From positions 62,001-126,000 of the forward strand of contig JALHNB010000014.1 of the NCBI GenBank assembly GCA_022843745.1: a stretch of 64,000 nt of DNA, given 5' to 3'. Source of the DNA: Anaerolineae bacterium (GTDB lineage Bacteria > Chloroflexota > Anaerolineae > Aggregatilineales > Phototrophicaceae). The translations under genes were made by a program, and so were the position numbers. The notes beneath the pieces are model-generated. The model was not told the DNA's origin and searched no databases. It saw only the letters and a list, made by a program, of their open reading frames with translations. Shown one piece after another: positions 1-64,000 of the stretch. The number at the start of each line of letters is the position of its first letter. Positions within the stretch are counted from its first letter, which is position 1.

Positions 1-2
1 AT

Positions 3-596
3 CATAACAACGCGATTTTGCTGTGGGATGTCGCGACGGTGGAACAGCAGACAGCGCTTGGCGGTCACACCGCGCGGGTGAACGCGCTCGATTTCAGCCC
101 CGATAACACGCTTCTGCTCTCCGCCAGCGGTGAAGGCAACGCCCAAACAATTGATAACAGCGTTCGTTTATGGGATGTCGCTGCCGGGACGCAGGCTGCG
201 ATTCTGGAAAGCCACAGCGCTCCTGTACGTGCCGCCAAATTTAGCCCGGACGGAACATTGATTGCCTCAGCCAGCCTCGATGGTCAACTGATTCTCTGGG
301 ATGCGGCTACCCGTGAACAGACAATCGAGTTGCAAGCATCTGGTGCGCCGATTATCGCGCTGGCCTTTAGCCCGGATGGCACGTTGTTGGCAACGGCGGG
401 CGGCGATCCAAATGTCACATCACCCGATTACCGCATTCGTATCTGGGATGTCGCATCCGGTGAAGTGATCGCAACGTTAGAAGGGCATACCGGCGCTGTT
501 GGTGGTCTGGACTTCACGCCTGATGGTAATGTGCTGGTTTCGGTCAGCGAAGATCACAGCATTCGCTTCTGGGGCGCTACCGATTCTGTTGGATAA
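3..596 (+). CDS. WD40 repeat protein (5' end outside window)
   Basis: The reading frame is open from the first bases of the window, so the gene starts upstream and only its C-terminal 197 or so codons are visible. It holds about four and a half WD40 blades. Each has the usual pattern of a GH-type dipeptide (GGHTARV, EGHTGAV), an FSPDGT turn and a closing LWDVA or IWDVA strand. Such propellers are protein-interaction platforms; Chloroflexota have many, often fused to kinase or caspase-like domains that would lie in the missing N-terminal part. A TTG at 18 could start a shorter product, but it sits in the middle of a blade and is not credible. The gene ends in front of a strong terminator. Confidence 0.85.
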   Translation, partial: HNNAILLWDVATVEQQTALGGHTARVNALDFSPDNTLLLSASGEGNAQTIDNSVRLWDVAAGTQAAILESHSAPVRAAKFSPDGTLIASASLDGQLILWDAATREQTIELQASGAPIIALAFSPDGTLLATAGGDPNVTSPDYRIRIWDVASGEVIATLEGHTGAVGGLDFTPDGNVLVSVSEDHSIRFWGATDSVG

Positions 597-611
597 AGCC
601 TCTTAAATGTT

Positions 612-645
612 GGGGCGGCTTCAAGGTCGCCCCGATATTTTTCCT
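612..645 (+). terminator. Rho-independent terminator after the WD40 gene
   Basis: An 8-bp stem, GGGGCGGC pairing with GTCGCCCC (one G-U), closes a 6-base loop and is followed by GATATTTTTCC. It lies 16 bases after the WD40 stop codon and ends that transcript before the ribosomal operon. Confidence 0.75.
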
Positions 646-718
646 CGTAGATACCTGCGCGATTCGAAATAATGCCAGTTTTGATGCTATGCACCTTTGG
701 GTTTCGCCATTCGTGATC

Positions 719-747
719 TTGAAAAGTCTCCTATATTTTGCTAAAAT
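719..747 (+). promoter_or_regulatory. Putative sigma70-type promoter for rpsB-tsf
   Basis: TTGAAA (719-724) and TAAAAT (742-747) are separated by 17 bases, close to the bacterial consensus. Transcription would begin near 754, giving an rpsB leader of about 127 nt. The leader contains small hairpins, for example TGGCG-AACAT-CGCCA at 758-772. An S2 autoregulatory leader is possible but not demonstrated. Confidence 0.5.
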
Positions 748-880
748 CCATCCGGCTTGGCGAACATCGCCAGGTAAAATCCACACGTCCCGACTCAGGC
801 GAGTGTTGTCACAGCAACGTGATGAGCGTTTGGGGATGAAGGTCGTGATCGTTTAAACACACAGTTGGAGAATACAGCAC

Positions 881-1729
881 ATGCCCTCATCAGTTTCTAT
901 GAAGGCGCTTCTGGAAACAGGCGTCCACTTCGGCCACCGCACGCCCAAGTGGAATCCCAAAATGAAGCCCTATATCTTTGCCGAACGTAACGGCATTCAC
1001 ATCATCGACCTGCAACAGACCATCGTTAACCTGAACAGCTACTATGACATGATCCGCGATATTGTTGCGGGTGGTGGCACGGTTCTGTTTGTCGGCACGA
1101 AGCGTCAGGCGCAGGAAACGATTGCTACCGAAGCTGCACGCTGCCGGATGCCCTACGTGAATCATCGCTGGTTGGGTGGTACGCTCACAAACTGGCGCAC
1201 CATTCGCGAACGTATCGAAACGCTGAAGAAGCTCGAACGCCGCCGCGATGCGGGTGAATTTGAACTGTTGACCAAAAAAGAAGGTCTGATCCTGGAGCGC
1301 GAGATCGTCAAATTGAATCTGCGCCTGGGCGGTATCCGCGAAATGAAGCGTTTACCCAATATTTTGCTGATCGTCGATACCATCCGCGAGGCGACAGCCG
1401 TTAAAGAAGCCAATATCCTCGAAATCCCGTTGATGGCGTTGGCCGATACGAACAGCAACCCGGATGACATTGATTTTATTATCCCAGCTAATGATGATGC
1501 TGTACGCGCGATCAAGCTCATCATCGCAGCAATGGCGGATGCCGTAATTGAAGGCCAGGCCATGCGCAAGAGCGATGACGGTGATGAATCAGGTGAAGAA
1601 GGAATCGATTTCTCGGCCTATGCGGACGAAGAAGAAGGCGACGAACAATACCTTGGTGCTTCAACACTGGCAAAACTGCGCGACTCCAAGTTGTTTGCTG
1701 ACGAAGAACTTGAAGACGAGGACGTATAA
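881..1729 (+). CDS. rpsB: 30S ribosomal protein S2
   Basis: Structural protein of the small ribosomal subunit that helps assemble S1 and the platform region. The N-terminal S2 signature is clear (residues 7-26, [20 protein letters not shown]), as are the [12 protein letters not shown] segment near residue 95 and the late [19 protein letters not shown] block near 190. The 282-residue product is longer than typical S2 because of an acidic tail after about residue 230, which ends in alternating Glu/Asp. The start is set by GGAG at 867-870, ten bases before the ATG. tsf follows after two bases, the usual S2-EF-Ts pairing. Confidence 0.98.
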
Positions 1730-1731
1730 GA

Positions 1732-2358
1732 ATGGCAGCAATAACTGCTCAAATGGTAAAAGACCTGCGTGATGCAACGGGCGCTGGCCCGCTGGATTGC
1801 AAAAAGGCGCTGGAACAGAATGATGGTGATGTCAACAAGGCGATTGAATATCTCCGCGAAAAGGGCCTGGCCCGCGCCGCGAAGAAACTCGGTGCAGGCC
1901 GCGCGATGAACGAAGGTTTGATCTACACCTACTCCCACCACAACAAACGGCTGGGTGTGATTGTAGAAGTGAACTGCGAAACCGATTTTGTCGCCAATAC
2001 GGATCAATTCCAGGCTTTCTCGCGCAATGTTGCCCTGCATATTGCTAATCTCGCGCCGGAATATGTTCAGCGCGAAGATGTGCCGGAAGCAGTTGTCCAG
2101 GCCGAACGCGCCTTGCAAAAGCGCCGCGCCATCGATGAAGGCAAGCCGGAAGCCGTTGCTGAAAAGATTGTTGAAGGCCGCATGAACAAATTCTTCGAGG
2201 AAATTGTCCTCCTGGAACAGCCCTTTATCATGGATGACTCCAAGACAATCGCCCAGCTTCTAGCTGAGACCGTTGCTGGTGTTGGTGAAAGCATTCAGAT
2301 CCGCCGTTTCGCTCGTTTCGCCCTGGGCGAAAGCGACAGCGCTGATGACAATGCCTGA
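1732..2358 (+). CDS. tsf: Elongation factor Ts
   Basis: Guanine nucleotide exchange factor for EF-Tu in translation elongation. The N-terminal UBA-like domain is intact (MVKDLRDATGAGPLDCKKAL, residues 8-27), and the hallmark TDFVA segment (NCETDFVANTDQF) follows near residue 82. At 208 residues it belongs to the short form with a single core subdomain, like that of Thermus, and is not the approximately 280-residue enterobacterial type. It starts two bases after the rpsB stop, so the two are surely co-transcribed and probably translationally coupled. A strong intrinsic terminator lies 49 bases after its stop. Confidence 0.97.
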   Translation: MAAITAQMVKDLRDATGAGPLDCKKALEQNDGDVNKAIEYLREKGLARAAKKLGAGRAMNEGLIYTYSHHNKRLGVIVEVNCETDFVANTDQFQAFSRNVALHIANLAPEYVQREDVPEAVVQAERALQKRRAIDEGKPEAVAEKIVEGRMNKFFEEIVLLEQPFIMDDSKTIAQLLAETVAGVGESIQIRRFARFALGESDSADDNA

Positions 2359-2406
2359 TCGCGGGCGAAACTCTAAGCCCGTGAATTTTATGACCTGGTG
2401 ATACAG

Positions 2407-2435
2407 AGGGATTAGCATTTGCTAATCCCTTTTTT
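2407..2435 (+). terminator. Perfect intrinsic terminator between tsf and pyrH
   Basis: A perfect 10-bp stem (AGGGATTAGC / GCTAATCCCT) with an ATTT loop is followed by six T residues. Only 17 bases separate the T-tract from the pyrH start codon, and these hold the pyrH Shine-Dalgarno sequence AAGGAG. There is no room for a separate promoter in between, so pyrH must depend on read-through or regulated termination, or on a promoter upstream of the hairpin. Confidence 0.85.
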
Positions 2436-2452
2436 ATTGAAAAGGAGACACG

Positions 2453-3184
2453 ATGCCCTCAACAAACGGAAATGATCTGGTCTATAAGCGGATCGTACTC
2501 AAACTCAGTGGTGAGGCGATGGCGGCGTCAGGCGGGGCAGGAATCGACCCGGATCGTGCCGAAGAAATTGCCACGAGAATCAAACAAATTCATGAGCATG
2601 GCATTCAGGTCGCAGTTGTCATCGGTGCGGGCAATCTGTGGCGCGGGCAAATCGGCGTTCAGCGGGGTATGGAGCAAAGCACCGCCGACCATATGGGAAT
2701 GATCGCAACCGTCATGAATGGGCTGGCGCTGCAAGATGCGTTGGAGCGTTTGGGTGTCGAAACGCGCGTCCAAACCGCTATCCAGATGAACGCAGTTGCT
2801 GAACCTTATATCCGGCTGCGGGCGATCCGCCATATGGAAAAAGGCCGCGTGGTGATTATCGCTGGCGGCACGGGCAACCCTTATTTCACGACGGATACGG
2901 CGGCGGCGCTGCGGGCGATGGAAATCAACGCCGATATTGTCATCAAGGCCACCAAAGTGAACGGCGTCTACTCGGCTGATCCCAAGAAAGACCCGACAGC
3001 GACCCGTTTTGAAACGCTTACCTACAAAGAAGCGCTCGATAATAAATTTGAGATTATGGATATGACGGCCTTTACCCTGTGCCAGGAAAATCATATGCCG
3101 ATCCTGGTCGTCAATTTTTGGACAGAGGGTGATCTCTACAAGGCTGTTCAGGGCGATCACGCGGTTGGCACGTTGATTTCTTAG
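2453..3184 (+). CDS. pyrH: UMP kinase
   Basis: Phosphorylates UMP to UDP with ATP in pyrimidine nucleotide synthesis; a cytosolic hexamer of the amino acid kinase fold. Family motifs are complete: the phosphate-binding KLSGEAM near residue 18, GAGNLWRG near 59, the UMP-binding segment [20 protein letters not shown], and [18 protein letters not shown] in the second half. Length (243 residues) is normal. AAGGAG at 2442-2447 fixes the ATG. In most bacteria frr follows pyrH in the rpsB-tsf-pyrH-frr order; here a convergent lipoprotein gene ends four bases after the stop, so frr is elsewhere. Confidence 0.97.
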
Positions 3185-3188
3185 CTCT

Positions 3189-4148
3189 TTAACCTTGAAG
3201 GCGAGCTTCAGCGTACAGCGTATGCGAAAGCTTCACATCGCGCACCTGGGAGATGGCTTCGATTTGTATGACGAGACGCTCATCAGGATCGAGGCCACTG
3301 CTCGCCCCAATAGCCCGATAGCCAACCACCTGCCCACTGTCATCGAGTAAAGTCAAAATCAGGCGGGGCGGCTCAGTGGTGTATGAGGACGGGTTATAAA
3401 GTGTTGCCGAAACACTATAACGCCCATCGGCCTGCTGGATAATTTCATCCTCGACCACCAGTGGAACAAAATGGATTTCGGGCATCATATCGGCTCGACG
3501 GAGTGATGCTGTCGTGGTGTAATTCTGCCAGTCCGCTTTGAAGCGTGCGCTGTAAGGCGCAGAACCCCCAGGCGGGATCATATTCTGGTCAATAATCGTA
3601 TCCCGTTCGGCGAGAAGCAAACCGTCAGTCCCTATAAGCTGTACCCGAATATCGACACGCCGAACGGTATATTTCTGAGTATTATAAATCTGACCCATAC
3701 AGACAATGCTGTCGGTAGAGGTTTCATAACAGACGGGCTGTGCGACTTGTAATGGGATCATCGTCGCGACGGCAGGCGGTGTATCCTCTGAAGGAATGAC
3801 GATCTGTTGTCCGACCTGTAAATTTCGAGGGTCAATATGACCATTGGCAGCTTGCAGCGATTCGATGCTCACGCCAAAATCCAGCGCGATGCCCAATAAT
3901 GTGTCGGCAGGGCGTATGGTGTAGGAAATTGTCGTTTCATCAGGGGCATCAGGTTGTGGAGTGGCGGTTAAAGGGATTTGTGGGGTAACACTTGGGGTGG
4001 TATGCTCTCGAAGACGTACTGTCAGGGTAATCTGGGGCGTAAAAGTGGGGGAAAGTGTAGGCGCGGACTCGGCTGTGAGGCTGCAACCTGCCACCCACAC
4101 GCTGATAAACATGGCGAATATCAGCGGACGCCACCCCCAGTAGCTCAT
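3189..4148 (-). CDS. LysM-domain lipoprotein
   Basis: Predicted surface lipoprotein of 319 residues. The N-terminus has a hydrophobic signal ending in VAGC (lipidated Cys 22). A Thr/Pro-rich linker follows, then one LysM module (about residues 74-119, YTIRPADTLLGIALDFGVS to LQVGQQIVIP), which binds N-acetylglucosamine-containing glycans such as peptidoglycan. The C-terminal 190 residues look like beta-sandwich domains of the FxLYD type, with a C-x-G pattern near residue 140. It is convergent with pyrH and has no obvious operon partner. The exact role is unknown; attachment to the cell wall is an inference from the LysM module. Confidence 0.85.
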   Translation of the reverse strand: MSYWGWRPLIFAMFISVWVAGCSLTAESAPTLSPTFTPQITLTVRLREHTTPSVTPQIPLTATPQPDAPDETTISYTIRPADTLLGIALDFGVSIESLQAANGHIDPRNLQVGQQIVIPSEDTPPAVATMIPLQVAQPVCYETSTDSIVCMGQIYNTQKYTVRRVDIRVQLIGTDGLLLAERDTIIDQNMIPPGGSAPYSARFKADWQNYTTTASLRRADMMPEIHFVPLVVEDEIIQQADGRYSVSATLYNPSSYTTEPPRLILTLLDDSGQVVGYRAIGASSGLDPDERLVIQIEAISQVRDVKLSHTLYAEARLQG

Positions 4149-4285
4149 CTTTTCAGATTATCCCTCATTATCCCATATCCTCAGGGCAATATCCCGCATT
4201 ATAGCCTTAACGAGCGCGAATAACATTAGTCAAAAAGGGCTAATTGTAAACGTTTTGTTCAGTAAGTTTTTAAGGGGATGAGTCG

Positions 4286-4768
4286 ATGGATACAAGTCTG
4301 GAAGTGCGCGTTGGTGAGGCTTTGCGCAGTAAAAGTCTGACGGTTTGTTCCGCCGAGTCCTGCACCGGAGGATTGGTGATGCACCGTTTGACCAATATCG
4401 CTGGTAGCTCGGCCTATGTCATCGGCGGTATCGTGGCGTATTCGAATCAAGTTAAACAAGCGCTGTTAAACGTCAAACAGGGAACGCTGATGGCCTATGG
4501 TGCGGTCAGTGAGCAAACCGCCAGCGAAATGGCTTTGGGCGCACGGGCGTTATTAAAAACCGATATTGCGGTGAGCATCACAGGGATCGCCGGGCCGGAT
4601 GGCGGTACCGCTGAAAAACCAGTCGGCCTGACCTATATTGGAATCTCAGCGGGAGAGGACATTCTGATCGTGCAGCGGCACGTCTGGCCGGGGGATCGCG
4701 AGGCTGTTAAGGCCGCCAGCGCAGACGCGGCGCTGCAATTGATTCTGGATACTGTGTCGAAGTTATAA
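4286..4768 (+). CDS. pncC: CinA C-terminal family nicotinamide-nucleotide amidase
   Basis: Stand-alone CinA C-terminal domain of 160 residues. Members of this family hydrolyse nicotinamide mononucleotide to nicotinate mononucleotide and ammonia in pyridine nucleotide salvage. The family signatures are present: SAESCTGGL at 22-30, AYVIGGIVAYSN at 43-54, and the phosphate-binding ITGIAGPDGGTAEKPVGL near 98-115. The start ATG is preceded by a purine-rich AAGGGG. The N-terminal competence/COG1058 domain found in full CinA is absent, which is common for PncC. It stands alone between the LysM lipoprotein and a convergent WD40 gene. Confidence 0.92.
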   Translation: MDTSLEVRVGEALRSKSLTVCSAESCTGGLVMHRLTNIAGSSAYVIGGIVAYSNQVKQALLNVKQGTLMAYGAVSEQTASEMALGARALLKTDIAVSITGIAGPDGGTAEKPVGLTYIGISAGEDILIVQRHVWPGDREAVKAASADAALQLILDTVSKL

Positions 4769-4805
4769 AAAATCAAGTTGCCAACGAGGGCTTCTTGTCT
4801 CTCAT

Positions 4806-5852
4806 CTACTGCGGATACAGCCGTTTGAGATGTTTAGTGGTCGTTTGCAGCGGTTTGGTTTCATCCGGGTCGTCCAGCGGGATACCCCACAGGCGCACGG
4901 ATTTGTCACCGTTGGCTGCGCTTTCGTCCGCCTGCAACAGAGCCTTCATATCAATTTTTCCGCTGCCGGATGCCAGCAATTTGCCATCTCCACTGAATGC
5001 CACGCACCAGATACCTTCGGTGTGGCCTTTGAGAACGGCTAATTTATTGCCTGTCGCAATTTCCCACAGGCCTACCGTCGTAAAATCGCTGCGGCAGGAG
5101 GCGATGAGCTTGCTATCCGGGCTGAAGGCGACGAAACGTTCTTTAAAATCATGCAGGATTTGCAGGGTATCAACACTGTAGAGTATGCCATCGACAGCTA
5201 AAATCCGACCATCGGGGCTGAAGGCCAGATTTTTCTCGGTCTGGCATTTTGTCATATTGGTTTTTTCGCCAGTACGCAGATTCCAAAGGTAGATACCGCG
5301 CGGCGCTTGCAATTCGCCCCAGGCAACGGTGGCAATTGTTTCGCCATCTGGGCTGAAGGCGACACCGCGTACCTGTGCCTGATGTTCCAGAGTACGTACC
5401 AGCTTTTTAGTGGTCAGGTCGCCCACGCGCACCATGCCATCCATGCCACCGGTTGCCAACAATCTGCCATCCGGGCTAAAAGCGATGCCTGTTGTACCGT
5501 CACGATGTCCTTTGAGTGTGGCAGTCTGTTCCCCTGTTCGTGCATCCAGAAATGCCAGCTCTCGTCCACTCGCCACGAGTGTTCGCCCATCCGGGCTGAA
5601 AGCCATACTGAGCGCCGCTGTTTTACGCTCGAATCGTTTGCGCTGGGTTTCCATGTCCCACATTGTCAACGAATCCAGTGTTGAACAGGCGAGGGTTTTG
5701 CTATCCGGGCTAAAAGCCAACATGCGCGGAGGCTGAAATGCCCCATCCTGCAAAACTGCTAACTCACGAGTATGGGCAGCATTTTCAGGTTTAACAGGCG
5801 CGATTTCTGCTAAAGGATTGGTAATTTTTAGCAAAGAGCGAGATACAGGCAT
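4806..5852 (-). CDS. WD40 repeat protein
   Basis: A 348-residue beta-propeller protein with about seven WD40-type blades. The recurring AFSPDG turns and closing strands (LTMWDMET, IYLWNLRT, VGLWEIATG, VRLWGIP) are easy to see. There is no signal peptide or membrane segment, so it is probably a cytoplasmic scaffold. The start is the ATG at 5852 (MPVSRSLLK): GGAGG at 5861-5865 lies eight bases upstream, whereas an in-frame ATG 36 bases further up lacks a ribosome site. The gene converges on pncC. No catalytic domain is fused to it and the partner is unknown. Confidence 0.87.
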   Translation of the reverse strand: MPVSRSLLKITNPLAEIAPVKPENAAHTRELAVLQDGAFQPPRMLAFSPDSKTLACSTLDSLTMWDMETQRKRFERKTAALSMAFSPDGRTLVASGRELAFLDARTGEQTATLKGHRDGTTGIAFSPDGRLLATGGMDGMVRVGDLTTKKLVRTLEHQAQVRGVAFSPDGETIATVAWGELQAPRGIYLWNLRTGEKTNMTKCQTEKNLAFSPDGRILAVDGILYSVDTLQILHDFKERFVAFSPDSKLIASCRSDFTTVGLWEIATGNKLAVLKGHTEGIWCVAFSGDGKLLASGSGKIDMKALLQADESAANGDKSVRLWGIPLDDPDETKPLQTTTKHLKRLYPQ

Positions 5853-6043
5853 GAACTTAGCCTCCACATTACAAAAATTACGGAACATCTTTCGATTTTC
5901 TACCCCTCTTTATATCATTGGAATCCGGTTTGTTCTATGGGACTTTTGGCATATCCAATCGCCCTTAAAACTTTTATACTGGGCGCTCGTTAAACTTGAT
6001 GCCTGGCGCTCGTTAAGTAGTAAAACAGGATATTTACGCCCTT

Positions 6044-7948
6044 ATGCCCTTATTCGTCATCTTCATATTTGGCGCAGTCGTTATAGGCACGGGGGCAATG
6101 CTGGCTCCTGCCTGGCCGACAGCGCAGCCACGTATCGGCCTCTCTGCCGCGCTGTCCTTAGCGTTGATTGTTGGTGGCGGTTTATTCGTTGCCATGCTTT
6201 TCGGCTGGAACACGCTGGTTATCGACTATCTGTTATTCGCGCTGATTACCATCATTTTTTTGGGTGGCACACTGTCATATGGGCAAACCCGCGCCGAAAA
6301 ACGTGGCGAAGAACTGTCTGATTTGGCGCAGGGCTGGCCGGATCGACGCGATATGCTGTTTTTCGGTGTGGCGGCGCTGATTTTTGTAATTCCTGCCTTG
6401 ATCGTGCCTGTCCCGCTTGACACCGATGCGCAAGGCTTTGGCTATCTGGCATTGTCGGCGCGTTTAGGGGGGAGTTTCGATACCCTCGCCCCGTTTCACC
6501 CGGAAATCACCTATCTCTACGCCCCCGGTTTTACGCTGATCGCTGCTTATCTTAGCCAGCAGCTTGGACAAGGTTTGCATCATGTCCAGCTTGGCATTGG
6601 CGCAGTGCTGTCATTCGTCTGTGTTTTGCTGGCCTTTGATCTGGGTTCGGAAATTCGCGATAAACGGCTGGGCCGAGCAATGGCAATCGCGATGCTGGCA
6701 GGTATGGGACTGTTTACGGCTTACATGGATTCGCACTATACAACCGTGCTGGCGATGGTGTTTGCGCTGGCCTTTGTGATTTTTACGCTGCGTTATGTGC
6801 GCGCTGGCCTGCTTGCGGATGCCATCGCCGCTGGATTGATGCTGGGGGCGGCGGTGCTGTCACACCCGGACACAACGATTATTCTCGGTCTGGGCTATAT
6901 TCCCTGGCTGCTGACGATGTGGCTGGGCAAACCGCGACCCACGTTACGGCGCTGGTTGGTATTGGCCTTTGGCGTGCCGTTGGTGGCGCTGCTCGGCATC
7001 CTGCCCTGGTTATTCCGCGTCAGCACCTTGCTTGGCTCGGACATCGTTTCACCGTTCACACGCAGTCTGGATTATTGGCGCATTCTGGTTTTCTATCACG
7101 GCATCTGGACAATCCCCGTTGCGATTTTGGGTGCTTGGCTCGGCCTGCGCAAGCGCGATCAGGCAACCATTCTGGCAATCGGTTGGCTGGTTTTGGTAGT
7201 GGATTTCTCGACACTGGGTGTGCTCGAAGGATTGTTTCCCTGGCTGGTCGCGCCAATTTTACGCTACGATTACCCCTTCAGTATCGCGTGGCATGGGCCG
7301 ATTATCCCGTACACGATTTTAGCAGGCAGCGGCTTGCTTTGGCTGTGGGATCGTTTTTTTGAAGTGCGTTGGGGAGCCGCTTTGCATCGTCATGCCTATG
7401 AGATTATGGGCATGACGGTAGCAATATTATTGGGCGTTCTCGTTTTTAATCAGCAAATTCTGCAAATCAGCAAAGGGCGTGTAGGCTTTTTCGGGGCATT
7501 CTCATCGGCGGCGGATGTGCAGGCGATGGAATGGCTCAAACAAAATACACCGACTGACTCGCGCATCCTCAATTTCCCCGGCAGCGCCTTTGATAATTCG
7601 CACGAAAGCGATTGGGTGCCAGTTATCAGCGAACGGGACAGCGTTTATTATCGCTGGCAGCCGTTTTTCAGGAATAACGAAGCTAGCATCGCCGAGCAGG
7701 ATCGTCTGCGGGCTTTCTGGGAAGACCCGGCAGATCCAACCAATGCGCAAATCCTGACAGACGCGAGCATAGATTACGTCATTGTGCCGCAGCTTGTGAC
7801 GAACCCGGACAGCCTGGAGACGATGTTTCGTTGGCGCGCGCCGTTTGATAGTTGGATTGAGATGCGCTCGTTACCCGCAGACGCGCCCTATCTGGAATTG
7901 GTGCTGGATGTAGATGGCGCACAAATTTATCAATTTAAAACCCAATAA
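6044..7948 (+). CDS. Polytopic membrane protein, GT-C glycosyltransferase-like
   Basis: A 634-residue integral membrane protein with roughly a dozen hydrophobic helices and a soluble C-terminal region from about residue 485. After the first few helices an extracytoplasmic loop carries PLDTDAQGF and FHPEITYLYAPGF, the position where GT-C enzymes of the PMT/ArnT type have their catalytic acidic loop. The C-terminal part begins AMEWLKQNTPTDSRIL, a segment typical of that superfamily. Such enzymes transfer sugars from lipid-linked donors outside the membrane; donor and acceptor cannot be named here. A second, distantly similar protein is at 43254-44867. Assignment to GT-C is by architecture only. 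Confidence 0.6.
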   Translation: MPLFVIFIFGAVVIGTGAMLAPAWPTAQPRIGLSAALSLALIVGGGLFVAMLFGWNTLVIDYLLFALITIIFLGGTLSYGQTRAEKRGEELSDLAQGWPDRRDMLFFGVAALIFVIPALIVPVPLDTDAQGFGYLALSARLGGSFDTLAPFHPEITYLYAPGFTLIAAYLSQQLGQGLHHVQLGIGAVLSFVCVLLAFDLGSEIRDKRLGRAMAIAMLAGMGLFTAYMDSHYTTVLAMVFALAFVIFTLRYVRAGLLADAIAAGLMLGAAVLSHPDTTIILGLGYIPWLLTMWLGKPRPTLRRWLVLAFGVPLVALLGILPWLFRVSTLLGSDIVSPFTRSLDYWRILVFYHGIWTIPVAILGAWLGLRKRDQATILAIGWLVLVVDFSTLGVLEGLFPWLVAPILRYDYPFSIAWHGPIIPYTILAGSGLLWLWDRFFEVRWGAALHRHAYEIMGMTVAILLGVLVFNQQILQISKGRVGFFGAFSSAADVQAMEWLKQNTPTDSRILNFPGSAFDNSHESDWVPVISERDSVYYRWQPFFRNNEASIAEQDRLRAFWEDPADPTNAQILTDASIDYVIVPQLVTNPDSLETMFRWRAPFDSWIEMRSLPADAPYLELVLDVDGAQIYQFKTQ

Positions 7949-8003
7949 GGCGTAAATTTTTCAAATTCGTACCGAAAATTAGCGGTTTTATAACAGTGCA
8001 GGT

Positions 8004-8033
8004 TTGCATTTTGTTATTATCACCCTGATAATA
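8004..8033 (+). promoter_or_regulatory. Putative promoter with overlapping inverted repeat
   Basis: TTGCAT (8004-8009) and GATAAT (8027-8032) are 17 bases apart. A perfect 7-bp inverted repeat (TATTATC at 8015-8021, GATAATA at 8027-8033, 5-base centre) overlaps the -10 element, a placement typical of an operator. It would drive the receiver gene that starts at 8083. Confidence 0.4.
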
Positions 8034-8082
8034 TAAATTGTTATGAAAGCACGTATCAAGCCGAGAGGTCTCCACGCAAGTT

Positions 8083-8448
8083 ATGGAACATCTAGCGCTC
8101 GTGGTAGAGGACGAGAAATCTCTACGATTGATTTATGATATGGTTTTAACAGGTATCGGTTTTAAGATCATTCATGCGGTTGATGGGCAACAAGCCATTG
8201 AAGTTCTGGAAAATACCACTCCCGACATTGTTTTTTTAGATATGCTTCTGCCGCGAGTTAACGGTAGTGCCGTTCTGGATTACATCTATACAGCATCCCG
8301 TTTTAACAATACACGTGTTGTTGTTGTGACTGCTCACAGTCGATTCGGCCAAGCGGGTTTGCTGCGATCACAGGATGAGTTTTTACTCAAACCTATTCAT
8401 CCAAAAGATTTGCGAAACGCCGCGCAGCGCCTCACCGCTAAAATGTAA
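8083..8448 (+). CDS. Single-domain response regulator (CheY-like receiver)
   Basis: A 121-residue stand-alone receiver domain. The acidic pair is Asp10-Glu11, the phospho-acceptor Asp53 (DIVFLDMLLPRVNG), the switch Thr83 (VVTAHS) and the conserved Lys103 (LLKPIH). All catalytic residues are present, so it should be phosphorylated by a histidine kinase. No kinase or output domain is encoded in the window. It would act by protein-protein contact, as CheY or Spo0F do. The next gene, 66 bases downstream on the same strand, encodes a PP2C-like membrane protein, but a functional link is only suggested by adjacency. Confidence 0.9.
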   Translation: MEHLALVVEDEKSLRLIYDMVLTGIGFKIIHAVDGQQAIEVLENTTPDIVFLDMLLPRVNGSAVLDYIYTASRFNNTRVVVVTAHSRFGQAGLLRSQDEFLLKPIHPKDLRNAAQRLTAKM

Positions 8449-8514
8449 CCTCTCGATCTTTGGAATGCTGCTGCCACATCGTGTACAATTCGATCAGTTC
8501 TCAAAACACATGGG

Positions 8515-10638
8515 ATGAATATGGCGGCTGATTTTGATTCACTGGTAGGGCATTTGTATATTGTCGGCGGACGCACGATCAGCGCACCACCGCCGGGGAT
8601 GCTGGTTGAAACCGCGCCGAAAAAAGCTGCACGTGGGCGTGAAATGGACACGGTTTTTGTGCTGGTACTGCCCTCCGGTGATAGCGCCGCGCCGGGGACA
8701 TTCTACGAGCAGATGGCGCAGCACGCCGCCGAGCGCTACTTCGGCAGCACAGGCAGTGTTACTTCAGGCGTTCGCACCGTTTTTAGCAGCCTTAACCAGA
8801 ATCTCATTGACCATAATGCCAGTGGTCGCCGATCTTATGAAGCCAATATGTTGTGCGCGGTACTGCACGGTGATGACCTTTTTGTCGCGCGGGTTGGCTC
8901 TGGTGTAGCGATCCTCTATAACCAGGGCGAATTACTGCCCTTCCCGACCAGTTTTGAAAATGATGATGCGCTGTTTGGCCCTCCGCTGGGAGTCCAGCCG
9001 GTGCCGGATATTAAAATGACGCGCTATCGGGTAACAAACGGTACTCGCTTGATTATCGCCGATGTGAGCATGGCTGAACTGTCGATGGAAAAAATGACAG
9101 CAGCCTTGAGCGTGACAGAGATTGGCGAGGTATTGGTTGGCTATAAAGAGCTTGTCAGTACGCATATTTCGCTATTGGCTATCGAACTCGTTTCCCCGGA
9201 AACGCCGACTCCGCTGCTGGCACGTGAGGGCGAATCGACGAAAGTTCTGATGTCCGGGAATGCGCCAGCCAAAACCGAAACGACTGAAACAGCCGTTGTC
9301 GAAGAAGCCCCAGTCAGCCGTTTAAGCGACGCTACCGAAGAAGCACGTATCCGGGCGCAGCGTGGAGCAGGCAAAGCAGCTTCGAATGTGGCAAAGAGTC
9401 TCGATAATATCAGTAAAAAAATCGAACGAGCGCAGGCTAATGACGAAGGCAAACGAGGGTTGCTTTCCATGCCAGGGGCGAACGCCGTTATTTTGCTCAT
9501 TCCCATCGCGATTGTCGTGTTGGTCGTGCTGATGTGGCTTGGTGGAACGGGCGAGAGCGAATTCGAATTGTGCGTCAGCGATACGCTCGACACCGCAAGT
9601 ATGGCTCGTGGCATTATTTCCAGCGATGTGAACGGGACGCTGGCAGCCTGGAATGCCGTTCTGCTGAGTGTCGAGCGCTGCAATGAGATTCGGGCGGGCG
9701 ACCAGCAGTTGGCGCTGCTCACGCGCGAAGGCCAGACGATTATTGACCGCCTGTATGAGATCGAACGGCGCGAAATGACCCCGATTGAGGCTTTCCCGAA
9801 CGCGACCCTGACCCGTATCGTCCAGCGTGGCGAAGATTTATATGTCATGGACGATAACAACGATCTGGTCTATCGCGTGACGATTCGCGATGATGGCCTG
9901 AGTGTTGTTCCCAATTCCAAACAGCCGATTCCTTCCATGCGGCGCGGCGCGAGTGTCGGTCAGTTCACGGTGGGCGATCTGTTCGACATCACCTGGGCAG
10001 AGGACGGTAGCGGACTCAGCCAGGGCAATGTTCTGATCGCGCTGGATAAAAGCGGCGTGATTGTCGAGTATTCGCCGACATTTTTGGCGCGTGGTGTGCA
10101 AAAGCTGCTTGGCACGGAGAATTGGGTCAATCCCGTTAAAGCGGTGATGTGGCAGGGACGGCTCTATATTCTCGACCCCGGCGCGAACCAAATCTGGCGT
10201 TACGACCCCTCCGGCAGCGCCTACCCCAGCGCACCACTGGAATATTTCACCGGGCAAAGCCGCCCGAACATCATCAACGCCGTCGATTTTGGCATTGATT
10301 CGAATGGTCGCGTCTACCTCTTATTTGCCGACGCGGTGTTAAGCGTGTTCCGCACGGGCGAAGTGCAGCCGTTTGGTTTTGCCGATTTCCCGGAAAACCA
10401 GCCCCTCAACACCGTCGATTCAATGTTCTTGAACTCGAATCCGATTTCACCGGGTATCTACATGGTGAGCCGGATCAACAAGACGATCTACGAGACAACG
10501 CTGGCCGGGACATTCGTCAACAGCTATCGCGCATTTGACGAGGAGCGCTTCGCCAGCCTGACCAACGTGGTCGCCGACGAAAGCCGTCAGGTGGTGTACG
10601 CGCTGTCCGGCAACTCGATTCTGGCCTTCCCGAAGTAG
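8515..10638 (+). CDS. Membrane protein with degenerate PP2C-like N-domain and propeller-like C-domain
   Basis: 707 residues in three parts. Residues 1 to about 225 resemble a PPM/PP2C phosphatase fold (DTVFVLVLPSGDSA, MLCAVLHGDDLFVARVGSGVAILY, RLIIADVSMAEL), but the metal-binding Asp motifs DGMGG and GDS are changed, so catalysis is doubtful. An Ala/Glu-rich linker leads to one membrane helix (about 322-342, VILLIPIAIVVLVVLMWLGG). The remaining 350 residues look like an NHL/TolB-like propeller (LYVMDDNNDLVYRV, LYILDPGANQIWRY, VYLLFADAVLSVF). This suggests a cytoplasmic sensor domain linked to an external binding domain. A weak promoter (TTGGAA, 18 bases, TACAAT at 8484-8489) precedes it. Confidence 0.6.
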   Translation: MNMAADFDSLVGHLYIVGGRTISAPPPGMLVETAPKKAARGREMDTVFVLVLPSGDSAAPGTFYEQMAQHAAERYFGSTGSVTSGVRTVFSSLNQNLIDHNASGRRSYEANMLCAVLHGDDLFVARVGSGVAILYNQGELLPFPTSFENDDALFGPPLGVQPVPDIKMTRYRVTNGTRLIIADVSMAELSMEKMTAALSVTEIGEVLVGYKELVSTHISLLAIELVSPETPTPLLAREGESTKVLMSGNAPAKTETTETAVVEEAPVSRLSDATEEARIRAQRGAGKAASNVAKSLDNISKKIERAQANDEGKRGLLSMPGANAVILLIPIAIVVLVVLMWLGGTGESEFELCVSDTLDTASMARGIISSDVNGTLAAWNAVLLSVERCNEIRAGDQQLALLTREGQTIIDRLYEIERREMTPIEAFPNATLTRIVQRGEDLYVMDDNNDLVYRVTIRDDGLSVVPNSKQPIPSMRRGASVGQFTVGDLFDITWAEDGSGLSQGNVLIALDKSGVIVEYSPTFLARGVQKLLGTENWVNPVKAVMWQGRLYILDPGANQIWRYDPSGSAYPSAPLEYFTGQSRPNIINAVDFGIDSNGRVYLLFADAVLSVFRTGEVQPFGFADFPENQPLNTVDSMFLNSNPISPGIYMVSRINKTIYETTLAGTFVNSYRAFDEERFASLTNVVADESRQVVYALSGNSILAFPK

Positions 10639-10644
10639 TGGGAG

Positions 10645-10790
10645 AGCGTTTCAGCAAGTTAGCGTCTCAGCAGGTCAGCTTGTCAGCTTTTGCGCTGAGT
10701 GAAATCTCAGCCCTTAGTCCTGAGCACTCAATCCTTTGTCTTTAGCTGACTGGCTGACTAGCTCATTGGCTGAGTCGCTCAACCGTAGAC
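10645..10790. repeat. Intergenic TCAGC/GCTGA palindrome-rich repeat
   Basis: The left part carries several TCAGC words (TTTCAGC, CTCAGC, GTCAGC, GTCAGC) and the right part the complementary GCTGA words (GCTGACTGGCTGACTAGC, GGCTGAG), so the whole can fold back on itself. Similar words recur at 35245-35287, 36180-36235 and 43224-43253, always outside genes. Confidence 0.5.
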
Positions 10791-10823
10791 CAGCCGTAGT
10801 CTACAAAACCACTCAGATTTCGC

Positions 10824-10829
10824 TATAAT
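10824..10829 (+). promoter_or_regulatory. Possible -10 element for the LCP gene
   Basis: A perfect TATAAT lies 40 bases before the likely TTG start codon of the LCP gene. No good -35 hexamer is found 16-19 bases upstream, so this is a weak call. Confidence 0.3.
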
Positions 10830-10868
10830 GCCTCCCGAATGATGGCTTAAGCTGCTCGATACGACGGC

Positions 10869-12347
10869 TTGAAAGGGTTTGAATTGCGAATTCCAGGCTG
10901 GTTATTTATCGTTGGTGTGCTGTTCTTTGTGGGGATGACGGCGCTGTGTTCGGTGGTATCATTTGCTGGTGCGCGTCAATTCGCGATTGATGCGGGGGAA
11001 AGCGGCATCGGCATCAATGTCGGATTTACCGAATGGCTACGTGCCCAGCCGACAGTTGCGCCCTCTCCAACTGCTGCACTGCCGACGCCCACACCCATGC
11101 CCGGTGTTACTGTAACTGTCGCGCCTACCGAGGTTGGTCCCGCGCCGACGCTTGATCCATTAGCGGGTTACACCTGGGATGATCCACGCCAGATACGAAT
11201 TTTGCTTCTGGGTATTGACCAGCGCCGAGGCTTTAACGAAGAAGATGATAAATATTTCCGCACCGATACGATGATGGTCGTCAATATCGACCCGGTGCGT
11301 AAAACCGTTGGCATTCTGTCGATTCCGCGCGACCTGTGGGTGGATATTCCCGATGGTGGGCAGCCCGCACGCATCAATACCGCCAACAGTCGAGGCGACA
11401 GCGGCGGCTATCCAGGCGGCGGGCCTGCATTAGCGGTGGAGACCGTACAAAGCAATCTCGGCTTGCGCGTCGATAATTACTTGCTGGTGAATTTTGACGT
11501 ATTTACGACTGTTGTGAATACGCTTGCACCCGGCGGCGTTGAAGTTTGCCCCAATCAAGTGATTGACGATCCTAATTATCCCGATTCGGGCTACGGCATT
11601 ATCCATGTTCATTTTGAGGCGGGATGCCAGTCGCTCGATGCGGAAAGGCTGCTGCAATATGCCCGCACACGCCACACTGAAGGCTCAGATTTTGATCGCG
11701 CTCGCCGCCAACAGGAAGTTCTGAAGGCGATGCAGGCACAGCTTGTCAGCCTGGGTGGGATCGGCAATTTTATTACGCAAGCGCCGGCACTCTGGAATGA
11801 GCTTACGGACAGTTTTAAAACCAATCTGACACTGGAACAGATTATCAGCCTGGGAACGTTGGTGCAGAGCATCCCGCGCGAAAACATCCGCACAGGCGTG
11901 ATCGACAATCTGTACGTCCAGTTCGCCAAGACTGCGCAGGGGGATGAGATTCTCATCCCGAATTACAACGCGATTCGCCTGTTGGTGCAGCAGGTTTTCA
12001 GCCCACAGGAAGCCGTAGATTTATCGGAACTGCGCACACGCGCCATGTCCGAAAGCGCGACGATTGCCGTTTTCAATAACACGGACATCGCTGGCCTCGC
12101 GGGGCAGACTCGCGATTGGCTGACGAGCCAGGGTTTGACGATTTCACAGGTTGGGAACACATCTGCGCCGACTAACGCCGATACGATTATTCGCGATTAC
12201 AGCGGTAATGTGTGGACGGCGCGTTATCTGGCGGAGTTGATGGGCTTGCCCGCAGACCGCGTACAGCCAGGGGCGGATGGGCTACTGGCGCAAGGTGTCG
12301 CGGTGATCGCCGGGCCGGATGTGCAGCCACTTTTGACGGGGCAATAG
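10869..12347 (+). CDS. LCP (LytR-CpsA-Psr) family protein with LytR_C domain
   Basis: LCP proteins attach glycopolymers from undecaprenyl carriers to peptidoglycan or other acceptors outside the membrane. This 492-residue protein has one N-terminal membrane anchor (about 13-35) and a Thr/Pro linker. The LCP core spans about residues 113-300 (ILLLGIDQR, RTDTMMVVNIDP, ILSIPRDLWVDIP, LLQYARTRHTEGSDFDRARR); its Arg and Asp residues bind the polyprenyl pyrophosphate. A LytR_C domain covers about 395-490 (IAVFNNTDIAGLAGQTRDWL). No ATG is available at the N-terminus before residue 23, so a TTG start is assumed; the anchor fits that choice. It is convergent with the Bax inhibitor gene. Confidence 0.9.
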   Translation: MKGFELRIPGWLFIVGVLFFVGMTALCSVVSFAGARQFAIDAGESGIGINVGFTEWLRAQPTVAPSPTAALPTPTPMPGVTVTVAPTEVGPAPTLDPLAGYTWDDPRQIRILLLGIDQRRGFNEEDDKYFRTDTMMVVNIDPVRKTVGILSIPRDLWVDIPDGGQPARINTANSRGDSGGYPGGGPALAVETVQSNLGLRVDNYLLVNFDVFTTVVNTLAPGGVEVCPNQVIDDPNYPDSGYGIIHVHFEAGCQSLDAERLLQYARTRHTEGSDFDRARRQQEVLKAMQAQLVSLGGIGNFITQAPALWNELTDSFKTNLTLEQIISLGTLVQSIPRENIRTGVIDNLYVQFAKTAQGDEILIPNYNAIRLLVQQVFSPQEAVDLSELRTRAMSESATIAVFNNTDIAGLAGQTRDWLTSQGLTISQVGNTSAPTNADTIIRDYSGNVWTARYLAELMGLPADRVQPGADGLLAQGVAVIAGPDVQPLLTGQ

Positions 12348-12354
12348 AAGATTT

Positions 12355-12422
12355 AACCACAGAGACACGGAGTTCACAGAGAAATTTAAAAAATCTCTGT
12401 GTTCTTTGTGTCTCTGTGGGTT
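12355..12422. repeat. Long inverted repeat (ACCACAGAGACAC type), possible bidirectional terminator
   Basis: A 28-base arm beginning AACCACAGAGACACGGAG (12355-12382) is mirrored by a 29-base arm at 12394-12422 with few mismatches, separated by an 11-base A/T-rich loop. Similar palindromes are widespread in intergenic DNA of several phyla. Its position between two convergent genes fits a role in terminating both. Confidence 0.75.
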
Positions 12423-12436
12423 ATTGATTTGTTCTC

Positions 12437-13150
12437 TTAGTCGCGGCGGCCACCAAAGAGGCGCAGCAGGAACAGGAACAGGTTGATGAAATCCAGATAG
12501 AGGGTCAATGCGCCCAGAATGCTGAGTTTCATGGCTGTGTCGCTTCCTGCATCAATCGTCGGATCAGAGGCCATGTTCTTGATTTTTTGCGTATCATAGG
12601 CTGTCAGCGCAGTGAAGATGATGACACCCGCAAAGCTGATGAGCAGGTCAAAACCGCTGCTCTGGAGGAAAATATTGACCACCATCGCGATCACGAGGCC
12701 GATGATCGCCATCATGAAATAGGTGCTATATTTGGTCAGGTCAACTTGTGTCACCAGGCCGACAATCGTCATCGCGCCGAATAACCCCGCCGTCGTCAGG
12801 AAGGCCGCGCCAATCGCGCCCAGATCATAGGCCAGGAAAATGAGCGACAGCGTGAAGCCATTAACAGCGGCATAGACGAAAAACATCAATCCCGCGACTG
12901 TCGGCGACATGCGCCGTATGCCCCAACTTAAGGCCAGGACCAGCACCAATTCGCCAATAATCGCACCGATAAAGACTGCCGGATTGGAGGCGATTTCCAG
13001 AAGTGCCGGGGTGCTATAGGTAAAGCCAGCGACGGCGGCTGTCGTCAGCAAGCCTAATGCCATCCACATATAAACACCACGCATCAACGGACGAATTTCT
13101 ATGCGCGGTATCCCCAGTGATCGTTCACCAGAAAAACCAAATTGAGACAT
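12437..13150 (-). CDS. Bax inhibitor-1/YccA family membrane protein
   Basis: A 237-residue protein with seven hydrophobic helices and a short charged N-terminus (MSQFGFSGERSLGIPRIEIRP), the usual BI-1/YccA/YbhL plan. The helix-4/5 region (GLFGAMTIVGLVTQVDLTKY) and the late FTALTAYDTQKIKNMA motif, with its conserved Asp, are characteristic. The family includes pH-dependent calcium leak channels and FtsH modulators; the role in this organism is not known. The ATG at 13150 is chosen because GGAGGG lies five bases upstream; a TTG four codons earlier overlaps that ribosome site. A good promoter is found at 13194-13222. Confidence 0.93.
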   Translation of the reverse strand: MSQFGFSGERSLGIPRIEIRPLMRGVYMWMALGLLTTAAVAGFTYSTPALLEIASNPAVFIGAIIGELVLVLALSWGIRRMSPTVAGLMFFVYAAVNGFTLSLIFLAYDLGAIGAAFLTTAGLFGAMTIVGLVTQVDLTKYSTYFMMAIIGLVIAMVVNIFLQSSGFDLLISFAGVIIFTALTAYDTQKIKNMASDPTIDAGSDTAMKLSILGALTLYLDFINLFLFLLRLFGGRRD

Positions 13151-13193
13151 TTTTCCCTCCAACTCACATGATTGTTCTTACACTTTCCCTCAT

Positions 13194-13222
13194 ACTATAA
13201 TCTCCATCCCCCCTGATGTAAA
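13194..13222 (-). promoter_or_regulatory. sigma70-type promoter of the Bax inhibitor gene
   Basis: Reading on the minus strand, TTTACA (13217-13222) is followed after 17 bases by TATAGT (13194-13199). Each hexamer matches consensus at five of six positions. The start codon is 43 bases downstream. Confidence 0.6.
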
Positions 13223-13497
13223 GGAAAGCGCATCGCATTTCAGGCGCTAGAAGTGACATTTGACGTGAAACCTCAATAGTTGGGGGTATTCAGGATAGTG
13301 CATTCGCTAGAGGTGTGCGCAGAATGACCACTACAACGGTTCAACACATCGCGCCTCAGTATAAGAGAGCAGTGAATGACTACTACAAATGATCCAATTA
13401 AATGGTAAAATAAAACCATTGTAAAAAATTTGAACGATTTTGATGAGTTGACTGTAATCGACATACCGATACAAGCAGATACAAGAGGAAAATCTCT
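13223..13497. other. Divergent intergenic region upstream of the M16 protease
   Basis: No gene is seen. The region holds a short inverted repeat (AATGGT at 13401-13406, ACCATT at 13415-13420, A/T-rich centre), which could be an operator, and the ribosome site AGAGGA just before the protease ATG. No convincing plus-strand -35/-10 pair was found. Confidence 0.4.
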
Positions 13498-16413
13498 ATG
13501 ACACTCATTCATGGATTCGAGTTGATTCGCGAGCAGGAAATCCCGGAGATCAACACCCGTGCGCGTATTTTCCGGCACGCGCGTACCGGCGCGGAATTGA
13601 TCTCGATGGAAAACAAAGATGAAAATAAAGTCTTTGGCATTACCTTTGATACACCGCCGACAGACTCCACCGGACTGCCGCATATTCTGGAACACTCGGT
13701 GCTGTGCGGATCGCGCAAATATCCGCTTAAAGAGCCGTTTGTTGAGCTTATCAAGGGTTCGCTGAACACGTTCTTGAACGCGATGACGTTTCCAGACAAA
13801 ACGACTTACCCTATCGCTAGCCAGAATTTGCAGGATTTCTATAACCTGATTGATGTTTACCTGGATGCTGTTTTATATCCGCGCATCACGCCGGAAATTT
13901 TGCAGCAGGAAGGCTGGCATTATGAGCTGGAAGATGTCGAAGAACCGATGATTTTTAAGGGTGTCGTGTTCAACGAAATGAAGGGTTACTACTCCGACCC
14001 GGATTATCTGCTTCAGCAATATACCCAGACCTCAATTTTCCCGGATAACGCTTACGGTGTGGATGGTGGCGGCGACCCGAAAGCGATCCCTGATCTGACG
14101 TATGAGCAGTTCAAGGAATTTCACGATACCTATTATCACCCGTCCAATTCGCGCATCTGGTTTTATGGGGACGATGATCCCGATGAGCGCCTGCGTTTGA
14201 TCGACGAATTTATCAAGGATTTCAACCCGATTGAAGTCGAGGCCGAAGTCGAACGCCAGCCGCGTTTTAGCGAACCGCGCTATGTCACAAAGGGCTATGA
14301 TGCTGGCGAAGATGCCGAGGACAATAAAGGGTTGGTGACAGTTAACTGGCTGTTGATCGAAAAAACCAATCCTGAAACCAGCCTGGGGTTAGGGATTCTC
14401 GAACATATTCTGATCGGTACGCCTGCCTCACCACTGCGCAAGGCATTGATCGACTCCGGCCTGGGTGAGGATTTGGCAGGTGGCGGTATCGAAACGCAAG
14501 TGCGCGAGATGTTCTTCTCCACCGGGCTGAAGGGGATTAACCCTGACGATGCGAATCAAGTGGAAACGCTGATTCTGGACACACTGGCGCAGTTGGTGCG
14601 TGATGGCATCGAAGCGGACATGATTGAAGCGGCAGTGAATACGAATGAGTTCCGTCTGCGCGAATACAATACGGGCGGTTTCCCGCGTGGGCTGGCGATG
14701 ATGCTGACCTCGCTGACGACATGGCGTTATGACGACGACCCACTTGCACCGCTGGCTTTTGAAGCGCCGCTGACATCACTCAAGGCACGTTTGGCGGGTG
14801 GTGAGCGTTATTTTGAAGATTTGATTCAGCGCTATCTGCTGGATAACAATCATCGGACGACGGTACTGCTGCAACCGGATGCCGAAATTCGCCAACGTGA
14901 GGAGGCTGCTGAAAAAGAGCGTCTCGATCAGGCGCGTCTGTCGATGAGCTACGAGGATGTGCTGGCGGTGGTCGATGGCACGCATAAGCTCAAGCTGATG
15001 CAGGAAACGCCCGATTCGCCGGAAGCGCTGGCGACGATCCCCATGCTCAAGCTGGAAGACCTGGATAAGCAGAATAAACCGATTCCGCTGGCGATCAGTC
15101 AATCGCACGGCGCAAAAGTTCTGTATCACGATCTGTTCACCAATGGCATTGCCTATCTGGACATTGGTTTTAACTTGCATACGCTGCCGCAGGAATACCT
15201 GCCCTATATCAGCCTTTTCAGCCGTGCGCTGGTCGAGATTGGCACAGAAACCGAAGATTTTGTGCGGCTCTCGCAGCGTATCGGGCGGAAAACGGGTGGG
15301 ATCACGCCAACGACCTTCACCTCATCGGTTGTTAACAGTAAGGAAAGTGCGGCATGGCTGTTCCTGCGCGGCAAAGGCACAATGTCACAGACGGGCGACC
15401 TGCTCGATATTCTGCGCGATGTCCTGCTGACGGTCAAACTCGATAACCCGGAGCGTTTCCAGCAGATGGTGTTGGAAGAAAAAGCCGATGTTGAATCGAG
15501 CCTTGTCCCCGGCGGTCATCGCGTTGCCCACACCCGCCTGAAATCGCGCTTTACTGAAGCGGGCTGGGTCGATGAGGAAATGGGCGGGATCAACTATCTG
15601 TTTTTCCTGCGCGATCTGGTCAACCGCGTCGAAAATGACTGGAACTCGGTCATTGAAAATCTGGAAGCGATTCGCCAGCTTTTGCTGAATCGCAACACGA
15701 TGATCTGCAATATTACGCTGGATGCCGAAAACTGGAGCAAATTCCAGCCGCAGCTTGACGCTTTCTTGGTGACGCTGCCCACTGGTTCCGGCGATCTGGC
15801 AATCTGGACACCGCAGTTCAACCCAATCAATGAGGCTTTTACCGCCCCGTCACAGGTGAATTACGTCGCGAAAGGCGCGAACCTCTATGACAATGGTTAT
15901 GTGCTGCACGGTTCGGCGCAGGTCGTGGTCAAATACCTGGGTGCGACCTATATGTGGGAGAAAATTCGCGTTCAGGGTGGCGCTTATGGCGGGTTCGCCG
16001 TGTTTGATCGCCAATCAGGACTGTTCGATTATCTCTCCTATCGCGACCCGAATCTGCTGGCTACCGTCGATAATTATGACCGCGCTGCTCAATATCTGAG
16101 TGACCTGGACATCAGCCGCGAAGAATTGACCAAAGGCATCATCGGCGCGATTGGCGATATTGATGATTATCAACTGCCGGATGCGAAGGGCTATACGTCA
16201 ATGGTGCGCTATCTCATCGGCGAAAATGATGAACGTCGCCAAAGGATACGCGAGGAAGTGCTTTCGACCACCGCCGCCCATTTCAAAGCCTTCGGTGATG
16301 CGCTGCAAGCCGTGAACAAGAACGGGATTGTCGTTGCGCTGGGAGGGCAGGACGCGGTTGAAACCGCCAATACCGAGCGCGGTAATTGGTTGCAGGTGAC
16401 GAAAGTCTTATAG
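13498..16413 (+). CDS. M16C family zinc metalloprotease (presequence-protease type)
   Basis: A 971-residue inverzincin of the PreP/Cym1 group, the enzymes that degrade peptides inside a closed two-lobed chamber. The zinc motif HxxEH is His62-Ile-Leu-Glu65-His66, within LPHILEHSVLCGSRKYPL, and the third ligand lies in the downstream segment KGVVFNEMKG. The four M16 units are present: two in the catalytic half, then a long helical linker around residue 460-500 (rich in Glu/Arg), then two inactive units. The C-terminal Arg/Tyr substrate residues are probably within YLGATYMWEKIRVQGGAYGG. No signal peptide is visible, so it acts in the cytosol. Length is normal for the family. Confidence 0.95.
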   Translation: MTLIHGFELIREQEIPEINTRARIFRHARTGAELISMENKDENKVFGITFDTPPTDSTGLPHILEHSVLCGSRKYPLKEPFVELIKGSLNTFLNAMTFPDKTTYPIASQNLQDFYNLIDVYLDAVLYPRITPEILQQEGWHYELEDVEEPMIFKGVVFNEMKGYYSDPDYLLQQYTQTSIFPDNAYGVDGGGDPKAIPDLTYEQFKEFHDTYYHPSNSRIWFYGDDDPDERLRLIDEFIKDFNPIEVEAEVERQPRFSEPRYVTKGYDAGEDAEDNKGLVTVNWLLIEKTNPETSLGLGILEHILIGTPASPLRKALIDSGLGEDLAGGGIETQVREMFFSTGLKGINPDDANQVETLILDTLAQLVRDGIEADMIEAAVNTNEFRLREYNTGGFPRGLAMMLTSLTTWRYDDDPLAPLAFEAPLTSLKARLAGGERYFEDLIQRYLLDNNHRTTVLLQPDAEIRQREEAAEKERLDQARLSMSYEDVLAVVDGTHKLKLMQETPDSPEALATIPMLKLEDLDKQNKPIPLAISQSHGAKVLYHDLFTNGIAYLDIGFNLHTLPQEYLPYISLFSRALVEIGTETEDFVRLSQRIGRKTGGITPTTFTSSVVNSKESAAWLFLRGKGTMSQTGDLLDILRDVLLTVKLDNPERFQQMVLEEKADVESSLVPGGHRVAHTRLKSRFTEAGWVDEEMGGINYLFFLRDLVNRVENDWNSVIENLEAIRQLLLNRNTMICNITLDAENWSKFQPQLDAFLVTLPTGSGDLAIWTPQFNPINEAFTAPSQVNYVAKGANLYDNGYVLHGSAQVVVKYLGATYMWEKIRVQGGAYGGFAVFDRQSGLFDYLSYRDPNLLATVDNYDRAAQYLSDLDISREELTKGIIGAIGDIDDYQLPDAKGYTSMVRYLIGENDERRQRIREEVLSTTAAHFKAFGDALQAVNKNGIVVALGGQDAVETANTERGNWLQVTKVL

Positions 16414-16473
16414 AACTATCCTGATACAAACCTGATCTTATAGAATCAGGCCGATACAAACGCGATATAGTAG

Positions 16474-16505
16474 GGACAAGGTAACGACCTTGTCCTTATT
16501 ATTTT
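16474..16505 (+). terminator. Hairpin terminator after the protease gene
   Basis: A perfect 9-bp stem (GGACAAGGT / ACCTTGTCC) closes a 4-base loop and is followed by TTATTATTTTC. It lies about 60 bases after the protease stop codon. The stem also resembles the dispersed TAGGGAC/TAGGGGC palindromes of this genome. Confidence 0.6.
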
Positions 16506-16567
16506 CTGATGAAGTTGTTAAGTCAAATATTGAAAAGGTTTAGCAACATTCCGGTATATATTTTCCC

Positions 16568-16595
16568 GTAGGGGCGCAGCGCACTATGCCCCTAC
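16568..16595. repeat. GTAGGGGC palindromic repeat
   Basis: GTAGGGGC (16568-16575) and GCCCCTAC (16588-16595) form a perfect 8-bp inverted repeat with a 12-base centre. Larger members of the same family are at 27985-28057, 28119-28147 and 52833-53021. Confidence 0.65.
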
Positions 16596-16691
16596 AAAGC
16601 CAACAGGCCACTTAACGACTGGTTTTGCTCCGATAGCGATTTGGGACTACTTGAGTTTCGTGCATTCCAGCCCTGTGTTATACTGGCGATT

Positions 16692-16967
16692 ATGACCGAA
16701 TCGGATTGGATCAAGCAGATCAAAGCGCGAGGTTTGGGCGGCGCGTTTGGTGTCCTGTTGGACATTATCGAGCCGTTGGGGCCGTTAGGTGCGCAGATTT
16801 TATGGGTCGCGCAGCCTACGATGCGGGTGTTTGGCGCAGGCGAAACACTCGGTCACATGGCGCAAGCGCTGGAAGAACCGGGCGGTATCGAGAGAATCCG
16901 CAGCTTATTAAACGACGTAGATGTCACAAACGACGCAAACGATATAAACGACGATGCGCGGGAATAA
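16692..16967 (+). CDS. Small hypothetical protein, first gene of an eight-gene cluster
   Basis: A 91-residue protein of unknown function (MTESDWIKQIKARGLGGAFG at the start). A hydrophobic stretch near residues 20-45 (LDIIEPLGPLGAQILWVAQP) may be an amphipathic or membrane-associated segment, and the tail is rich in Asp and Asn. The ATG at 16692 is preferred. It sits just eight bases after a TATACT (-10-like, 16679-16684), suggesting a leaderless transcript. An upstream in-frame ATG at 16641 would lie in front of that element. The next gene begins three bases after the stop, so it heads the cluster that runs to 27726. Confidence 0.65.
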   Translation: MTESDWIKQIKARGLGGAFGVLLDIIEPLGPLGAQILWVAQPTMRVFGAGETLGHMAQALEEPGGIERIRSLLNDVDVTNDANDINDDARE

Positions 16968-16970
16968 CAC

Positions 16971-17732
16971 ATGGACAGTTCGACTCAACTGTTGACGATT
17001 ATGATCTTGCTGCTGGCGCTGGTGGTTGGCGTTATTGCGACTCAATTTGTTCGCCGCCGCCGGACGGCCTTTGATTTGCGTGATATTCCAGCCTACACCT
17101 CCATGCCGATGATGGTTGGCGCGGCGATTGAAGCCAACCGTCCGCTGCATCTCTCACCAGGGAGCGCGGGGCTGGCCGGGAACAGCACGCTGCTGGCATT
17201 GGCAAGCGCGGAATTGTTTTATCAGGTCTCTCAGCGATCCGCGATCAGCAACGTTTCGCCGATATTGACTGTCAGCGACACGACGGCTATCGCGCTTGGT
17301 CATGATACGCTTCGTCGTGCTTATCAATCGCGCAATCTTGTAGATCGCTATCGTCGCGGTAATGTGCGTTGGTTTCCCTCCGGCACACGCTCACTGGCTT
17401 TTGCCGCCGCGCTGACGGCGACGATGGCTGATGACAATGTCGGAGCAAATTTTATGGTCGGCAGTTTTGGGCCAGAACTTGCGCTCATTGCCGATGCCGC
17501 TTACCGCCGGAACCAATCCCTGATCGCTGCCAGTGATCAGCTTGAAGGTCAGGCCGTCGCTTTTGCAGTCTCTGATAAGCCATTGATCGGCGAAGAGATT
17601 TTCGTCGCAGGTGCTTATCTGGGCAGCGAATCCTCGCAGTTAGGAAGCGTCATCACGCAAGATGTGTTACGCTGGTTAGTCATTGGGGCGATCATCATCA
17701 CAGCAGCACTGTCATTTGCGAATGGGGGCTAA
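16971..17732 (+). CDS. DUF6754-like membrane protein
   Basis: 253 residues with one N-terminal membrane helix (about 7-27, LLTIMILLLALVVGVIATQF), a basic stop-transfer RRRR, a cytoplasmic domain of about 190 residues, and a C-terminal helix (about 230-249). The middle part has the features I associate with the DUF6754 family: HLSPGSAGLAGNSTLLALAS, then a TVSDTTAIALGHDTLRRAY block, then FGPELALIADAAYRR. The domain reads like a Rossmann-type fold held at the membrane; no catalytic residue can be named. It is packed between two other unknown genes (gaps of three bases on each side), so co-transcription is certain in practice. Confidence 0.7.
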   Translation: MDSSTQLLTIMILLLALVVGVIATQFVRRRRTAFDLRDIPAYTSMPMMVGAAIEANRPLHLSPGSAGLAGNSTLLALASAELFYQVSQRSAISNVSPILTVSDTTAIALGHDTLRRAYQSRNLVDRYRRGNVRWFPSGTRSLAFAAALTATMADDNVGANFMVGSFGPELALIADAAYRRNQSLIAASDQLEGQAVAFAVSDKPLIGEEIFVAGAYLGSESSQLGSVITQDVLRWLVIGAIIITAALSFANGG

Positions 17733-17735
17733 ACG

Positions 17736-18404
17736 ATGGGCAGACGTTTACTGACAATTCCGGCTGCGGCCATCGCGATTGGCTTTGGCCTCATTACATT
17801 AGCTGGGCTGGTCGTCGGTAATGACCTGGGATTTCTAAGTACGCTGGTGAGTTTATTTGGCGTGCGTCCGATGACCGATATTCTACTGCAACTGGTGGTG
17901 ATTACCGTCGCAGTGACCGTATTGATCGGTATCGCCAATTTGATTACCGTTCATTTTGGGCGTATCCGGCAGCGCAAAGGCGGCTGGGGTTACAGCGTGG
18001 TGTTGATGATTAGCACCTTGGCTGTGATTATTCTGACGATTCTGGAACGCGCGAATATTTTAAGCGGCAGTCCATCAATCACAACAATTTTATTAGAAAA
18101 TGTGCAGGTGTCGATTGAGTCCGCGCTGGCGGGATTGTTATTATTTTCATTGGTATATGGCGCATTTCGAACATTGCGTAACCGCTTCACAGGGTGGGGC
18201 GTGCTGTTCACACTGGCTTTACTGATTGTCCTGATAGCGGCACTCCCGCTGCCGGGTTTTCAACTGATTTCTAATGTGCGCGACTGGCTGATGGATGTGC
18301 CAGTGAGCGCCGGGGCGCGCGGCATTTTATTGGGCATTGCGCTGGCGACAGTGGTCGCGGGCGTGCGCGTGCTGACCGGGCAAGACCGTTCGTATCGGGA
18401 ATAA
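17736..18404 (+). CDS. Polytopic membrane protein of unknown function
   Basis: A 222-residue protein with about six hydrophobic segments, beginning AAIAIGFGLITLAGLVVGND and ending with a helix near residue 200. Between helices 2 and 3 a short basic loop (RIRQRKGGWGY) faces the cytoplasm. No family motif is recognised. It starts three bases after the DUF6754-like gene and ends five bases before the giant SH3b gene, so its job probably concerns the same membrane assembly. The gene at 22972 encodes a protein of similar size and topology. Confidence 0.75.
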   Translation: MGRRLLTIPAAAIAIGFGLITLAGLVVGNDLGFLSTLVSLFGVRPMTDILLQLVVITVAVTVLIGIANLITVHFGRIRQRKGGWGYSVVLMISTLAVIILTILERANILSGSPSITTILLENVQVSIESALAGLLLFSLVYGAFRTLRNRFTGWGVLFTLALLIVLIAALPLPGFQLISNVRDWLMDVPVSAGARGILLGIALATVVAGVRVLTGQDRSYRE

Positions 18405-18409
18405 AGCAT

Positions 18410-21400
18410 ATGAGCGACGATTTCGACAAAGACGACGATCTCTCGTGGCTGCGAGACGACGATAAACAGCCCGAAGACGACGAAAAATTTGACTGGCAGA
18501 AGGGGTCTGATGCCGGAAAGTCCAAGAAGGGTGAAAAAAACCTGGGCTTTACGGGCGAACTTCCCTGGTTGCAGGATGATGAATCCGCGCCAGATGCCGG
18601 AAACCGCCCCGGACATCTGGGGATGACGGGTGAACTCCCCTGGATGCAGGACTCGGAAACTGGCGGCCCTGGCGGTGAAAAGTCTGGCCTGACCGGGGAA
18701 TTGCCCTGGATGCAAGGCGATGAGCAGGCCACTGCCGAGGAAGATGATCTTTCCTGGCTAAGCGGCGGCGATGAACTTATTGAATATGGAGAGGTTGAAA
18801 CTGACGAAATCAGCGATGAAGAAGCGCTGGATTGGATCAGCGCCGATGATGGGGATTTCGAGGTGGCAGCGGTACCTGCTCCTCAACCTGATCCTGACCT
18901 TCCAGATTGGCTCAAGGGTACGGATACAAGCGGGTTTATCCCACAAGAACCCGCCGCGCGGACACCAGAACCTGACATTGACGATGCACCCGATTGGCTG
19001 AAAACCACTGTCCCACGACCCGTCCCGGAACCGATCATGGATGTTCCTGATTGGTTGATGGGCGCGGACGAAATACCGCCTGAAGAAGAAACCAGCTTCG
19101 CCCCCGGCGGCAAATTGTCGGCGGAATGGTTGGCACAAGGTGAATCCCTGCCGGAAACATCGGACTCTGAACTGACGTTTGACCAATGGGTCGTGAAACA
19201 GGCCGCCGCCGAACGAGTTCCTGATCTCGATGAGCAAATGCCCGATCTGGGTGAACTCACTGACGAAGTGACACCTGCCGACATGGGTACGGGTGAACTG
19301 CCCGATTGGTTCCTCGGTATGGAGGAGTTAGATACCTCCAACGCGCCTTCATGGTTCACAGGTGAAGAGACTGCCCCAACGCCAGTTGCCGCCAGTGAGT
19401 TGGATGATCTCCTGCCAGATTGGTTAACAGGAAGCGATCAACCTGCTGAAGCTGAACCTGTCAGCGCGGTGGCTGATGATGAATTCCCGGATTGGATGTC
19501 AGACGACGATGATTTGCCTGAAACAGCCGCCGCGCTTGGCGACGATTTCCTAAGCAATCTGGGTTTGAGCGACCAATCAAAAACGTCAGCACAGATGCCG
19601 AATTTCAATACCGGCGAACTTCGATCTATGTTTGGCGACGACATCGAGGATGATCTGCCGCAAACGCCAGAGCCGATACCAAACTTCGGCACCGGCGAAC
19701 TGAATGCGATATTCGGCAGTGATACTGAGGATGAATTACCGCAAACGCCGGATGTGGTTGATGACGATTTCCTGAGCATGTTAGGGCTAGATGAGCAAGA
19801 GCCAGAACCGCTGCCAAACTTCGGTACAGGCGAACTGAATGCGATGTTCGGCGATGATGTCGAAGACGAGCTGCCTGAAACAGCCGCCACGCTGGATGAT
19901 GATTTCTTCAGTAGTCTGGGGCTGAACGATCAGTCGCAAGCCGCAGAACCCATGCCAAACTTCAATACGGGCGAACTCAACGCGATGTTTGGCGATGACA
20001 TCGAAGATGAACTGCCGGAAACAGCCGCCCCGCTGGATGATGATTTCTTCAGCAACCTGGGGCTGAGCGATGAAACGCCGCTGCCGAATATGACGACAGG
20101 CGAACTGAGCGCCATGCTGGGCGATGACATCGACATCGGATTTTTTGGCGATTTCGACAAACAGAAAAAAGGCACGCCTGAAGAACAGTCTGTTGATGAT
20201 TACATCGCTTCTTTGAGCAGTGCAGAAGCCCCAACCGATTCTATGGACTGGTTCGGTGCTGAAGATGAGCCGGAGCAAGCCACTGAGATGAATTGGCTTG
20301 ACCAGCTCGGCGATATGGACGAACAGCCTCCTGAATTCGCCAACATATCCGATGATTTCGGGGCTGCTTTGGCATCAGTCATTGATCGGCCAGAACCCTC
20401 TGCGATTGATAATATTCTGGCTTCATTGGAGGCTGGTGGGGCGGAACTGCCCGACACTGGCGAGCTAATGGATCAGGAAGTTGATTTTGACTCGCTGTTG
20501 TCCGATCCTGCCTTTAGCGGTATCGAAGCGCCACAGGCGAAATTCCAGCCAGAGACAGATATTCTTCCCGGCGATGGCCTGGATTTCCTGACAGAACTGG
20601 GCGCATCAGTGAGTGCAAATTCGGCGGCTGCGATTGTCCGACAGCGCAAAGATCGACCTCTGGATGAACTATCAGATCGTCTCAAAAAATTGCATGATCG
20701 CGGCGATGAATCGCTTAGGCCACCACCAAAAGGTAATACTGGCCCGCTATCTGACCTGCTGCCTGGGGTTAGCGGAACGCTTGTCCCATCCATCATTGAA
20801 GTCGATAGCCCAGGTATCGCGGGTACGGTAACAATCACGCCCGAACAGCGCAGCAAAATTGACCTGCTCAAGTCACTCGCGGCAACCGATGAAGACATGC
20901 CCCGTTCCGCCCGACCATCGGCGATTGACAGGACGTATGATACGCCGTTCCTGAGCGATGAAGACGATTTCCCTGATCTTGAAATGACCTCAACCGAAAA
21001 GAAGGCTGAGGATGTCGTGCCTGCTCCGCCGCGCCAGCGTATCCGCGTCAAAATGGATCGGATTATCATCAGCTTGCTGGTGGCTGTGGGTGTAATCCTG
21101 CCGTTCTTTGTCGGCGCGACTCGTATCGGCAATCTACCGCCGAGCCAATTTGCCGCTGGAAGCAGTCAACAAAATGTTTTCGACTCTCTGGATACCTTGA
21201 ATCAAGGTCAATTTGTCCTGGTCGGAGTCGAATATGGCCCAACCGCCGCCTCAGAACTGGATACGACGACCAGCGTTTTGCTACGTCATATCCTGGCGCA
21301 GGGTGCGCGTCCCGTCATCGTGAGTGGTAATCCAGTGGCGCTGCTGCGAGCGAACAATATCCTCGACAGCTTGAATCAAGTCGGTTCGCCGCTGCTGCTG

Positions 21401-22966
21401 GAAATCGGACGTAGCACACCTCTGCAAGCCAATGACGATTATTTTGTCACGCGCTATCTGGCGGGTAATCTGGTCGGTCTGCGGGCATTGGGCGGAAATA
21501 TGGCCTCAATGCTGGCAGTCGATTTTCGCGGTCAGGCCACTGATCTGAACCTCACTTCACTTAATGATTTCGCGGCGGTTGTCATCATCGCCGAACGTGC
21601 CGAAGACCTGCGAGCCTGGGCGGAACAAATTTCGCCGCTGACCGACGCGCCTGTTCTCGCAGCAGTTGGTTTTGCAGCCGAGCCGCTTTCGCAGCCGTAT
21701 CTCGGAACAGGCATTGATGGCTTGCTAGTCGGCTATCGCGATGCCTTCACCTACGACAAGATGCTGGTATCCGGCTTTATCCCGCCGACTCCGCAGTCCG
21801 TGATTGAACCGACCACTGTGCCAGGGATCGAAGCGACAGCAGAAGTTACAGCCGAGGCGACACAAGATTTGACCGAAGCGACAGCAGAGTCGGTTGAAGC
21901 AACATCGGAAATAGAACTCACTGCGGCGGCTACCAGTTCGATAACGACGCAAATCGGCACGATCCAATCTGACAACAACGCCAATCTGCGCTCCGGGCCG
22001 GGTACGACTTTTGCGACAATCAGCACAGTTGCTTCCGGCGAACTGGTTGAGATACTCGGTTCCAGCGATGATGGTGAGTGGACAAATATTCGTTTGACAA
22101 GTGGCGTTGAAGGCTGGGTATCTGCGAATTTGGTGCGCGTGAGTGGTGCGCCACAGGCAACAGCTATTCCGCCGGAAGTTGAGCCAACGGCAACGTCCGA
22201 ACCGACGAATACGCCGCGACCAACTAATACGGTTGCAGCGCCAACGGCAACGCGCGTAGAACCAACCAATACACCCAGAGCGACGAATACACCTGCACCG
22301 AGCAATACGCCTGCGCCGAGCAACACGCCTACGCCGACGAATGCCCCCAGCATCACACCGACGACCATCCCGACGGTTATTACGGCACGGGTGATCGCGG
22401 ATAATCGTATCAATGTACGCTCCGGGCCAGGGACAAGTTTCCAGCCAGTTGTATCGGTAGACCCCGGCACAGAGTTGGTCGTGATCGGGCGTAATGGGGA
22501 TGGAAGCTGGATCCAAGTGGAGTTGGCGGATGGACGCGAAGGCTGGGTCAGCGCATCGCTGGTCGATGTCAGCGTGTCAGAGGCCGAAGTGCCTACCGTA
22601 CCCGAAGAATCGGGCGAATTGATTGTCGTGATGGCTGATGGCGATTTTGGCATCAGTGGGTTGATGCCACGTGCGCTGCAACAGGAAGAAACAGAAGAAG
22701 CAACTTCCGAAGCGAGTGTTGAAGCAACGCCGGAAGCGACTCCTGAAGTAACCGAAGAATCAGAAGCGACGTTAGAAGCAGCACCCGTCGAGACGACGGA
22801 AGAACCAACAGTGGTTGCTCAATCCGAAACCGTAGAAACCGCGCAGTCTATCCATTACGGTGAGCAGCGCTGGTACAGTATGACACTCGGATTAGCCGTC
22901 ATTATCGTGGTGATTGCGCTGGGTGCGTTGGTGAATATTGTGCGCGGCCTTTTGAGAAGGAAGTAG
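18410..22966 (+). CDS. Giant bitopic protein: acidic Trp-motif array, two membrane helices, two SH3b domains
   Basis: 1518 residues. About 880 residues at the N-terminus are very acidic and built from repeats. First come short Trp motifs (TGELPWLQDDE, TGELPWMQDSE, LPDWLKGTD, APDWLKTT, VPDWLMGADE, LPDWFLGMEE, LPDWLTGSD and more). Then come longer units of about 40 residues containing NFxTGELNAMFGDD and LDDDFFSNLGL. A membrane helix follows at about 884-905. The external part has an alpha/beta-like region (about 920-1125), then two SH3b domains (about 1185-1245 and 1325-1385, each with NxRSGPGTxF) separated by a Thr/Pro linker. A last membrane helix is at 1490-1512. It looks like a scaffold joining cytoplasmic partners to the cell wall. 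Confidence 0.8.
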   Translation: MSDDFDKDDDLSWLRDDDKQPEDDEKFDWQKGSDAGKSKKGEKNLGFTGELPWLQDDESAPDAGNRPGHLGMTGELPWMQDSETGGPGGEKSGLTGELPWMQGDEQATAEEDDLSWLSGGDELIEYGEVETDEISDEEALDWISADDGDFEVAAVPAPQPDPDLPDWLKGTDTSGFIPQEPAARTPEPDIDDAPDWLKTTVPRPVPEPIMDVPDWLMGADEIPPEEETSFAPGGKLSAEWLAQGESLPETSDSELTFDQWVVKQAAAERVPDLDEQMPDLGELTDEVTPADMGTGELPDWFLGMEELDTSNAPSWFTGEETAPTPVAASELDDLLPDWLTGSDQPAEAEPVSAVADDEFPDWMSDDDDLPETAAALGDDFLSNLGLSDQSKTSAQMPNFNTGELRSMFGDDIEDDLPQTPEPIPNFGTGELNAIFGSDTEDELPQTPDVVDDDFLSMLGLDEQEPEPLPNFGTGELNAMFGDDVEDELPETAATLDDDFFSSLGLNDQSQAAEPMPNFNTGELNAMFGDDIEDELPETAAPLDDDFFSNLGLSDETPLPNMTTGELSAMLGDDIDIGFFGDFDKQKKGTPEEQSVDDYIASLSSAEAPTDSMDWFGAEDEPEQATEMNWLDQLGDMDEQPPEFANISDDFGAALASVIDRPEPSAIDNILASLEAGGAELPDTGELMDQEVDFDSLLSDPAFSGIEAPQAKFQPETDILPGDGLDFLTELGASVSANSAAAIVRQRKDRPLDELSDRLKKLHDRGDESLRPPPKGNTGPLSDLLPGVSGTLVPSIIEVDSPGIAGTVTITPEQRSKIDLLKSLAATDEDMPRSARPSAIDRTYDTPFLSDEDDFPDLEMTSTEKKAEDVVPAPPRQRIRVKMDRIIISLLVAVGVILPFFVGATRIGNLPPSQFAAGSSQQNVFDSLDTLNQGQFVLVGVEYGPTAASELDTTTSVLLRHILAQGARPVIVSGNPVALLRANNILDSLNQVGSPLLLEIGRSTPLQANDDYFVTRYLAGNLVGLRALGGNMASMLAVDFRGQATDLNLTSLNDFAAVVIIAERAEDLRAWAEQISPLTDAPVLAAVGFAAEPLSQPYLGTGIDGLLVGYRDAFTYDKMLVSGFIPPTPQSVIEPTTVPGIEATAEVTAEATQDLTEATAESVEATSEIELTAAATSSITTQIGTIQSDNNANLRSGPGTTFATISTVASGELVEILGSSDDGEWTNIRLTSGVEGWVSANLVRVSGAPQATAIPPEVEPTATSEPTNTPRPTNTVAAPTATRVEPTNTPRATNTPAPSNTPAPSNTPTPTNAPSITPTTIPTVITARVIADNRINVRSGPGTSFQPVVSVDPGTELVVIGRNGDGSWIQVELADGREGWVSASLVDVSVSEAEVPTVPEESGELIVVMADGDFGISGLMPRALQQEETEEATSEASVEATPEATPEVTEESEATLEAAPVETTEEPTVVAQSETVETAQSIHYGEQRWYSMTLGLAVIIVVIALGALVNIVRGLLRRK

Positions 22967-22971
22967 GCATT

Positions 22972-23610
22972 TTGGAGCAGATTGGCCTGTGGGCGGGCTT
23001 CATCCTCACATTGATGATCTTTAGCTACATTCTGGGCGATAACGTCCTGTATCGCTTGGCCGTGTACATTTTTGCCGGGCTTTCGGCGGGTTATATTGCC
23101 ATTGTTACCTGGGACAGTGTGCTGCGTCCCTGGATTAACGGTACGATTTTATCGCCAGGGGCAGGCATCGGCGGTATTATTCTGGGTGCGATCCCACTGG
23201 TCATCGGCGCACTGCTGCTGCTCAAATTTTCACCGCGCTTTGGTCGCCTCGGTAATATCGCTCTGGCGTTCATTATCGGCGTTGGCACGGCTGTCGCGCT
23301 GGTCGGTGCGATCACAGGCACGCTGCTTCCGCTGGTCAGCTCAACAGGCAGTTCTATTGCGGTCAATCGAGTCAACGGCATTTTGCTCGTGATCGGTGTG
23401 GTTTGTACGCTTGTCTATTTTCAATATCTGGCGCGGCGCACTTCCAGCGGCAAAATCCAGCGCGGCCTGCATGTGCGGGCGATGGGCTTTGTCGGGCAGG
23501 GCGTTATCGTCGTCACATTAGGCGCGGTTTATGCCGCCGCTATTCTGACCAGCTTAACGATTTTCAGCGAACGTGTCAGCTTTCTTTTGACACGTATCAG
23601 TGGAGGCTAG
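22972..23610 (+). CDS. Polytopic membrane protein of unknown function
   Basis: 212 residues, about six hydrophobic helices joined by short loops, Gly-rich in the third and fourth (GAGIGGIILGAIPLVIGALL). A basic cytoplasmic loop (YLARRTSSGKIQRGLHVRA) lies near residue 150. No family could be recognised. The start is a TTG five bases after the upstream stop; AAGGA lies about ten bases ahead of it and no ATG is available nearby. It sits three bases before the MutL-like ATPase gene. Similar topology and position suggest that it and the 17736 product are membrane subunits of one complex. Confidence 0.72.
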   Translation: MEQIGLWAGFILTLMIFSYILGDNVLYRLAVYIFAGLSAGYIAIVTWDSVLRPWINGTILSPGAGIGGIILGAIPLVIGALLLLKFSPRFGRLGNIALAFIIGVGTAVALVGAITGTLLPLVSSTGSSIAVNRVNGILLVIGVVCTLVYFQYLARRTSSGKIQRGLHVRAMGFVGQGVIVVTLGAVYAAAILTSLTIFSERVSFLLTRISGG

Positions 23611-23613
23611 GGC

Positions 23614-25554
23614 ATGTTTGCGAACCGTTCTGGCTCAATTCTGGCGGCTGATCTGGGCAGTGTGCATACCCGGTTGGTACTTTTCGATCTTGTAGATGGC
23701 AGCTATCGCCTGATCGCGCGGGCAGAGGGACGTACTACCAGCGGCTTTCCCTTTTATGATGTGAATGTTGGACTGGTACGCGCCGTCAAAACGATCAGCG
23801 AGGTCACAGACCGCGTACTCTTAAACCCGACTCAACGTATTATTATCCCAGAGCAGCCAGATCGCTCCGGTGTCGATTATTTTGTCGCAACAGCCAGCAC
23901 CGGACGGCCTCTGCGAACGGTGATGCTGGGTCTGGTGCCGGAGATCAGTATTGCCAGCGGATTACGCGCTGCCGCCGGGACATATGTCGAAATCGTCGGC
24001 ACATTCAGCCTGGACGATACGCGTTCAGAAGAACAACAGGTTAACGCACTGGTGAAATCCAGTCCCGACCTCGTTCTGATTACAGGTGGCACGGAATACG
24101 GCGCGATGGAGCCGATTTTGCAATTGGCACGTTCAGTGCAGTTAGCCTTGCTCTTGATGGATCGCGCACGCCGTCCGGTGATCTTATACGCCGGGAACAG
24201 CGCAATCGTGCCGCAAATACGCACGATGTTTGACAGCATGACCGCGCTGTTTGTGGCGCCCAATGTGCGGCCTTCGCTCGAAGAAGAATATCTGGATGGC
24301 GCACAGTTACAGCTTGGTCAGGCTTTTGATGCCTACAAAGCGACACGCGGCGGCGGTTTTGATACCATCGGTCAGATGAGCGAACGCGGCGTACTGCCCA
24401 CTGCCCAGAGTTATAACCTGATCGTGGAGTATCTGGGACGTGCGCAGACCGATCACGGCGTTCTGGCGGTGGATGTTGGCAGCGCGGTCAGCAGCTTGTC
24501 GGCGTTCGTCAATGGTGATGTGAATACCATCATCCGTACTGATATTGGTCTGGGACACAGCGCTCATAATTTATTTGAAACCACCAGCCTCGCGGCGCTT
24601 GAACGTTGGCTGCCCTTCCCGGTATCGCATGACGAAATCGAAACTTATACGCGCAACAAAGCGCTTCACCCGGAAAGCATCCCTGAATCGCTGCGGGAGA
24701 TGTATATTGAACATGCGCTGCTGCGAACAGGTATTCAATTACTCGTCGAAGCTTCGCAGCCGATCTGGTATAACACCGCACAGCCCCCGTTGAATGTACC
24801 GCTGCCATCTTTTAGCCCGATCATTGGTGCAGGAGCAGGATTGACACGCACGGGCAGCCCTGGTTTTACAGCGCTCCTGATGCTGGACAGCCTTCAACCG
24901 GAAGGTATTGCCAATCTTCAAGTTGACCCGCATGGTCTGATTCCCGTGTTGGGCGCTCTGGCTTCGGTTCAGCCAGAGGCCGTTGTCCAGGTACTCGACA
25001 GCACCAGCCTGGAATCCCTTGGGACGAGCTTTAGTGTTTCGGGACAGCCGCGCACAGGCAAAGCAGCCCTGAAGGTGAAAATCAAAACCGAAAATGGCGA
25101 AGTTGTCGAACAGCAGGTTGATGGCGGGAATGTGTGGATTTATCCGTTGGACAGCGGTGAGAAAGCGGAAGTTGAAATCCGTGTGCTGAGTCGTGGCACA
25201 AGCATCGGCGGCAAGGGACGAATCAAACAGACCTTCGAAGGCGGCACGGCAGGCTTGATTTTTGATGCACGTGGTCGCCCACTCACACTGGCGAAAGATG
25301 CGCGTGGACGGGCAGGCCAGCTTCCGTTGTGGGTATCCCAGGCGACAGGCGAGCCACTGAAGGAACTGGACGAACGCTGGTTTGCGCCACCCGCGAAGCC
25401 GGAAAAAGAAGCTGAACCAGAGAAAAAGCCAGCACCAAAACCTGAAAAGAGGGCGCGACGTGGCAGACGCGGCAAAAACGAAGAAGCCGAACAAGAGACC
25501 AAAAACGATAAAGAAGTAAACGAATTGGACGATTTGCGCAATGTATTATCCTGA
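23614..25554 (+). CDS. MutL-like (glutamate mutase reactivase family) ASKHA ATPase
   Basis: 646 residues. The N-terminus has the phosphate-1 loop of the actin/Hsp70/sugar-kinase fold (ILAADLGSVHTRLVLFDL, residues 9-26). A second phosphate loop is near 285 (LAVDVGSAVSSLSAF), and an adenosine-type loop lies around PIIGAGAGLTRTGSPGF near 400. The overall pattern matches the MutL family, whose characterised members are linked to adenosylcobalamin glutamate mutase. No mutase, cobalamin-binding protein or amino-acid fermentation gene is nearby, so the role here is probably different. The last 55 residues are a Lys/Glu/Pro-rich tail. GGAGG at 23602-23606 fixes the ATG. The 3' end overlaps the next gene by 14 bases. 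Confidence 0.75.
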   Translation: MFANRSGSILAADLGSVHTRLVLFDLVDGSYRLIARAEGRTTSGFPFYDVNVGLVRAVKTISEVTDRVLLNPTQRIIIPEQPDRSGVDYFVATASTGRPLRTVMLGLVPEISIASGLRAAAGTYVEIVGTFSLDDTRSEEQQVNALVKSSPDLVLITGGTEYGAMEPILQLARSVQLALLLMDRARRPVILYAGNSAIVPQIRTMFDSMTALFVAPNVRPSLEEEYLDGAQLQLGQAFDAYKATRGGGFDTIGQMSERGVLPTAQSYNLIVEYLGRAQTDHGVLAVDVGSAVSSLSAFVNGDVNTIIRTDIGLGHSAHNLFETTSLAALERWLPFPVSHDEIETYTRNKALHPESIPESLREMYIEHALLRTGIQLLVEASQPIWYNTAQPPLNVPLPSFSPIIGAGAGLTRTGSPGFTALLMLDSLQPEGIANLQVDPHGLIPVLGALASVQPEAVVQVLDSTSLESLGTSFSVSGQPRTGKAALKVKIKTENGEVVEQQVDGGNVWIYPLDSGEKAEVEIRVLSRGTSIGGKGRIKQTFEGGTAGLIFDARGRPLTLAKDARGRAGQLPLWVSQATGEPLKELDERWFAPPAKPEKEAEPEKKPAPKPEKRARRGRRGKNEEAEQETKNDKEVNELDDLRNVLS

Positions 25555-26617
25555 ACAGAGACACACACTGGCATGGGCAACCGTCCGGCGGGAAAGGCTG
25601 CTGCCCGATCAATCCATCGGTACGGTTGAAGCACGCAACGGGCAATATTTGAATTTGCGTGACGTTGTGGCGCGTGGCAGAGTCCCGGCGCGTTATATTT
25701 TTGTCGAGGCCACCGGGTTTTTCCGGCTCAGGAACGAGACCGAACTGGTCGATCTGATGCTGGTCGAAATCGGAGAGCAGGTCGCAGCAGGACAGGTGCT
25801 GGCAGGAAAACAAGCCACCAAAGGCAAACGTCTCGTTTCACCCGTCACCGGTGTGATCGTTTACGTCGGTCAGGGGCGCATCATCATCCAGGAAACGCCC
25901 GAAGAAATTGAAGTCGAGGCGGGGTTGACCGGGCAGGTGGTCGGCATTCGCCCTAATCAAGGTGTGGTGGTCGAGGCATTCGGCGCACTGGCACAGGGAG
26001 TCTGGGGAAATGGGCGGCGATTGATCGGGCCGCTGCGCATCGAGCCAGAAGATGGACTTGAAGCGATTTTTGATGATACGATTGATCGACCTTACGCGGG
26101 TTCGATTGTCATCACCCGGCGCTCGTTGAAAGCGGTCAGCCTCGATGCACTGGAAACGCAAAATATCGGCGGCGTGGTCGCCCCCAGCATGGACGCGGCA
26201 CTCTATGAGCGTGCGCTCGATATGGATGTCGCGATTATGCTGACCGAAGGTTTTGGCGATATTCGCATGAGCAGTTATCTGTTCAGCTTACTCGAAGGTT
26301 TTAATGGTCGGCAAACGACACTTGATGCCGTTCTCCCGACCCGTTGGGATGCAGGTCGTCCAGAAGTGTTTATTAACCTGCCGCCCAAAGCCGGGGAACG
26401 CCCGCCAGAACCCCGGATGGATCTCACCCTGCAAACAGGTATGACGGTGCGCCTGACGCGCGCGCCTTATGCGGGATTGATCGGGCAAGTTATCGGCTTG
26501 CCAAAAACCCCCCAGTTGTTAGACAATGGATTGCGTGTACCCTGCGCGCAGGTCGATCTGATTACCGGGGGGAAAGTTATGATTCCATTGGCAAATTTAG
26601 AGATTTTCGGTAAATAA
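25541..26617 (+). CDS. Lipoyl-like/KOW-like domain protein of unknown function
   Basis: 358 residues, no signal peptide or membrane helix. Near residues 60-115 a barrel-sandwich hybrid resembles a biotinyl/lipoyl domain (VEIGEQVAAGQVLAGKQ, then SPVTGVIVYVGQGRIII), but the modified Lys motif MKM is absent. The middle has a Rossmann-like part (YAGSIVITRRS, IGGVVAPSMDAALYERALDM). The C-terminal 60 residues resemble a KOW/OB barrel (MTVRLTRAPYAGLIGQVIGL). The start codon lies inside the MutL-like gene (14-base overlap), which implies translational coupling and a close functional tie to that ATPase. No enzyme activity can be proposed. Confidence 0.7.
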   Translation: MYYPEQRHTLAWATVRRERLLPDQSIGTVEARNGQYLNLRDVVARGRVPARYIFVEATGFFRLRNETELVDLMLVEIGEQVAAGQVLAGKQATKGKRLVSPVTGVIVYVGQGRIIIQETPEEIEVEAGLTGQVVGIRPNQGVVVEAFGALAQGVWGNGRRLIGPLRIEPEDGLEAIFDDTIDRPYAGSIVITRRSLKAVSLDALETQNIGGVVAPSMDAALYERALDMDVAIMLTEGFGDIRMSSYLFSLLEGFNGRQTTLDAVLPTRWDAGRPEVFINLPPKAGERPPEPRMDLTLQTGMTVRLTRAPYAGLIGQVIGLPKTPQLLDNGLRVPCAQVDLITGGKVMIPLANLEIFGK

Positions 26618-26649
26618 TAGGCAGCGCGTCCACCACAGGAGGAACCAGC

Positions 26650-27726
26650 ATGAGCAACAGACCCAACCAGTCTGATTTTGATGATGACGACTTTCGTTTT
26701 GATGATAATGATGATTTTGATTTTGGCGAAGATGATGATGCTTTCGGACGAGGGCTAGGCGACGACCTTTCGGGCGATGACCTCCCGCCGCTGGACGAGG
26801 ATGGCGATGATGGGGGTGGACGCGGGCCAAGCCGCACGTTTATCGTCATTGCCGCGCTGATGATCCTGCTTTTCGTCATCGGGCTGGGGGCGCTGGGCTT
26901 CTTCTTTCTCAGAGGCCAGGGGCCATCACCAGCAGCACTCACTGCGACGGCTGAGAGTGGCACGATTATTGCGATGAATTTGACCACCGTTGCCGATACC
27001 ACGCTGACGGCGGAAGCCGCGCTCTTGTTCGCCGGGACTCAGACAGTAGAGGCGAACTTAACCGCGACGGCTGCCGCCGACACTACACCACGTGCCAGAC
27101 CAAATGGGGCAAGTGCAACCGCCCACGATGGCGACAGCACCACTTTCGCGCCAGTTGGCAGCCTGAATCAGGGCGAGGCAGCAACTGTGATCGGTGTCAG
27201 CGATACAGGGTCAGGCTGGTATCTTGTGGAGCTGCCGAGTGGCACTACGGGTTGGGTGAATGGGGCGGATGTCACGATTTCTGGCGATACGAGTTCAATA
27301 GCAAGCGTTTCGCCACCTGTCCCAACCGAAACGCCGACTCCCACGTTGGATGCAACTGATTTGGCAGCGATGGCTTTCCAGACCGAAACATCGCTCACAT
27401 TGACGGCGCAGGCGCAGCCTACAATCCCGACAGAAACGCCGACTGCCGAAGGTATTACGATTGATGCAGTCCAGCAAACAGCGACCCGTCTGGCGGAAAT
27501 CCTTCAGGTTTCACCAACTGTTGACGGCGCTGGTGGCGGTATCATTGCCAGCCCAACGGCTGAAGGTGGATTTGGCCCGCTGCCGACGGCGCTGCCGGAT
27601 ACGGGTTTATTTGACGACATCGCCGCTGGCGGTACGAATGGCATCAGCATGATCGCGCTGGTGATTGTCGGCCTGCTCGGTGTGATTTTTATGTCGCGCC
27701 GGATGCGTTCGTCGATCAACAAGTAG
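26650..27726 (+). CDS. SH3b surface protein with LPDTG-like C-terminal signal
   Basis: 358 residues. An acidic Asp/Phe-rich cytoplasmic N-terminus (about 60 residues) is followed by a membrane helix (about 64-86). Next come a Thr/Ala-rich stretch and one SH3b domain (about 140-215, containing LNQGEAATVIGVSDTGSGWY and WVNGADV). After a Thr/Pro linker there is an LPDTG at about 316-320, a second helix (about 332-350) and a basic tail (RRMRSSINK), the order of a sortase signal. The motif-to-helix spacing is longer than in classic signals and no sortase gene is in the window, so anchoring is unproven. AGGAGG precedes the ATG. It is the last gene of the cluster and echoes the architecture of the 18410 gene. 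Confidence 0.75.
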   Translation: MSNRPNQSDFDDDDFRFDDNDDFDFGEDDDAFGRGLGDDLSGDDLPPLDEDGDDGGGRGPSRTFIVIAALMILLFVIGLGALGFFFLRGQGPSPAALTATAESGTIIAMNLTTVADTTLTAEAALLFAGTQTVEANLTATAAADTTPRARPNGASATAHDGDSTTFAPVGSLNQGEAATVIGVSDTGSGWYLVELPSGTTGWVNGADVTISGDTSSIASVSPPVPTETPTPTLDATDLAAMAFQTETSLTLTAQAQPTIPTETPTAEGITIDAVQQTATRLAEILQVSPTVDGAGGGIIASPTAEGGFGPLPTALPDTGLFDDIAAGGTNGISMIALVIVGLLGVIFMSRRMRSSINK

Positions 27727-27745
27727 ATTTCAACGACATATAACG

Positions 27746-27778
27746 AAAGAGGACGAGTCTGTGGCTCGACCTCTTTTC
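27746..27778 (+). terminator. Terminator after the eight-gene cluster
   Basis: AGAGGACGAG and CTCGACCTCT form a 10-bp stem with one mismatch around a 7-base loop, followed by TTTTC. It begins about 20 bases after the last stop codon of the cluster. Confidence 0.7.
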
Positions 27779-27888
27779 ATTGTGAATAAGCTCGAATAGA
27801 GGTGTTGGAATTCTGATACCTCATGGCTGTACCCTGTTGAGCGCTGCGGGTTTGTGAACTGGTTATCGGCCTCCAGAGATGAGAATCA

Positions 27889-27926
27889 AAAAACGCCACG
27901 ACATGATAACTCGTCGTGGCGTTTTT
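27889..27926. terminator. Bidirectional intrinsic terminator
   Basis: A perfect 14-bp stem (AAAAACGCCACGAC / GTCGTGGCGTTTTT) around a 10-base loop has an A-run on one side and a T-run on the other. It can therefore terminate both the plus-strand cluster and the convergent PBP gene. Confidence 0.8.
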
Positions 27927-27984
27927 CGATTCAGGATCGTTCAGAGCCTGTCTGAAAATTCGAGATTACGTGCCAATACAGAAT

Positions 27985-28057
27985 TTGTAGGGGCAGGTCT
28001 GAGACCTGCCCGCCTTACATCATGTCATCAGGACGGGTCTCAGACCCGCCCCTACAA
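27985..28057. repeat. TTGTAGGGGC composite palindromic repeat
   Basis: The outer arms TTGTAGGGGC (27985-27994) and GCCCCTACAA (28048-28057) are perfectly inverted. Inside lie two smaller near-perfect palindromes, one around GGGCAGGTCT-G-AGACCTGCCC and one around ACGGGTCT-C-AGACCCG. Confidence 0.75.
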
Positions 28058-28118
28058 GGCACATTCCCTGAATATTCAGATGGATTCTCACGTTTCTCTA
28101 TGTCCAAACGCGCGTTCC

Positions 28119-28147
28119 GTAGGGGCGACTCGCCGAGTCGCCTCTAC
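28119..28147. repeat. GTAGGGGCGACTCG palindrome
   Basis: GTAGGGGCGACTCG (28119-28132) and CGAGTCGCCTCTAC (28134-28147) are inverted with one mismatch around a single base. The same words make up the arms of the repeat at 52833-53021. Confidence 0.7.
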
Positions 28148-28171
28148 AATTGGTTCGTAAACGCCTCGATT

Positions 28172-31100
28172 TTACCCACCGGGGTTGATGGTCGCCGTTG
28201 GCGTGGGCGCACCGAGCGATTGAGAAGAAGACCCGCCCAAATCAATCGGGATCGTCGTCGCTGTCGGTATCGCAACCGTCGGTAGAATGACGGGTGTTGA
28301 TGTCGGCAGGATATTCTGCACCGTGACCTGCACCGGACGATAGAGATAACCGCCGCCAGCTTGCGATGTCCCGAATACCGAGAGCCGGATGATATACACG
28401 CCGTTTGGCACCAGCCGGGTATCCCATTGTGCCAATTCTGCCTGATTGGGAACCTGATTGTTAAACGGCCCGATAGTCGCGATGACGGCAGTAGGATTAT
28501 TCGCCGAAAGAATATCAATCTGGTAACGGGCGAAGTTCTGCGGCACAGACACCGCTCCGGTGATCGGCACGACACCTTGCAAAAGTTCACCACCGATGGG
28601 CGAGGCGATCCGCGCGACTGGGCGCACCGTGTTGATGTCGCAAGCACCTGTTGGCGGCGACAGCGGCGGGATCGGCAGACCAAGCTGGCGGGCAATCGGT
28701 TGTCCCGCAGCAGTCCCCAACCATTGAACGGCGAACGGATCGCTGATATTGGCAAATGTCCGCACTTCGACATTTTCGTTACACGAATCGTTCGCGCGTA
28801 ATCCCGTCCAGGTATCAATGGGGATGGATACGACCACACCCTGGTCGGCGGGTGGTGGCGGCTGGCTGACGATAAACAACTCGCTGCGAATGCCGGGGCA
28901 GTTTTCACCGGGCTTCGCACCCGTAACCACGCAAATGTCGTCCTGGAAAATATTGCCAGGGTTGCCAAATGGATCAGGCGCGGTCATGGTTGCGAGAATC
29001 GCGCGCATTGTGGCATTCCATACCGGGGCGGCGTGTTCCAGGCTGCCACCACGTGTTGGCGCATTATCAGGTCGCCCCAGCCACACGCCGACAACCGCGT
29101 TGCGGGAGAACCCCATCGTCCACAGATCACGCGCGTCATTGCTGGTTCCGGTTTTCGCGGCTACTCTGTCGCCATATTCCGGTATAAAGAGCGGGCTGTT
29201 CAATCCAAACTCATCACCACGTGCTGTGTTGTCGCTCATGATGTTTTGCATCAGGAAGGCGACCTCCGGCTGGACTCTAACTGTGGGATCAGCATGGGGT
29301 TCAATCGTGATTGGATTGCCGTCCGCGTCCTTGACACTGATAATCGCGTACAGCGGCACATAACGTCCGGTGTTGGCAAGTGTGCCGTAGGCTGCCATCA
29401 TGTCATACAGCCGGACTTCGCTTGCACCAACGGCTGATGCCAGCGTGACTTGCGGCGGGTCTTGCAGGAAGGTGAGGCCAACCCGCAGCGCCGTGTCGAT
29501 GAATTTGTCTGCGCCGATGAACGTGAAGGCTTTTACGGCTGCCACGTTGATGCTGTTCGCAAGGGCATAGCGTACCGAGATCGGCCCCCGGAACTGACCA
29601 TCGAAATTAACAGGTGTATAGGCTGGATTCTGGAAAGCGGTTGGCACATCCCAGAGGATCGTGGCGGGGGTGAAGTATTCGCTGTTATCCAGTATGCCGT
29701 TGTTATTACGGTCTCCGACACCTTCCAACGCTGCGGTATAGACGATGGGTTTAATGGACGAGCCGGGCTGCTGCCAGGAGAGCGCCAGATTCACCTGGCC
29801 GTCAATTTCCGCATTATTGAAATCGGGGCTGCCGATCATCGCGCGGATCGCACCATCACGTGGGTCAGTCACCATGACCGAGCCACTGTTGACACCCGTA
29901 AACGTGATCTGTCCGAGCATGTCGGTGAGCGCTTTTTGCGCCGCATCCTGGACATTTGGCATCAGCGTCGTCTGGACTTCAAAGCCGCGCCGGAAAATTT
30001 CGTCCGATCCAAACTGTCGCTCAAGCTGCGCCAGCACAAAGTAAACAAAGTGCGGGTAACGAACTGTCGCTGCGCGGGGCAAATAATCACGCGCTTCTAC
30101 CTGGGCGCGTTCGACCAAAATCTGACCCGCGAATTGGTTATTGTTATTGACAATCTGATTATAGCCCTCGGTGATGCAGAATGGTCTGCCAACATAGGGC
30201 GCGTGCTGGAAATTGAGGCAAGGAACAGTGGCAATTTTACGCAGCGCCTCGTCCATGCCGTTGAAAGCCTGCGCCGGATTTGTCACCGGGTCATTCGCCG
30301 CCGGGGAGTTCAGCAAACCTGCTAACAAGGCTGATTCGCCCAGATCAAGATCGGCTGCTGTTTTATTGAAGTAGAACTCTGCTGCTGCCTCGACACCATA
30401 AGATTGATTGCCGAAGAATACTTCATTCATATACAGTTGCAGGATGAAGTTTTTGTCGTATTTACGTGCGATTTCCGAGGCGATAACAATTTCGCGCAGT
30501 TTTTGGTCGGCGGTTGGCGTACCCTGATCTTGCAGGATCAAGCGGCTGGCGATTTGCTGAGTGATCGTGCTTGCGCCGGAAACCACACCACCCGCGCTGA
30601 TATTTTGCAGGAAGGCACGCCCAATCGCGATGGGGTCATAGCCAGGGTCTTCGAAGAAGCGCTCATTTTCGGATGCTACGACTGCGTAGATCATCTCCGG
30701 CGAAATTTCGGACAGATCAACCGTTTTACGTGCGCCACCCTGCTGGCTGTTGAGTTCGGCAAGCAAATTGCCTTGCGCATCCAGGATTCGCGCGGTCTGG
30801 AAAGCAGGCTGATAATCCGCCAGCGCTGCTACCTGGGCGGTATATTCTGAAGCCAGATTGTTATACGAAATAATCATGTAGCCGACGATAATCGCGCCCA
30901 GAATAAAGATGCCACCGATGACCAGCGAGCCGATGAGAAGCGCCGTTCGCGCTGTCGATTGGCGCTGGATTTCGACGGCCTGCTGATATTGAACGCCTGT
31001 TTCGCCAATGTTGTAATCCGGCGGGCGTTCGGCAGCGTCATAACCCGCTGCGGGCGCAAATGTGGTGGCATCGGAAACAACAGGTTGTGTGAGTTGAGTT

Positions 31101-32458
31101 TCGCCGTAGTTATAGGGCTGCGTGTTGTTCAGCGTGGCAGCTTCAGACTGGCGTATATTTTCCAGGTTCACGCCGGACATGCTGGGAACAGTGAAATTCG
31201 GGTCGTTCACCGGCACTGACCGGGGCATAACCATGTCATCTTCTTCGCCCGGATAAACGCCGCTTACGCCTGTTTCGTGATATGAGGGTGAAGTCACCTC
31301 GTCGTCCGGCAAATAGGGCAGCGCACCCCGCATCACTTCGGGCGCGGTAAATTCTGATGTCGCCGTTCGTGGCGGGCCGGGCAGCGGCGCAGACGGACGT
31401 GGTGGTGTCGCCACAACCCAATCATTGACCTGACTATCGAAACGATACCAGGTGTCGGTATCAACACCCATCATCCACCAGGTATCGTCATTATCCAGGA
31501 TCAAAAGCTGGCGCAGTTTTTCCTGTAATTGGTCACGGGTCATCTGCCCGGCTTTATATTGCTGTCGGAGCGCACGCACCTGGGCTTCGGTTTCGACAAA
31601 TTTTTGTGCAAGCGCTTCCTGTTCGGGGTCAACGGTGGGCGCGGCAGGTTGAATAGGTGTGAAATCACCCATGACCGAGGTCGCCTGCGTACCACCCATC
31701 AATTCTTCGACCTGACGGCGAGCGATTGCGGCAGCGTCATCCATTCCGGCATCGGCTGGAGTCGTTAGAGCAGGAGCCGCGCCAGAAAGCTGTTCGACCT
31801 GACGGCGGGCGATTGCAGCGGCATCGTCGGCTTCAGTGGCAGCCTCTTTAGAAAGCTGTTCAATTTGCAGTCGTGCCATTTCAGCAGGGTCAATAACGCC
31901 TGTGGGCAATGTTTCTGTTAAGGGTGCGCCGGAAGCCAGTGCTTCGCGTTCCGCCGAGGCAGGGCCAGTAAAATCGGGCGCGGGTTCTTCGGCATCTTCA
32001 ACATCTTCAGTTTCGGCTGGCGTTTCAGAAGTCAGTACAATACTGGCAGGCGGTTGCTGCTCGACCTGGCTGACGAGCATGACCAGCTCACCCAAACCGC
32101 TGAAGGACTCGAAATCATCGTCATCTTCCGGCGGGGCTTCTTTAACCGCTGCCGCACTGGGTTTGACATCCGGCAAGCTGTCTTCAGGCCGCTGCAACTG
32201 CACCGGTTCAATTCGCGTGGTTGGGATTTCGATCTCATCGTCTGGCGTAAATGGGGTGTCTTCTGGTCTGGGCAGATGCCAGGCACCTTCTTCAATTGGG
32301 ACGACTTCCAGGTCAGTAGGCATCGCCGGGACGCGCTCCGGCTCTTCCGCAACCGGACGCGGTGCAACAGAACGCCAGCCACCGCTATCCGGTTTGCGCC
32401 AGCCGCCCTTAATCTCAGGCTCTTTCGTTAATTTGTCAGTGGGTTGGTTGTCGGACAT
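28172..32458 (-). CDS. Class A penicillin-binding protein with long cytoplasmic extension
   Basis: Bifunctional peptidoglycan synthase (GT51 glycosyltransferase plus transpeptidase), 1428 residues, about twice the usual size. The first 500 residues are cytoplasmic: a Pro/Glu-rich part, then three copies of a motif like AAIARRQVEQLSG (about 195-260), then a segment around DDTWWMMGVDTDTWYRFD. The membrane helix is near 505-530. GT51 starts near 575 (ENERFFEDPGYDPIAIGRAF, SGASTITQQIASRL). The transpeptidase has SSIKP (about 901), NSINVA (about 968) and AAKTGTSND (about 1102). An Ig-like domain and a Thr/Pro tail end the protein. The PP2C gene lies just upstream on the same strand, suggesting regulation by Ser/Thr phosphorylation. 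Confidence 0.93.
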   Translation of the reverse strand: MSDNQPTDKLTKEPEIKGGWRKPDSGGWRSVAPRPVAEEPERVPAMPTDLEVVPIEEGAWHLPRPEDTPFTPDDEIEIPTTRIEPVQLQRPEDSLPDVKPSAAAVKEAPPEDDDDFESFSGLGELVMLVSQVEQQPPASIVLTSETPAETEDVEDAEEPAPDFTGPASAEREALASGAPLTETLPTGVIDPAEMARLQIEQLSKEAATEADDAAAIARRQVEQLSGAAPALTTPADAGMDDAAAIARRQVEELMGGTQATSVMGDFTPIQPAAPTVDPEQEALAQKFVETEAQVRALRQQYKAGQMTRDQLQEKLRQLLILDNDDTWWMMGVDTDTWYRFDSQVNDWVVATPPRPSAPLPGPPRTATSEFTAPEVMRGALPYLPDDEVTSPSYHETGVSGVYPGEEDDMVMPRSVPVNDPNFTVPSMSGVNLENIRQSEAATLNNTQPYNYGETQLTQPVVSDATTFAPAAGYDAAERPPDYNIGETGVQYQQAVEIQRQSTARTALLIGSLVIGGIFILGAIIVGYMIISYNNLASEYTAQVAALADYQPAFQTARILDAQGNLLAELNSQQGGARKTVDLSEISPEMIYAVVASENERFFEDPGYDPIAIGRAFLQNISAGGVVSGASTITQQIASRLILQDQGTPTADQKLREIVIASEIARKYDKNFILQLYMNEVFFGNQSYGVEAAAEFYFNKTAADLDLGESALLAGLLNSPAANDPVTNPAQAFNGMDEALRKIATVPCLNFQHAPYVGRPFCITEGYNQIVNNNNQFAGQILVERAQVEARDYLPRAATVRYPHFVYFVLAQLERQFGSDEIFRRGFEVQTTLMPNVQDAAQKALTDMLGQITFTGVNSGSVMVTDPRDGAIRAMIGSPDFNNAEIDGQVNLALSWQQPGSSIKPIVYTAALEGVGDRNNNGILDNSEYFTPATILWDVPTAFQNPAYTPVNFDGQFRGPISVRYALANSINVAAVKAFTFIGADKFIDTALRVGLTFLQDPPQVTLASAVGASEVRLYDMMAAYGTLANTGRYVPLYAIISVKDADGNPITIEPHADPTVRVQPEVAFLMQNIMSDNTARGDEFGLNSPLFIPEYGDRVAAKTGTSNDARDLWTMGFSRNAVVGVWLGRPDNAPTRGGSLEHAAPVWNATMRAILATMTAPDPFGNPGNIFQDDICVVTGAKPGENCPGIRSELFIVSQPPPPADQGVVVSIPIDTWTGLRANDSCNENVEVRTFANISDPFAVQWLGTAAGQPIARQLGLPIPPLSPPTGACDINTVRPVARIASPIGGELLQGVVPITGAVSVPQNFARYQIDILSANNPTAVIATIGPFNNQVPNQAELAQWDTRLVPNGVYIIRLSVFGTSQAGGGYLYRPVQVTVQNILPTSTPVILPTVAIPTATTIPIDLGGSSSQSLGAPTPTATINPGG

Positions 32459-32548
32459 GCCTGATCGCCCTTACTAGAAGCTTCTATCAATGACTTGATT
32501 CTAACGAATTACACACCAATAGCGCAAGTAGGGCAAAATGGAAGCCAT

Positions 32549-33718
32549 TTATTGGTCAGGCATGAGGGTGTCGCGCCCTTCACAATCCCGATCCCGGCGC
32601 TGGCCTGCCAGTACAGACCGTCTTACGGCAGAACGGACATTGAGTGTGCGATCCAGAAGGCTGAGATCAGGCAAGGTGGTATCGGAGTCGCTCCAATTTT
32701 CAAAATTGCCAAAATCATCGCTCAAACGCTCGGCGGCCATTTTTTGTTTAGTCGATGAAACAGCTTCCTGAGTGGACATCACCGCACTCACAGGCTCAAG
32801 AAAGCTTTTCGGGCGTTTATCAACTTCGACTGCTTTGTTCGGCTGCGGGCGACCTTTTAATATCAGCGTATCTTCGTCGTCATCCTGCGGCTCAAAAGCG
32901 GCGTTGAGTTGCGCGATGCGATCTGCAATATCTCTTTCGACGGCGACCACAATCACGCTGACGTTATCTTCACCACCGCGTTCATTGGCGAGGTCGATCA
33001 ATTTTTGGCTGGCTAATTCAGGATTTTCGTCTGCCAGTGAAAGTCGCGCGATTTCATGCGGCTTAACATGCCGCGTGAGGCCGTCGGAACACAGGACGAG
33101 GCGATCTCCAACCTGTAACTGCGTGTGAAAGAGGTCTACATCCACATCTTCGGTTTGTCCGAGTGCGCGATACAGCACGTTTTTCATGGGGTGTTCGTCG
33201 GCCTGTTCGCGAGTGATATGCCCGGCGGCGACCAACGCTTCGACAAAGCTGTGATCGGATGTGATCTGAGTAATCTCTGAGTCAAAACCGCTGACAAGAT
33301 AGGCTCGACTATCGCCAACATGGGCGACCAGCACATCGGTGCCGCGCACCAACGCTAGGGTAATGGTTGTACCCATACCGCGCATTTCGGGTTCTTTAGC
33401 CGCACGCTGCATAATCGAGAGATTCGCTTGCCGGATCACGGCACGCATTTTCTCGTTCAGCATGTCGTCAGCGGGCTTTTCGGGTATGGTTTGCTTGGCG
33501 TATTCGCGCTCTGCCAGTCCAATCTGAATAGCTTCGACGGCAATCCGGCTGGCTTCTTCGCCTGCCGCCGCGCCGCCCATGCCATCCGCAACAACCGCCA
33601 GGACAAAGCCATCGCCTGTCCACAAACGGATGTTGTCTTCGTTATTCTCGCGCACCTGGCCGACGCTGGTGCGGGCGCTGCTTCGTAGACGAATGTTATT
33701 AAATCCCGGATCAGTCAT
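32549..33718 (-). CDS. PP2C family Ser/Thr protein phosphatase
   Basis: Metal-dependent protein phosphatase of 389 residues. The catalytic domain (about 10-250) has every signature: RENNEDN, VADGMGGAAAGEEAS, VAHVGDSRAYLV, VLCSDGLTRHV and GGEDNVSVIVV. The metal-binding Asp residues are intact, in contrast to the PP2C-like protein at 8515. A 130-residue low-complexity tail follows. The gene is 90 bases upstream of the PBP gene on the same strand and is divergent from an atypical kinase gene 198 bases away. This is a common bacterial arrangement in which phosphatase and kinase tune cell-wall enzymes. The target is inferred. Confidence 0.93.
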   Translation of the reverse strand: MTDPGFNNIRLRSSARTSVGQVRENNEDNIRLWTGDGFVLAVVADGMGGAAAGEEASRIAVEAIQIGLAEREYAKQTIPEKPADDMLNEKMRAVIRQANLSIMQRAAKEPEMRGMGTTITLALVRGTDVLVAHVGDSRAYLVSGFDSEITQITSDHSFVEALVAAGHITREQADEHPMKNVLYRALGQTEDVDVDLFHTQLQVGDRLVLCSDGLTRHVKPHEIARLSLADENPELASQKLIDLANERGGEDNVSVIVVAVERDIADRIAQLNAAFEPQDDDEDTLILKGRPQPNKAVEVDKRPKSFLEPVSAVMSTQEAVSSTKQKMAAERLSDDFGNFENWSDSDTTLPDLSLLDRTLNVRSAVRRSVLAGQRRDRDCEGRDTLMPDQ

Positions 33719-33915
33719 GCCGGACTCCCTGAGACAATTTCTAGTCTATAGTTATTCTACTGAAAAAATGAAAAACAGCTATAGCCCCCCGTCAAGTTGT
33801 CAATTCTGTATCACCCTAACGGCTATTTTCGTTTACAATACTCCAATTTCCCAAATCGAAAACTCAGTCAATATAGGGATAATGTGGGATATAAGAGCAT
33901 ACGGATGAAAACGCG

Positions 33916-35046
33916 ATGCCGAATTTGATAGACCTTTATCGGATTGATAACTACAACGACACATTTGCGCTTGGTCACTACGCGCGGGTTTTAGATGCCC
34001 TGGATCGCCGCACCGGACATAACGTGGCTTTCAAAGTCATGCGCCCCGAACATCTCTCGCCGGACGGTGACGCGCGTTGGGAATATCGAGCTTTTGCCAA
34101 CGAAGCCAATTTGCTGATGAAACTGGTTGACAGCCCTCAAGTCATTGATCTGGTCGATTGTGGTTATATTTCGAGTCAATCCGAAGCGCCTGGAGATGGC
34201 GAGATTACCTCATTTCAGCGCGATGTGATGGGATTTGCCCAGGCGATGGCAAACCACGCCCAGGAAGGCTGGCGGCCTTACCTGACATTGGAAAATTTAC
34301 CCAGAGCGAGCAATCTGCTTTATCTCATGAAGCCAAACCGCCCGAATATCCGCTGGCGCTTGCCCAGTGAGGAAGGGCTGGCATTAGCGCTGCAATTCGC
34401 GAATATGCTGAAACTGTCGCATCAGCAGGGCATCGTTTATCTCGACCATAAGCTCGAACACGTCTATTGGGATGGCACACAACTACAGGTGATTGACCTC
34501 AACAGTTCGCGTCAGCTCGAAGGCGATCCTAATTCGCCGAGTAATCTTCAATATTACCGGATGGACATTCATAACTTATGCGTGGGTATTCTCTATCCGA
34601 TTTTTACGGGATTGTCGCCACAAAAAGCGACTTTACGCCCACAGCCGGGGACATGGAGCGATGTCGAAGCCCGCTATAAAGACATCACCGAACTCGATTT
34701 CGGCGTTGAACCCACATTGAGCAGCGCGATTAAAGCCTTGTTGCAGCAGGGCGCGGCGATGCAATACGCAACCGTTGACGAATTTCTGAATCGGCTTTAC
34801 GAAGCGGGCGCACTGCATGGCTGGGATTTCCCTAATCACTATACCAGCCCGTCCAGTCGAGATGCCCGTACACAATTACGCGCTGGTTTGACTCGACTCC
34901 GCAAAGGCGAGGAACTGCTGCGAGAAGCCCGCGATCTGTTCCGCGAGGCAGCCATTCAGGAAGGCATTACCGATGATCTGGAGGCGGAACTGCGGCGGTT
35001 AGTCAAAGCGGTCAACGAGACACTGAATAATCGGGTAATTCCATAA
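33916..35046 (+). CDS. Atypical Ser/Thr protein kinase-like protein
   Basis: 376 residues with a protein-kinase fold but altered motifs. The ATP-binding Lys is in NVAFKVM (Lys40) and the pairing Glu is likely Glu63 (FANEANLL). The catalytic loop reads YLDHKLEHV (residues 175-183) where HRDxKPEN is normal: the catalytic Asp177 and Lys179 are kept, the Asn is His182. The DFG triplet is DLN (194-196). Activity may therefore be weak or absent. The C-terminal 100 residues form a helical region rich in Arg/Glu (GLTRLRKGEELLREARDLF). There is no membrane helix. It is transcribed away from the PP2C/PBP pair; TACAAT at 33834-33839 is a possible -10 element. Confidence 0.75.
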   Translation: MPNLIDLYRIDNYNDTFALGHYARVLDALDRRTGHNVAFKVMRPEHLSPDGDARWEYRAFANEANLLMKLVDSPQVIDLVDCGYISSQSEAPGDGEITSFQRDVMGFAQAMANHAQEGWRPYLTLENLPRASNLLYLMKPNRPNIRWRLPSEEGLALALQFANMLKLSHQQGIVYLDHKLEHVYWDGTQLQVIDLNSSRQLEGDPNSPSNLQYYRMDIHNLCVGILYPIFTGLSPQKATLRPQPGTWSDVEARYKDITELDFGVEPTLSSAIKALLQQGAAMQYATVDEFLNRLYEAGALHGWDFPNHYTSPSSRDARTQLRAGLTRLRKGEELLREARDLFREAAIQEGITDDLEAELRRLVKAVNETLNNRVIP

Positions 35047-35244
35047 AAATCGCGAAATGCAGAATTGAATAGGTGGAGGGGAATTTCTTATCTTCAGATA
35101 GGATAATATACCGCATTGATCTCCAAAGCGCTAAGGTTTGGGGTAATTCATCGGCTGAGAACGTGTGAGAATGGTGGGTAGCTGGTCAGTTTATGGTGGT
35201 GCTGTGTAAAAAGTGCTGAGTAAAGATATTTTACGTCCTAGACC

Positions 35245-35287
35245 AGTATTTTAAGCTGACACGCTGACTGGCTGAAACGCTAAATCG
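35245..35287. repeat. GCTGA-rich intergenic repeat
   Basis: Successive words AGCTGACACGCTGACTGG and GGCTGAAACGCTAA match one arm of the palindrome at 36195-36232. The stretch from 35047 to 35244 upstream shows no gene and no other clear structure. Confidence 0.45.
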
Positions 35288-35310
35288 CTATCTTGCAAAG
35301 GAGATTTTCG

Positions 35311-36069
35311 ATGAAATTTGGTATCAGTTTGCCACCATTTGGCGAATACGCCGAACCCCGTTATCTCGCCCAGATTGCCCGCGAAGCCGAAAATGTCGGG
35401 TGGGACGGTTTTTTCATCTGGGATCATGTCATGTTCGACCCGACCTTTCACCCGATTGTCGATCCCTGGGTCGGATTAGCCGCTGTCGCCATGAACACGC
35501 AAAAAATTCGTATCGGAACGATGGTGACGGCAGTGCCACGCCGCCGCCCCTGGCAGTTGGCGCGGGAAACCGTTTCGCTGGATCGCCTCTCCGGTGGGCG
35601 CACGGTTTTCGGCGTGGGGTTGGGCGAACCACCGCAGTGGGATTATGGCTTTTTTGGCGAGGAACAGGACGCGAAAATCCGCGCGCAAAAACTCGACGAA
35701 GGACTCGCCATTCTCGATGGGCTGTGGAGTGGTGAATTTTTCAGCTACAAAGGTGAACATTACCAATTAGAGGAAGTGCGATTTTTGCCCCGCGCGATTC
35801 AAACGCCACGTATTCCGATCTGGGTGGGCGGGACTTGGAATAAGCATAAACCGATGCGCCGCGCAGCCCAATGGGACGGCTATTTCCCGCTGAAGTGGCA
35901 GGAAATTCTCACGCCCGACGAGTGGAAAGTCATCATGGATTACGTCAACCAGCACCGCACCAGTACCGCGCCGTTTGATTGGGTGCATGGCGGCGCAACT
36001 CCCGGCGATGATCGGGCGAAAGCCGCCGAGATAGTCAAGCCATATGAAGAAATTGGCGTGACGTGGTGA
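35311..36069 (+). CDS. LLM class flavin-dependent oxidoreductase (3' end frameshifted)
   Basis: Luciferase-like monooxygenase fold (TIM barrel binding FMN or F420). The start MKFGISLPPFG is fixed by AAAGGAG upstream of 35311. Conserved blocks include GWDGFFIWDHV, DPWVGLAAVAMNTQKIRIGT, RRRPWQLARETVSLDRLSGGR and GVGLGEPP. The frame stops early at 36069 after EEIGVTW. Its neighbour at 36333, a close paralogue, continues for 36 further codons. The missing part is present here in the next frame up to 36179, so one base has been lost near 36064-36068. The catalytic core is nearly complete, but the C-terminal helix is cut off in the product as read. Confidence 0.85.
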   Translation: MKFGISLPPFGEYAEPRYLAQIAREAENVGWDGFFIWDHVMFDPTFHPIVDPWVGLAAVAMNTQKIRIGTMVTAVPRRRPWQLARETVSLDRLSGGRTVFGVGLGEPPQWDYGFFGEEQDAKIRAQKLDEGLAILDGLWSGEFFSYKGEHYQLEEVRFLPRAIQTPRIPIWVGGTWNKHKPMRRAAQWDGYFPLKWQEILTPDEWKVIMDYVNQHRTSTAPFDWVHGGATPGDDRAKAAEIVKPYEEIGVTW

Positions 36070-36179
36070 TCGAAAGCGTTGATCCCTGGCGTTTTGGCTG
36101 GAGCTGGGAGGATGGTTTGACACCAGAAATTATCCATATCTTGAATGAGCGTATCCGTCAGGGGCCGCCGAGGGGCTAA
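36070..36179 (+). pseudogene. Displaced C-terminal end of the first LLM gene
   Basis: In the shifted frame the DNA encodes IESVDPWRFGW, then LTPEI, then LNERIRQGPPRG and a stop at 36177-36179. This matches the end of the paralogue (LNERIRQGPPRG here against MNERIRQGPPKI there). Restoring a single G in the TGGTGATC at the junction joins the two parts into a normal-length protein. Confidence 0.8.
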
Positions 36180-36235
36180 TTAGCATCTCAGCTTGTCAGC
36201 GTTTCAGCTTTGTTGGTGGCTGAAATGCTGACTAA
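36180..36235. repeat. TCAGC/GCTGA palindromic repeat
   Basis: GTCAGCGTTTCAGC (36195-36208) and GCTGAAATGCTGAC (36219-36232) form a 14-bp stem with one mismatch around a 10-base loop. It lies between the tandem LLM genes and has relatives at 10645, 35245 and 43224. Confidence 0.65.
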
Positions 36236-36332
36236 GAATTTCTGGTGATTATGTTTTTGTGGTAGGTTCGTAGAGACAAGGCACCTCCTTACAAAGACGA
36301 GATAAACAACTAATTTTTAAAGGAGATTTATT

Positions 36333-37202
36333 ATGAAATATGGGATTAGTCTGCCGCCGTTTGGCGATCATGCCGACCCGCGTTATCTGGCTGACGTTGC
36401 GCGTGAAGCTGAGGCCGCTGGATGGGATGCCTTTTTTATTTGGGATCATGTCCTTTTCGACATGGGGTTTCGCCCGATAGCCGATCCCTGGGTTGCGCTG
36501 GCGGCTATCGCCATGAATACCCAAAAAATTAAGATCGGCACGATGGTGACACCCGTCGCACGTCGCCGTCCCTGGCAACTGGCACGTGAAACCGTTTCGG
36601 TGGATCGCCTTTCTAACGGACGCATGATCTTCGGTGTTGGTCTGGGAGTGCCAGCACAGTTGGAATATGGCTTCTTTGGCGAGGATCAAGACCCCAAAAT
36701 TCATGGGCAGAAGCTGGATGAAGGCCTCGCTGTGATGGATGGCCTTTGGAGTGGCGAACCTTTCAGCTACAGCGGCGATCATTATAAGCTGGACGAAGTG
36801 CGATTTTTGCCCCGTGCGATTCAATCACCGCGCATTCCCGTCTGGGTGGGCGGGACACTCAATAAACGGAAGCCGCTGGAACGCGCCGCCCGTTGGGATG
36901 GCTATTGCCCATTGAAGGACGGCGGAATGGTCACACCCGACGAGTGGAAAGTCGCGATGGATTCCGTCAATCAGCTTCGTAACAGCGATGCGCCGTTCGA
37001 TTGGGTACAAGGCGGCGAGACTCCCGGCGATAACCCGGCTAAAGCTGCCGAGATGGTCAAGCCTTATGAAGAAATTGGCGTAACATGGTGGATTGAAGGC
37101 ATTTATCACTGGCGTTATGGCTTAAAAGGCAATGATCCGATCACACCTGAAATCTCCGAAGCGATGAACGAACGCATCCGGCAGGGGCCGCCCAAGATTT
37201 AA
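36333..37202 (+). CDS. LLM class flavin-dependent oxidoreductase
   Basis: 289 residues, a full-length paralogue of the preceding gene. It starts MKYGISLPPFGDHADPRYL with AAAGGAG just upstream. Shared blocks are GWDAFFIWDHVLFD, ALAAIAMNTQKIKIGTMVTP, RRRPWQLARETVSVDRLSNGR and GVGLGVPAQLEYGFFGE. The last segment, TWWIEGIYHWRYG, is the one lost by frameshift in the first copy. LLM enzymes use FMN or the deazaflavin F420; which cofactor applies cannot be read from the sequence. The substrate is unknown. The two genes clearly arose by tandem duplication. Confidence 0.92.
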   Translation: MKYGISLPPFGDHADPRYLADVAREAEAAGWDAFFIWDHVLFDMGFRPIADPWVALAAIAMNTQKIKIGTMVTPVARRRPWQLARETVSVDRLSNGRMIFGVGLGVPAQLEYGFFGEDQDPKIHGQKLDEGLAVMDGLWSGEPFSYSGDHYKLDEVRFLPRAIQSPRIPVWVGGTLNKRKPLERAARWDGYCPLKDGGMVTPDEWKVAMDSVNQLRNSDAPFDWVQGGETPGDNPAKAAEMVKPYEEIGVTWWIEGIYHWRYGLKGNDPITPEISEAMNERIRQGPPKI

Positions 37203-37303
37203 CCGAATAGTCGCAATTTTTAACCTTTATATGGCTAAAATTTTGTATAGCTTCTCTAAAATGAAGTCGAAAATTTTAGAATCCACATATAGAGGAGTAA
37301 CCC

Positions 37304-38119
37304 ATGCCCGATAATATGCCAATCCTCGGTGCCGCTATGCGCTCGAATCGATTGCGAGAATATTGTGATTGGCTGATTGAGAATCAACGTGACCTCGAAA
37401 TTCAGGACCCGGCATGGTATGAAGTTCTGGATGGCGACTGGCGATCTATCACTCGTGAAATTCGTTCGATCCTGAATGGCTACACCGGACGTATGGGGAT
37501 TCATGCGCCATTCTACAGCCTGACTCTGGCTGCGGAAGACCCACGAGTTCGCGTGGTGGTTTCGGATCGTTTTAAGCAGTCACTCGATTTTTGCGCTGAG
37601 GTCGGCGCAACACACATGGTCATTCACAGCCCATTCAATTTCCTCGGCACACCTTTTGGGCCACTCGCCAGCAAGATGCCCGATTACGGTAAGATTATCC
37701 ACGACACATTGGCGGAAACGGTTGCCTATGCCGAGCAGATTCAATGTACGCTGATGATCGAGAATATTTTTGATCGCGATCCCAGACTGCTGGTGGAATT
37801 GGTGAAATCATTTGACTCGAGTTCCGTTCGGATGAGCGTTGATACCGGACATGCCTATATCAATCATAAATTGGGCGCACCGCCCCCGGATTACTGGATC
37901 CGTGAGGCCGGAAATCTGCTCGGTCATGTGCATTTGCAAGATACCGATGGTTATGCTGATCGTCATTGGCTTCCAGGTCAGGGTAATATTGCCTGGTCAG
38001 GGGTGTTTGATGCGCTCAAACACCTGGAACATGAACCGCGTTTGATTCTTGAGCTAATGGATCAAAGCGCGATTCGACAAGCGGCGTTGTGGTTTCAGGA
38101 ACGGGGGCTGGCGAAGTAG
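37304..38119 (+). CDS. Sugar phosphate isomerase/epimerase-type TIM barrel protein
   Basis: 271 residues of the xylose isomerase-like (AP endonuclease 2) TIM-barrel superfamily. The probable metal ligands fall in the usual places: Glu in TLMIENIFD, Asp/His in SVDTGHAYI, His in GHVHLQDTDG with DRHWLPGQGNI, and Glu in LILELMD. Substrates in this superfamily range from sugars and inositol derivatives to nucleic acid ends, so only the fold-level call is safe. GAGGAG lies a few bases before the ATG. It follows the LLM gene by about 100 bases and converges on a Doc-like gene two bases after its stop. Confidence 0.85.
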   Translation: MPDNMPILGAAMRSNRLREYCDWLIENQRDLEIQDPAWYEVLDGDWRSITREIRSILNGYTGRMGIHAPFYSLTLAAEDPRVRVVVSDRFKQSLDFCAEVGATHMVIHSPFNFLGTPFGPLASKMPDYGKIIHDTLAETVAYAEQIQCTLMIENIFDRDPRLLVELVKSFDSSSVRMSVDTGHAYINHKLGAPPPDYWIREAGNLLGHVHLQDTDGYADRHWLPGQGNIAWSGVFDALKHLEHEPRLILELMDQSAIRQAALWFQERGLAK

Positions 38120-38121
38120 AG

Positions 38122-38619
38122 CTACTGTTTCGCTAACTCGTCGAGCAGCCACTTATGTTCGGCGATGATTTCACCAATCGTTTGCATATCGGCCTGAGCC
38201 TCTTGCTCGGGTGACGAATCAGCACCCGTTTTTGTGGGAAGCCAGGTGGCAAAATCGGCGGCATCCTCCTGGCCTTCCGCGACGGCAATGATATGCGTAA
38301 GCGCCTGACTCTGATCCCAGGCAGGATATAGACCGTTAATTTGCAGCATAAAAATCGCGCCAACGGCGGCAGTGCGCTTATTACCATCGGCAAACGGGTG
38401 ATTGCGGGCGAGTGAATGCACCAGCGCGGCGACTTTTTCCGGCAGCGTTGGATAGGCATCCTCGCCAAAGACGGTTTGCAGCGGGCGGGCGGCGGCGGCC
38501 TCTAATAGTCCCATATCGCGAACTTTTTGCTTGCCCTTCAGAATCTTGTGAATCTGGTCGTTGCCGGGCAGGACTTCATTGATATAAATCAGCTCATCGA
38601 CAGTCACGTAGCGTGTCAT
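38122..38619 (-). CDS. Fic/Doc family protein (Doc-like), second of a tandem pair
   Basis: 165 residues with the Fic/Doc core motif HPFADGNKRTA (about residues 75-85), the loop that binds ATP or UTP. Doc toxins phosphorylate EF-Tu, while Fic enzymes AMPylate targets; the short form and DGNKR spelling favour the Doc side. The N-terminus YVTVDELIYINEVLPG is typical of death-on-curing proteins. Its ATG follows directly on the stop of the upstream Doc-like gene (TGA-ATG), so they are coupled. No Phd-type antitoxin gene is adjacent. The C-terminal 40 residues are extra compared with Doc. Toxicity is therefore uncertain. Confidence 0.83.
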   Translation of the reverse strand: MTRYVTVDELIYINEVLPGNDQIHKILKGKQKVRDMGLLEAAAARPLQTVFGEDAYPTLPEKVAALVHSLARNHPFADGNKRTAAVGAIFMLQINGLYPAWDQSQALTHIIAVAEGQEDAADFATWLPTKTGADSSPEQEAQADMQTIGEIIAEHKWLLDELAKQ

Positions 38620-39009
38620 TCATTTTTCTCGTGTGTGTTCGGCTAGCCACTCGGCAATATCGGGAACATCGTGAATATTTTGCGCGATTTCCAGCACATA
38701 TTGGTAAATTTCGTCGGCATTCCAGGTAGGTTCGAGGCCATTGTCGTCTAAAAATTGCAACGTCGCCGCCGTCGCCGTTCGTTTATTGCCATCAAAAAAC
38801 AGGTGATGCGCCGCCAGCGAATGGAGGAGCGCAGCGGCTTTATCAAGAAGCGTTGGATAAGCCGATTCGCCAAACGCCTGAATTGCGGGACGATCCGCAG
38901 CAGAACGCAGCAAATGCCGATCCCGCACATCGGGTTTGCGCCCCAATGTTTTTTCAGCAATCTCATAAATTTCAGCAGCAGTCAGATAACGTATTTCGTC
39001 GGGGTTCAT
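38620..39009 (-). CDS. Fic/Doc family protein (Doc-like), first of a tandem pair
   Basis: 129 residues, close to the size of the Doc toxin (126). The active-site loop is HHLFFDGNKRTA near residues 73-84. The N-terminus (IRYLTAAEIYEIAEKTLG) and the segment VRDRHLLRSAADRPAIQAFG match the death-on-curing family. It begins seven bases after the priA stop and directly abuts a second Doc-like gene, so all three are probably one transcript. The two Doc-like proteins are clearly related but diverged. The usual antitoxin partner is not present on either side. Confidence 0.85.
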   Translation of the reverse strand: MNPDEIRYLTAAEIYEIAEKTLGRKPDVRDRHLLRSAADRPAIQAFGESAYPTLLDKAAALLHSLAAHHLFFDGNKRTATAATLQFLDDNGLEPTWNADEIYQYVLEIAQNIHDVPDIAEWLAEHTREK

Positions 39010-39016
39010 CGAAAAC

Positions 39017-41803
39017 TCACAGTAAATCTACAGGATCAATGTCAACATACCAGCCACGCCCGATGTCCACGCCTTCCAGTGCAGGGACAGGGTTCGGCCC
39101 ACGCAGGATGACATGCCAGCGATAGACATTATTGATACGTGCGAAAAAGCAAGGTGCTGGCCCCATGATTTGCGTTCCGGTCAGTTGAAGGACTTCGATG
39201 CGTCGCTGCAAAATAGCCGCCGCGCGTTCGGCTTCGGCTTTTGCTTTGACCTCGGTGGGAAACTGAAAAACGACGCGCAGCATCCGGCGCAGAGGTGGAT
39301 AACCCAATTCGCGGCGGTAAGCCATCTCCTGCTCATAGAAGCTTTCATAATCCTGCTCGGCGGCGGCCTGAATCACATAATGTTCCGGCAAGTAAGTCTG
39401 GATAATCGCTTTTCCGCCTAATAAACCGCGCCCTGCCCGCCCCACCACCTGCGTTAATATCTGAAATGTGCGCTCGGCAGAACGAAAATCGGGCAATCCC
39501 AGACCAACATCGGCGTTCACCACGCCGACCAGCGTCACCAACGGCAAATCCAGCCCTTTCGCGACCATCTTTGTGCCGATCATCACATCAGCTTTACGTT
39601 CGATAAAACGCCGGAGCAGGCCGTCGTGATCGTTGGATGTTCGCGCCGTGTCCGCGTCCCAGCGCACGACACGCGCCATCGGAAACAGGCGAATCAATTC
39701 CTGCTCGACCTGTTCCGTCCCCGCGCCGAAATATTTGATGCGTTTGGACTGGCAGGCTGGGCAGATCGTGCGTGGTTTGCTGGAGTATCCGCACAGATGG
39801 CAGCGCATCATTTCGTCATACTGGTGATAGGTCATCGGTACATCGCAGCGCGGGCATTTATCGACATAGCCGCAGTCGCGACAAAAAACGTAGGTGTTCT
39901 TGCCGCGACGATTCAAAAACAGCATGATCTGTTCGCGGCGTTCCAGCGCAGTCGCAATCTCATCTTGCAGCGAACGGCTGAAAATGCTGGTGTTGCCGGA
40001 TTTCAATTCCGTTCGCATATCGACCACCTCGACAGGTGGTAGATCAATCATCAGTGCATCTTCAGCACTAGACGGATAATAGCGGGCGAGGACACCTTCG
40101 CGCTCCGATTGTTCTAAAATGCGCGTGCGATGTCCCATAATGCGCCGGGGAAGTTGTAGCAGGCCAATATCGCCGCGATGTGCTCGAAACGATGTTTCCA
40201 GGTCGGGGGTCGCGTCGCCGAGAATGAGTACGGCGTTGTTGTTACGTGCCATCTCCTCTGCGACACGGCGGGCATGATACGAAAGCTGCGAAAAATCCGG
40301 GTCTTGCTTATAGCTCTCGTCATGTTCCTCGTCCAGAATAATCAGCCCGACATCAGGGAAAGGCGTAAACAGCGCCGAACGTGCGCCGACCACGATCTGC
40401 ACCAGATTTTCCCGCGCCCTTCGCCAGGTATCATAGCGTTCACCCTGGCTGACTGTGCCATGAACGACAGCCACGCGGCCTGGAAAACGTGCTGTTACGC
40501 GGCGAATCGTTTGCGGCGTCAGCGCGACCTCTGGCACAAGATAAATGATCTGTCGTCCCTGCGCCAGCGTAAGCTCAATCGCCCGTAGATAAATTTCGGT
40601 TTTGCCGCTGCCTGTAACGCCATGAAGGAGGAAAATATTGCTTAATCCCCTCCCGGCCTGCTCAGGATCGAATTCGGGGAGGGCTGGGGTGGGGTTTATA
40701 GCATCCCACTGCAAACTCTTGATTTTTGCTTCAATCGGTTCCCAGGCCATGCGCTGCTCCGATGTCAACGCGGGGGCAGCGGTTGGGACATAATCGCGAT
40801 TCGCCAGCGAGTCACGCCAGGTCTGCTCCTCGCCCAGCAGAATAAGACCTTCTTCTTCCAGTTTTTTGAGATCGGGCAAGGTCGCGTCGGCCTGCGCGTA
40901 AAGCCAACTCACATCCATCGGCGCATTTTCACGCGCCAGCACCCGCAGAATTTTCAAAAAGCGCTCCCCTTTGCGCAGTGCGATCAGATTTTCATCGACA
41001 GTTTCAGAAGGGATATTGAGCGTTATGGTGATGGGATCATCTTTGGATTCGCGCGAATCCCGATTGGTCGTCACCAGCCCGTCTTTTTCCAGTTCAGCCA
41101 ATACGGGTTTACCGACTCCGGCAATTCGCAACGCATCCTCGACCCGCATATCGTCGTTGGATGCGGCGATGACTTCGAGCAAATTCGCGCGGCGTGATTC
41201 GCGCCCCAGATGGCGGGCGACGCTGGCGATCTGGTCAGGATGAATCGCAAGTGTGACCGTGCGGATCATTTTCGGGCGCACTCGCGGCGGTGCGAGGATG
41301 TTTTCGCGTTTGAGGACACCGATTTTCGCCAGCGCATCCACAACAGGCCGCCATTCCTCCCCGGTGAGCGCCGAAGTTAATTGGTAGCCGCGCCGAGGGT
41401 TTCGCCGCTTGAGCAAATCGACAATTTTTTGTTCGAGAGGCGTGAAAATCTGCCCCTCAGCGTTGAGCAGCGTGACCAATAAATCATGTTGATTGGCAAG
41501 GCCCGGCGGCAGCCACAGCCACAGACATGGCCCCAGCGGCATGAGATAATGCTCGGCGATCCATCGTGCGATTTCAATCTGCGGCGGTGTGACCACCGGG
41601 CGCGAATCCATCACTTCAAGGATCGGCTTGGTTTGCTCGACAGCGCTGCTCTCGTGCAGATTCAACACAATTCCATGCTGCATGGCTGTCCCGAATGCGA
41701 TTTGCACCAACTGACCGACCTGAACCTGACCGTCGAGTTCCGGCGGGATATGATAATCGAATGTATTGCGGACGGCGGTATTGATGACGATTTCTGCGTA
41801 CAT
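39017..41803 (-). CDS. priA: Primosomal protein N' (replication restart helicase PriA)
   Basis: DNA helicase that reloads the replisome at stalled forks. 928 residues with the full order of parts. The N-terminal 3'-DNA-binding domain begins MYAEIVINTAVRNTFDYHIP. Walker A is GVTGSGKTEIYL and the Walker B box LIILDEEHDESYKQ. Two paired zinc sites follow (CRDCGYVDKCPRC, CHLCGYSSKPRTICPAC), then the C-terminal helicase lobe with VGRAGRG. ATG 41803 is chosen over an upstream in-frame ATG at 41860 because homology begins there. Oddity: about 20 residues (INPTPALPEFDPEQAGRG) just before the Walker A motif come from a dispersed palindromic repeat inserted in frame. Confidence 0.96.
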   Translation of the reverse strand: MYAEIVINTAVRNTFDYHIPPELDGQVQVGQLVQIAFGTAMQHGIVLNLHESSAVEQTKPILEVMDSRPVVTPPQIEIARWIAEHYLMPLGPCLWLWLPPGLANQHDLLVTLLNAEGQIFTPLEQKIVDLLKRRNPRRGYQLTSALTGEEWRPVVDALAKIGVLKRENILAPPRVRPKMIRTVTLAIHPDQIASVARHLGRESRRANLLEVIAASNDDMRVEDALRIAGVGKPVLAELEKDGLVTTNRDSRESKDDPITITLNIPSETVDENLIALRKGERFLKILRVLARENAPMDVSWLYAQADATLPDLKKLEEEGLILLGEEQTWRDSLANRDYVPTAAPALTSEQRMAWEPIEAKIKSLQWDAINPTPALPEFDPEQAGRGLSNIFLLHGVTGSGKTEIYLRAIELTLAQGRQIIYLVPEVALTPQTIRRVTARFPGRVAVVHGTVSQGERYDTWRRARENLVQIVVGARSALFTPFPDVGLIILDEEHDESYKQDPDFSQLSYHARRVAEEMARNNNAVLILGDATPDLETSFRAHRGDIGLLQLPRRIMGHRTRILEQSEREGVLARYYPSSAEDALMIDLPPVEVVDMRTELKSGNTSIFSRSLQDEIATALERREQIMLFLNRRGKNTYVFCRDCGYVDKCPRCDVPMTYHQYDEMMRCHLCGYSSKPRTICPACQSKRIKYFGAGTEQVEQELIRLFPMARVVRWDADTARTSNDHDGLLRRFIERKADVMIGTKMVAKGLDLPLVTLVGVVNADVGLGLPDFRSAERTFQILTQVVGRAGRGLLGGKAIIQTYLPEHYVIQAAAEQDYESFYEQEMAYRRELGYPPLRRMLRVVFQFPTEVKAKAEAERAAAILQRRIEVLQLTGTQIMGPAPCFFARINNVYRWHVILRGPNPVPALEGVDIGRGWYVDIDPVDLL
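40645..40697. repeat. NPTP-type palindromic repeat inside priA
   Basis: The DNA that encodes NPTPALPEF and the following dozen residues of PriA contains the words ACCCCACCCCAGCCCTCCCC and GAATTCG and ends GGAGGGG on the minus strand. The same word order occurs in the non-coding repeat at 52896-52961. The insert keeps the reading frame and lies in the linker in front of the helicase core. Confidence 0.75.
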
Positions 41804-41902
41804 AAGGTCAATTTTAGCACAATTGGTCGATTGTCGTAGCCTCAGACTTGGGGGAGTCAATCACTCACGCTCAAATTTTGTAAATAAACCGATTGCTCTG
41901 CG

Positions 41903-41931
41903 TTGACGTGCTTAATCACCCATGCTAATCT
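41903..41931 (+). promoter_or_regulatory. Possible extended -10 promoter for the PIN-TRAM gene
   Basis: TTGACG (41903-41908), 17 bases, then TAATCT (41926-41931) preceded by TGC. The -10 match is poor but the extended TGN helps. It would give a leader of about 240 nt that contains the 32-bp tandem repeats. Confidence 0.3.
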
Positions 41932-42024
41932 TAAATCAGGTCAATCGAGTGGACGGTATCAGCATCATTCATTGCGTCGCTGATTGTCCTATAACGTTTT
42001 TATTATAGTGTCCATCTCATCTGC

Positions 42025-42120
42025 ACAACGGTAAGTTATCGTAATCTTGCCATTGTATAACGGTAAATCCTCATAATCCCGCCGTTGCACAACAGTAAGC
42101 CATCGTAATCTTGCCATAAA
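42025..42120. repeat. Three tandem 32-bp repeats
   Basis: Units at 42025-42056, 42057-42088 and 42089-42120 align without gaps. Each begins AYAACRGTAA and carries an ATAATC or GTAATC word followed by TTGCC or CCGCC. Units 1 and 3 are most alike. They lie 55 bases before the PIN-TRAM start codon, in the 372-bp region between priA and that gene, where no other gene is seen. Confidence 0.8.
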
Positions 42121-42175
42121 CCTGCACCCTTATTCGTAGGCGATGTAGGTGGGGAAGGGCCAGGAGTCCACACCA

Positions 42176-43222
42176 ATGTCCTATGATTTCGCCTTCCGTT
42201 TGATCGGGATGGTTGTTTTTGCGTTAATCGGTGCGCGTATCGGCTTGGGTGCTGAAACCGCTTTGGGCTTGCCTGCGCAGGCAACAACATTCATTTTTTC
42301 CCTCGTCGGCATCCTTTTTGGCCTCATCCTCACCCCTTGGTTGACCTATCGACCCATTCGATTTATCAGCAAAGTCATCAATGAAAATCCGATAGATGCC
42401 CTTTTTATGGCGGTTGTCGGCTTACTCATCGGTTTGCTGATCGGTCTGCTGCTGGCCTACCCGTTGTCGCTGCTCTCCGATCCTCTCGGCAATATCCTGC
42501 CAGCAATCGTGTCTGTCACCTGTGCGTATCTGGGGCTGACTATTTTTAGTGTGCGTTCGCGTGAAATCTGGGATGTGATTGGCGAAAATATTTCCCCTAA
42601 CCCGACGAGAGCGCGGATTAATATGCAGTCAGATCGTGAGCTTTTGCTCGATACCAGCGTTCTGATTGATGGGCGTATCGTAGACATTGCCCGCACGGGT
42701 TTCCTGGGTGGAACGCTGATCGTTCCCCGATTTGTGCTGTCGGAACTGCATCAGGTCGCTGATTCGTCCGATCCGCTGCGGCGTGGACGTGGACGGCGCG
42801 GGCTGGCAAAGCTCAACGAACTCCAGCGCGAAGAAGAACTTCCGGTGCGGATTGTCGAGGATGATTTCGAAGGCGTGACACAAGTTGATGACAAGCTCGT
42901 CATGTTGGCGATCCAAATGAATGGGCTGATCGTCACCAATGACTATAACCTGAATCGCGTGGCGGAAGCGCAGAACGTGATCGTCTTGAACGTGAATTTA
43001 TTGGCGAATGCGGTACGGGCAGTTTATATACCGGGCGAGACCTTTCCGATTCGTGTGATTCAAGAGGGTAAAGACCCCGACCAGGGAGTCGGCTATCTTG
43101 AGGACGGCACGATGGTCGTCATCGCCAACGCCAAACAGTATATGGATCGCACCATCAACGTCACCGTGACGCGGCTCATCAACAAGGAAACCGGACGCAT
43201 GATTTTCGCGGAACCGACATAA
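42176..43222 (+). CDS. PIN/TRAM domain membrane protein (YacL-like)
   Basis: 348 residues. Four hydrophobic helices occupy the first 130 residues. A PIN-type ribonuclease domain follows (about 155-270); its acidic residues lie in LLLDTSVLIDGRIVDIA, RFVLSELHQVAD, VDDKLVMLA and VTNDYNLN. A TRAM RNA-binding domain closes the protein (about 285-345, GYLEDGTMVVIANAKQY). This is the architecture of Bacillus YacL and relatives, presumed membrane-bound ribonucleases whose substrates are not established. AGGAG at 42162-42166 sets the ATG at 42176. It stands alone, with tandem repeats upstream. Confidence 0.92.
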   Translation: MSYDFAFRLIGMVVFALIGARIGLGAETALGLPAQATTFIFSLVGILFGLILTPWLTYRPIRFISKVINENPIDALFMAVVGLLIGLLIGLLLAYPLSLLSDPLGNILPAIVSVTCAYLGLTIFSVRSREIWDVIGENISPNPTRARINMQSDRELLLDTSVLIDGRIVDIARTGFLGGTLIVPRFVLSELHQVADSSDPLRRGRGRRGLAKLNELQREEELPVRIVEDDFEGVTQVDDKLVMLAIQMNGLIVTNDYNLNRVAEAQNVIVLNVNLLANAVRAVYIPGETFPIRVIQEGKDPDQGVGYLEDGTMVVIANAKQYMDRTINVTVTRLINKETGRMIFAEPT

Positions 43223-43223
43223 A

Positions 43224-43253
43224 GCTCAGCAGTCAGCTTTCAGAGTTCAGCTT
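43224..43253. repeat. Short TCAGC-rich intergenic repeat
   Basis: Three close copies of CTCAGC/GTCAGC/TTCAGC follow the PIN-TRAM stop codon and run up to the stop of the convergent gene. They belong to the same word family as 10645-10790. Confidence 0.4.
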
Positions 43254-44867
43254 TTAAGGTCTTTCATAGATTGTGTAAACGCCTTCGGTATAAATCACGG
43301 TGAGGTCGTTTGCCCATTCCGGCAATTCGGTGGATTCTGGCACGATTTTGCGCTCGGCCTGACCGTAAAATACATAGCGAATCCTCATCTGCTCATAGAG
43401 GATGGTGCGCTCGTCGGCTGTCATTTCGCCGCTGAAAAAGCGCTCGGTTTCGCGTGTTTTTGGGACAGCGTAGAGCGTTTCCGGCCCGTGACCGACATAA
43501 ACGCGCAGGTTCGTATAAGCGGGGATGATGTTACCCGTTTCAAACGAGCCTAAAACGACTTCACCCGGCGCGGCATGTTCATTGAGCCAATTAAGCGCCG
43601 CGATTTCGGCTGCGGGGTGAAAAGTCGGCGGTTGACTGCCCAAAGCCGTCAGAAAGCCACCGAGCAACAAAAATAGCGTCACGGGCAGGGTCGCCAGCAG
43701 CACTAATGCTGAGGTGCGCCGCCAGGATTTTCGATACGATTTCCGTGCGCGTTTCGCCAGCAACATGACTCCTGCCGATGCCAGAATCGACAGTGGGACG
43801 ATCACTGCCTCGGCCATCCGGCGCTGTACGTTGATGGGGAGATAAACCAGAATTGGCACGATCAGCGGCCAGCCGATCAACAGCGTATAACGCATGTCTA
43901 ATTTCGCACGCCGCCACGCCCAGCGTCCACCGATGAACGCCAAAACGGCAAGCGGTAAATAAGCCAATACATAATGCACAATCGGTGGTGACGGCAACAA
44001 ATTTTGCGCTGACCACTGCGCGAAAGCTGGATTGCCCGTAAAAATAACGACGTTGTAGAGAAAAAGCGGCAGTGTGATTCCACCAGCGACAACACATCGT
44101 ATGAATAGTTGTGTCGGAAAGGCGCGATTCCGCACCCAGGTCGCTAATCCCCACGCACCGACAATCGCGTAAATAATCACCAGATAAAATGGCACAGCTA
44201 GCCCGACGATTAACCAGCAAATGCCTGCCAACCCTGCCCGCGAGGTTCGGCTGTCCATGATGAGCAGTAAGCCAGTCAGCAGCATCGCCCGTGCTAATGC
44301 CAGATGTGGCAGACCGAATAAAATCTGAAATGTGAAGCCTTCGGGGATATAAAATTCCGGTGGTACGCTGCCGAACGGGAGAACTAGCCAGCCGAAACCG
44401 CCGCCGAATGTCGCCAGAATGAGCGCCAGTAAACGCGCCCGTTTGGAGCGCAGAAACGCCGCGATAAAACGATACATCACGGTGACGAGCAGTACGCCAA
44501 AAACCACACGCATCAGGTGAAAAACGCCGAGCAGCGTACCTGTCAGCCGGGGATCGGTGTCGCTCATAAACAGGCGAACGATCTGACCGGGGATGATATA
44601 GGGGAGAAATAATAGTCCAGCGCTGTCGTGTTTTTCGGCGGTATAAAACAGGGAAAAGTCCCATCGCCCCTGCGCACCCAGCCGCATTTTGCCCAGATAT
44701 GAACTGCCGTCGTCCGTGCCGTAAAAGAAGCCGCTAAAGACTTTATCACTGCCCTGAGATGCCCAACCCAGGATATAGGGCGCGGTTGTCAGCGCAGCCA
44801 GGAGAAGCGCGTAGATCAAAACGCGCGTCCATTCGCGGCGGGTAATTGGGATAATTTGGGATAACAC
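43254..44867 (-). CDS. Polytopic membrane protein, GT-C glycosyltransferase-like
   Basis: 537 residues with about ten to twelve hydrophobic helices and a soluble end. The first external loop (GFFYGTDDGSSYLGKMRLGA) carries the acidic residues expected of GT-C enzymes. The C-terminal part begins ALNWLNEHAAPGEVVLGSFE and includes RVYVGHGPETL and RYVFYGQAERK, segments found in membrane glycosyltransferases of this kind. The substrate is unknown. It is only distantly similar to the 6044 protein. It converges on the PIN-TRAM gene and has no obvious operon partner. Confidence 0.6.
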   Translation of the reverse strand: MLSQIIPITRREWTRVLIYALLLAALTTAPYILGWASQGSDKVFSGFFYGTDDGSSYLGKMRLGAQGRWDFSLFYTAEKHDSAGLLFLPYIIPGQIVRLFMSDTDPRLTGTLLGVFHLMRVVFGVLLVTVMYRFIAAFLRSKRARLLALILATFGGGFGWLVLPFGSVPPEFYIPEGFTFQILFGLPHLALARAMLLTGLLLIMDSRTSRAGLAGICWLIVGLAVPFYLVIIYAIVGAWGLATWVRNRAFPTQLFIRCVVAGGITLPLFLYNVVIFTGNPAFAQWSAQNLLPSPPIVHYVLAYLPLAVLAFIGGRWAWRRAKLDMRYTLLIGWPLIVPILVYLPINVQRRMAEAVIVPLSILASAGVMLLAKRARKSYRKSWRRTSALVLLATLPVTLFLLLGGFLTALGSQPPTFHPAAEIAALNWLNEHAAPGEVVLGSFETGNIIPAYTNLRVYVGHGPETLYAVPKTRETERFFSGEMTADERTILYEQMRIRYVFYGQAERKIVPESTELPEWANDLTVIYTEGVYTIYERP

Positions 44868-44896
44868 GGGCGTTCCTTATCATCGCAATAATGACA

Positions 44897-44920
44897 AAAG
44901 CGGGCGTTTAAACCCGCTTT
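44897..44920. terminator. Small hairpin between two minus-strand genes
   Basis: AAAGCGGG (44897-44904) and CCCGCTTT (44913-44920) form an 8-bp stem around an 8-base loop, with A/T runs at the base. It would end the transcript of the upstream thioredoxin-like gene. Confidence 0.55.
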
Positions 44921-44957
44921 GCTCGATACATATTCTGATTATAACGGGGAACACCGT

Positions 44958-45422
44958 TCAGCTTGACGCGAGAAATTCGTCAAGCGCGGCTTTAACATCA
45001 TCCTCATCAAGTGGGCCGAACCATTTTTGGATCGGGTTGCCCTGCGCGTCGATCAGGACATACTGGGTACGGGCGACAATATCAAAGCGCTGACGAGCGC
45101 CTAATGTCTCTGGGATGTCGATATTCAGATAGACGAAATCGACCCGATCTTTGAACACTTCCGCAAGCCTATGCACGATAGGCCGATTACGCGCACAGAC
45201 CGTTCACCAGTCAGCGTAGGAGTCTAAAAACTGAGGTCGCCCGGTGTTCGCGACCATCGAGAGATCGCTCGGCACATAGCCTTGATCGCTCGTGACAGAG
45301 GCCTCTGTCGGCGCGACTGCGGCATCAGGCTGTGCTGTGGGTGTCGGCGACGTTGTAGTCGCACAGGCTGCCGCGACCACTGCCAAGAAACTTAGAAATA
45401 AGATACGAAAAATGAATTTCAC
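44958..45422 (-). CDS. Thioredoxin-like lipoprotein, probable UxxC selenoprotein
   Basis: Read through one in-frame TGA, this is a 154-residue TlpA-type lipoprotein. It has a signal with Cys20 at its end (LAVVAAAC) and a Thr/Pro/Ala linker. A thioredoxin fold then runs from RPQFLDSYADW through VDFVYLNIDIPE to the cis-Pro-like region and AALDEFLASS. The TGA (45204-45206) is codon 73, exactly where the first Cys of WCxxC belongs: W-(TGA)-T-V-C-A-R. A 6-bp hairpin begins 20 bases downstream. The most economical reading is selenocysteine; a nonsense mutation of TGC/TGT or a sequencing error are the alternatives. The start is a GTG with AAAGGA upstream. No selA/selB/selD gene is in the window. Confidence 0.7.
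45167..45183 (-). promoter_or_regulatory. Candidate bacterial SECIS hairpin
   Basis: On the minus strand GCCTAT-CGTGC-ATAGGC forms a perfect 6-bp stem with a 5-base loop. The loop starts 26 bases after the TGA and has G as its second base, which agrees with the published bacterial SECIS model (loop 16-37 bases from the UGA, G among the first two loop bases, upper stem of at least 4 bp). Confidence 0.6.
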
Positions 45423-45532
45423 CGTGTTTCCTTTACAGCAGAATTGTTCAATCTCTTCTTATGGATACGCTATATTCTATCCAGATAGATTTGAGCATAA
45501 CGGCAAAATCTTGCGAAAAGATGAACAACTGC

Positions 45533-46195
45533 TTAGTTTCTTTCAAGTCCACCCACCAGATCAAGTGAAAAATGCTCCAGTGACGGCAAAATTCGGTCAG
45601 CCATCGCCGCGATGTCATGTGGTAGGGTGAAGCCAGGGCTAGGTACGGCAATCGCAGCCATATCTGCCGCCTTGAGCGCCTTTACACCATTCACCGAATC
45701 TTCGATGCCGACACAATTTTGCGGCGAAATATTCAGCAAACGCGCCGTTTCGATGTAAATATCCGGCGCGGGTTTGCCATTGGGCTGGTCGTCACCGTAC
45801 ACCATAAACTCGAAAACTTTGTCCAATTCGGTTAACTGCATGACGCGCTGGATAATGTCGGTGGGCGAACCGGAGGCCAGCGCGATGCGATAACCACTCG
45901 CGGCTGTGTGGACGGCTTCGATTGCGCCGGGGAGAAGTGGCAGTCGCTCCTCGTAATGCGCGATCACCCGCCCTTTGATCTCCATGATAATATCGTCAAT
46001 CGTCATATCCAGGTGCAAGCGTTCGTGCATGACATGCGCCCATTCAACCGTATTGCGCCCCATCGCGTGCCGTTGATCGTCCATCGTCCAGACTTTGCCG
46101 AGCGATTGCGCGAATTCGACGCGCGATTGCAGCCAATAAACCTCGGAATCGACCAGCACGCCGTCCATATCAAAAATCACTGCTTGGATCGGCAT
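45533..46195 (-). CDS. HAD superfamily phosphatase (beta-phosphoglucomutase-like)
   Basis: 220 residues of HAD subfamily IA. Motif I is FDMDGVLVDS with the nucleophile Asp9 and acid Asp11. Motif II is ALASGSP, motif III Lys is in NGKPAPDIY, and motif IV is CVGIEDSVNGVKALKAA. The four-helix cap lies between residues 17 and 85. Such enzymes are phosphatases or phosphomutases on small sugar phosphates. Its start overlaps the stop of the upstream oxidoreductase gene by one base (TGATG), so the two are translationally coupled. That pairing suggests a shared sugar-related pathway. Confidence 0.9.
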   Translation of the reverse strand: MPIQAVIFDMDGVLVDSEVYWLQSRVEFAQSLGKVWTMDDQRHAMGRNTVEWAHVMHERLHLDMTIDDIIMEIKGRVIAHYEERLPLLPGAIEAVHTAASGYRIALASGSPTDIIQRVMQLTELDKVFEFMVYGDDQPNGKPAPDIYIETARLLNISPQNCVGIEDSVNGVKALKAADMAAIAVPSPGFTLPHDIAAMADRILPSLEHFSLDLVGGLERN

Positions 46196-47406
46196 CAGGA
46201 TTTGCTCTCGGTCTGGCCTTCGAAATGCGTGATGATGCCGCCGTCCAGTTCGGGCATTTCTTTAACGATCCCGCCCGCGCGTAATGAATCCGCCGCCAGA
46301 CAGCCCGCCGCCACGCTGTACCGTGCCGCGATGGGCGAGGTTTTGATGCGCGTTTCGCCGCGTAAAAAGCGCACAAATTCATCGACAATTTTGGGGTCTG
46401 CGCCGCCGTGTTCGTCCCAGGGCGCGGTGACATCGAACTGCACGTCGCCATAGGGTTTGTAATCAGGCTCTCGCTGAGTCCGTTCTGCATCGGTATAAGC
46501 ACCTGCGCGTTTGTTCCACAGGCAGACTTTTTCTTCGCCCGTGTTTTCGATGCGGCCTTCCGTGCCAATGACTGTGTAATTGCGCCAATAATCCGGTGTG
46601 AAATGACATTGCAGATACGAAGCCTGCACACCGTTCGCCAACTGCATGAGTACCAGACTTTGATCTTCGACATCAATCACCGGACTCATGCCTTTGTTCT
46701 TCAGCGGCGGCCAATTATCTGCGCCAAACATCGGCGGAGGCGCTTCACCTTCGGCGCGGCGCTCATTCTTGTCGTAGACCGAGAGTGTGCCAAAGGCGGT
46801 GACGCGCTGGGTATAACTGCCAGCCAGCCAGTGCATCACGTCGATGTCGTGTGTGCCTTTTTGCAGCAGTAAGCTGTTCACATTTTTGCGCTCTGAATGC
46901 CAATCTTTGAAATAAAAATCGCCGCCATGACCGACAAAATGACGACACCAGACACCCTTGACCTCGCCAATTGCGCCGTCGTCGATCAATTCTTTCATTT
47001 TCTGGACAAATTTCATGTGGCGCATGTTGTGGCCGACATAAAGTTTCGCGCCGTTGTCCTGCGCGGTTTGCAGGATTCGGTCACAGCCTTCGATGCTGAT
47101 TGCCATCGGCTTTTCCAGATACACGCCTTTGCCCCGGCTGAGGGCGGCGATGGCCTGTTCTTCGTGATACCAATCCGGTGTGCAGATAAACACAGCATCA
47201 ATATCGTCGCGATCCAGCAGTTCGCGGTAATCGTTCGTCAAAAAAACGTCTGAGCCGTAACGCTCTTTAAAATTCTGAAGCGCTTGATCGTTAATGTCGG
47301 CGGCGGCGACGAGGCTCACACCTTCCTGTGGGCGATGGGCGTGGCGGGCGATGCCACCCCTGCCCGCGCAGCCGATCACGCCGATTTTGATCTGTTCGTT
47401 GGTCAT
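46195..47406 (-). CDS. Gfo/Idh/MocA family oxidoreductase
   Basis: NAD(P)-dependent dehydrogenase of 403 residues. The Rossmann domain starts KIGVIGCAGRGGIARHA, and the family's EKP motif is present (YLEKPMAISIEGCDR) with its conserved Lys. The C-terminal alpha/beta domain holds the substrate site, with TVIGTEGRIENTGEE and the GGADPKIVDEFVRFLRGE block. Members oxidise or reduce sugars, inositols or their derivatives; the specific substrate cannot be told. ATG 47406 is preferred over 47433 because it directly precedes the dehydrogenase core and has GGGA upstream. It is coupled to the HAD gene that follows. Confidence 0.92.
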   Translation of the reverse strand: MTNEQIKIGVIGCAGRGGIARHAHRPQEGVSLVAAADINDQALQNFKERYGSDVFLTNDYRELLDRDDIDAVFICTPDWYHEEQAIAALSRGKGVYLEKPMAISIEGCDRILQTAQDNGAKLYVGHNMRHMKFVQKMKELIDDGAIGEVKGVWCRHFVGHGGDFYFKDWHSERKNVNSLLLQKGTHDIDVMHWLAGSYTQRVTAFGTLSVYDKNERRAEGEAPPPMFGADNWPPLKNKGMSPVIDVEDQSLVLMQLANGVQASYLQCHFTPDYWRNYTVIGTEGRIENTGEEKVCLWNKRAGAYTDAERTQREPDYKPYGDVQFDVTAPWDEHGGADPKIVDEFVRFLRGETRIKTSPIAARYSVAAGCLAADSLRAGGIVKEMPELDGGIITHFEGQTESKS

Positions 47407-47495
47407 GTTGGTTTTCCCATTGTCGAGTCTCAAGCTGGGAAATATACATGAAAAACGAAGCGAATCAAAATCATCTGGTCATCGGCTTTGCTTGC

Positions 47496-48653
47496 CTAGA
47501 ATCTTCCGGTCATGGTGTCGGCGTAACCTGTGAGTTCGGCGTAACCGTATCCGGTCACGTTGCCAGACAACCGCACCGCGCCTTCCCAATAGGCGATCTG
47601 CCCACTGTGAAGCTCCTGGTCATCAATCATCGGTGTCACCGTAAAATCGAGCGTTTCTCCATTGTCATCATTGACGCTGATTTCCCATCCTGCGGGATAG
47701 GTCGCGCCTGTGTGAGGGCTTGTCCATTCACTCGTCGTTTGTATCGTGAAATCGTCAGCATTCAGATAGCGGGTGCTGCCATCCTCATTAATCAGCAGGC
47801 CGCCAAATGCGGGTTCTTTGCCGCCGTCCGCCAGCCGAATCTGCCCGATCATCAATTCGCGATTGTCGTCAAATTGCAGGCCAAACCAATCCCAGCCGAG
47901 GGCATTGCCACCAAGTGCGCTGGTGCTGAATTCGTGGTCTTTCCAGCTTGTGCCAGTGACGTTAAATAGTTGGTCGCCAATTTTGATCGTGCCAGCGGTC
48001 AGCAGGCGGGAGAGGCTATAATAGTAGCTGGCGTTGCCGGGTTCTTCGCCTTTGGGACTGAGGCCGTTGTTGCCTTGCAGCGCCGGGGGTTTGATCTGTT
48101 CGAGCGTAAAATCAATCGCCACATCGTCGGTGCTGGCGGTGATGCTGGTCTGTGTGGCATCGTCATTGAGGGCGGTGATCTGCCAATCTTCCAGCCATAC
48201 ATGATAGCGTGGATCGGCGGTTGCCCCAGCTAAATCTGCTCCACCCCGGCTGTAGCGCTCATCGTGATAAAAGTGATTGCCTTCAACATCGCTCACGGTG
48301 AAATGCACCATGTAAATCTGGTTCGCCCGCCATTCGGAATCGGAAGCAACGTTTTCCGGGGTAATCGCACGGCGGAAAATCGTGAATTGATAGCCAAAGC
48401 GCCGCCCATTTTCGTCGGCGAGATTGCCGGTGTAGTACCACCACTCGGTCTGGAATTCGGGATGTGCGCCAAAATCGGCGGGAAACTGCCAATCGCGGGG
48501 TTCAATCGCACGGGCATAACCGCTGGTATCCATCGAGATATCCGTCAAGACCGCGCTGGCGCTTACTTCTGTGCTGCCGCTGGTTTCGATCATGCTGAAG
48601 CCGAAAACAAGGATCCCAACGATCACCAAACCCAAAATTACGAATCGCCACAT
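47496..48653 (-). CDS. AttH/CrtC-like secreted lipocalin-fold protein
   Basis: 385 residues. An N-terminal membrane anchor or signal (WRFVILGLVIVGILVFGF) is followed by the domain pair seen in the carotenoid 1,2-hydratase/AttH family. Hallmarks are the early FQTEWWYYTGNLADENGRRFGYQFTIFR block (about 67-95), the second-domain strand VTGTSWKDHEFST, and GWDWFGLQFDDNRELMIGQIRL. The bacterial homologues are often annotated as predicted secreted hydrolases, but their reaction is mostly unknown. No carotenoid gene is nearby, so a hydratase role is not supported. The ATG at 48653 is used; a GTG directly precedes it. Confidence 0.85.
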   Translation of the reverse strand: MWRFVILGLVIVGILVFGFSMIETSGSTEVSASAVLTDISMDTSGYARAIEPRDWQFPADFGAHPEFQTEWWYYTGNLADENGRRFGYQFTIFRRAITPENVASDSEWRANQIYMVHFTVSDVEGNHFYHDERYSRGGADLAGATADPRYHVWLEDWQITALNDDATQTSITASTDDVAIDFTLEQIKPPALQGNNGLSPKGEEPGNASYYYSLSRLLTAGTIKIGDQLFNVTGTSWKDHEFSTSALGGNALGWDWFGLQFDDNRELMIGQIRLADGGKEPAFGGLLINEDGSTRYLNADDFTIQTTSEWTSPHTGATYPAGWEISVNDDNGETLDFTVTPMIDDQELHSGQIAYWEGAVRLSGNVTGYGYAELTGYADTMTGRF

Positions 48654-48823
48654 CACAATGCCCCATTCGTTACAAATATCACAAACTCATTGTACAGCGA
48701 AATGGTTAGACTGACCTTAGAAGTTATAACAGTGATTTGCCACATAGATCGCTTAATTGGCGTTTCTCTTAGGTTTGAATTATATTTGGTTGTGTTTAGA
48801 GACTGGATTCGAGGAGATTCGCG

Positions 48824-50923
48824 ATGGGGCAGCAGGGCGGCTTTTTGAATTGGTTGATCGGACTGCTGAGCGGCAAAAAACCACAACCGGAAGTCGTCAC
48901 GCCTGTTGAAACGGGTGAAATACTAGAAGAAGCGCCAGTCGCCAGCGAATCGAATCTCATGCCACCTGACGAACTGCTCGATCTTGAGTTTTCAGCCCAG
49001 GCAGTTGCTCCCCAAATTGTTACCCATGCACTGGTATTGCCCGATCAGAACTTTGCGGATTGGAATCGCGCCACCGAAGCCTATACCCAAAAATTCACGC
49101 GCGTAACCATCGTCCGTTCGCCATCCGGTAATGACCTCAATCGTTTTCGCAATGTTACCGCTGTGCAAGCACCCAATGTGTGGCTGAATAATAACGCCTT
49201 GCAACATATCCGGCGCGTGTATCCCAGTGTCGTGCGCGTTGATACGATTATTGCTCAAACGCCCGATCAGCTTAAGACTAAATTGCAATTGCGCATCAAC
49301 GCCAGTGATCGCTACGGCGAGAAGATGAACTCCGATAAACATATCAATGATCGGTTTGTCATTAGCTGGCCTTCGCTTGCAATGCCTGCGCGTGTGCCGC
49401 TGCCTTTTAATGCCGATATAAGTGGGCGGAAGCATGAAGGCATGGATATTTATGCGCCACCAGGAACGACAATACGCGCATCGGTTACGGGGACTGTGGC
49501 GCTGGTCGTCAATCAGCCAACTTTGCTCGGCTATGGCAAATATATTCAGATTAATGTACCTTTTGGCACGACCAGTTATCTGGTCACGCTGGCTCGGCTC
49601 ACGGATATTAAAGTCAAAAGCGGTCAAAAAGTCACGCCGAATCTTGTGATCGGCCTCTCCGATTCGCAAAGTATTAAACTGGTGGTTCAACAGCCGGGGG
49701 GCGGTTTGTCGGGTTATTATCTGCCAAACGTGGTAAACCCTACAGGCATGATTTACTGGGATAACCTGCGGCTGCAACCCACAGATAATAACTTGCGTAT
49801 CCGTGAAAAACCGGGTACGGAATTCCCAATTGTGACCAAGATCGGCACTTCTGACCGTGTGGATACTCTGGAAACGCATGGTCGCACATTGGTCAAGGTG
49901 GGACAAAACGAGGCATGGATTAATGTGCGTGCGCCTTCTGGGCAGACCGGATACGCTGCTGCCTGGTTTCTTGAAGCTATTTCACCAGACCTGGTCGACT
50001 CGGTGCGGATGCCAGGAGTCAACCTGGATGTGATGCACACCCTGGGAAAGCCGACCCCGGATCGGCTGGGAAATATAAGCTGGGTACGCCTCGCATATAA
50101 CGTTTCGTTTAACCCCAATAATGGCACTCATGGCAACACCAACCTCAACGCCACATACAGCCTGTATAAGCCCTATATCGAGCGCTATGCCCGCGCAGGC
50201 TACAAAGTCATGCTGGTTTTCACGCATCAGACTTATGGTGAAGGTGCGGGTTTTAATTGGAATCAGATGAACAGTGACCGCTGGCGCGCACTGACGACTA
50301 AATTTGTGGAGATGATTCGCGCGATTGCGGGTCAGTATGCCAATCAAAATCTGGTTCATGCCTATCAAATCTGGAATGAGCAGGATGCACAGCCAGGAGC
50401 CGGATCATCTGTACCCATGCCTGCCGGAAATTACGCTTTTATGCTTTCTGAGAGCATTCGCGCCATTCGCACGGTTGACACGAAGGTCAAGATTATCACG
50501 GGTGGTCACACAGGTGGGCCGGGGAACGGTTCGAACTATGCCCGCCAGACGATTGCAGCCCTACCGACCAATGTGCGCCCGGACGGGATCGCCACACATC
50601 CTTATGGACGCGGCCCCAATACCAGCTCGCCTTATGCAATTTTCGGACACATTGATGACGAAGTACGCGCTTTTACACAGATTATGCCCAGCAGACCAAT
50701 CTGGATTACGGAGTGGGGTGTTTTAGATCGTCCTAATGATTCGCCAGAAGATATTGCCAATTATGCAGGGCCGTTTTTGAATCACCTCAAAAAAAACTTT
50801 TCAACACAGGTGGAAACGGCGATCTGGTATGCCTGGGCGCAGGGGATGCACAATGGTTATGGATTAGTCGGGCCAGATGATAAGCCCCGCCAGCCGTTAT
50901 ATGACAAGATTTTGAAATCCTGA
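48824..50923 (+). CDS. Fusion of degenerate M23 peptidase, SH3 and glycoside hydrolase-like domains
   Basis: 699 residues. Residues about 195-305 resemble an M23/LytM peptidase (RKHEGMDIYAPPGTTIRASV). The first HxxxD zinc pair is partly kept, but the HxH motif is replaced (YLVTLARL), so it is probably inactive. An SH3b-type domain follows (about 322-385, LRIREKPGTEFPIVTKIG). The last 300 residues form a TIM-barrel glycoside hydrolase of clan A type: the acid/base Glu is in AYQIWNEQDA (about 517) and the nucleophile Glu in PIWITEWGVLD (about 628). No signal peptide or membrane helix is visible, which is unexpected for wall-directed domains. GAGGAG precedes the ATG. Confidence 0.75.
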   Translation: MGQQGGFLNWLIGLLSGKKPQPEVVTPVETGEILEEAPVASESNLMPPDELLDLEFSAQAVAPQIVTHALVLPDQNFADWNRATEAYTQKFTRVTIVRSPSGNDLNRFRNVTAVQAPNVWLNNNALQHIRRVYPSVVRVDTIIAQTPDQLKTKLQLRINASDRYGEKMNSDKHINDRFVISWPSLAMPARVPLPFNADISGRKHEGMDIYAPPGTTIRASVTGTVALVVNQPTLLGYGKYIQINVPFGTTSYLVTLARLTDIKVKSGQKVTPNLVIGLSDSQSIKLVVQQPGGGLSGYYLPNVVNPTGMIYWDNLRLQPTDNNLRIREKPGTEFPIVTKIGTSDRVDTLETHGRTLVKVGQNEAWINVRAPSGQTGYAAAWFLEAISPDLVDSVRMPGVNLDVMHTLGKPTPDRLGNISWVRLAYNVSFNPNNGTHGNTNLNATYSLYKPYIERYARAGYKVMLVFTHQTYGEGAGFNWNQMNSDRWRALTTKFVEMIRAIAGQYANQNLVHAYQIWNEQDAQPGAGSSVPMPAGNYAFMLSESIRAIRTVDTKVKIITGGHTGGPGNGSNYARQTIAALPTNVRPDGIATHPYGRGPNTSSPYAIFGHIDDEVRAFTQIMPSRPIWITEWGVLDRPNDSPEDIANYAGPFLNHLKKNFSTQVETAIWYAWAQGMHNGYGLVGPDDKPRQPLYDKILKS

Positions 50924-50956
50924 CAGCCGTTATATGACCGGGTTTTGAAATCCTGA
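50891..50956. repeat. 33-bp tandem duplication of a gene end
   Basis: The last ten codons and the TGA of the upstream gene (50891-50923) are repeated immediately after it (50924-50956) with three differences. The second copy is in frame but behind the stop codon and so is not translated. Confidence 0.85.
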
Positions 50957-50961
50957 ACATC

Positions 50962-50991
50962 AATTTGAGCAATTGGCTATTCGCTCAAATT
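50962..50991. terminator. Hairpin between convergent genes
   Basis: AATTTGAGC and GCTCAAATT form a perfect 9-bp stem around a 12-base loop. There is no long T-run, so this is a weak terminator call between the glycosidase-like gene and sixA. Confidence 0.45.
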
Positions 50992-50994
50992 CTG

Positions 50995-51474
50995 TCAGTC
51001 GTCAAGTGCGCCAAAAATTTTGGGTGCAATGAGCCAGATGAGTTGGCCGCGTAGAGGGGATGTCAGCATGACAGCATCGACTCGAGCCATACTCCCTTTT
51101 TTCATAGCGACATTGCCACCAGTAAGCTGCCCGACGATCTGGCTCATACTGGGTTCGTGACCAACAAACATGACTTCATCGGTATCGTTTAGCTCAGCGA
51201 TCAGGGTTTCGACAGCAGGGAGATTAAAATTGAAGTTTACGGCCTCATTCACTTCAACTTTTTCGCCTAATTCTTTGGCGATGATCTCAGCCGTATGCTG
51301 GGCGCGGATACGCGGGCTGGCGTAGATATGGGTTGGTTTAATGTGCAGGTTTGACAATACTTTCGCAGCGGTTTGGATACGCTCAATACCTTTTGGGGTT
51401 AATTTGCGCTCATGATCGCTGATGGCAGAGGAGATGTCCTCTGCTTCTCCGTGACGAAGAAAATAAAGTTTCAT
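50995..51474 (-). CDS. sixA: Phosphohistidine phosphatase SixA-type
   Basis: 159 residues of the histidine phosphatase (phosphoglycerate mutase-like) superfamily. The catalytic RHG is at residues 7-9 (MKLYFLRHGEAED), with the second Arg in ASPRIRAQHTAEI and the second His in VMFVGHEPSMSQIV. Size and motif order match SixA, which removes phosphate from phosphohistidine on relay proteins. The histidine kinase or PTS target is not in the window; the substrate is therefore by family only. Confidence 0.87.
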   Translation of the reverse strand: MKLYFLRHGEAEDISSAISDHERKLTPKGIERIQTAAKVLSNLHIKPTHIYASPRIRAQHTAEIIAKELGEKVEVNEAVNFNFNLPAVETLIAELNDTDEVMFVGHEPSMSQIVGQLTGGNVAMKKGSMARVDAVMLTSPLRGQLIWLIAPKIFGALDD

Positions 51475-51598
51475 TGATTTTTTACCCCTGCAAAAAAATT
51501 ACGAGATCAATTTCCTTTGAGGATAACACAAAACCAAGAACCATTCATGATATTTCACCGTATATGTGGAAAGTGGATCAGTAAGCAAGGAGATTTCT

Positions 51599-52819
51599 AT
51601 GGCAACCCAAGCACACGTTTATGATGTCTGGTCAGCGAAAACCCGTGCCAATCCCCAGGCGCTTTATGAGCAAATGCGGCACGAGACCCCGATTTATCGC
51701 TCAGTGGGGCCGCAGTCCGGCAATAATTTCTGGTTCATCACCCGTTATGATGACTGCATGACGGCTTTGAAAAATGACGAGAGGATCGGCAAGGAATTTC
51801 GCAAACACCTCCCGCCAGAGGTCAGTAACCATTGGGGGCCACCACCTGATCCCAACGATGTATTTGAGGTGATTAATCGCCATTTGCTGAATATTGACCC
51901 GCCCGATCATACTCGGCTGCGCGGATTAGTACACAAGGCGTTTACGCCCAGACGTATCGAAAACCTGCGCCCGCGCATCCAGCAGATTGCGGATGATTTG
52001 ATTGACGAGATGCAGGGTGCAAGCCGGGCTGATCTTATTAACGCCTTCAGTTTTCCGCTGCCAATTACGGTGATTGCCGAGATGTTGGGTATTCCCGCTT
52101 CGGATCGTGAAAAATTCCGCGATTGGACGCGCACGCTGTTGTTCGTGCCGGATGAAAGTGAGAATCGCCGTGCTGCGATGGAATTTGGCATGTATATGAG
52201 CAACATGATCGACGAGCGCCGCGAAAACCCCCAAGATGATGTGCTGAGTGGGCTGATCGAGGCTGAAGATTCTGGAGATCGCCTGGATCGGATGGAACTG
52301 CTGAGTATGATTTTCCTGCTGCTGGTGGCAGGTCATGAGACGACTGTGAATCTCATCGCGAACGGTATGCTGCTCCTGCTTCAACATCCTGACCAACTGG
52401 AAAAGCTCAAAAAAGACGCGACCTTGATTCGCCCGGCGGTTGAAGAAATTCTGCGCTATAACGGCCCGGTGGAGACGACGACTTTTCGTTGGGCGTTCGA
52501 AGATGTCGAAATTGGCGGTGTGACGATCCCGGCGGGGGATGTGGTGCTGCCCGCGCTGCTGGCGGCTAATCGTGACCCGGCCCATTTCGAGAATCCAAAT
52601 GTGTTTGATATCACGCGCGAAAATAACAAACACATCGCCTTTGGATTGGGGATTCATTATTGCGTTGGAGCGCCCCTGGCTCGTATGGAAGGCACTATCG
52701 CGATCAATACACTGCTAAAACGCTTGCCGAATTTGCAACTGGCGGTGGATGTCGATGATTTACAGTGGAATGAGAGCATCCTGCTGCACGGGATGAAAGA
52801 AATGCCTGTGACGTTCTAG
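51599..52819 (+). CDS. Cytochrome P450
   Basis: Soluble bacterial P450 of 406 residues. The oxygen-activating I-helix motif is LLVAGHETTVNL (about 242-252), the K-helix ExxR is EEILRYNGPVE (about 281), and the heme-binding loop is FGLGIHYCVGAPLAR with the thiolate Cys near 354. Near the N-terminus, the segment LLNIDPPDHTRLRGLVHKAFTPRRI (split around HTRLR) is typical of the CYP107-like actinobacterial group. AAGGAG lies about ten bases before ATG 51599; an in-frame ATG 33 bases earlier lacks one. No ferredoxin or ferredoxin reductase is adjacent, so the redox partners are encoded elsewhere. The substrate is unknown. Confidence 0.95.
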   Translation: MATQAHVYDVWSAKTRANPQALYEQMRHETPIYRSVGPQSGNNFWFITRYDDCMTALKNDERIGKEFRKHLPPEVSNHWGPPPDPNDVFEVINRHLLNIDPPDHTRLRGLVHKAFTPRRIENLRPRIQQIADDLIDEMQGASRADLINAFSFPLPITVIAEMLGIPASDREKFRDWTRTLLFVPDESENRRAAMEFGMYMSNMIDERRENPQDDVLSGLIEAEDSGDRLDRMELLSMIFLLLVAGHETTVNLIANGMLLLLQHPDQLEKLKKDATLIRPAVEEILRYNGPVETTTFRWAFEDVEIGGVTIPAGDVVLPALLAANRDPAHFENPNVFDITRENNKHIAFGLGIHYCVGAPLARMEGTIAINTLLKRLPNLQLAVDVDDLQWNESILLHGMKEMPVTF

Positions 52820-52832
52820 CGACAAATTTGTA

Positions 52833-53021
52833 GGGGCGACTCAGCGAGTCTCACGCATCAAAATAAGTCATAATGGTGCAAATTGTATGTCTTCTGACCC
52901 CCTCCGTCTGCCTGCGGCAGCCTCCTCCCCCGAATTCGGGGGAGGTTGGGTGGGGGTTTATGAGCGAGAAATCGCTTCCATTGAGGTCTATCTTGATGCT
53001 TGAGACTCGGCGAGTCGCCCC
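52833..53021. repeat. Long inverted repeat enclosing a second repeat
   Basis: A 29-base arm beginning GGGGCGACTCAGCGAGTC (52833-52861) is mirrored at 52993-53021 with three mismatches. Between the arms lie about 130 bases that include the NPTP-type repeat. The arms share words with the palindrome at 28119-28147. Confidence 0.75.
52896..52961. repeat. NPTP-type palindromic repeat (intergenic copy)
   Basis: It contains a perfect 22-bp palindrome centred on GAATTC (52924-52945) flanked by C-rich and G-rich tracts, and ends GGTTGGGTGGGGGTTTA. It is the non-coding relative of the insert inside priA. Confidence 0.75.
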
Positions 53022-53033
53022 TGCTTTGTGTGC

Positions 53034-54104
53034 TTAAAACTCCGATTTTGCCAGATATTCCGGGCTGCGCTGCTTCACGAATACCCGACCAATTTTCGGC
53101 TCATAGCCTTCAACCATCGGCTTAATCACGATGCCCTCGCGCAGACGGTCTGCCAACGCCGATTTGCCATTTGATGCCTCGCGCAGATCACGCCCATCCA
53201 GCCATGACCGCAGCGTCATGCCAACTGCCAGTACAGGGGCTGTTGATAGGTTATAACGTGCGGCATAATCCAGAAATCGAGCCGCATCAACGGGTGTACC
53301 GTTAACTTCAATATCAAACAGTCGCACCTCATGATTTTTCAGGCCATAGATGTTGCTCTGGATACCGGGGCCGAGCATTTCACCGCGCAGCGTGATCGCC
53401 TGAATCAGCGTATTACCCTCATCAGCGATCATTTCAGCCATCAATGTCTTCAGCGCTTCGTCCAAATTCTGGGTGCGAATCACTTTATACCAGTCATGTT
53501 CGCCGCCGGGAACAGGGATGATTCGGTAATTTCGCTGTGAAGCGATTAATTCGCCATCTCGGTAAAGTGTGGCTGACCAGTTCGAGCCTTCGAGTTTTTC
53601 AGTGATGTAGCAGGGCGAATCCATCAAATACTGATCGACAATGCCCACGAAATTTTGTGCGCTTTCGATGTCATAAGCACTCACCAGCCGGGGCAGCGGC
53701 GCAAGATTGCCCCATACCGACGGGATAATCGGCGCTTCGTATTTCGTCACACCGAGCGCTTCGGTCACATCGTCCCCAAGTCCAGCGTTATCGGAAATTG
53801 CGGGCGCAAGCTGTGCTGTGCTGCATACGATCCCTTGCGAGATATTGCCGCGCAGACGAACGGTTTTGACACGATTCTGTTCTTTTCCGGTCAGCTTTCC
53901 GGTCAGGTTCAGCTTTTCGCAAATCCAGGCGGGCAGCACACTGTCAACTGGGAAATAGATGACACTATCTCCCGGCTGAAAATCACCTTTGCCGACCACA
54001 AATTCATAGGCTTTACCTTCCAGTGAAGCCATTTCCAGGCGATCAGCATTGTCGTGCGGCCATATTCGGCCAATGCGCTCAACAGTGACGGCAAACGTAC
54101 TCAT
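53034..54104 (-). CDS. DraRnl-type ATP-dependent RNA ligase
   Basis: 356 residues resembling the Deinococcus radiodurans RNA ligase (DRB0094 family), which seals 3'-OH/5'-phosphate breaks. The N-terminal OB-like module is VERIGRIWPHDNADRLEMAS to GDSVIYFPVDSVLP. The nucleotidyltransferase motif I is EKLEGSN with the adenylated Lys170. Motif IV is REGIVIKP and motif V VFVKQRSPEYL. The ATG at 54104 begins the OB domain; the frame is open further upstream only because it runs through the adjacent Y RNA. The gene lies 22 bases beyond the 3' end of the last Y RNA and in the same orientation as rsr, which argues for an RNA repair role together with them. Confidence 0.88.
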   Translation of the reverse strand: MSTFAVTVERIGRIWPHDNADRLEMASLEGKAYEFVVGKGDFQPGDSVIYFPVDSVLPAWICEKLNLTGKLTGKEQNRVKTVRLRGNISQGIVCSTAQLAPAISDNAGLGDDVTEALGVTKYEAPIIPSVWGNLAPLPRLVSAYDIESAQNFVGIVDQYLMDSPCYITEKLEGSNWSATLYRDGELIASQRNYRIIPVPGGEHDWYKVIRTQNLDEALKTLMAEMIADEGNTLIQAITLRGEMLGPGIQSNIYGLKNHEVRLFDIEVNGTPVDAARFLDYAARYNLSTAPVLAVGMTLRSWLDGRDLREASNGKSALADRLREGIVIKPMVEGYEPKIGRVFVKQRSPEYLAKSEF

Positions 54105-54126
54105 GATTTTGTTCCTAATTATGCTG

Positions 54127-54286
54127 AAAAAAGTGGGCGGGCAAAGGGATTGAAATGGGAAATATTCTGCGCGGCTGCCAGTTTCGCCACCATCCCTCGG
54201 AGTGGGATGGGCAGGAGTCGAACCTGCACCGAAGTTGCCTTCGACAGAATCCCGATAACCCATCTACAGCGGCCCGCGCCACTTAA
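54127..54286 (-). ncRNA. Y RNA with permuted long-variable-arm tRNA module (Leu-like)
   Basis: About 160 nt. Ends pair as AAGTGG/CCACTT and CGGGC/GCCCG, and the Ro-binding signature GGGCCG then ATGGGTTATC is on the 5' strand. Inside, in permuted order, are a 5-bp hairpin CGAAG-GCAA-CTTCG (a class II variable arm), a T-arm GCAGG-TTCGACT-CCTGC, an acceptor strand CCATCCC that folds over a 7-base loop onto GGGATGG, and a Leu-type D-arm (GGTGGCGAAACTGGCAG). The anticodon arm is replaced by the Ro stem. The RNA ends in TTTTTT. Confidence 0.82.
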
Positions 54287-54293
54287 CGATGCC

Positions 54294-54409
54294 TGAAAGA
54301 AACAGGCAGACAAAAAGTTGAGGTGGGAGTTTTTACCCTCTTGCGAGAGTTCAAGGAGTCGAACCTTTGAAATCCAGATAACCCACATCTTCCGGCCCGC
54401 GCCGCTTTT
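54294..54409 (-). ncRNA. Y RNA with reduced tRNA module (T-arm and stub)
   Basis: About 115 nt. Closing stem GCGGGC/GTCTGC and the signature GGGCCG then TGTGGGTTATC pairing with CCCACCTC. The insert keeps a T-arm-like hairpin with loop TTCGACT (stem with one bulged A) and a short hairpin CTCT-CGCA-AGAG in place of the acceptor stem. No D-arm can be recognised. The 3' end is near TGTTTCTTT. Confidence 0.75.
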
Positions 54410-54417
54410 GATGCCTG

Positions 54418-54497
54418 AAAAAAGGTGGGCGGGCGAAGAATCGCACATGGGGGTAATCGTTGCAAGATAACCCATGCACAGCGGCCCGCGCCACCTT
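54418..54497 (-). ncRNA. Minimal Y RNA without tRNA module
   Basis: About 80 nt. The ends pair as AAGGTGG/CCACCTT and CGGGC/GCCCG. The Ro-binding signature is GGGCCG then GCATGGGTTATC, and GTGCATGGG pairs with CCCATGTGC. Only about 18 bases remain in the apical loop (around TTGCAAC). It starts 19 bases after the rsr stop codon and ends in TTTTTT. Confidence 0.75.
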
Positions 54498-54515
54498 ATA
54501 AAACCCTATAAAGTT

Positions 54516-56183
54516 CTAGATTTGACCACGCGCAAAGTCTGCAATTACACCTGGCGCAGCCGAGTCGAAACCGACAACGTCCATCATTCCGGCATCGTTC
54601 GGGTCGGCAATCGTGAAGCCATTGCTGGTCATCCCGACCACGACCAACTGCGCCGCGATTCCCATTTTATCACGGTAGTCGCGCAGTGCCTCTACCGGAT
54701 GCAGCGAGGGATTCGCATAAGTTTCGCTGTCGGTATAGATCACGAACGTGTCCACCGGTATCTTATGCTCCAGCGCATACAGCATCGGCTGGGCGCAGTC
54801 AGTACGTCCAAATGGCAGGCCATCCGTTGCCTTCACCACGTCGTCCAGACGCATCCGCGCTGAGATATTCAACGGCACGATCTTGTCCTGGAACGAGATG
54901 ATGCTGTATTGCGACTCGGTACGCGCTGTGACCATCGCCATCGCCGCGCTGCCATCACGCGGAGTCAACCCCGCTACACCCGCGATCATTCCCGTAGCCA
55001 TCGAGCCGGACACATCCAGCCCCAGCATCATGCGCTTGTTAGCGGGTTCGACGTTTTTGAACGCCAGCTCGAAAGCCTTGTCCAGCGCGTCCATGATGCG
55101 CGGTGTTGGTGTCCATTCCTGCTCTTTGGGAGCCGTGTAGACGTATCCGCCCCAACGATTGGTCTGTCCACGCAGGCTGTAGCCCATGGCATAGACTCGC
55201 AGCGCCGACAGCACAGCGATTGGATGCACGCGCGCCTTACGCAGCAAATCCGCATTTCCAAGCCGTTCGATGACGATTTTTTCCGATGCGCTCATCGGTG
55301 TGAGCAATCCCGCCCGCGACATCGCGCCCAGGCTGCGGATCATGGCTGTCATCGGCATTTTTTCCAACAATGCTTCCCAGACGGCGGCTTCTTTCAGCCA
55401 TTCCGTCGGCAGCGCCTCACGCGGCAGGTCGTACATAGCGATCAGCTTGAGAATCATGCTGACATCTTTCGCTTCCTGCGCACGCTCAAAGCCCCAGATG
55501 AAGGCCATCGCGTCATTTTCCGGCGTAGCGAGATCACGCGCCCATTCTGCTTCCTCGCGGCGCGTCACCCACTTGAAAATCGCGCCCTGCGTTTCGTCAG
55601 TGGGAGTCGGATGTGCCAATCGCATGACATCGGCATGAGTCCAGCCGTTGCGCTGGCGATATTTGACTGTTTGGTACGCCAGATCACGTGCATTCATAGC
55701 GGTGTACCATGCAGCCACACCCCGGCGCAGCCCACGACCCCATCCACGCAGCCCGTTAACATACTCGGCGAAGGCGAACAGGTGAGTCCCGGTGCGGCAA
55801 ATTTTCGGCAGCGCGTTCAAAGCCGCTTTGCGTGTAGCCGGGTCGCCATGACTGACTGCGAGAGCCAGCGCGAAAATTGCCGGATCATTTTTGGGCGCGC
55901 GGCCTTCCTGCGAAATCGCCAGAATTTCGTTGACGGCGCGTACACCATCTTCACGAATGCAGGCCAGGACGTTATTGGCGTTTTCGAGAGTCAGCGCTTT
56001 TTCATTGATGTAATACGTCCCGCCCTCTGACCCTAGCACCATAAATCGGGTCAGTCGCTGCCATTGATCGAGTGGGAAACTATACCCGCCCGCCGAGTTC
56101 GCGACTTGCGTTGAACCCGGAATCGGCATGGTCTGCGGCGTGTGCCGCCCGGACATGACGTTCGTTAAATATTTCTTTACCAC
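54516..56183 (-). CDS. rsr: TROVE domain protein, Ro60 orthologue
   Basis: Bacterial Ro protein of 555 residues. The HEAT-repeat TROVE ring covers about residues 20-370 (NSAGGYSFPLDQWQRLTRFMVLGSEGGTYY is split by WQRLTRF; later NALPKICRTGTHLFAFAEYV). A vWA domain follows with an intact MIDAS site (LDVSGSM near 389, FGRTDC, IYTDSE). Ro rings bind misfolded RNA in the cavity and Y RNAs on the surface, and in Deinococcus they gate PNPase. The start is a GTG at 56183 (MVKKYLTNVMSG) with AAAGGAGGT upstream; the open frame further up is Y RNA. A Y RNA precedes it and three follow. Confidence 0.95.
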   Translation of the reverse strand: MVKKYLTNVMSGRHTPQTMPIPGSTQVANSAGGYSFPLDQWQRLTRFMVLGSEGGTYYINEKALTLENANNVLACIREDGVRAVNEILAISQEGRAPKNDPAIFALALAVSHGDPATRKAALNALPKICRTGTHLFAFAEYVNGLRGWGRGLRRGVAAWYTAMNARDLAYQTVKYRQRNGWTHADVMRLAHPTPTDETQGAIFKWVTRREEAEWARDLATPENDAMAFIWGFERAQEAKDVSMILKLIAMYDLPREALPTEWLKEAAVWEALLEKMPMTAMIRSLGAMSRAGLLTPMSASEKIVIERLGNADLLRKARVHPIAVLSALRVYAMGYSLRGQTNRWGGYVYTAPKEQEWTPTPRIMDALDKAFELAFKNVEPANKRMMLGLDVSGSMATGMIAGVAGLTPRDGSAAMAMVTARTESQYSIISFQDKIVPLNISARMRLDDVVKATDGLPFGRTDCAQPMLYALEHKIPVDTFVIYTDSETYANPSLHPVEALRDYRDKMGIAAQLVVVGMTSNGFTIADPNDAGMMDVVGFDSAAPGVIADFARGQI

Positions 56184-56210
56184 TGGCACACCTCCTTTCG
56201 GCTGGACATC

Positions 56211-56354
56211 AAAAAAATGGCGGACAAAGATTGCATGTGGATGTTTTTGCTGCTCTACCAACTGAGCTACCATCTCCACAAAAGGGAGATGGGGAGGATT
56301 CGAACCTCCGACCCGCCGAGTTTGATCGATAACCCACACACGTCGGCCCGCTTG
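56211..56354 (-). ncRNA. Y RNA with permuted class I tRNA module, in the rsr leader
   Basis: About 144 nt. GCGGGC pairs with GTCCGC at the ends, and GTGTGTGGGT pairs with the strand ACATCCACATGC over ten positions; the Ro signature is GGGCCG then GTGGGTTATC. The permuted module has a T-arm (GGAGG-TTCGAAT-CCTCC), an 8-bp acceptor stem CCATCTCC/GGAGATGG closed by a 7-base loop, and a canonical D-arm (GCTC-AGTTGGTA-GAGC). It ends in seven T residues, then comes the rsr ribosome site. Confidence 0.85.
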
Positions 56355-56360
56355 AGAGTC

Positions 56361-56390
56361 AGAATATCATAAAAGATCATAAAATGTCAA
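56361..56390 (-). promoter_or_regulatory. Promoter of the Y RNA/rsr transcript
   Basis: On the minus strand a perfect TTGACA (56385-56390) is followed after 18 bases by TATTCT (56361-56366) with the extended TG two bases before it. The predicted start, near 56354, coincides with the 5' edge of the Y RNA stem. Confidence 0.7.
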
Positions 56391-56460
56391 TAGAGGTTAT
56401 GGTGGTTCAAATGTACAAAAATCTGTACAATTTTGTGCGATAAACCCCTCATTTTTGAGC

Positions 56461-56491
56461 TTGTCACAGCGTATGCTAAAAAGGCTATACT
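56461..56491 (+). promoter_or_regulatory. Possible promoter of the DUF4139 gene
   Basis: TTGTCA (56461-56466) and TATACT (56486-56491) are 19 bases apart, slightly long. The start codon at 56526 is 34 bases downstream. It is divergent from the Y RNA promoter. Confidence 0.4.
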
Positions 56492-56525
56492 GCCTTTTAT
56501 CGAAAAGAATGGATGGGAATTGAAA

Positions 56526-58532
56526 ATGAGTGAGCTTCCTGTACGCGAGATGGTTTTATACAAGCACGGTGTCGGCTTTTTTGTACGCGAGGGTGTTGTA
56601 GCAGGTGAGAATGCCGCGCTGACTTTCCGACAGGATGAAATCAACGATGTGCTAAAAAGCCTGGCTGTTTTCGATCAATCCGGTGGGCAGGTGTTGGGCA
56701 TCCATTACCAGACACCGATGGACAGGGAAGACCGTCTGGCGAACAGTTCGATTCGCCTCTCGACACAGGCCAGCCTCGTTGATTTGCTGCGCGACCTTCG
56801 CGGGCGGCGGGCATCGCTGGCCTTCGAGACAACACCGGGGACAACCGAGACTGTCACCGGGCGTGTGATCGGCATTGACCACCTGAATCAGCAGCAAAAA
56901 AATCTCGGTATGCTGCAAAATACCGATTCGCTGGTGACGATTCTGGCCGATGACGGGCAAGTGCGGGCATTCAGACTCGACATGCTGCGCTCGTTCCAGA
57001 TTCACGATACGCAGTCCAGCCACGACTTGAGCTATTTTCTCGACACCAGCATGAGCGAGGATACCCGCCGGATCGTCAACGTGCGTCTGAGCGAAGGCGA
57101 TCACCAACTGGTGGTCTACTATGTCGCGCCCAGCCCCACCTGGCGCGTGAGCTATCGCCTCGTCGCGGAAACCGACAAAGATGCTGAAACGGGTAAAGCG
57201 CTGATGCAAGGTTGGGGATTATTTGATAATCGCCTGGAAGAAGATTTGGAAGATGTCAAAGTGACCCTCGTCGCAGGACAGCCAATTTCCTTCATTTACG
57301 AGCTTTACGCCTCGCGTATCCCGCATCGCCCAACTGTGCAGGACGAATCGCGGGTCGCGCCGGGGCCGATTGAGTTCGCCGGAGCAATGAGCGATTTCCT
57401 GGAAGGCCAAACTATGGATTTAGAAGAGGCTGACGAAGTTCAATATTTCGCTGCCGAGCGACAAATGGCTCCATCTCGTGCAAGAATGATGGCGAAAGCC
57501 GCGCCAGCCCCCGCGATGAGTCGTGCGCAAATCGCTGCTTCCGCGCCGCCAAGTGCCGAAGCCAAAGATGCGGGTGAATTTTTCCAATATGCCGTAACCG
57601 CACCCGTAACCGTCAAACGCGGCGAATCGGCACTCGTGCCGATCATCGGCAGCGAAATCAGCTACAGCCGCGAACTGCTCTACAACGGCGCAAAATTGCC
57701 CACACATCCGGTTGCATCGCTGCGATTCATTAATAGCACGGGGCTAACGCTCGAACGCGGCCCGATCACAGTGGTCGAAAATGGCGATTATAAAGGTGAG
57801 GCCGTTGTTGCCTTCACCAAAGATGGCAATCAAGTTTACTTGCCCTACGCCGTCGAGTTGGGCGTGCGCATCACCGAAAATTATGAAAATAAGACCCAAA
57901 CGACAAGCCTGAGCATCCAAAACACCTATCTGGTTTATCTGGAATACGTGATTTCTGAGGCTACCTACACGCTCGAAAATACCGCCGCCAGGCCGCTGAC
58001 GGTCACAATTGAAGCGCCTATCATCAGCGATTACGAATTATTCGATACCCGCGCCGCCGATGTGACGGCGGCTACCGAACGGCGCTGGCGTGTCGATGTC
58101 CCGGCGCGTGGCAAAGCCGAATTTATCCGCAAGGAACGGCGTTTGTCGCGGCGTTATGAGGATTTGCGAAATCTGAACTACAAAAATTTGCAGCAGTTTC
58201 TCGCAAATCGCTGGTTGGACAAGTCAACTTTTCAACGCCTGACCGAAATGCTCGACACGATTCAGAAGGTCGCTGATGCCGGGTTACGAAAAAACCAGTT
58301 GAACGCCGAAAACGGAAATCTCTACAAGCAGCAGGAGCAGCTACGCGCGAATCTGGGCGTTCTCCAGCCTACAGGCCAGGAGGCAACTCTGCGCAATCGT
58401 ATCCTGAAGCAACTGGAATCGACTCAGAATCGTATCGAAGAAATTAACCGCCAACTTGACGAGGAAGACAAAAAAATCGCGCAGAATAACGACAAAGCCC
58501 AGAAAATTATCGACGGTCTCAACCAGAGTTAG
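56526..58532 (+). CDS. DUF4139 domain-containing protein
   Basis: 668 residues. The first part (VREMVLYKHGVGFFVREGVV, DEINDVLKSLAVFD) and the middle (VYYVAPSPTWRVSYRLV, EEDLEDVKVTLVAGQPISF) match the DUF4139 family of mostly beta proteins. A low-complexity Ala/Met/Pro segment lies near 310-360. A second beta region contains SLSIQNTYLVYLEYVISEATY. The C-terminal 110 residues form a coiled coil (QEQLRANLGVLQ, NRIEEINRQLDEEDKKI). No signal peptide or enzyme motif is evident. The ATG at 56526 is used because homology starts there; the open frame extends 93 bases upstream across the promoter. The function of the family is unknown. Confidence 0.85.
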   Translation: MSELPVREMVLYKHGVGFFVREGVVAGENAALTFRQDEINDVLKSLAVFDQSGGQVLGIHYQTPMDREDRLANSSIRLSTQASLVDLLRDLRGRRASLAFETTPGTTETVTGRVIGIDHLNQQQKNLGMLQNTDSLVTILADDGQVRAFRLDMLRSFQIHDTQSSHDLSYFLDTSMSEDTRRIVNVRLSEGDHQLVVYYVAPSPTWRVSYRLVAETDKDAETGKALMQGWGLFDNRLEEDLEDVKVTLVAGQPISFIYELYASRIPHRPTVQDESRVAPGPIEFAGAMSDFLEGQTMDLEEADEVQYFAAERQMAPSRARMMAKAAPAPAMSRAQIAASAPPSAEAKDAGEFFQYAVTAPVTVKRGESALVPIIGSEISYSRELLYNGAKLPTHPVASLRFINSTGLTLERGPITVVENGDYKGEAVVAFTKDGNQVYLPYAVELGVRITENYENKTQTTSLSIQNTYLVYLEYVISEATYTLENTAARPLTVTIEAPIISDYELFDTRAADVTAATERRWRVDVPARGKAEFIRKERRLSRRYEDLRNLNYKNLQQFLANRWLDKSTFQRLTEMLDTIQKVADAGLRKNQLNAENGNLYKQQEQLRANLGVLQPTGQEATLRNRILKQLESTQNRIEEINRQLDEEDKKIAQNNDKAQKIIDGLNQS

Positions 58533-58588
58533 CGATTTGAACCTACCCGATTAGCGGCAAGTAAAAGCAGTAAATAAGGATTTTCACG

Positions 58589-59713
58589 ATGAACAAATTA
58601 TTGCTTTTCTTCGCGCTGATCGGGCTATTTTTAATTCCGGCCTCCTCGAATCAGGCGCAGGCTTGTGCTGAGGGTGAGATGATCGTTAACGGCGTGTGTG
58701 GTGATGCTTCGCTGGATTCGCTGAATGCGGGCTGGAATAAGATCGAGCCGGGCGGCGAAACGATGTGCGCACATGGAACACCCTACAGCTATTGGGTGCG
58801 CCCCGGTGCGCGTGATGATCTGCTGGTCTATATGGAGGGCGGTGGTGGCTGCTGGAATGCCGCGACCTGCCGCGATGATGGTCGCGAATTTAACGGCTTT
58901 TACGACAGTCGTATCACCGCGAGTGATAATCCAGCCTTTCGCGATGGTATCTTAAACATGGAGAACCCTGAAAATCCGTTTATGGATTACACGACAGTTT
59001 ACGCCCCGGTCTGCACGGGGGATGTCCATTGGGGCAATAGTGTTCACACCTATGACGACGAGGTGACGATCAATTTTAAGGGCTTCGTCAACACGTCGGC
59101 GGCGCTGGATTGGGCTTACGAGAATGCCCCTGAACCCGACTCTGTTTTTGTGACCGGATGCAGCGCGGGCAGCACCGGGTCGATTTTGCATACACCCTAT
59201 ATCATCGCGCAGTATCCCGAAACGCCTGTCTACCAGTTTGGCGATTCCCTCTCGCTGATTTTCACTGGCCCGGTTGATCTGCAAGTCGATTGGCACGCGC
59301 ACGATAATTTTGCGCAGTGGATTCCGGCGCTGGCAGAAATGCAGCCAACCGATTGGACGATGGCGAAAATGTACGCAGCAACAGCCAATTTCTACCCTGA
59401 TTATACCTTTTCGCAGTACAACTCGATTCGGGATAATGTGCAGGTGTTTTTCACTTACCCACTTGGCGGCGGCAATGGGGATGACTGGGCAAAGCTGCTC
59501 GACGCACATATCGCCGAAATTCAGCAGAACGCGCCAAATTATCGCTCCTATACCGCTGGTGGCGAGCAGCACTGCCTCACACCGCGCCCGGATTTTTATA
59601 CCTATACCATAGATGGCGTGCGCCTACGCGATTGGGTCGCGGATATAGCCAGTGGAAAAGAGGTCGAATCGCTGCACTGCGCCGACTGTGAACGGGCGGA
59701 AATCAGCCGTTAA
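58589..59713 (+). CDS. Pectinacetylesterase (Notum) family secreted hydrolase
   Basis: 374 residues with a signal peptide (about 1-24, ending NQAQA). The alpha/beta-hydrolase of the pectinacetylesterase family is recognised from the oxyanion-region sequence LLVYMEGGGGCWNAATC, the nucleophile elbow VTGCSAGSTGS (Ser near 192) and the catalytic His in GGEQHCLTPRP (near 328). Several Cys residues suggest disulfides. Family enzymes remove acetyl or acyl esters from polysaccharides or proteins; a plant pectin substrate is not implied in this organism. AAGGA precedes the ATG. Its end overlaps the convergent P460 gene by four bases. Confidence 0.9.
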   Translation: MNKLLLFFALIGLFLIPASSNQAQACAEGEMIVNGVCGDASLDSLNAGWNKIEPGGETMCAHGTPYSYWVRPGARDDLLVYMEGGGGCWNAATCRDDGREFNGFYDSRITASDNPAFRDGILNMENPENPFMDYTTVYAPVCTGDVHWGNSVHTYDDEVTINFKGFVNTSAALDWAYENAPEPDSVFVTGCSAGSTGSILHTPYIIAQYPETPVYQFGDSLSLIFTGPVDLQVDWHAHDNFAQWIPALAEMQPTDWTMAKMYAATANFYPDYTFSQYNSIRDNVQVFFTYPLGGGNGDDWAKLLDAHIAEIQQNAPNYRSYTAGGEQHCLTPRPDFYTYTIDGVRLRDWVADIASGKEVESLHCADCERAEISR

Positions 59714-60318
59714 AATCCTGTTTCTTCGGGGCAGGCGATGCGCTCGGAGAGGTTACACAAAAAATATTGAATCTCGCCGCTGCTGGAAAACCGCGCGAGC
59801 TGGCGGTAGCTGTAGGTGAAATCGGTGCTGACCTGGACTTGATGGCAGTTGAAACAGGCATTCAAGTCCTCGTCGAAGGCTGTACCATCGGGGTTAAACG
59901 AGCCGAAATTCCATTGGCCGACGCGGAGGCTGCTCAAAAAATCAGCATCCGTCCAATCGGAGCGCTTGTGAGCGATGTGAAAATTCTCGAACGGCGCGTC
60001 CTTGATATAGCGCCCCTGCTCATCCAGAAGCAGATTACCCTCGGCATCGCGACTGGCGTAATAGCCGTCGATGATGATGACCGTGTTATTCGGGAGCGTC
60101 GAGCCGGGTTGAAAGGCTTCGAAGGCGCTGCGATTAATAAACAGATCGCGTATTTTGCCGTCGGTGCGGTCAACACGGGCGTATTGCACGAAATCGTCGG
60201 GATAATTGGCCGGAAACGTGACTCCTGGCTCTCGCGAAACAACTTCCGAAGCGCAGCCAACGATCAAAAAGCAGAAAAAGCAGCAGATCAGCGCATAGGT
60301 TTTATAAAACATGGGCAA
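59710..60318 (-). CDS. Cytochrome P460 family c-type heme lipoprotein
   Basis: 202 residues. The signal peptide ends in a lipobox (FLIVGC, Cys22). The cytochrome P460 domain is suggested by FPANYPDDFVQYARVDRTDGKIRDLF at the start (split at FVQYARV) and by the sequence around WNFGSFNPDG. One heme c site is present, CFNCH (Cys155, Cys158, His159). P460 proteins oxidise hydroxylamine or nitrogen oxides in some bacteria, but many homologues are uncharacterised. It is probably anchored outside the membrane. It overlaps the convergent esterase gene at its 3' end and has no operon partner. Confidence 0.85.
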   Translation of the reverse strand: MPMFYKTYALICCFFCFLIVGCASEVVSREPGVTFPANYPDDFVQYARVDRTDGKIRDLFINRSAFEAFQPGSTLPNNTVIIIDGYYASRDAEGNLLLDEQGRYIKDAPFENFHIAHKRSDWTDADFLSSLRVGQWNFGSFNPDGTAFDEDLNACFNCHQVQVSTDFTYSYRQLARFSSSGEIQYFLCNLSERIACPEETGF

Positions 60319-60402
60319 GGTGTGTATCCAGTTGAGTCTTATTCATACTGTCATAATGCCACCGAATTCTAACAATTCTGTGAAATCGGCTTCTTCAGGA
60401 TT

Positions 60403-61437
60403 TTAAAAAACATCACTCCACGACGCGCCCGCTGCGTTGTACACAGTGGCGAGGCGATCCGGAATCTCATGAAATTCATCAACCCACAGCACACGTACAC
60501 CCAGCGGTTGCAGTGATGTTTCGATCCACTCGTCAATCGCGTCTCCTTCGCGCTTCATGACTGCGAAATGTCGCATCGTTTGCCGTTCAACACGATCCTG
60601 GCGGCCTTCGGCGATCAGGCCGCGTTCGCGCTCGACCTTTGAATAATGCAGCAATCGCCGCAGGTTATTATCCTGCATCGAGAGGCCGATAAACAGACAG
60701 GGATGTTCGCGCAGCATATAGAGCGATGTGTAGTTAAAAACGCTGGTCGGGCTGTTGAAAAAGTCGAAATATTCCTGCTCGGTGAGCAAAATATCGCCGG
60801 ACTCTTTCGAGGGGTCGCCTGCGAAAGCGTCGAAACGCAAATAGCCGTGCATGTGATACACATTGGTGCGTCCGAAAATATAATCCGACGAAGGCCGTTC
60901 AATCGTGCGCAGAAAATGCAGCCCGCCCATGATATAGCGTGCGTTGACATAGGTTTGCAGCAGCGCATCCAGATTGAAGGTGATAATCCCGTAAACCAGC
61001 GGGTTAGCCTGGAAAGAAGCGGTTTGATTTTTTAAGGCAGAAAAGCTGGCGACACTTCTTAAGGTCGGATTCGTCTCCTGAATCCACTCGACGAACTGCT
61101 TTTTTCGATCTTCGTCCATCATTTGACGGTAAAGCTCAGGTGGCAGGCCAGCATATAAAACCTCGCGCACATATTCCAGAAATTGCGCTTGCGTTCCTTG
61201 CTGGCGGAAGCGGCGTTCGATGACGCTGGCGATGGCTGGCAGGCTGTAATCGTGCTGCCGCAGTTCTTTAACAACCGATGCGCCTTTATCACCAAGGCAC
61301 TTTTGGGCGATGCCGATAATAAGCTGTTCCCAATTCGGCAGATTTGAGCCAATCGAGACACCAGCACCCAGCACGATGACAACCCCTTCACGCTGATAGG
61401 CTTTTTCCAACTGCTGCCAATGATCGTCACTCATCAT
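60403..61437 (-). CDS. SIR2-like domain protein
   Basis: 344 residues of the SIR2-like group found in prokaryotic immune systems. The NAD-binding motif is VLGAGVSIGSNLPNW (about 22-36). The catalytic-site residues are likely Asn155/Asp157 in ITFNLDALL and His197 in VYHMHGYL; CLFIGLSMQDNNLRRLL closes the Rossmann part. Relatives such as ThsA or DSR proteins cleave NAD during phage infection, but those have partner or effector domains not seen here. The ATG pair at 61437/61434 follows GGAGCAGGAAAA. A 40-bp duplication has placed a second, out-of-frame copy of the start region upstream. Confidence 0.8.
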   Translation of the reverse strand: MMSDDHWQQLEKAYQREGVVIVLGAGVSIGSNLPNWEQLIIGIAQKCLGDKGASVVKELRQHDYSLPAIASVIERRFRQQGTQAQFLEYVREVLYAGLPPELYRQMMDEDRKKQFVEWIQETNPTLRSVASFSALKNQTASFQANPLVYGIITFNLDALLQTYVNARYIMGGLHFLRTIERPSSDYIFGRTNVYHMHGYLRFDAFAGDPSKESGDILLTEQEYFDFFNSPTSVFNYTSLYMLREHPCLFIGLSMQDNNLRRLLHYSKVERERGLIAEGRQDRVERQTMRHFAVMKREGDAIDEWIETSLQPLGVRVLWVDEFHEIPDRLATVYNAAGASWSDVF

Positions 61438-61479
61438 TTTTCCTGCTCCAACTGTGCCAATGATCGTCACTCATCATTT
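61416..61479. repeat. 40-bp tandem duplication at the SIR2 gene start
   Basis: The 24-base sequence starting GCCAATGATCGTCACTCATC occurs at 61416-61439 and again at 61456-61479. Each copy holds the ATGATG start region on the minus strand. Because 40 is not a multiple of three, the outer copy opens a 15-codon frame that ends exactly over the true start. Confidence 0.8.
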
Positions 61480-61505
61480 GCCTTGCTGCTATGCTTGCCC
61501 TACGA

Positions 61506-62699
61506 CTATGACAACGTGATTTGCAATTCGTTTTCGAGGAGTCGCTCAAGATAGGGCGTTACCAGCCAGAAATCGCGCAAACTTTGATATTCACTGACCA
61601 GCCGAGGATCACCCGCTTTCGAGGATTTGACCGCGCGAATCATCAGATTTTTTGGCGTGTGGTCACTGGAGACAAATTCGATCACGTCCACATGGTAGCC
61701 CATAAGGCGCAGAAGAAGCACCCGGAACGAATCCGTCAGCACATCACCGAGCCGTTCGTGGAGCAGGCCGTAGCGTAACATGGGTGCAAAGGCGGGTGGT
61801 GTTGGCGCTTTTTCCAGTTGATCTTGCAGGTTGTGCTGGCAGCATGGCGCACACACGATGAGCTTGCTGCCCCATTTGATACCCTGCGCGATGGCTTCGT
61901 CAGTTGCCGTGTCGCAAGCGTGGAGTGCCAGCACAATATCGGGTGGATTAATGGGTTGAAAATCAATAATTTTTGTTGGCTGAAAATCCAGACCTGTCCA
62001 GCCGAGACTCGCGATTTTCTCCATGTGCGAAGCCAGCAGCGAATGATTGACATCAATACCCGTCATTTCGACCTGCAAGCCCAGGGTATGCGTCAAATAG
62101 TGGTAAGCGGCGAAGGTCAGGTAGGCGTTGCCACAGCCGCAGTCCAGAACGCGCACGGGTGAATCGCCAAATTTTTCCAGTTCGCCTGTTTGCGTCAGCA
62201 GCTTCAGAAATTCGTTGATCTGCTTGAACTTGCTCTGCATGTTGGCTTTGATCTTGCCATCGTTGGTCATGATGCCGACAGCTTGCAGATAAGGGTCGGG
62301 CGCATTGGCGGGCAAAACGAACGCCTTCTCGCGGTCATGCGAGAGTTCAACTTCGTGCGATTGGCTTTTGCTCTGGGAGATGAATGGCTTGCCCTTTTTT
62401 GTGATCCGCACCTGCACATCACCGTTAGTCGTCTGCACGGTGTAATTAGCAAACGGCAGCGTTAGGGCTTGTTCAAGCTGTTCGAGCGCTTCGTCACCCG
62501 CGTAATTTTTGGTGATGTCTTTTTTCGCGTCGAAGTACGAAAACTGAAGATTCCTGCCGTTTTTCAGCATCACAGGCCGGATGACCAGTTTCAACCAGGG
62601 CATGGTCTGGCCGCGCTGTGTGCCGCTGAAGGTCGCTCGCACGAAGGACGCTTCGTCGAGAATGTGGTTTTTTATCAGATACAGATAGTCGTGAGACAT
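61506..62699 (-). CDS. Class I SAM-dependent methyltransferase
   Basis: 397 residues. An N-terminal domain of about 170 residues (YDLYLIKNHIL-like start, FSYFDAKKDITKNY) precedes a Rossmann methyltransferase. SAM motif I is VRVLDCGCGNAYLTFAAYHY (about 183-202). The acidic loop is TGIDVNHSLL, and IVLALHACDTATDEAI and IVCAPCCQH follow in motif IV position. The HACDTATD and PCCQ blocks are typical of the Methyltransf_32 group (METTL25/GSTCD-like). The substrate is unknown, though related proteins modify RNA or ribosomal components. The ATG at 62699 is used; a TTG precedes it. It lies upstream of the SIR2 gene on the same strand. Confidence 0.85.
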   Translation of the reverse strand: MSHDYLYLIKNHILDEASFVRATFSGTQRGQTMPWLKLVIRPVMLKNGRNLQFSYFDAKKDITKNYAGDEALEQLEQALTLPFANYTVQTTNGDVQVRITKKGKPFISQSKSQSHEVELSHDREKAFVLPANAPDPYLQAVGIMTNDGKIKANMQSKFKQINEFLKLLTQTGELEKFGDSPVRVLDCGCGNAYLTFAAYHYLTHTLGLQVEMTGIDVNHSLLASHMEKIASLGWTGLDFQPTKIIDFQPINPPDIVLALHACDTATDEAIAQGIKWGSKLIVCAPCCQHNLQDQLEKAPTPPAFAPMLRYGLLHERLGDVLTDSFRVLLLRLMGYHVDVIEFVSSDHTPKNLMIRAVKSSKAGDPRLVSEYQSLRDFWLVTPYLERLLENELQITLS

Positions 62700-62782
62700 C
62701 AAGTTTGATTATCATAAACTGCTTTGTGATTTCGCCATTATATGTCCCATGAGGCTAGTCTTCAACTCCCGCTTGAGGCGGA

Positions 62783-63637
62783 TTAGACCCAGGCTTGGCG
62801 GTAATCGGCGACATACTGGGCAAATGTAATCGCAGGTCGCCCTAGCAGAGAATCTATTTCAGACGTGACAGTCTTTGCCAAACCCAACCGAGTTAACGTG
62901 TAGAGGGCGGTCATGACGAGTGTGAAATTCAGGGGTCGGTGGTTTGTAAGCTGCTGTCGGATAAATGTTATGATCGAAGGGTTGGCATATCGTATTTGTT
63001 TCCCCAAAATCGCAGACATTATCTGCGCGACCTGATAATAATCCAATGCTTCACTCCCGGTAAGAGTATAGGATCGGTTTCGATGGTTGTCTTCTGTCAG
63101 TGCTCGTACAGCAATCGCAGCAATATCACGAACGTCTATGAAACTGGTTTTGCCCTTCCCAACTGGCACATTGATCTCGCCTCGTGCTTGAATTTCCTCA
63201 CGATGGGTCGTGTTCAGGTTTTGCATAAAAAAGCTGGCACGCAAAAATGTCCAGTCAATCCTCGATTCCTGAATATGTTTTTCGATTTTGTGGTGGGGAA
63301 CAACGCGATTTTTTTCGACCCCTGCCAGTGACAGGAATACGATATGCTCGACGCCGGCTGCTTTGGCCGCATCGATGGCTGGCGCGATGTATTTTTTGAC
63401 ATTCGAGATCGCGGGTGGGCGCACCAGGAAAACTGCGTTCACATTTTCGAATGCCACAGCGTATGTTCCCCGATCCTCGAAGTTAAAATAAACCCGTTCA
63501 ATTGCGTCTCCGAGGAGAAGTGGGTCTTTTTGTATATCAGTTACCGCAGCCCTGAGATCTTCTTTATGGGGAAACAGGCGAATCACTTCACGCCCGACAT
63601 TTCCAGTTGCCCCCGTAATCAGGATTTTTGAGTTCAT
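62783..63637 (-). CDS. NmrA-like NAD(P)-binding protein (atypical SDR)
   Basis: 284 residues. The dinucleotide-binding motif GATGNVGREV is at residues 8-17, followed by NAVFLVRPPAISNVKKY and the beta-strand HIVFLSLAGVEKN, as in NmrA/SDR a5 proteins. The SDR catalytic Tyr-x-x-x-Lys motif is replaced (HHKIEKHIQESRIDWTFLRA), so a redox-sensing or NADPH:quinone-type role is as likely as dehydrogenase activity. Its stop and the upstream partial gene of the same fold are adjacent, suggesting a two-gene operon of related proteins. Confidence 0.88.
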   Translation of the reverse strand: MNSKILITGATGNVGREVIRLFPHKEDLRAAVTDIQKDPLLLGDAIERVYFNFEDRGTYAVAFENVNAVFLVRPPAISNVKKYIAPAIDAAKAAGVEHIVFLSLAGVEKNRVVPHHKIEKHIQESRIDWTFLRASFFMQNLNTTHREEIQARGEINVPVGKGKTSFIDVRDIAAIAVRALTEDNHRNRSYTLTGSEALDYYQVAQIMSAILGKQIRYANPSIITFIRQQLTNHRPLNFTLVMTALYTLTRLGLAKTVTSEIDSLLGRPAITFAQYVADYRQAWV

Positions 63638-63652
63638 CGTCTAATCGCTTTC

Positions 63653-64000
63653 CTAGTTGCTGATAGCTGGTGCTTGACGCAGATAAGTGTTGTCGTTCAA
63701 CTGTTTGAGCATGAAAGTCGCCATGTCCGCGCGTGATATTCTGGGACCCATCCCTTTACCGACATAGCCGATTTTGATGCTGCCAGTTGCAGGTGCGTCA
63801 GTCAGCATTGGCACACGGACAATAACCCAATCCATGTCCGATTCACGCACGAGATCTACAACCTGTAGCATGTCTTCGTAGACATACCGCGCTGCGAGCT
63901 TCAATAATATGTTGATGAATTTGTTAAACAACTTGGGTTCGTCATAGGGGTCGCCGACACCTGCCCCTGCGGAAATCACCAGCTTACGAACACCCTGTTT
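63653..64000 (-). CDS. NAD(P)H-binding SDR-like protein (5' end outside window)
   Basis: About 115 codons of the C-terminal part are visible; the frame is open to the window edge, and KQGVRKLVISAGAGVGD shows that the Rossmann core continues upstream. A GTG at 63979 falls within a beta-strand and is not a real start. The segments SDMDWVIVRVPMLTDAPATG, IGYVGKGMGPRISRADMATF and YLRQAPAISN are typical of NAD(P)H-binding proteins related to BlrB/YwnB. It ends 15 bases before the next gene of the same superfamily. Confidence 0.87.
   Translation of the reverse strand, partial: KQGVRKLVISAGAGVGDPYDEPKLFNKFINILLKLAARYVYEDMLQVVDLVRESDMDWVIVRVPMLTDAPATGSIKIGYVGKGMGPRISRADMATFMLKQLNDNTYLRQAPAISN

What the first reader, a model, noticed from the sequence alone, without database searches (positions are those of the whole stretch)
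53034..56390. Compact Ro60 / Y RNA / RNA ligase module with four Y RNAs
One promoter is followed by Y RNA, rsr (Ro60), three more Y RNAs and a DraRnl-type RNA ligase, all on the minus strand. The Ro signature (GGGCCG then TGGGTTATC) is seen in all four RNAs with closing stems. Known bacterial loci usually have one or two Y RNAs, and the Salmonella rsr-yrl operon is linked to RtcB/RtcA. Here the sealing enzyme is instead of the 3'-OH/5'-P type. This suggests an RNA surveillance and repair unit in Chloroflexota with an expanded RNA set.
Basis: partly seen in the sequence, partly recalled or inferred. Interest (0 to 1): 0.92.

Follow-up and report, generated by a model that had tools for sequence, protein, structure and literature searches.

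The report
Ro60 operon with Y RNA array
A bacterium carries an operon for the RNA-handling protein Ro60, four small Y RNAs that partly imitate tRNA, and an RNA-sealing enzyme; in its relatives such Y RNA sets can be larger, and a few of these RNAs copy short, critical pieces of ribosomal RNA, which points to a system that displays look-alikes of the protein-making machinery.

Summary
In detail: on the minus strand lie a sigma70-like promoter, Y1, Ro60 (TROVE plus vWA), Y2-Y4 and a DraRnl-type ligase. Y1 and Y4 are circularly permuted tRNA mimics (class I; class II, closest to own tRNA-Leu), Y2 has no module, Y3 only a T-arm. Comparative evidence backs the stems; Y3 is weak on its own fold.

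Four Y RNAs is not exceptional: by a conservative count 10 of 63 Ro loci outside the order have four or more, and one relative has ten. The ligase linkage is seen only here: 3 of 23 searched genomes have such a ligase, only this one next to Ro.

The surprise lies in relatives. Four Y RNAs (three Chloroflexota, one Armatimonadota) open with 23S helix 69 sequence and two (two families) with the sarcin-ricin loop, directly behind the Ro-binding core. In 154 genomes of the order each pattern occurs twice, only in Ro arrays. Some others carry anticodon loops identical to real tRNAs. My bolder reading: Y RNA arrays present mimics of translation hot spots, as baits or decoys. The mimicry is shown by sequence; folding predictions do not support it strongly, and function is inferred.

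The parts
56361..56390 (-). sigma70-like promoter: -35 TTGACA, -10 TATTCT (18-nt spacer, TG before it) or GATATT (16)
   Evidence: a similar promoter layout stands before the Ro/Y arrays of relatives
56394..56409 (-). operator-like repeats TGAACC (-19) and TAACCT (-9, one mismatch to the repeat form), ten bases apart, just upstream of the -35
   Evidence: a TGAMCY repeat at exactly -19 in 11 of 15 arrays, at least two repeats within 45 nt in 10 of 15, the window itself having only one exact copy
56211..56356 (-). Y1 RNA: core GGGCCG...TGGGTTATC, permuted class-I tRNA-like module (T-arm, acceptor CCATCTC/GAGATGG, D-arm), U-rich end
   Evidence: YrlA 47.9 bits; z -3.09
54516..56183 (-). Ro60 (Rsr) gene, 555 aa, GTG start behind AAAGGAGG
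   Evidence: D390, S392, S394 of the MIDAS motif among the invariant columns
54418..54497 (-). Y2 RNA: core and stems only, no effector module; long outer stem ending in a U tract
   Evidence: z -4.30
54298..54408 (-). Y3 RNA: T-arm-like hairpin and one more hairpin; weakest of the four
   Evidence: z -1.05
54127..54286 (-). Y4 RNA: permuted class-II tRNA-like module (variable arm, T-arm, acceptor CCATCCC/GGGATGG, D-arm), nearest own tRNA-Leu(GAG)
   Evidence: YrlA 26.9 bits; z -3.12
53034..54104 (-). DraRnl-type (Rnl5) ATP-dependent RNA ligase, 356 aa, with KLEGSN and EGIVIK motifs (motif names recalled)

Best explanation
This is a Ro60 ribonucleoprotein operon. Ro60 binds each Y RNA through the shared lower stem and core (inferred from homology and the conserved core). 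The rest of the Y RNA is an interchangeable effector module: a class-I tRNA mimic (Y1), a class-II, Leu-like tRNA mimic (Y4), a T-arm (Y3), or nothing (Y2, probably a pure gate on the Ro60 ring). The modules bring enzymes that act on tRNA or rRNA to Ro60, or occupy them, so that Ro60 can sort damaged or misfolded translation RNAs for decay or repair. In this genome a DraRnl ligase has joined the operon and would reseal 3'-OH/5'-P breaks. The protein families, the RNA anatomy and the gene order are shown here; Ro binding, recruitment and sealing are inferred.
For: Protein families. Y RNA core and stems: among 197 Y RNAs of Ro loci the third base of GGNCG and the opposite base, a pair not used to select them, is C-G in 116, T-A in 43 and something else in 38. 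True arms pair better than arms swapped between loci (score of at least 15 in 115 of 197 against 34 of 985), though the 197 had been selected for a stem score of at least 12.4. 20 of 36 consensus pairs with double-sided changes. A T-arm in 86 of 197 modules, T-arm and D-arm in 35 of 197. A similar promoter layout in most arrays examined. Precedent: passages in PMC8394870 (YrlA modified by DusA and TruB; Rsr and PNPase joined by the Y RNA) and PMC7790460 (Ro/Y/RtcB operon switched on by tRNA fragments).
Against: No expression or binding data. Y3 folds hardly better than shuffles, and my two-stem scan does not separate Y2, Y3 or Y4 from shuffles. The ligase link is found in one genome only, so a shared function of Ro and ligase rests on n = 1. 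U tracts follow the stems of Y2 and Y4, so transcription may stop before the ligase.
Confidence: 0.62

Rival explanations
1. Decoy panel: the Y RNA modules of these arrays copy the sites where ribonuclease toxins strike (tRNA bodies, anticodon loops, sarcin-ricin loop, helix 69) and draw the toxins off or report the cut; a ligase reseals the decoy or the true target.
For: Sarcin-ricin loop in two Y RNAs and helix 69 in four; anticodon loops identical to those of own tRNAs for Asn, Gln, Leu(CAA) and Tyr; PMC7790460 (passage) already suggests that the YrlA tRNA domain could competitively inhibit an anticodon nuclease. That the copied sites are toxin targets is recalled knowledge.
Against: The window's own four Y RNAs hold no rRNA copy that I found. 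RNAfold gives the helix 69 stem a probability of only 0.14-0.31 in the three that could be folded and the sarcin-ricin closing pair 0.09-0.14. PADLOC finds nothing for Ro or ligase. No toxin was identified. The number of anticodon-arm-like hairpins is not clearly above shuffles once T-arms are set aside.
Confidence: 0.3
2. Modification-enzyme baits: the modules are substrates for tRNA/rRNA modifying enzymes (TruB, Dus, RluD, TlyA, TGT), which are thereby recruited to, or titrated by, Ro60.
For: YrlA is modified by DusA and TruB (PMC8394870, passage). All four helix 69 modules keep the bases that match U1911, U1915, U1917 and C1920 (sequences; E. coli numbering and enzymes recalled).
Against: The sarcin-ricin loop has no bacterial modification enzyme that I recall, so this does not explain the two SRL modules. 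No modification data.
Confidence: 0.3
3. The ligase is a chance neighbour: an independent repair gene that landed behind the array and only shares its transcript, if that.
For: Of 23 genomes searched 3 have the ligase and 1 has it next to Ro. The 54% identical copy in G125 is on another contig, with no Y RNA found in the 15.5 kb fetched around it.
Against: Same strand, 22 bases between the end of Y4 and the ligase start codon, no promoter called between them. In G125 the two contigs could still lie close in the finished genome.
Confidence: 0.45
4. The longer open frames are the genes: the Ro frame open from 56339 (607 aa) and the ligase frame open from 54263 (409 aa) would turn Y1 and Y4 into coding sequence.
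For: The frames are open.
Against: The Ro start at 56183 fits those of relatives and follows AAAGGAGG; the ligase family match begins at residue 8 of the short form; RNA stems with double-sided changes cover the Y1 extension.
Confidence: 0.02
5. The helix 69 and sarcin-ricin matches in relatives are chance or assembly debris.
For: By plain BLAST against shuffles the first two hits were marginal: 10 of 200 shuffle rounds reached score 18. In one search only L053 and L139 stand out by score; L043 and L044 (15) and L049 (14) rank among unrelated hits of 14-16. L139 has a run of N inside the match. rRNA 12-mers also follow 7 of 5566 unrelated GTTWY sites.
Against: They follow 5 of 543 Y-core-like sites (Fisher one-sided 0.0025), all five on only two 23S places, whereas the 7 background hits fall on 6 places; L053 matches 30 of 30 bases; L043 and L044 are diverged (21 of 24) yet in the same place behind the core; in 154 genomes of the order both patterns occur twice each, only in Ro arrays.
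Confidence: 0.07

Closest known systems
Bacterial Ro60/Y RNA operons (Deinococcus rsr and Y RNA, RYPER; Salmonella rsr-yrlBA-rtcBA)
   Same: Ro60 with TROVE and vWA domains beside Y RNAs that share the Ro-binding core; tRNA-like module permuted as in YrlA (full-length alignment to its model)
   Different: Four Y RNAs with different modules; DraRnl ligase instead of RtcB/RtcA; up to ten Y RNAs in relatives; rRNA-like modules in some relatives
Rfam RF02553 YrlA
   Same: Y1 and Y4 align over the full model length
   Different: Both score below the gathering threshold; Y2 and Y3 are not matched
Rfam RF01656 nematode stem-bulge RNA (Y RNA homologue)
   Same: Module-less Y RNAs of two relatives score 42.9 bits, above its gathering score of 38
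   Different: Bacterial; no match of window 50000-60000 to it at E up to 1
DraRnl / Rnl5 RNA ligase family (TIGR02306)
   Same: Near full-length match above cut-off; closest solved relative by sequence is Naegleria RNA ligase
   Different: Stands beside Ro60, not so in the 22 other genomes searched

Membership tests
Ro60 / Rsr | TROVE domain and vWA domain with MIDAS motif DxSxS | tested here: met
Ro60 / Rsr | NCBIfam Rsr equivalog cut-off (900 bits) | tested here: not met
   545.7 bits over 5-555; it is a divergent homologue, 407.4 bits to the solved Rsr chain 2nvo_A (that this chain is from Deinococcus is recalled). Filed as a Ro60 homologue, not as an Rsr equivalog
Ro60 / Rsr | Binds Y RNA | not testable with these tools
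   needs pull-down
Bacterial Y RNA | Ro-binding core and two stems next to a Ro gene, with covariation | tested here: met
   for the set; of the window's four, Y1, Y2 and Y4 fold well against shuffles and Y3 does not
Bacterial Y RNA | At least one Y RNA of the locus has a tRNA-like module | tested here: met
   Y1 and Y4; the criterion itself is recalled from Chen et al. 2014, not held in the library
Rfam YrlA (RF02553) | Gathering score 69 bits | tested here: not met
   47.9 and 26.9 bits
DraRnl / Rnl5 ligase | TIGR02306 above cut-off, OB domain plus nucleotidyltransferase | tested here: met
   169.1 bits against 151.15; OB-fold and RNA_ligase domains
Rtc RNA-repair operon | RtcB/RtcA with RtcR next to Ro/Y | tested here: not met
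   The five proteins scanned are Ro60, the ligase, a P450, a 699-aa protein without a Pfam match and a SixA-type phosphatase; genes further away were not scanned

The most novel reading that the evidence does not exclude
In this order of Chloroflexota, and at least once in Armatimonadota, Y RNAs form arrays that act as a display panel: each RNA holds the Ro60-docking core and, in many cases, one copy of a functional hot spot of the translation apparatus (tRNA bodies in permuted or normal order, single anticodon arms, 23S helix 69, sarcin-ricin loop). Ro60 plus this panel would bait or decoy the enzymes, toxins or modification factors that act on those hot spots, making Ro60 a modular adaptor for translation-RNA damage rather than a single degradation machine.
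Probability: 0.42. Interest if true: 0.88.

Novelty: new variant of a known kind. Interest (0 to 1): 0.66.

Why it matters
What Y RNA effector modules are for is an open question; the passages I saw in papers describe only tRNA mimicry in bacteria. Y RNAs that carry helix 69 or the sarcin-ricin loop right behind the Ro-docking core would show that the module is a slot for several translation RNAs, and would let the bait and decoy models be tested directly with purified RNAs and known enzymes. The window's operon adds a case in which the sealing enzyme next to Ro is a 3'-OH/5'-P ligase.

Tried and rejected
BLAST of modules against own 16S/23S with a first, wrongly oriented 23S locus gave nothing; repeated in the right orientation but with roughly cut rRNA ends, where the two hits were only marginal against shuffles. 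Phylum-wide pattern searches for SRL or helix 69 behind GGTTAT (400 genomes each, drawn evenly, few from this order) gave matches in 2 and 3 genomes, none of them a Y RNA on inspection. Viral collection: 0 helix 69 hits, 4 SRL hits, none a Y RNA by eye and none with Ro in the fetched stretch. A fifth exact core in the window's genome (G000:C35) has no convincing stem and was not counted. A second operator-like site in that genome (C48) lies among what look by eye like phage-tail or contractile-tail genes and was taken as chance. Anticodon-arm-like hairpins: 82 hits against a shuffle mean of 4.8 (maximum 12), but most are T-arms; nine distinct non-T-arm loops remain by my reading, of which 4 equal own anticodon loops; eight of the nine were looked up by script, the ninth (in Y1's acceptor loop) is absent from the printed list. 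The Y RNA counter is conservative and counts only 2 of the window's 4; the looser one appears to include false hits inside genes. In one search the loci were assigned to the order through contigs seen in the genome searches, except L072, which I placed there unchecked. The control promoter count (12 of 103) includes arrays themselves. L040-L042 were left out of the 15 promoters as near copies of L038. The tmRNA-like hit at L049:9192 was not resolved. Chen 2014 on bacterial Y RNAs and Burroughs and Aravind 2016 on RNA repair are not held and are only recalled.
Full report
WHAT IS IN THE WINDOW. On the minus strand, in order of transcription: a promoter-like site (TTGACA at 56390), Y1 (56356-56211), Ro60 (56183-54516), Y2 (54497-54418), Y3 (54408-54298), Y4 (54286-54127) and a DraRnl-type RNA ligase (54104-53034). 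Ro60 has both Pfam domains of the family and matches solved Ro60/Rsr chains over nearly its whole length (E 7.5e-121 to 1.2e-125). The ligase passes the TIGR02306 cut-off. The four Y cores are the only exact ones in the window. A relaxed search of 50001-60000 found no further convincing Y RNA; its two extra minus-strand hits and one plus-strand hit were not followed, and it did not itself report Y4.

ARE THE Y RNAs REAL? Rfam YrlA aligns along its whole length with Y1 and Y4, but under the gathering score. Y1, Y2 and Y4 fold better than 198, 200 and 199 of 200 dinucleotide shuffles, Y3 only better than 170 of 200. My ungapped two-stem scan separated only Y1 from shuffles; in Y2, Y3 and Y4 the predicted outer stem is interrupted by one unpaired base, which that scan cannot follow. 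Comparative evidence is stronger: in 197 Y RNAs of Ro loci the third base of GGNCG pairs with its opposite as C-G 116 times and T-A 43 times, other combinations 38, although this pair was not used for selection. Relatedness of the sequences was not corrected for. In 13 aligned permuted class-I Y RNAs, 20 of 36 consensus pairs show changes on both sides.

ANATOMY OF THE MODULES. Y1 runs T-arm, acceptor 3' strand, loop, acceptor 5' strand, D-arm: a circularly permuted class-I tRNA. Y4 adds a variable-arm hairpin and is nearest own tRNA-Leu(GAG) (score 31, next best tRNA-Leu(CAG) at 26, then a tRNA-Val at 25): a class-II mimic. Y1 has no single nearest tRNA (two tRNA-Arg at 31, tRNA-Lys 30.5). 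Y3 keeps a T-arm-like hairpin. Y2 has nothing between its stems. ARAGORN calls no tRNA in the window.

RELATIVES. 19 of 101 genomes, the window's own included, have a Ro homologue. Array sizes within the order reach ten (L040). Conservative counts in 63 Ro loci outside the order: 0 in 13, 1 in 17, 2 in 16, 3 in 7, 4 in 6, 5 in 2, 6 in 2; the same count on the opposite strand of all 81 loci gives 0 in 79 and 1 in 2. The ten with four or more are titled as Armatimonadota (by family name), Verrucomicrobia, Proteobacteria, Gemmatimonadetes, and one only as 'bacterium'. Contig ends cut some loci. So four Y RNAs is not rare. The 80 named loci are the best-scoring of 230 relatives found, not a random sample of Ro loci.

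THE LIGASE. I searched 23 genomes of the order (22 with a Ro hit or 33 and G123 with only a Y core; the four genomes with only weak Ro hits were not included). Three carry TIGR02306: the window's genome, G125 and G005 (the last below the family cut-off), and only the window's lies beside Ro. The G125 copy is 54% identical over the full length, the G005 copy 30%. Neither has a Y RNA in the fetched surroundings at the score used. The window's ligase has no tblastn hit in 92 other stretches.

RIBOSOMAL RNA COPIES IN Y RNAs OF RELATIVES. I compared 93 fetched stretches (89 with Ro, taken as 3.5 kb on both sides of it; 4 without, taken whole; three are second fetches of the same locus; 552 kb) with own 23S and 16S, the latter with some flanking DNA. 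The three best hits are all helix 69 and the stretch behind it: L053 (Armatimonadota) 30 of 30, L139 (G125) 23 of 23 on each side of a run of N. L043 (G047) and L044 (G113) match the same place at 21 of 24; by score (15) they rank among unrelated hits of 14-16, so their case rests on position. All four start straight after GTTAT (GTTTT in L044). Outer and inner stems of L053, L044 and L043 pair by eye, giving RNAs of 186, 201 and 204 nt. The sarcin-ricin loop AGTACGAGAGGA sits 1-2 bases behind the core in L049 (G005, family f1) and in L142, the same locus as L092 (G152, family f7). Control: an rRNA 12-mer within three bases follows 5 of 543 Y-core-like sites, all five on these two 23S places (L043 does not reach a 12-mer), but 7 of 5566 other GTTWY sites, on six places, two of the seven being the same stretch inside the Ro gene (Fisher one-sided 0.0025). 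In 154 genomes of the order the helix 69 pattern occurs twice and the SRL pattern twice, every time in a Ro array; the L044 variant escapes that pattern. Against this: the first shuffle test was only marginal, and RNAfold gives these local hairpins low probability (L139 could not be folded), though it does not model the non-canonical pairs of the sarcin-ricin loop. None was found beside Ro in the window.

ANTICODON ARMS. Some module hairpins carry a seven-base loop identical to an anticodon loop of the window genome's own tRNAs: Asn(GUU) in L038 and L039, Gln(UUG) in L040 and L041, Leu(CAA) in L044, Tyr(GUA) in L051. These are 4 of nine distinct non-T-arm loops; the number of such hairpins is itself not clearly above shuffles. 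Two relatives carry tRNA in normal order in their arrays, by eye inside a Y RNA (L043:8057, L047:4312; Rfam tRNA 36.8 and 38.3 bits).

REGULATION. In 15 promoters of Ro/Y arrays (chosen by me) a TGAMCY repeat stands at exactly -19 from the -35 in 11, and at least two stand within 45 nt in 10; the window has one exact and one near copy. L049, L141 and L142 lack the pattern at these places and L070 has it shifted. In four whole genomes the strict form occurs once at a Ro locus and once elsewhere. A dedicated regulator is possible; it was not identified.

MECHANISM. Shown: families, anatomy, gene order, sequence mimicry. From passages in PMC8394870, PMC8058203 and PMC4726728: Y RNA binds Ro60 by its lower stem, gates it and tethers PNPase; YrlA is modified by tRNA enzymes. 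PMC7790460 (passages) suggests that the YrlA tRNA domain might inhibit an anticodon nuclease. PMC7824862 (passage) calls TROVE proteins a platform for RNA repair. Inferred: that array modules are chosen to engage factors acting on tRNA, anticodon loops, helix 69 and the SRL. Bait and decoy models stay open.

LITERATURE. Searches for Y RNA with sarcin-ricin and with helix 69, rRNA mimic or 23S rRNA listed no paper whose title or abstract start showed such Y RNAs; I opened passages of PMC8394870 and PMC8058203, where those terms stand apart from the Y RNA passages. The key survey of bacterial Y RNAs (Chen 2014) is not held, so absence from print is not shown.

VERDICT. A sound observation of a known kind of system, with an unusual and so far unique ligase partner; the wider array family, with ribosomal RNA mimicry, is the part that would surprise a specialist.

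Noticed in passing
L053:4441-4626 (+), L139:6866-7144 (-, with a run of N), L043:8322-8525 (+), L044:4533-4733 (+): Y RNAs that open with 23S helix 69 sequence directly behind the Ro core; about 190-200 nt long where complete
   Followed up: partly
L049:8275-8346 (+), L142:6081-6147 (+): Y RNAs that hold the sarcin-ricin loop sequence directly behind the Ro core
   Followed up: partly
window 56394-56409 and relatives: TGAMCY repeats ten bases apart upstream of the -35 of most Ro/Y arrays examined in the order; regulator unknown
   Followed up: partly
L005:1418-1483 and L003:1419-1484 (-): Module-less bacterial Y RNAs score above the gathering threshold of the nematode stem-bulge RNA family RF01656
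   Followed up: no
L049:9192-9279 (+): tmRNA-like tRNA domain (39.8 bits, below the threshold) just downstream of a Y RNA array
   Followed up: no
L138:1323 (+): Possible Y RNA away from the Ro contig in G005, next to a tRNA-Arg gene called by ARAGORN
   Followed up: no
window 54288-54301 and 54410-54423 (-): A 14-base spacer (TTTCAGGCATC within it) recurs between Y2/Y3 and Y3/Y4 at 93% identity, a sign of tandem duplication or of a processing site
   Followed up: no
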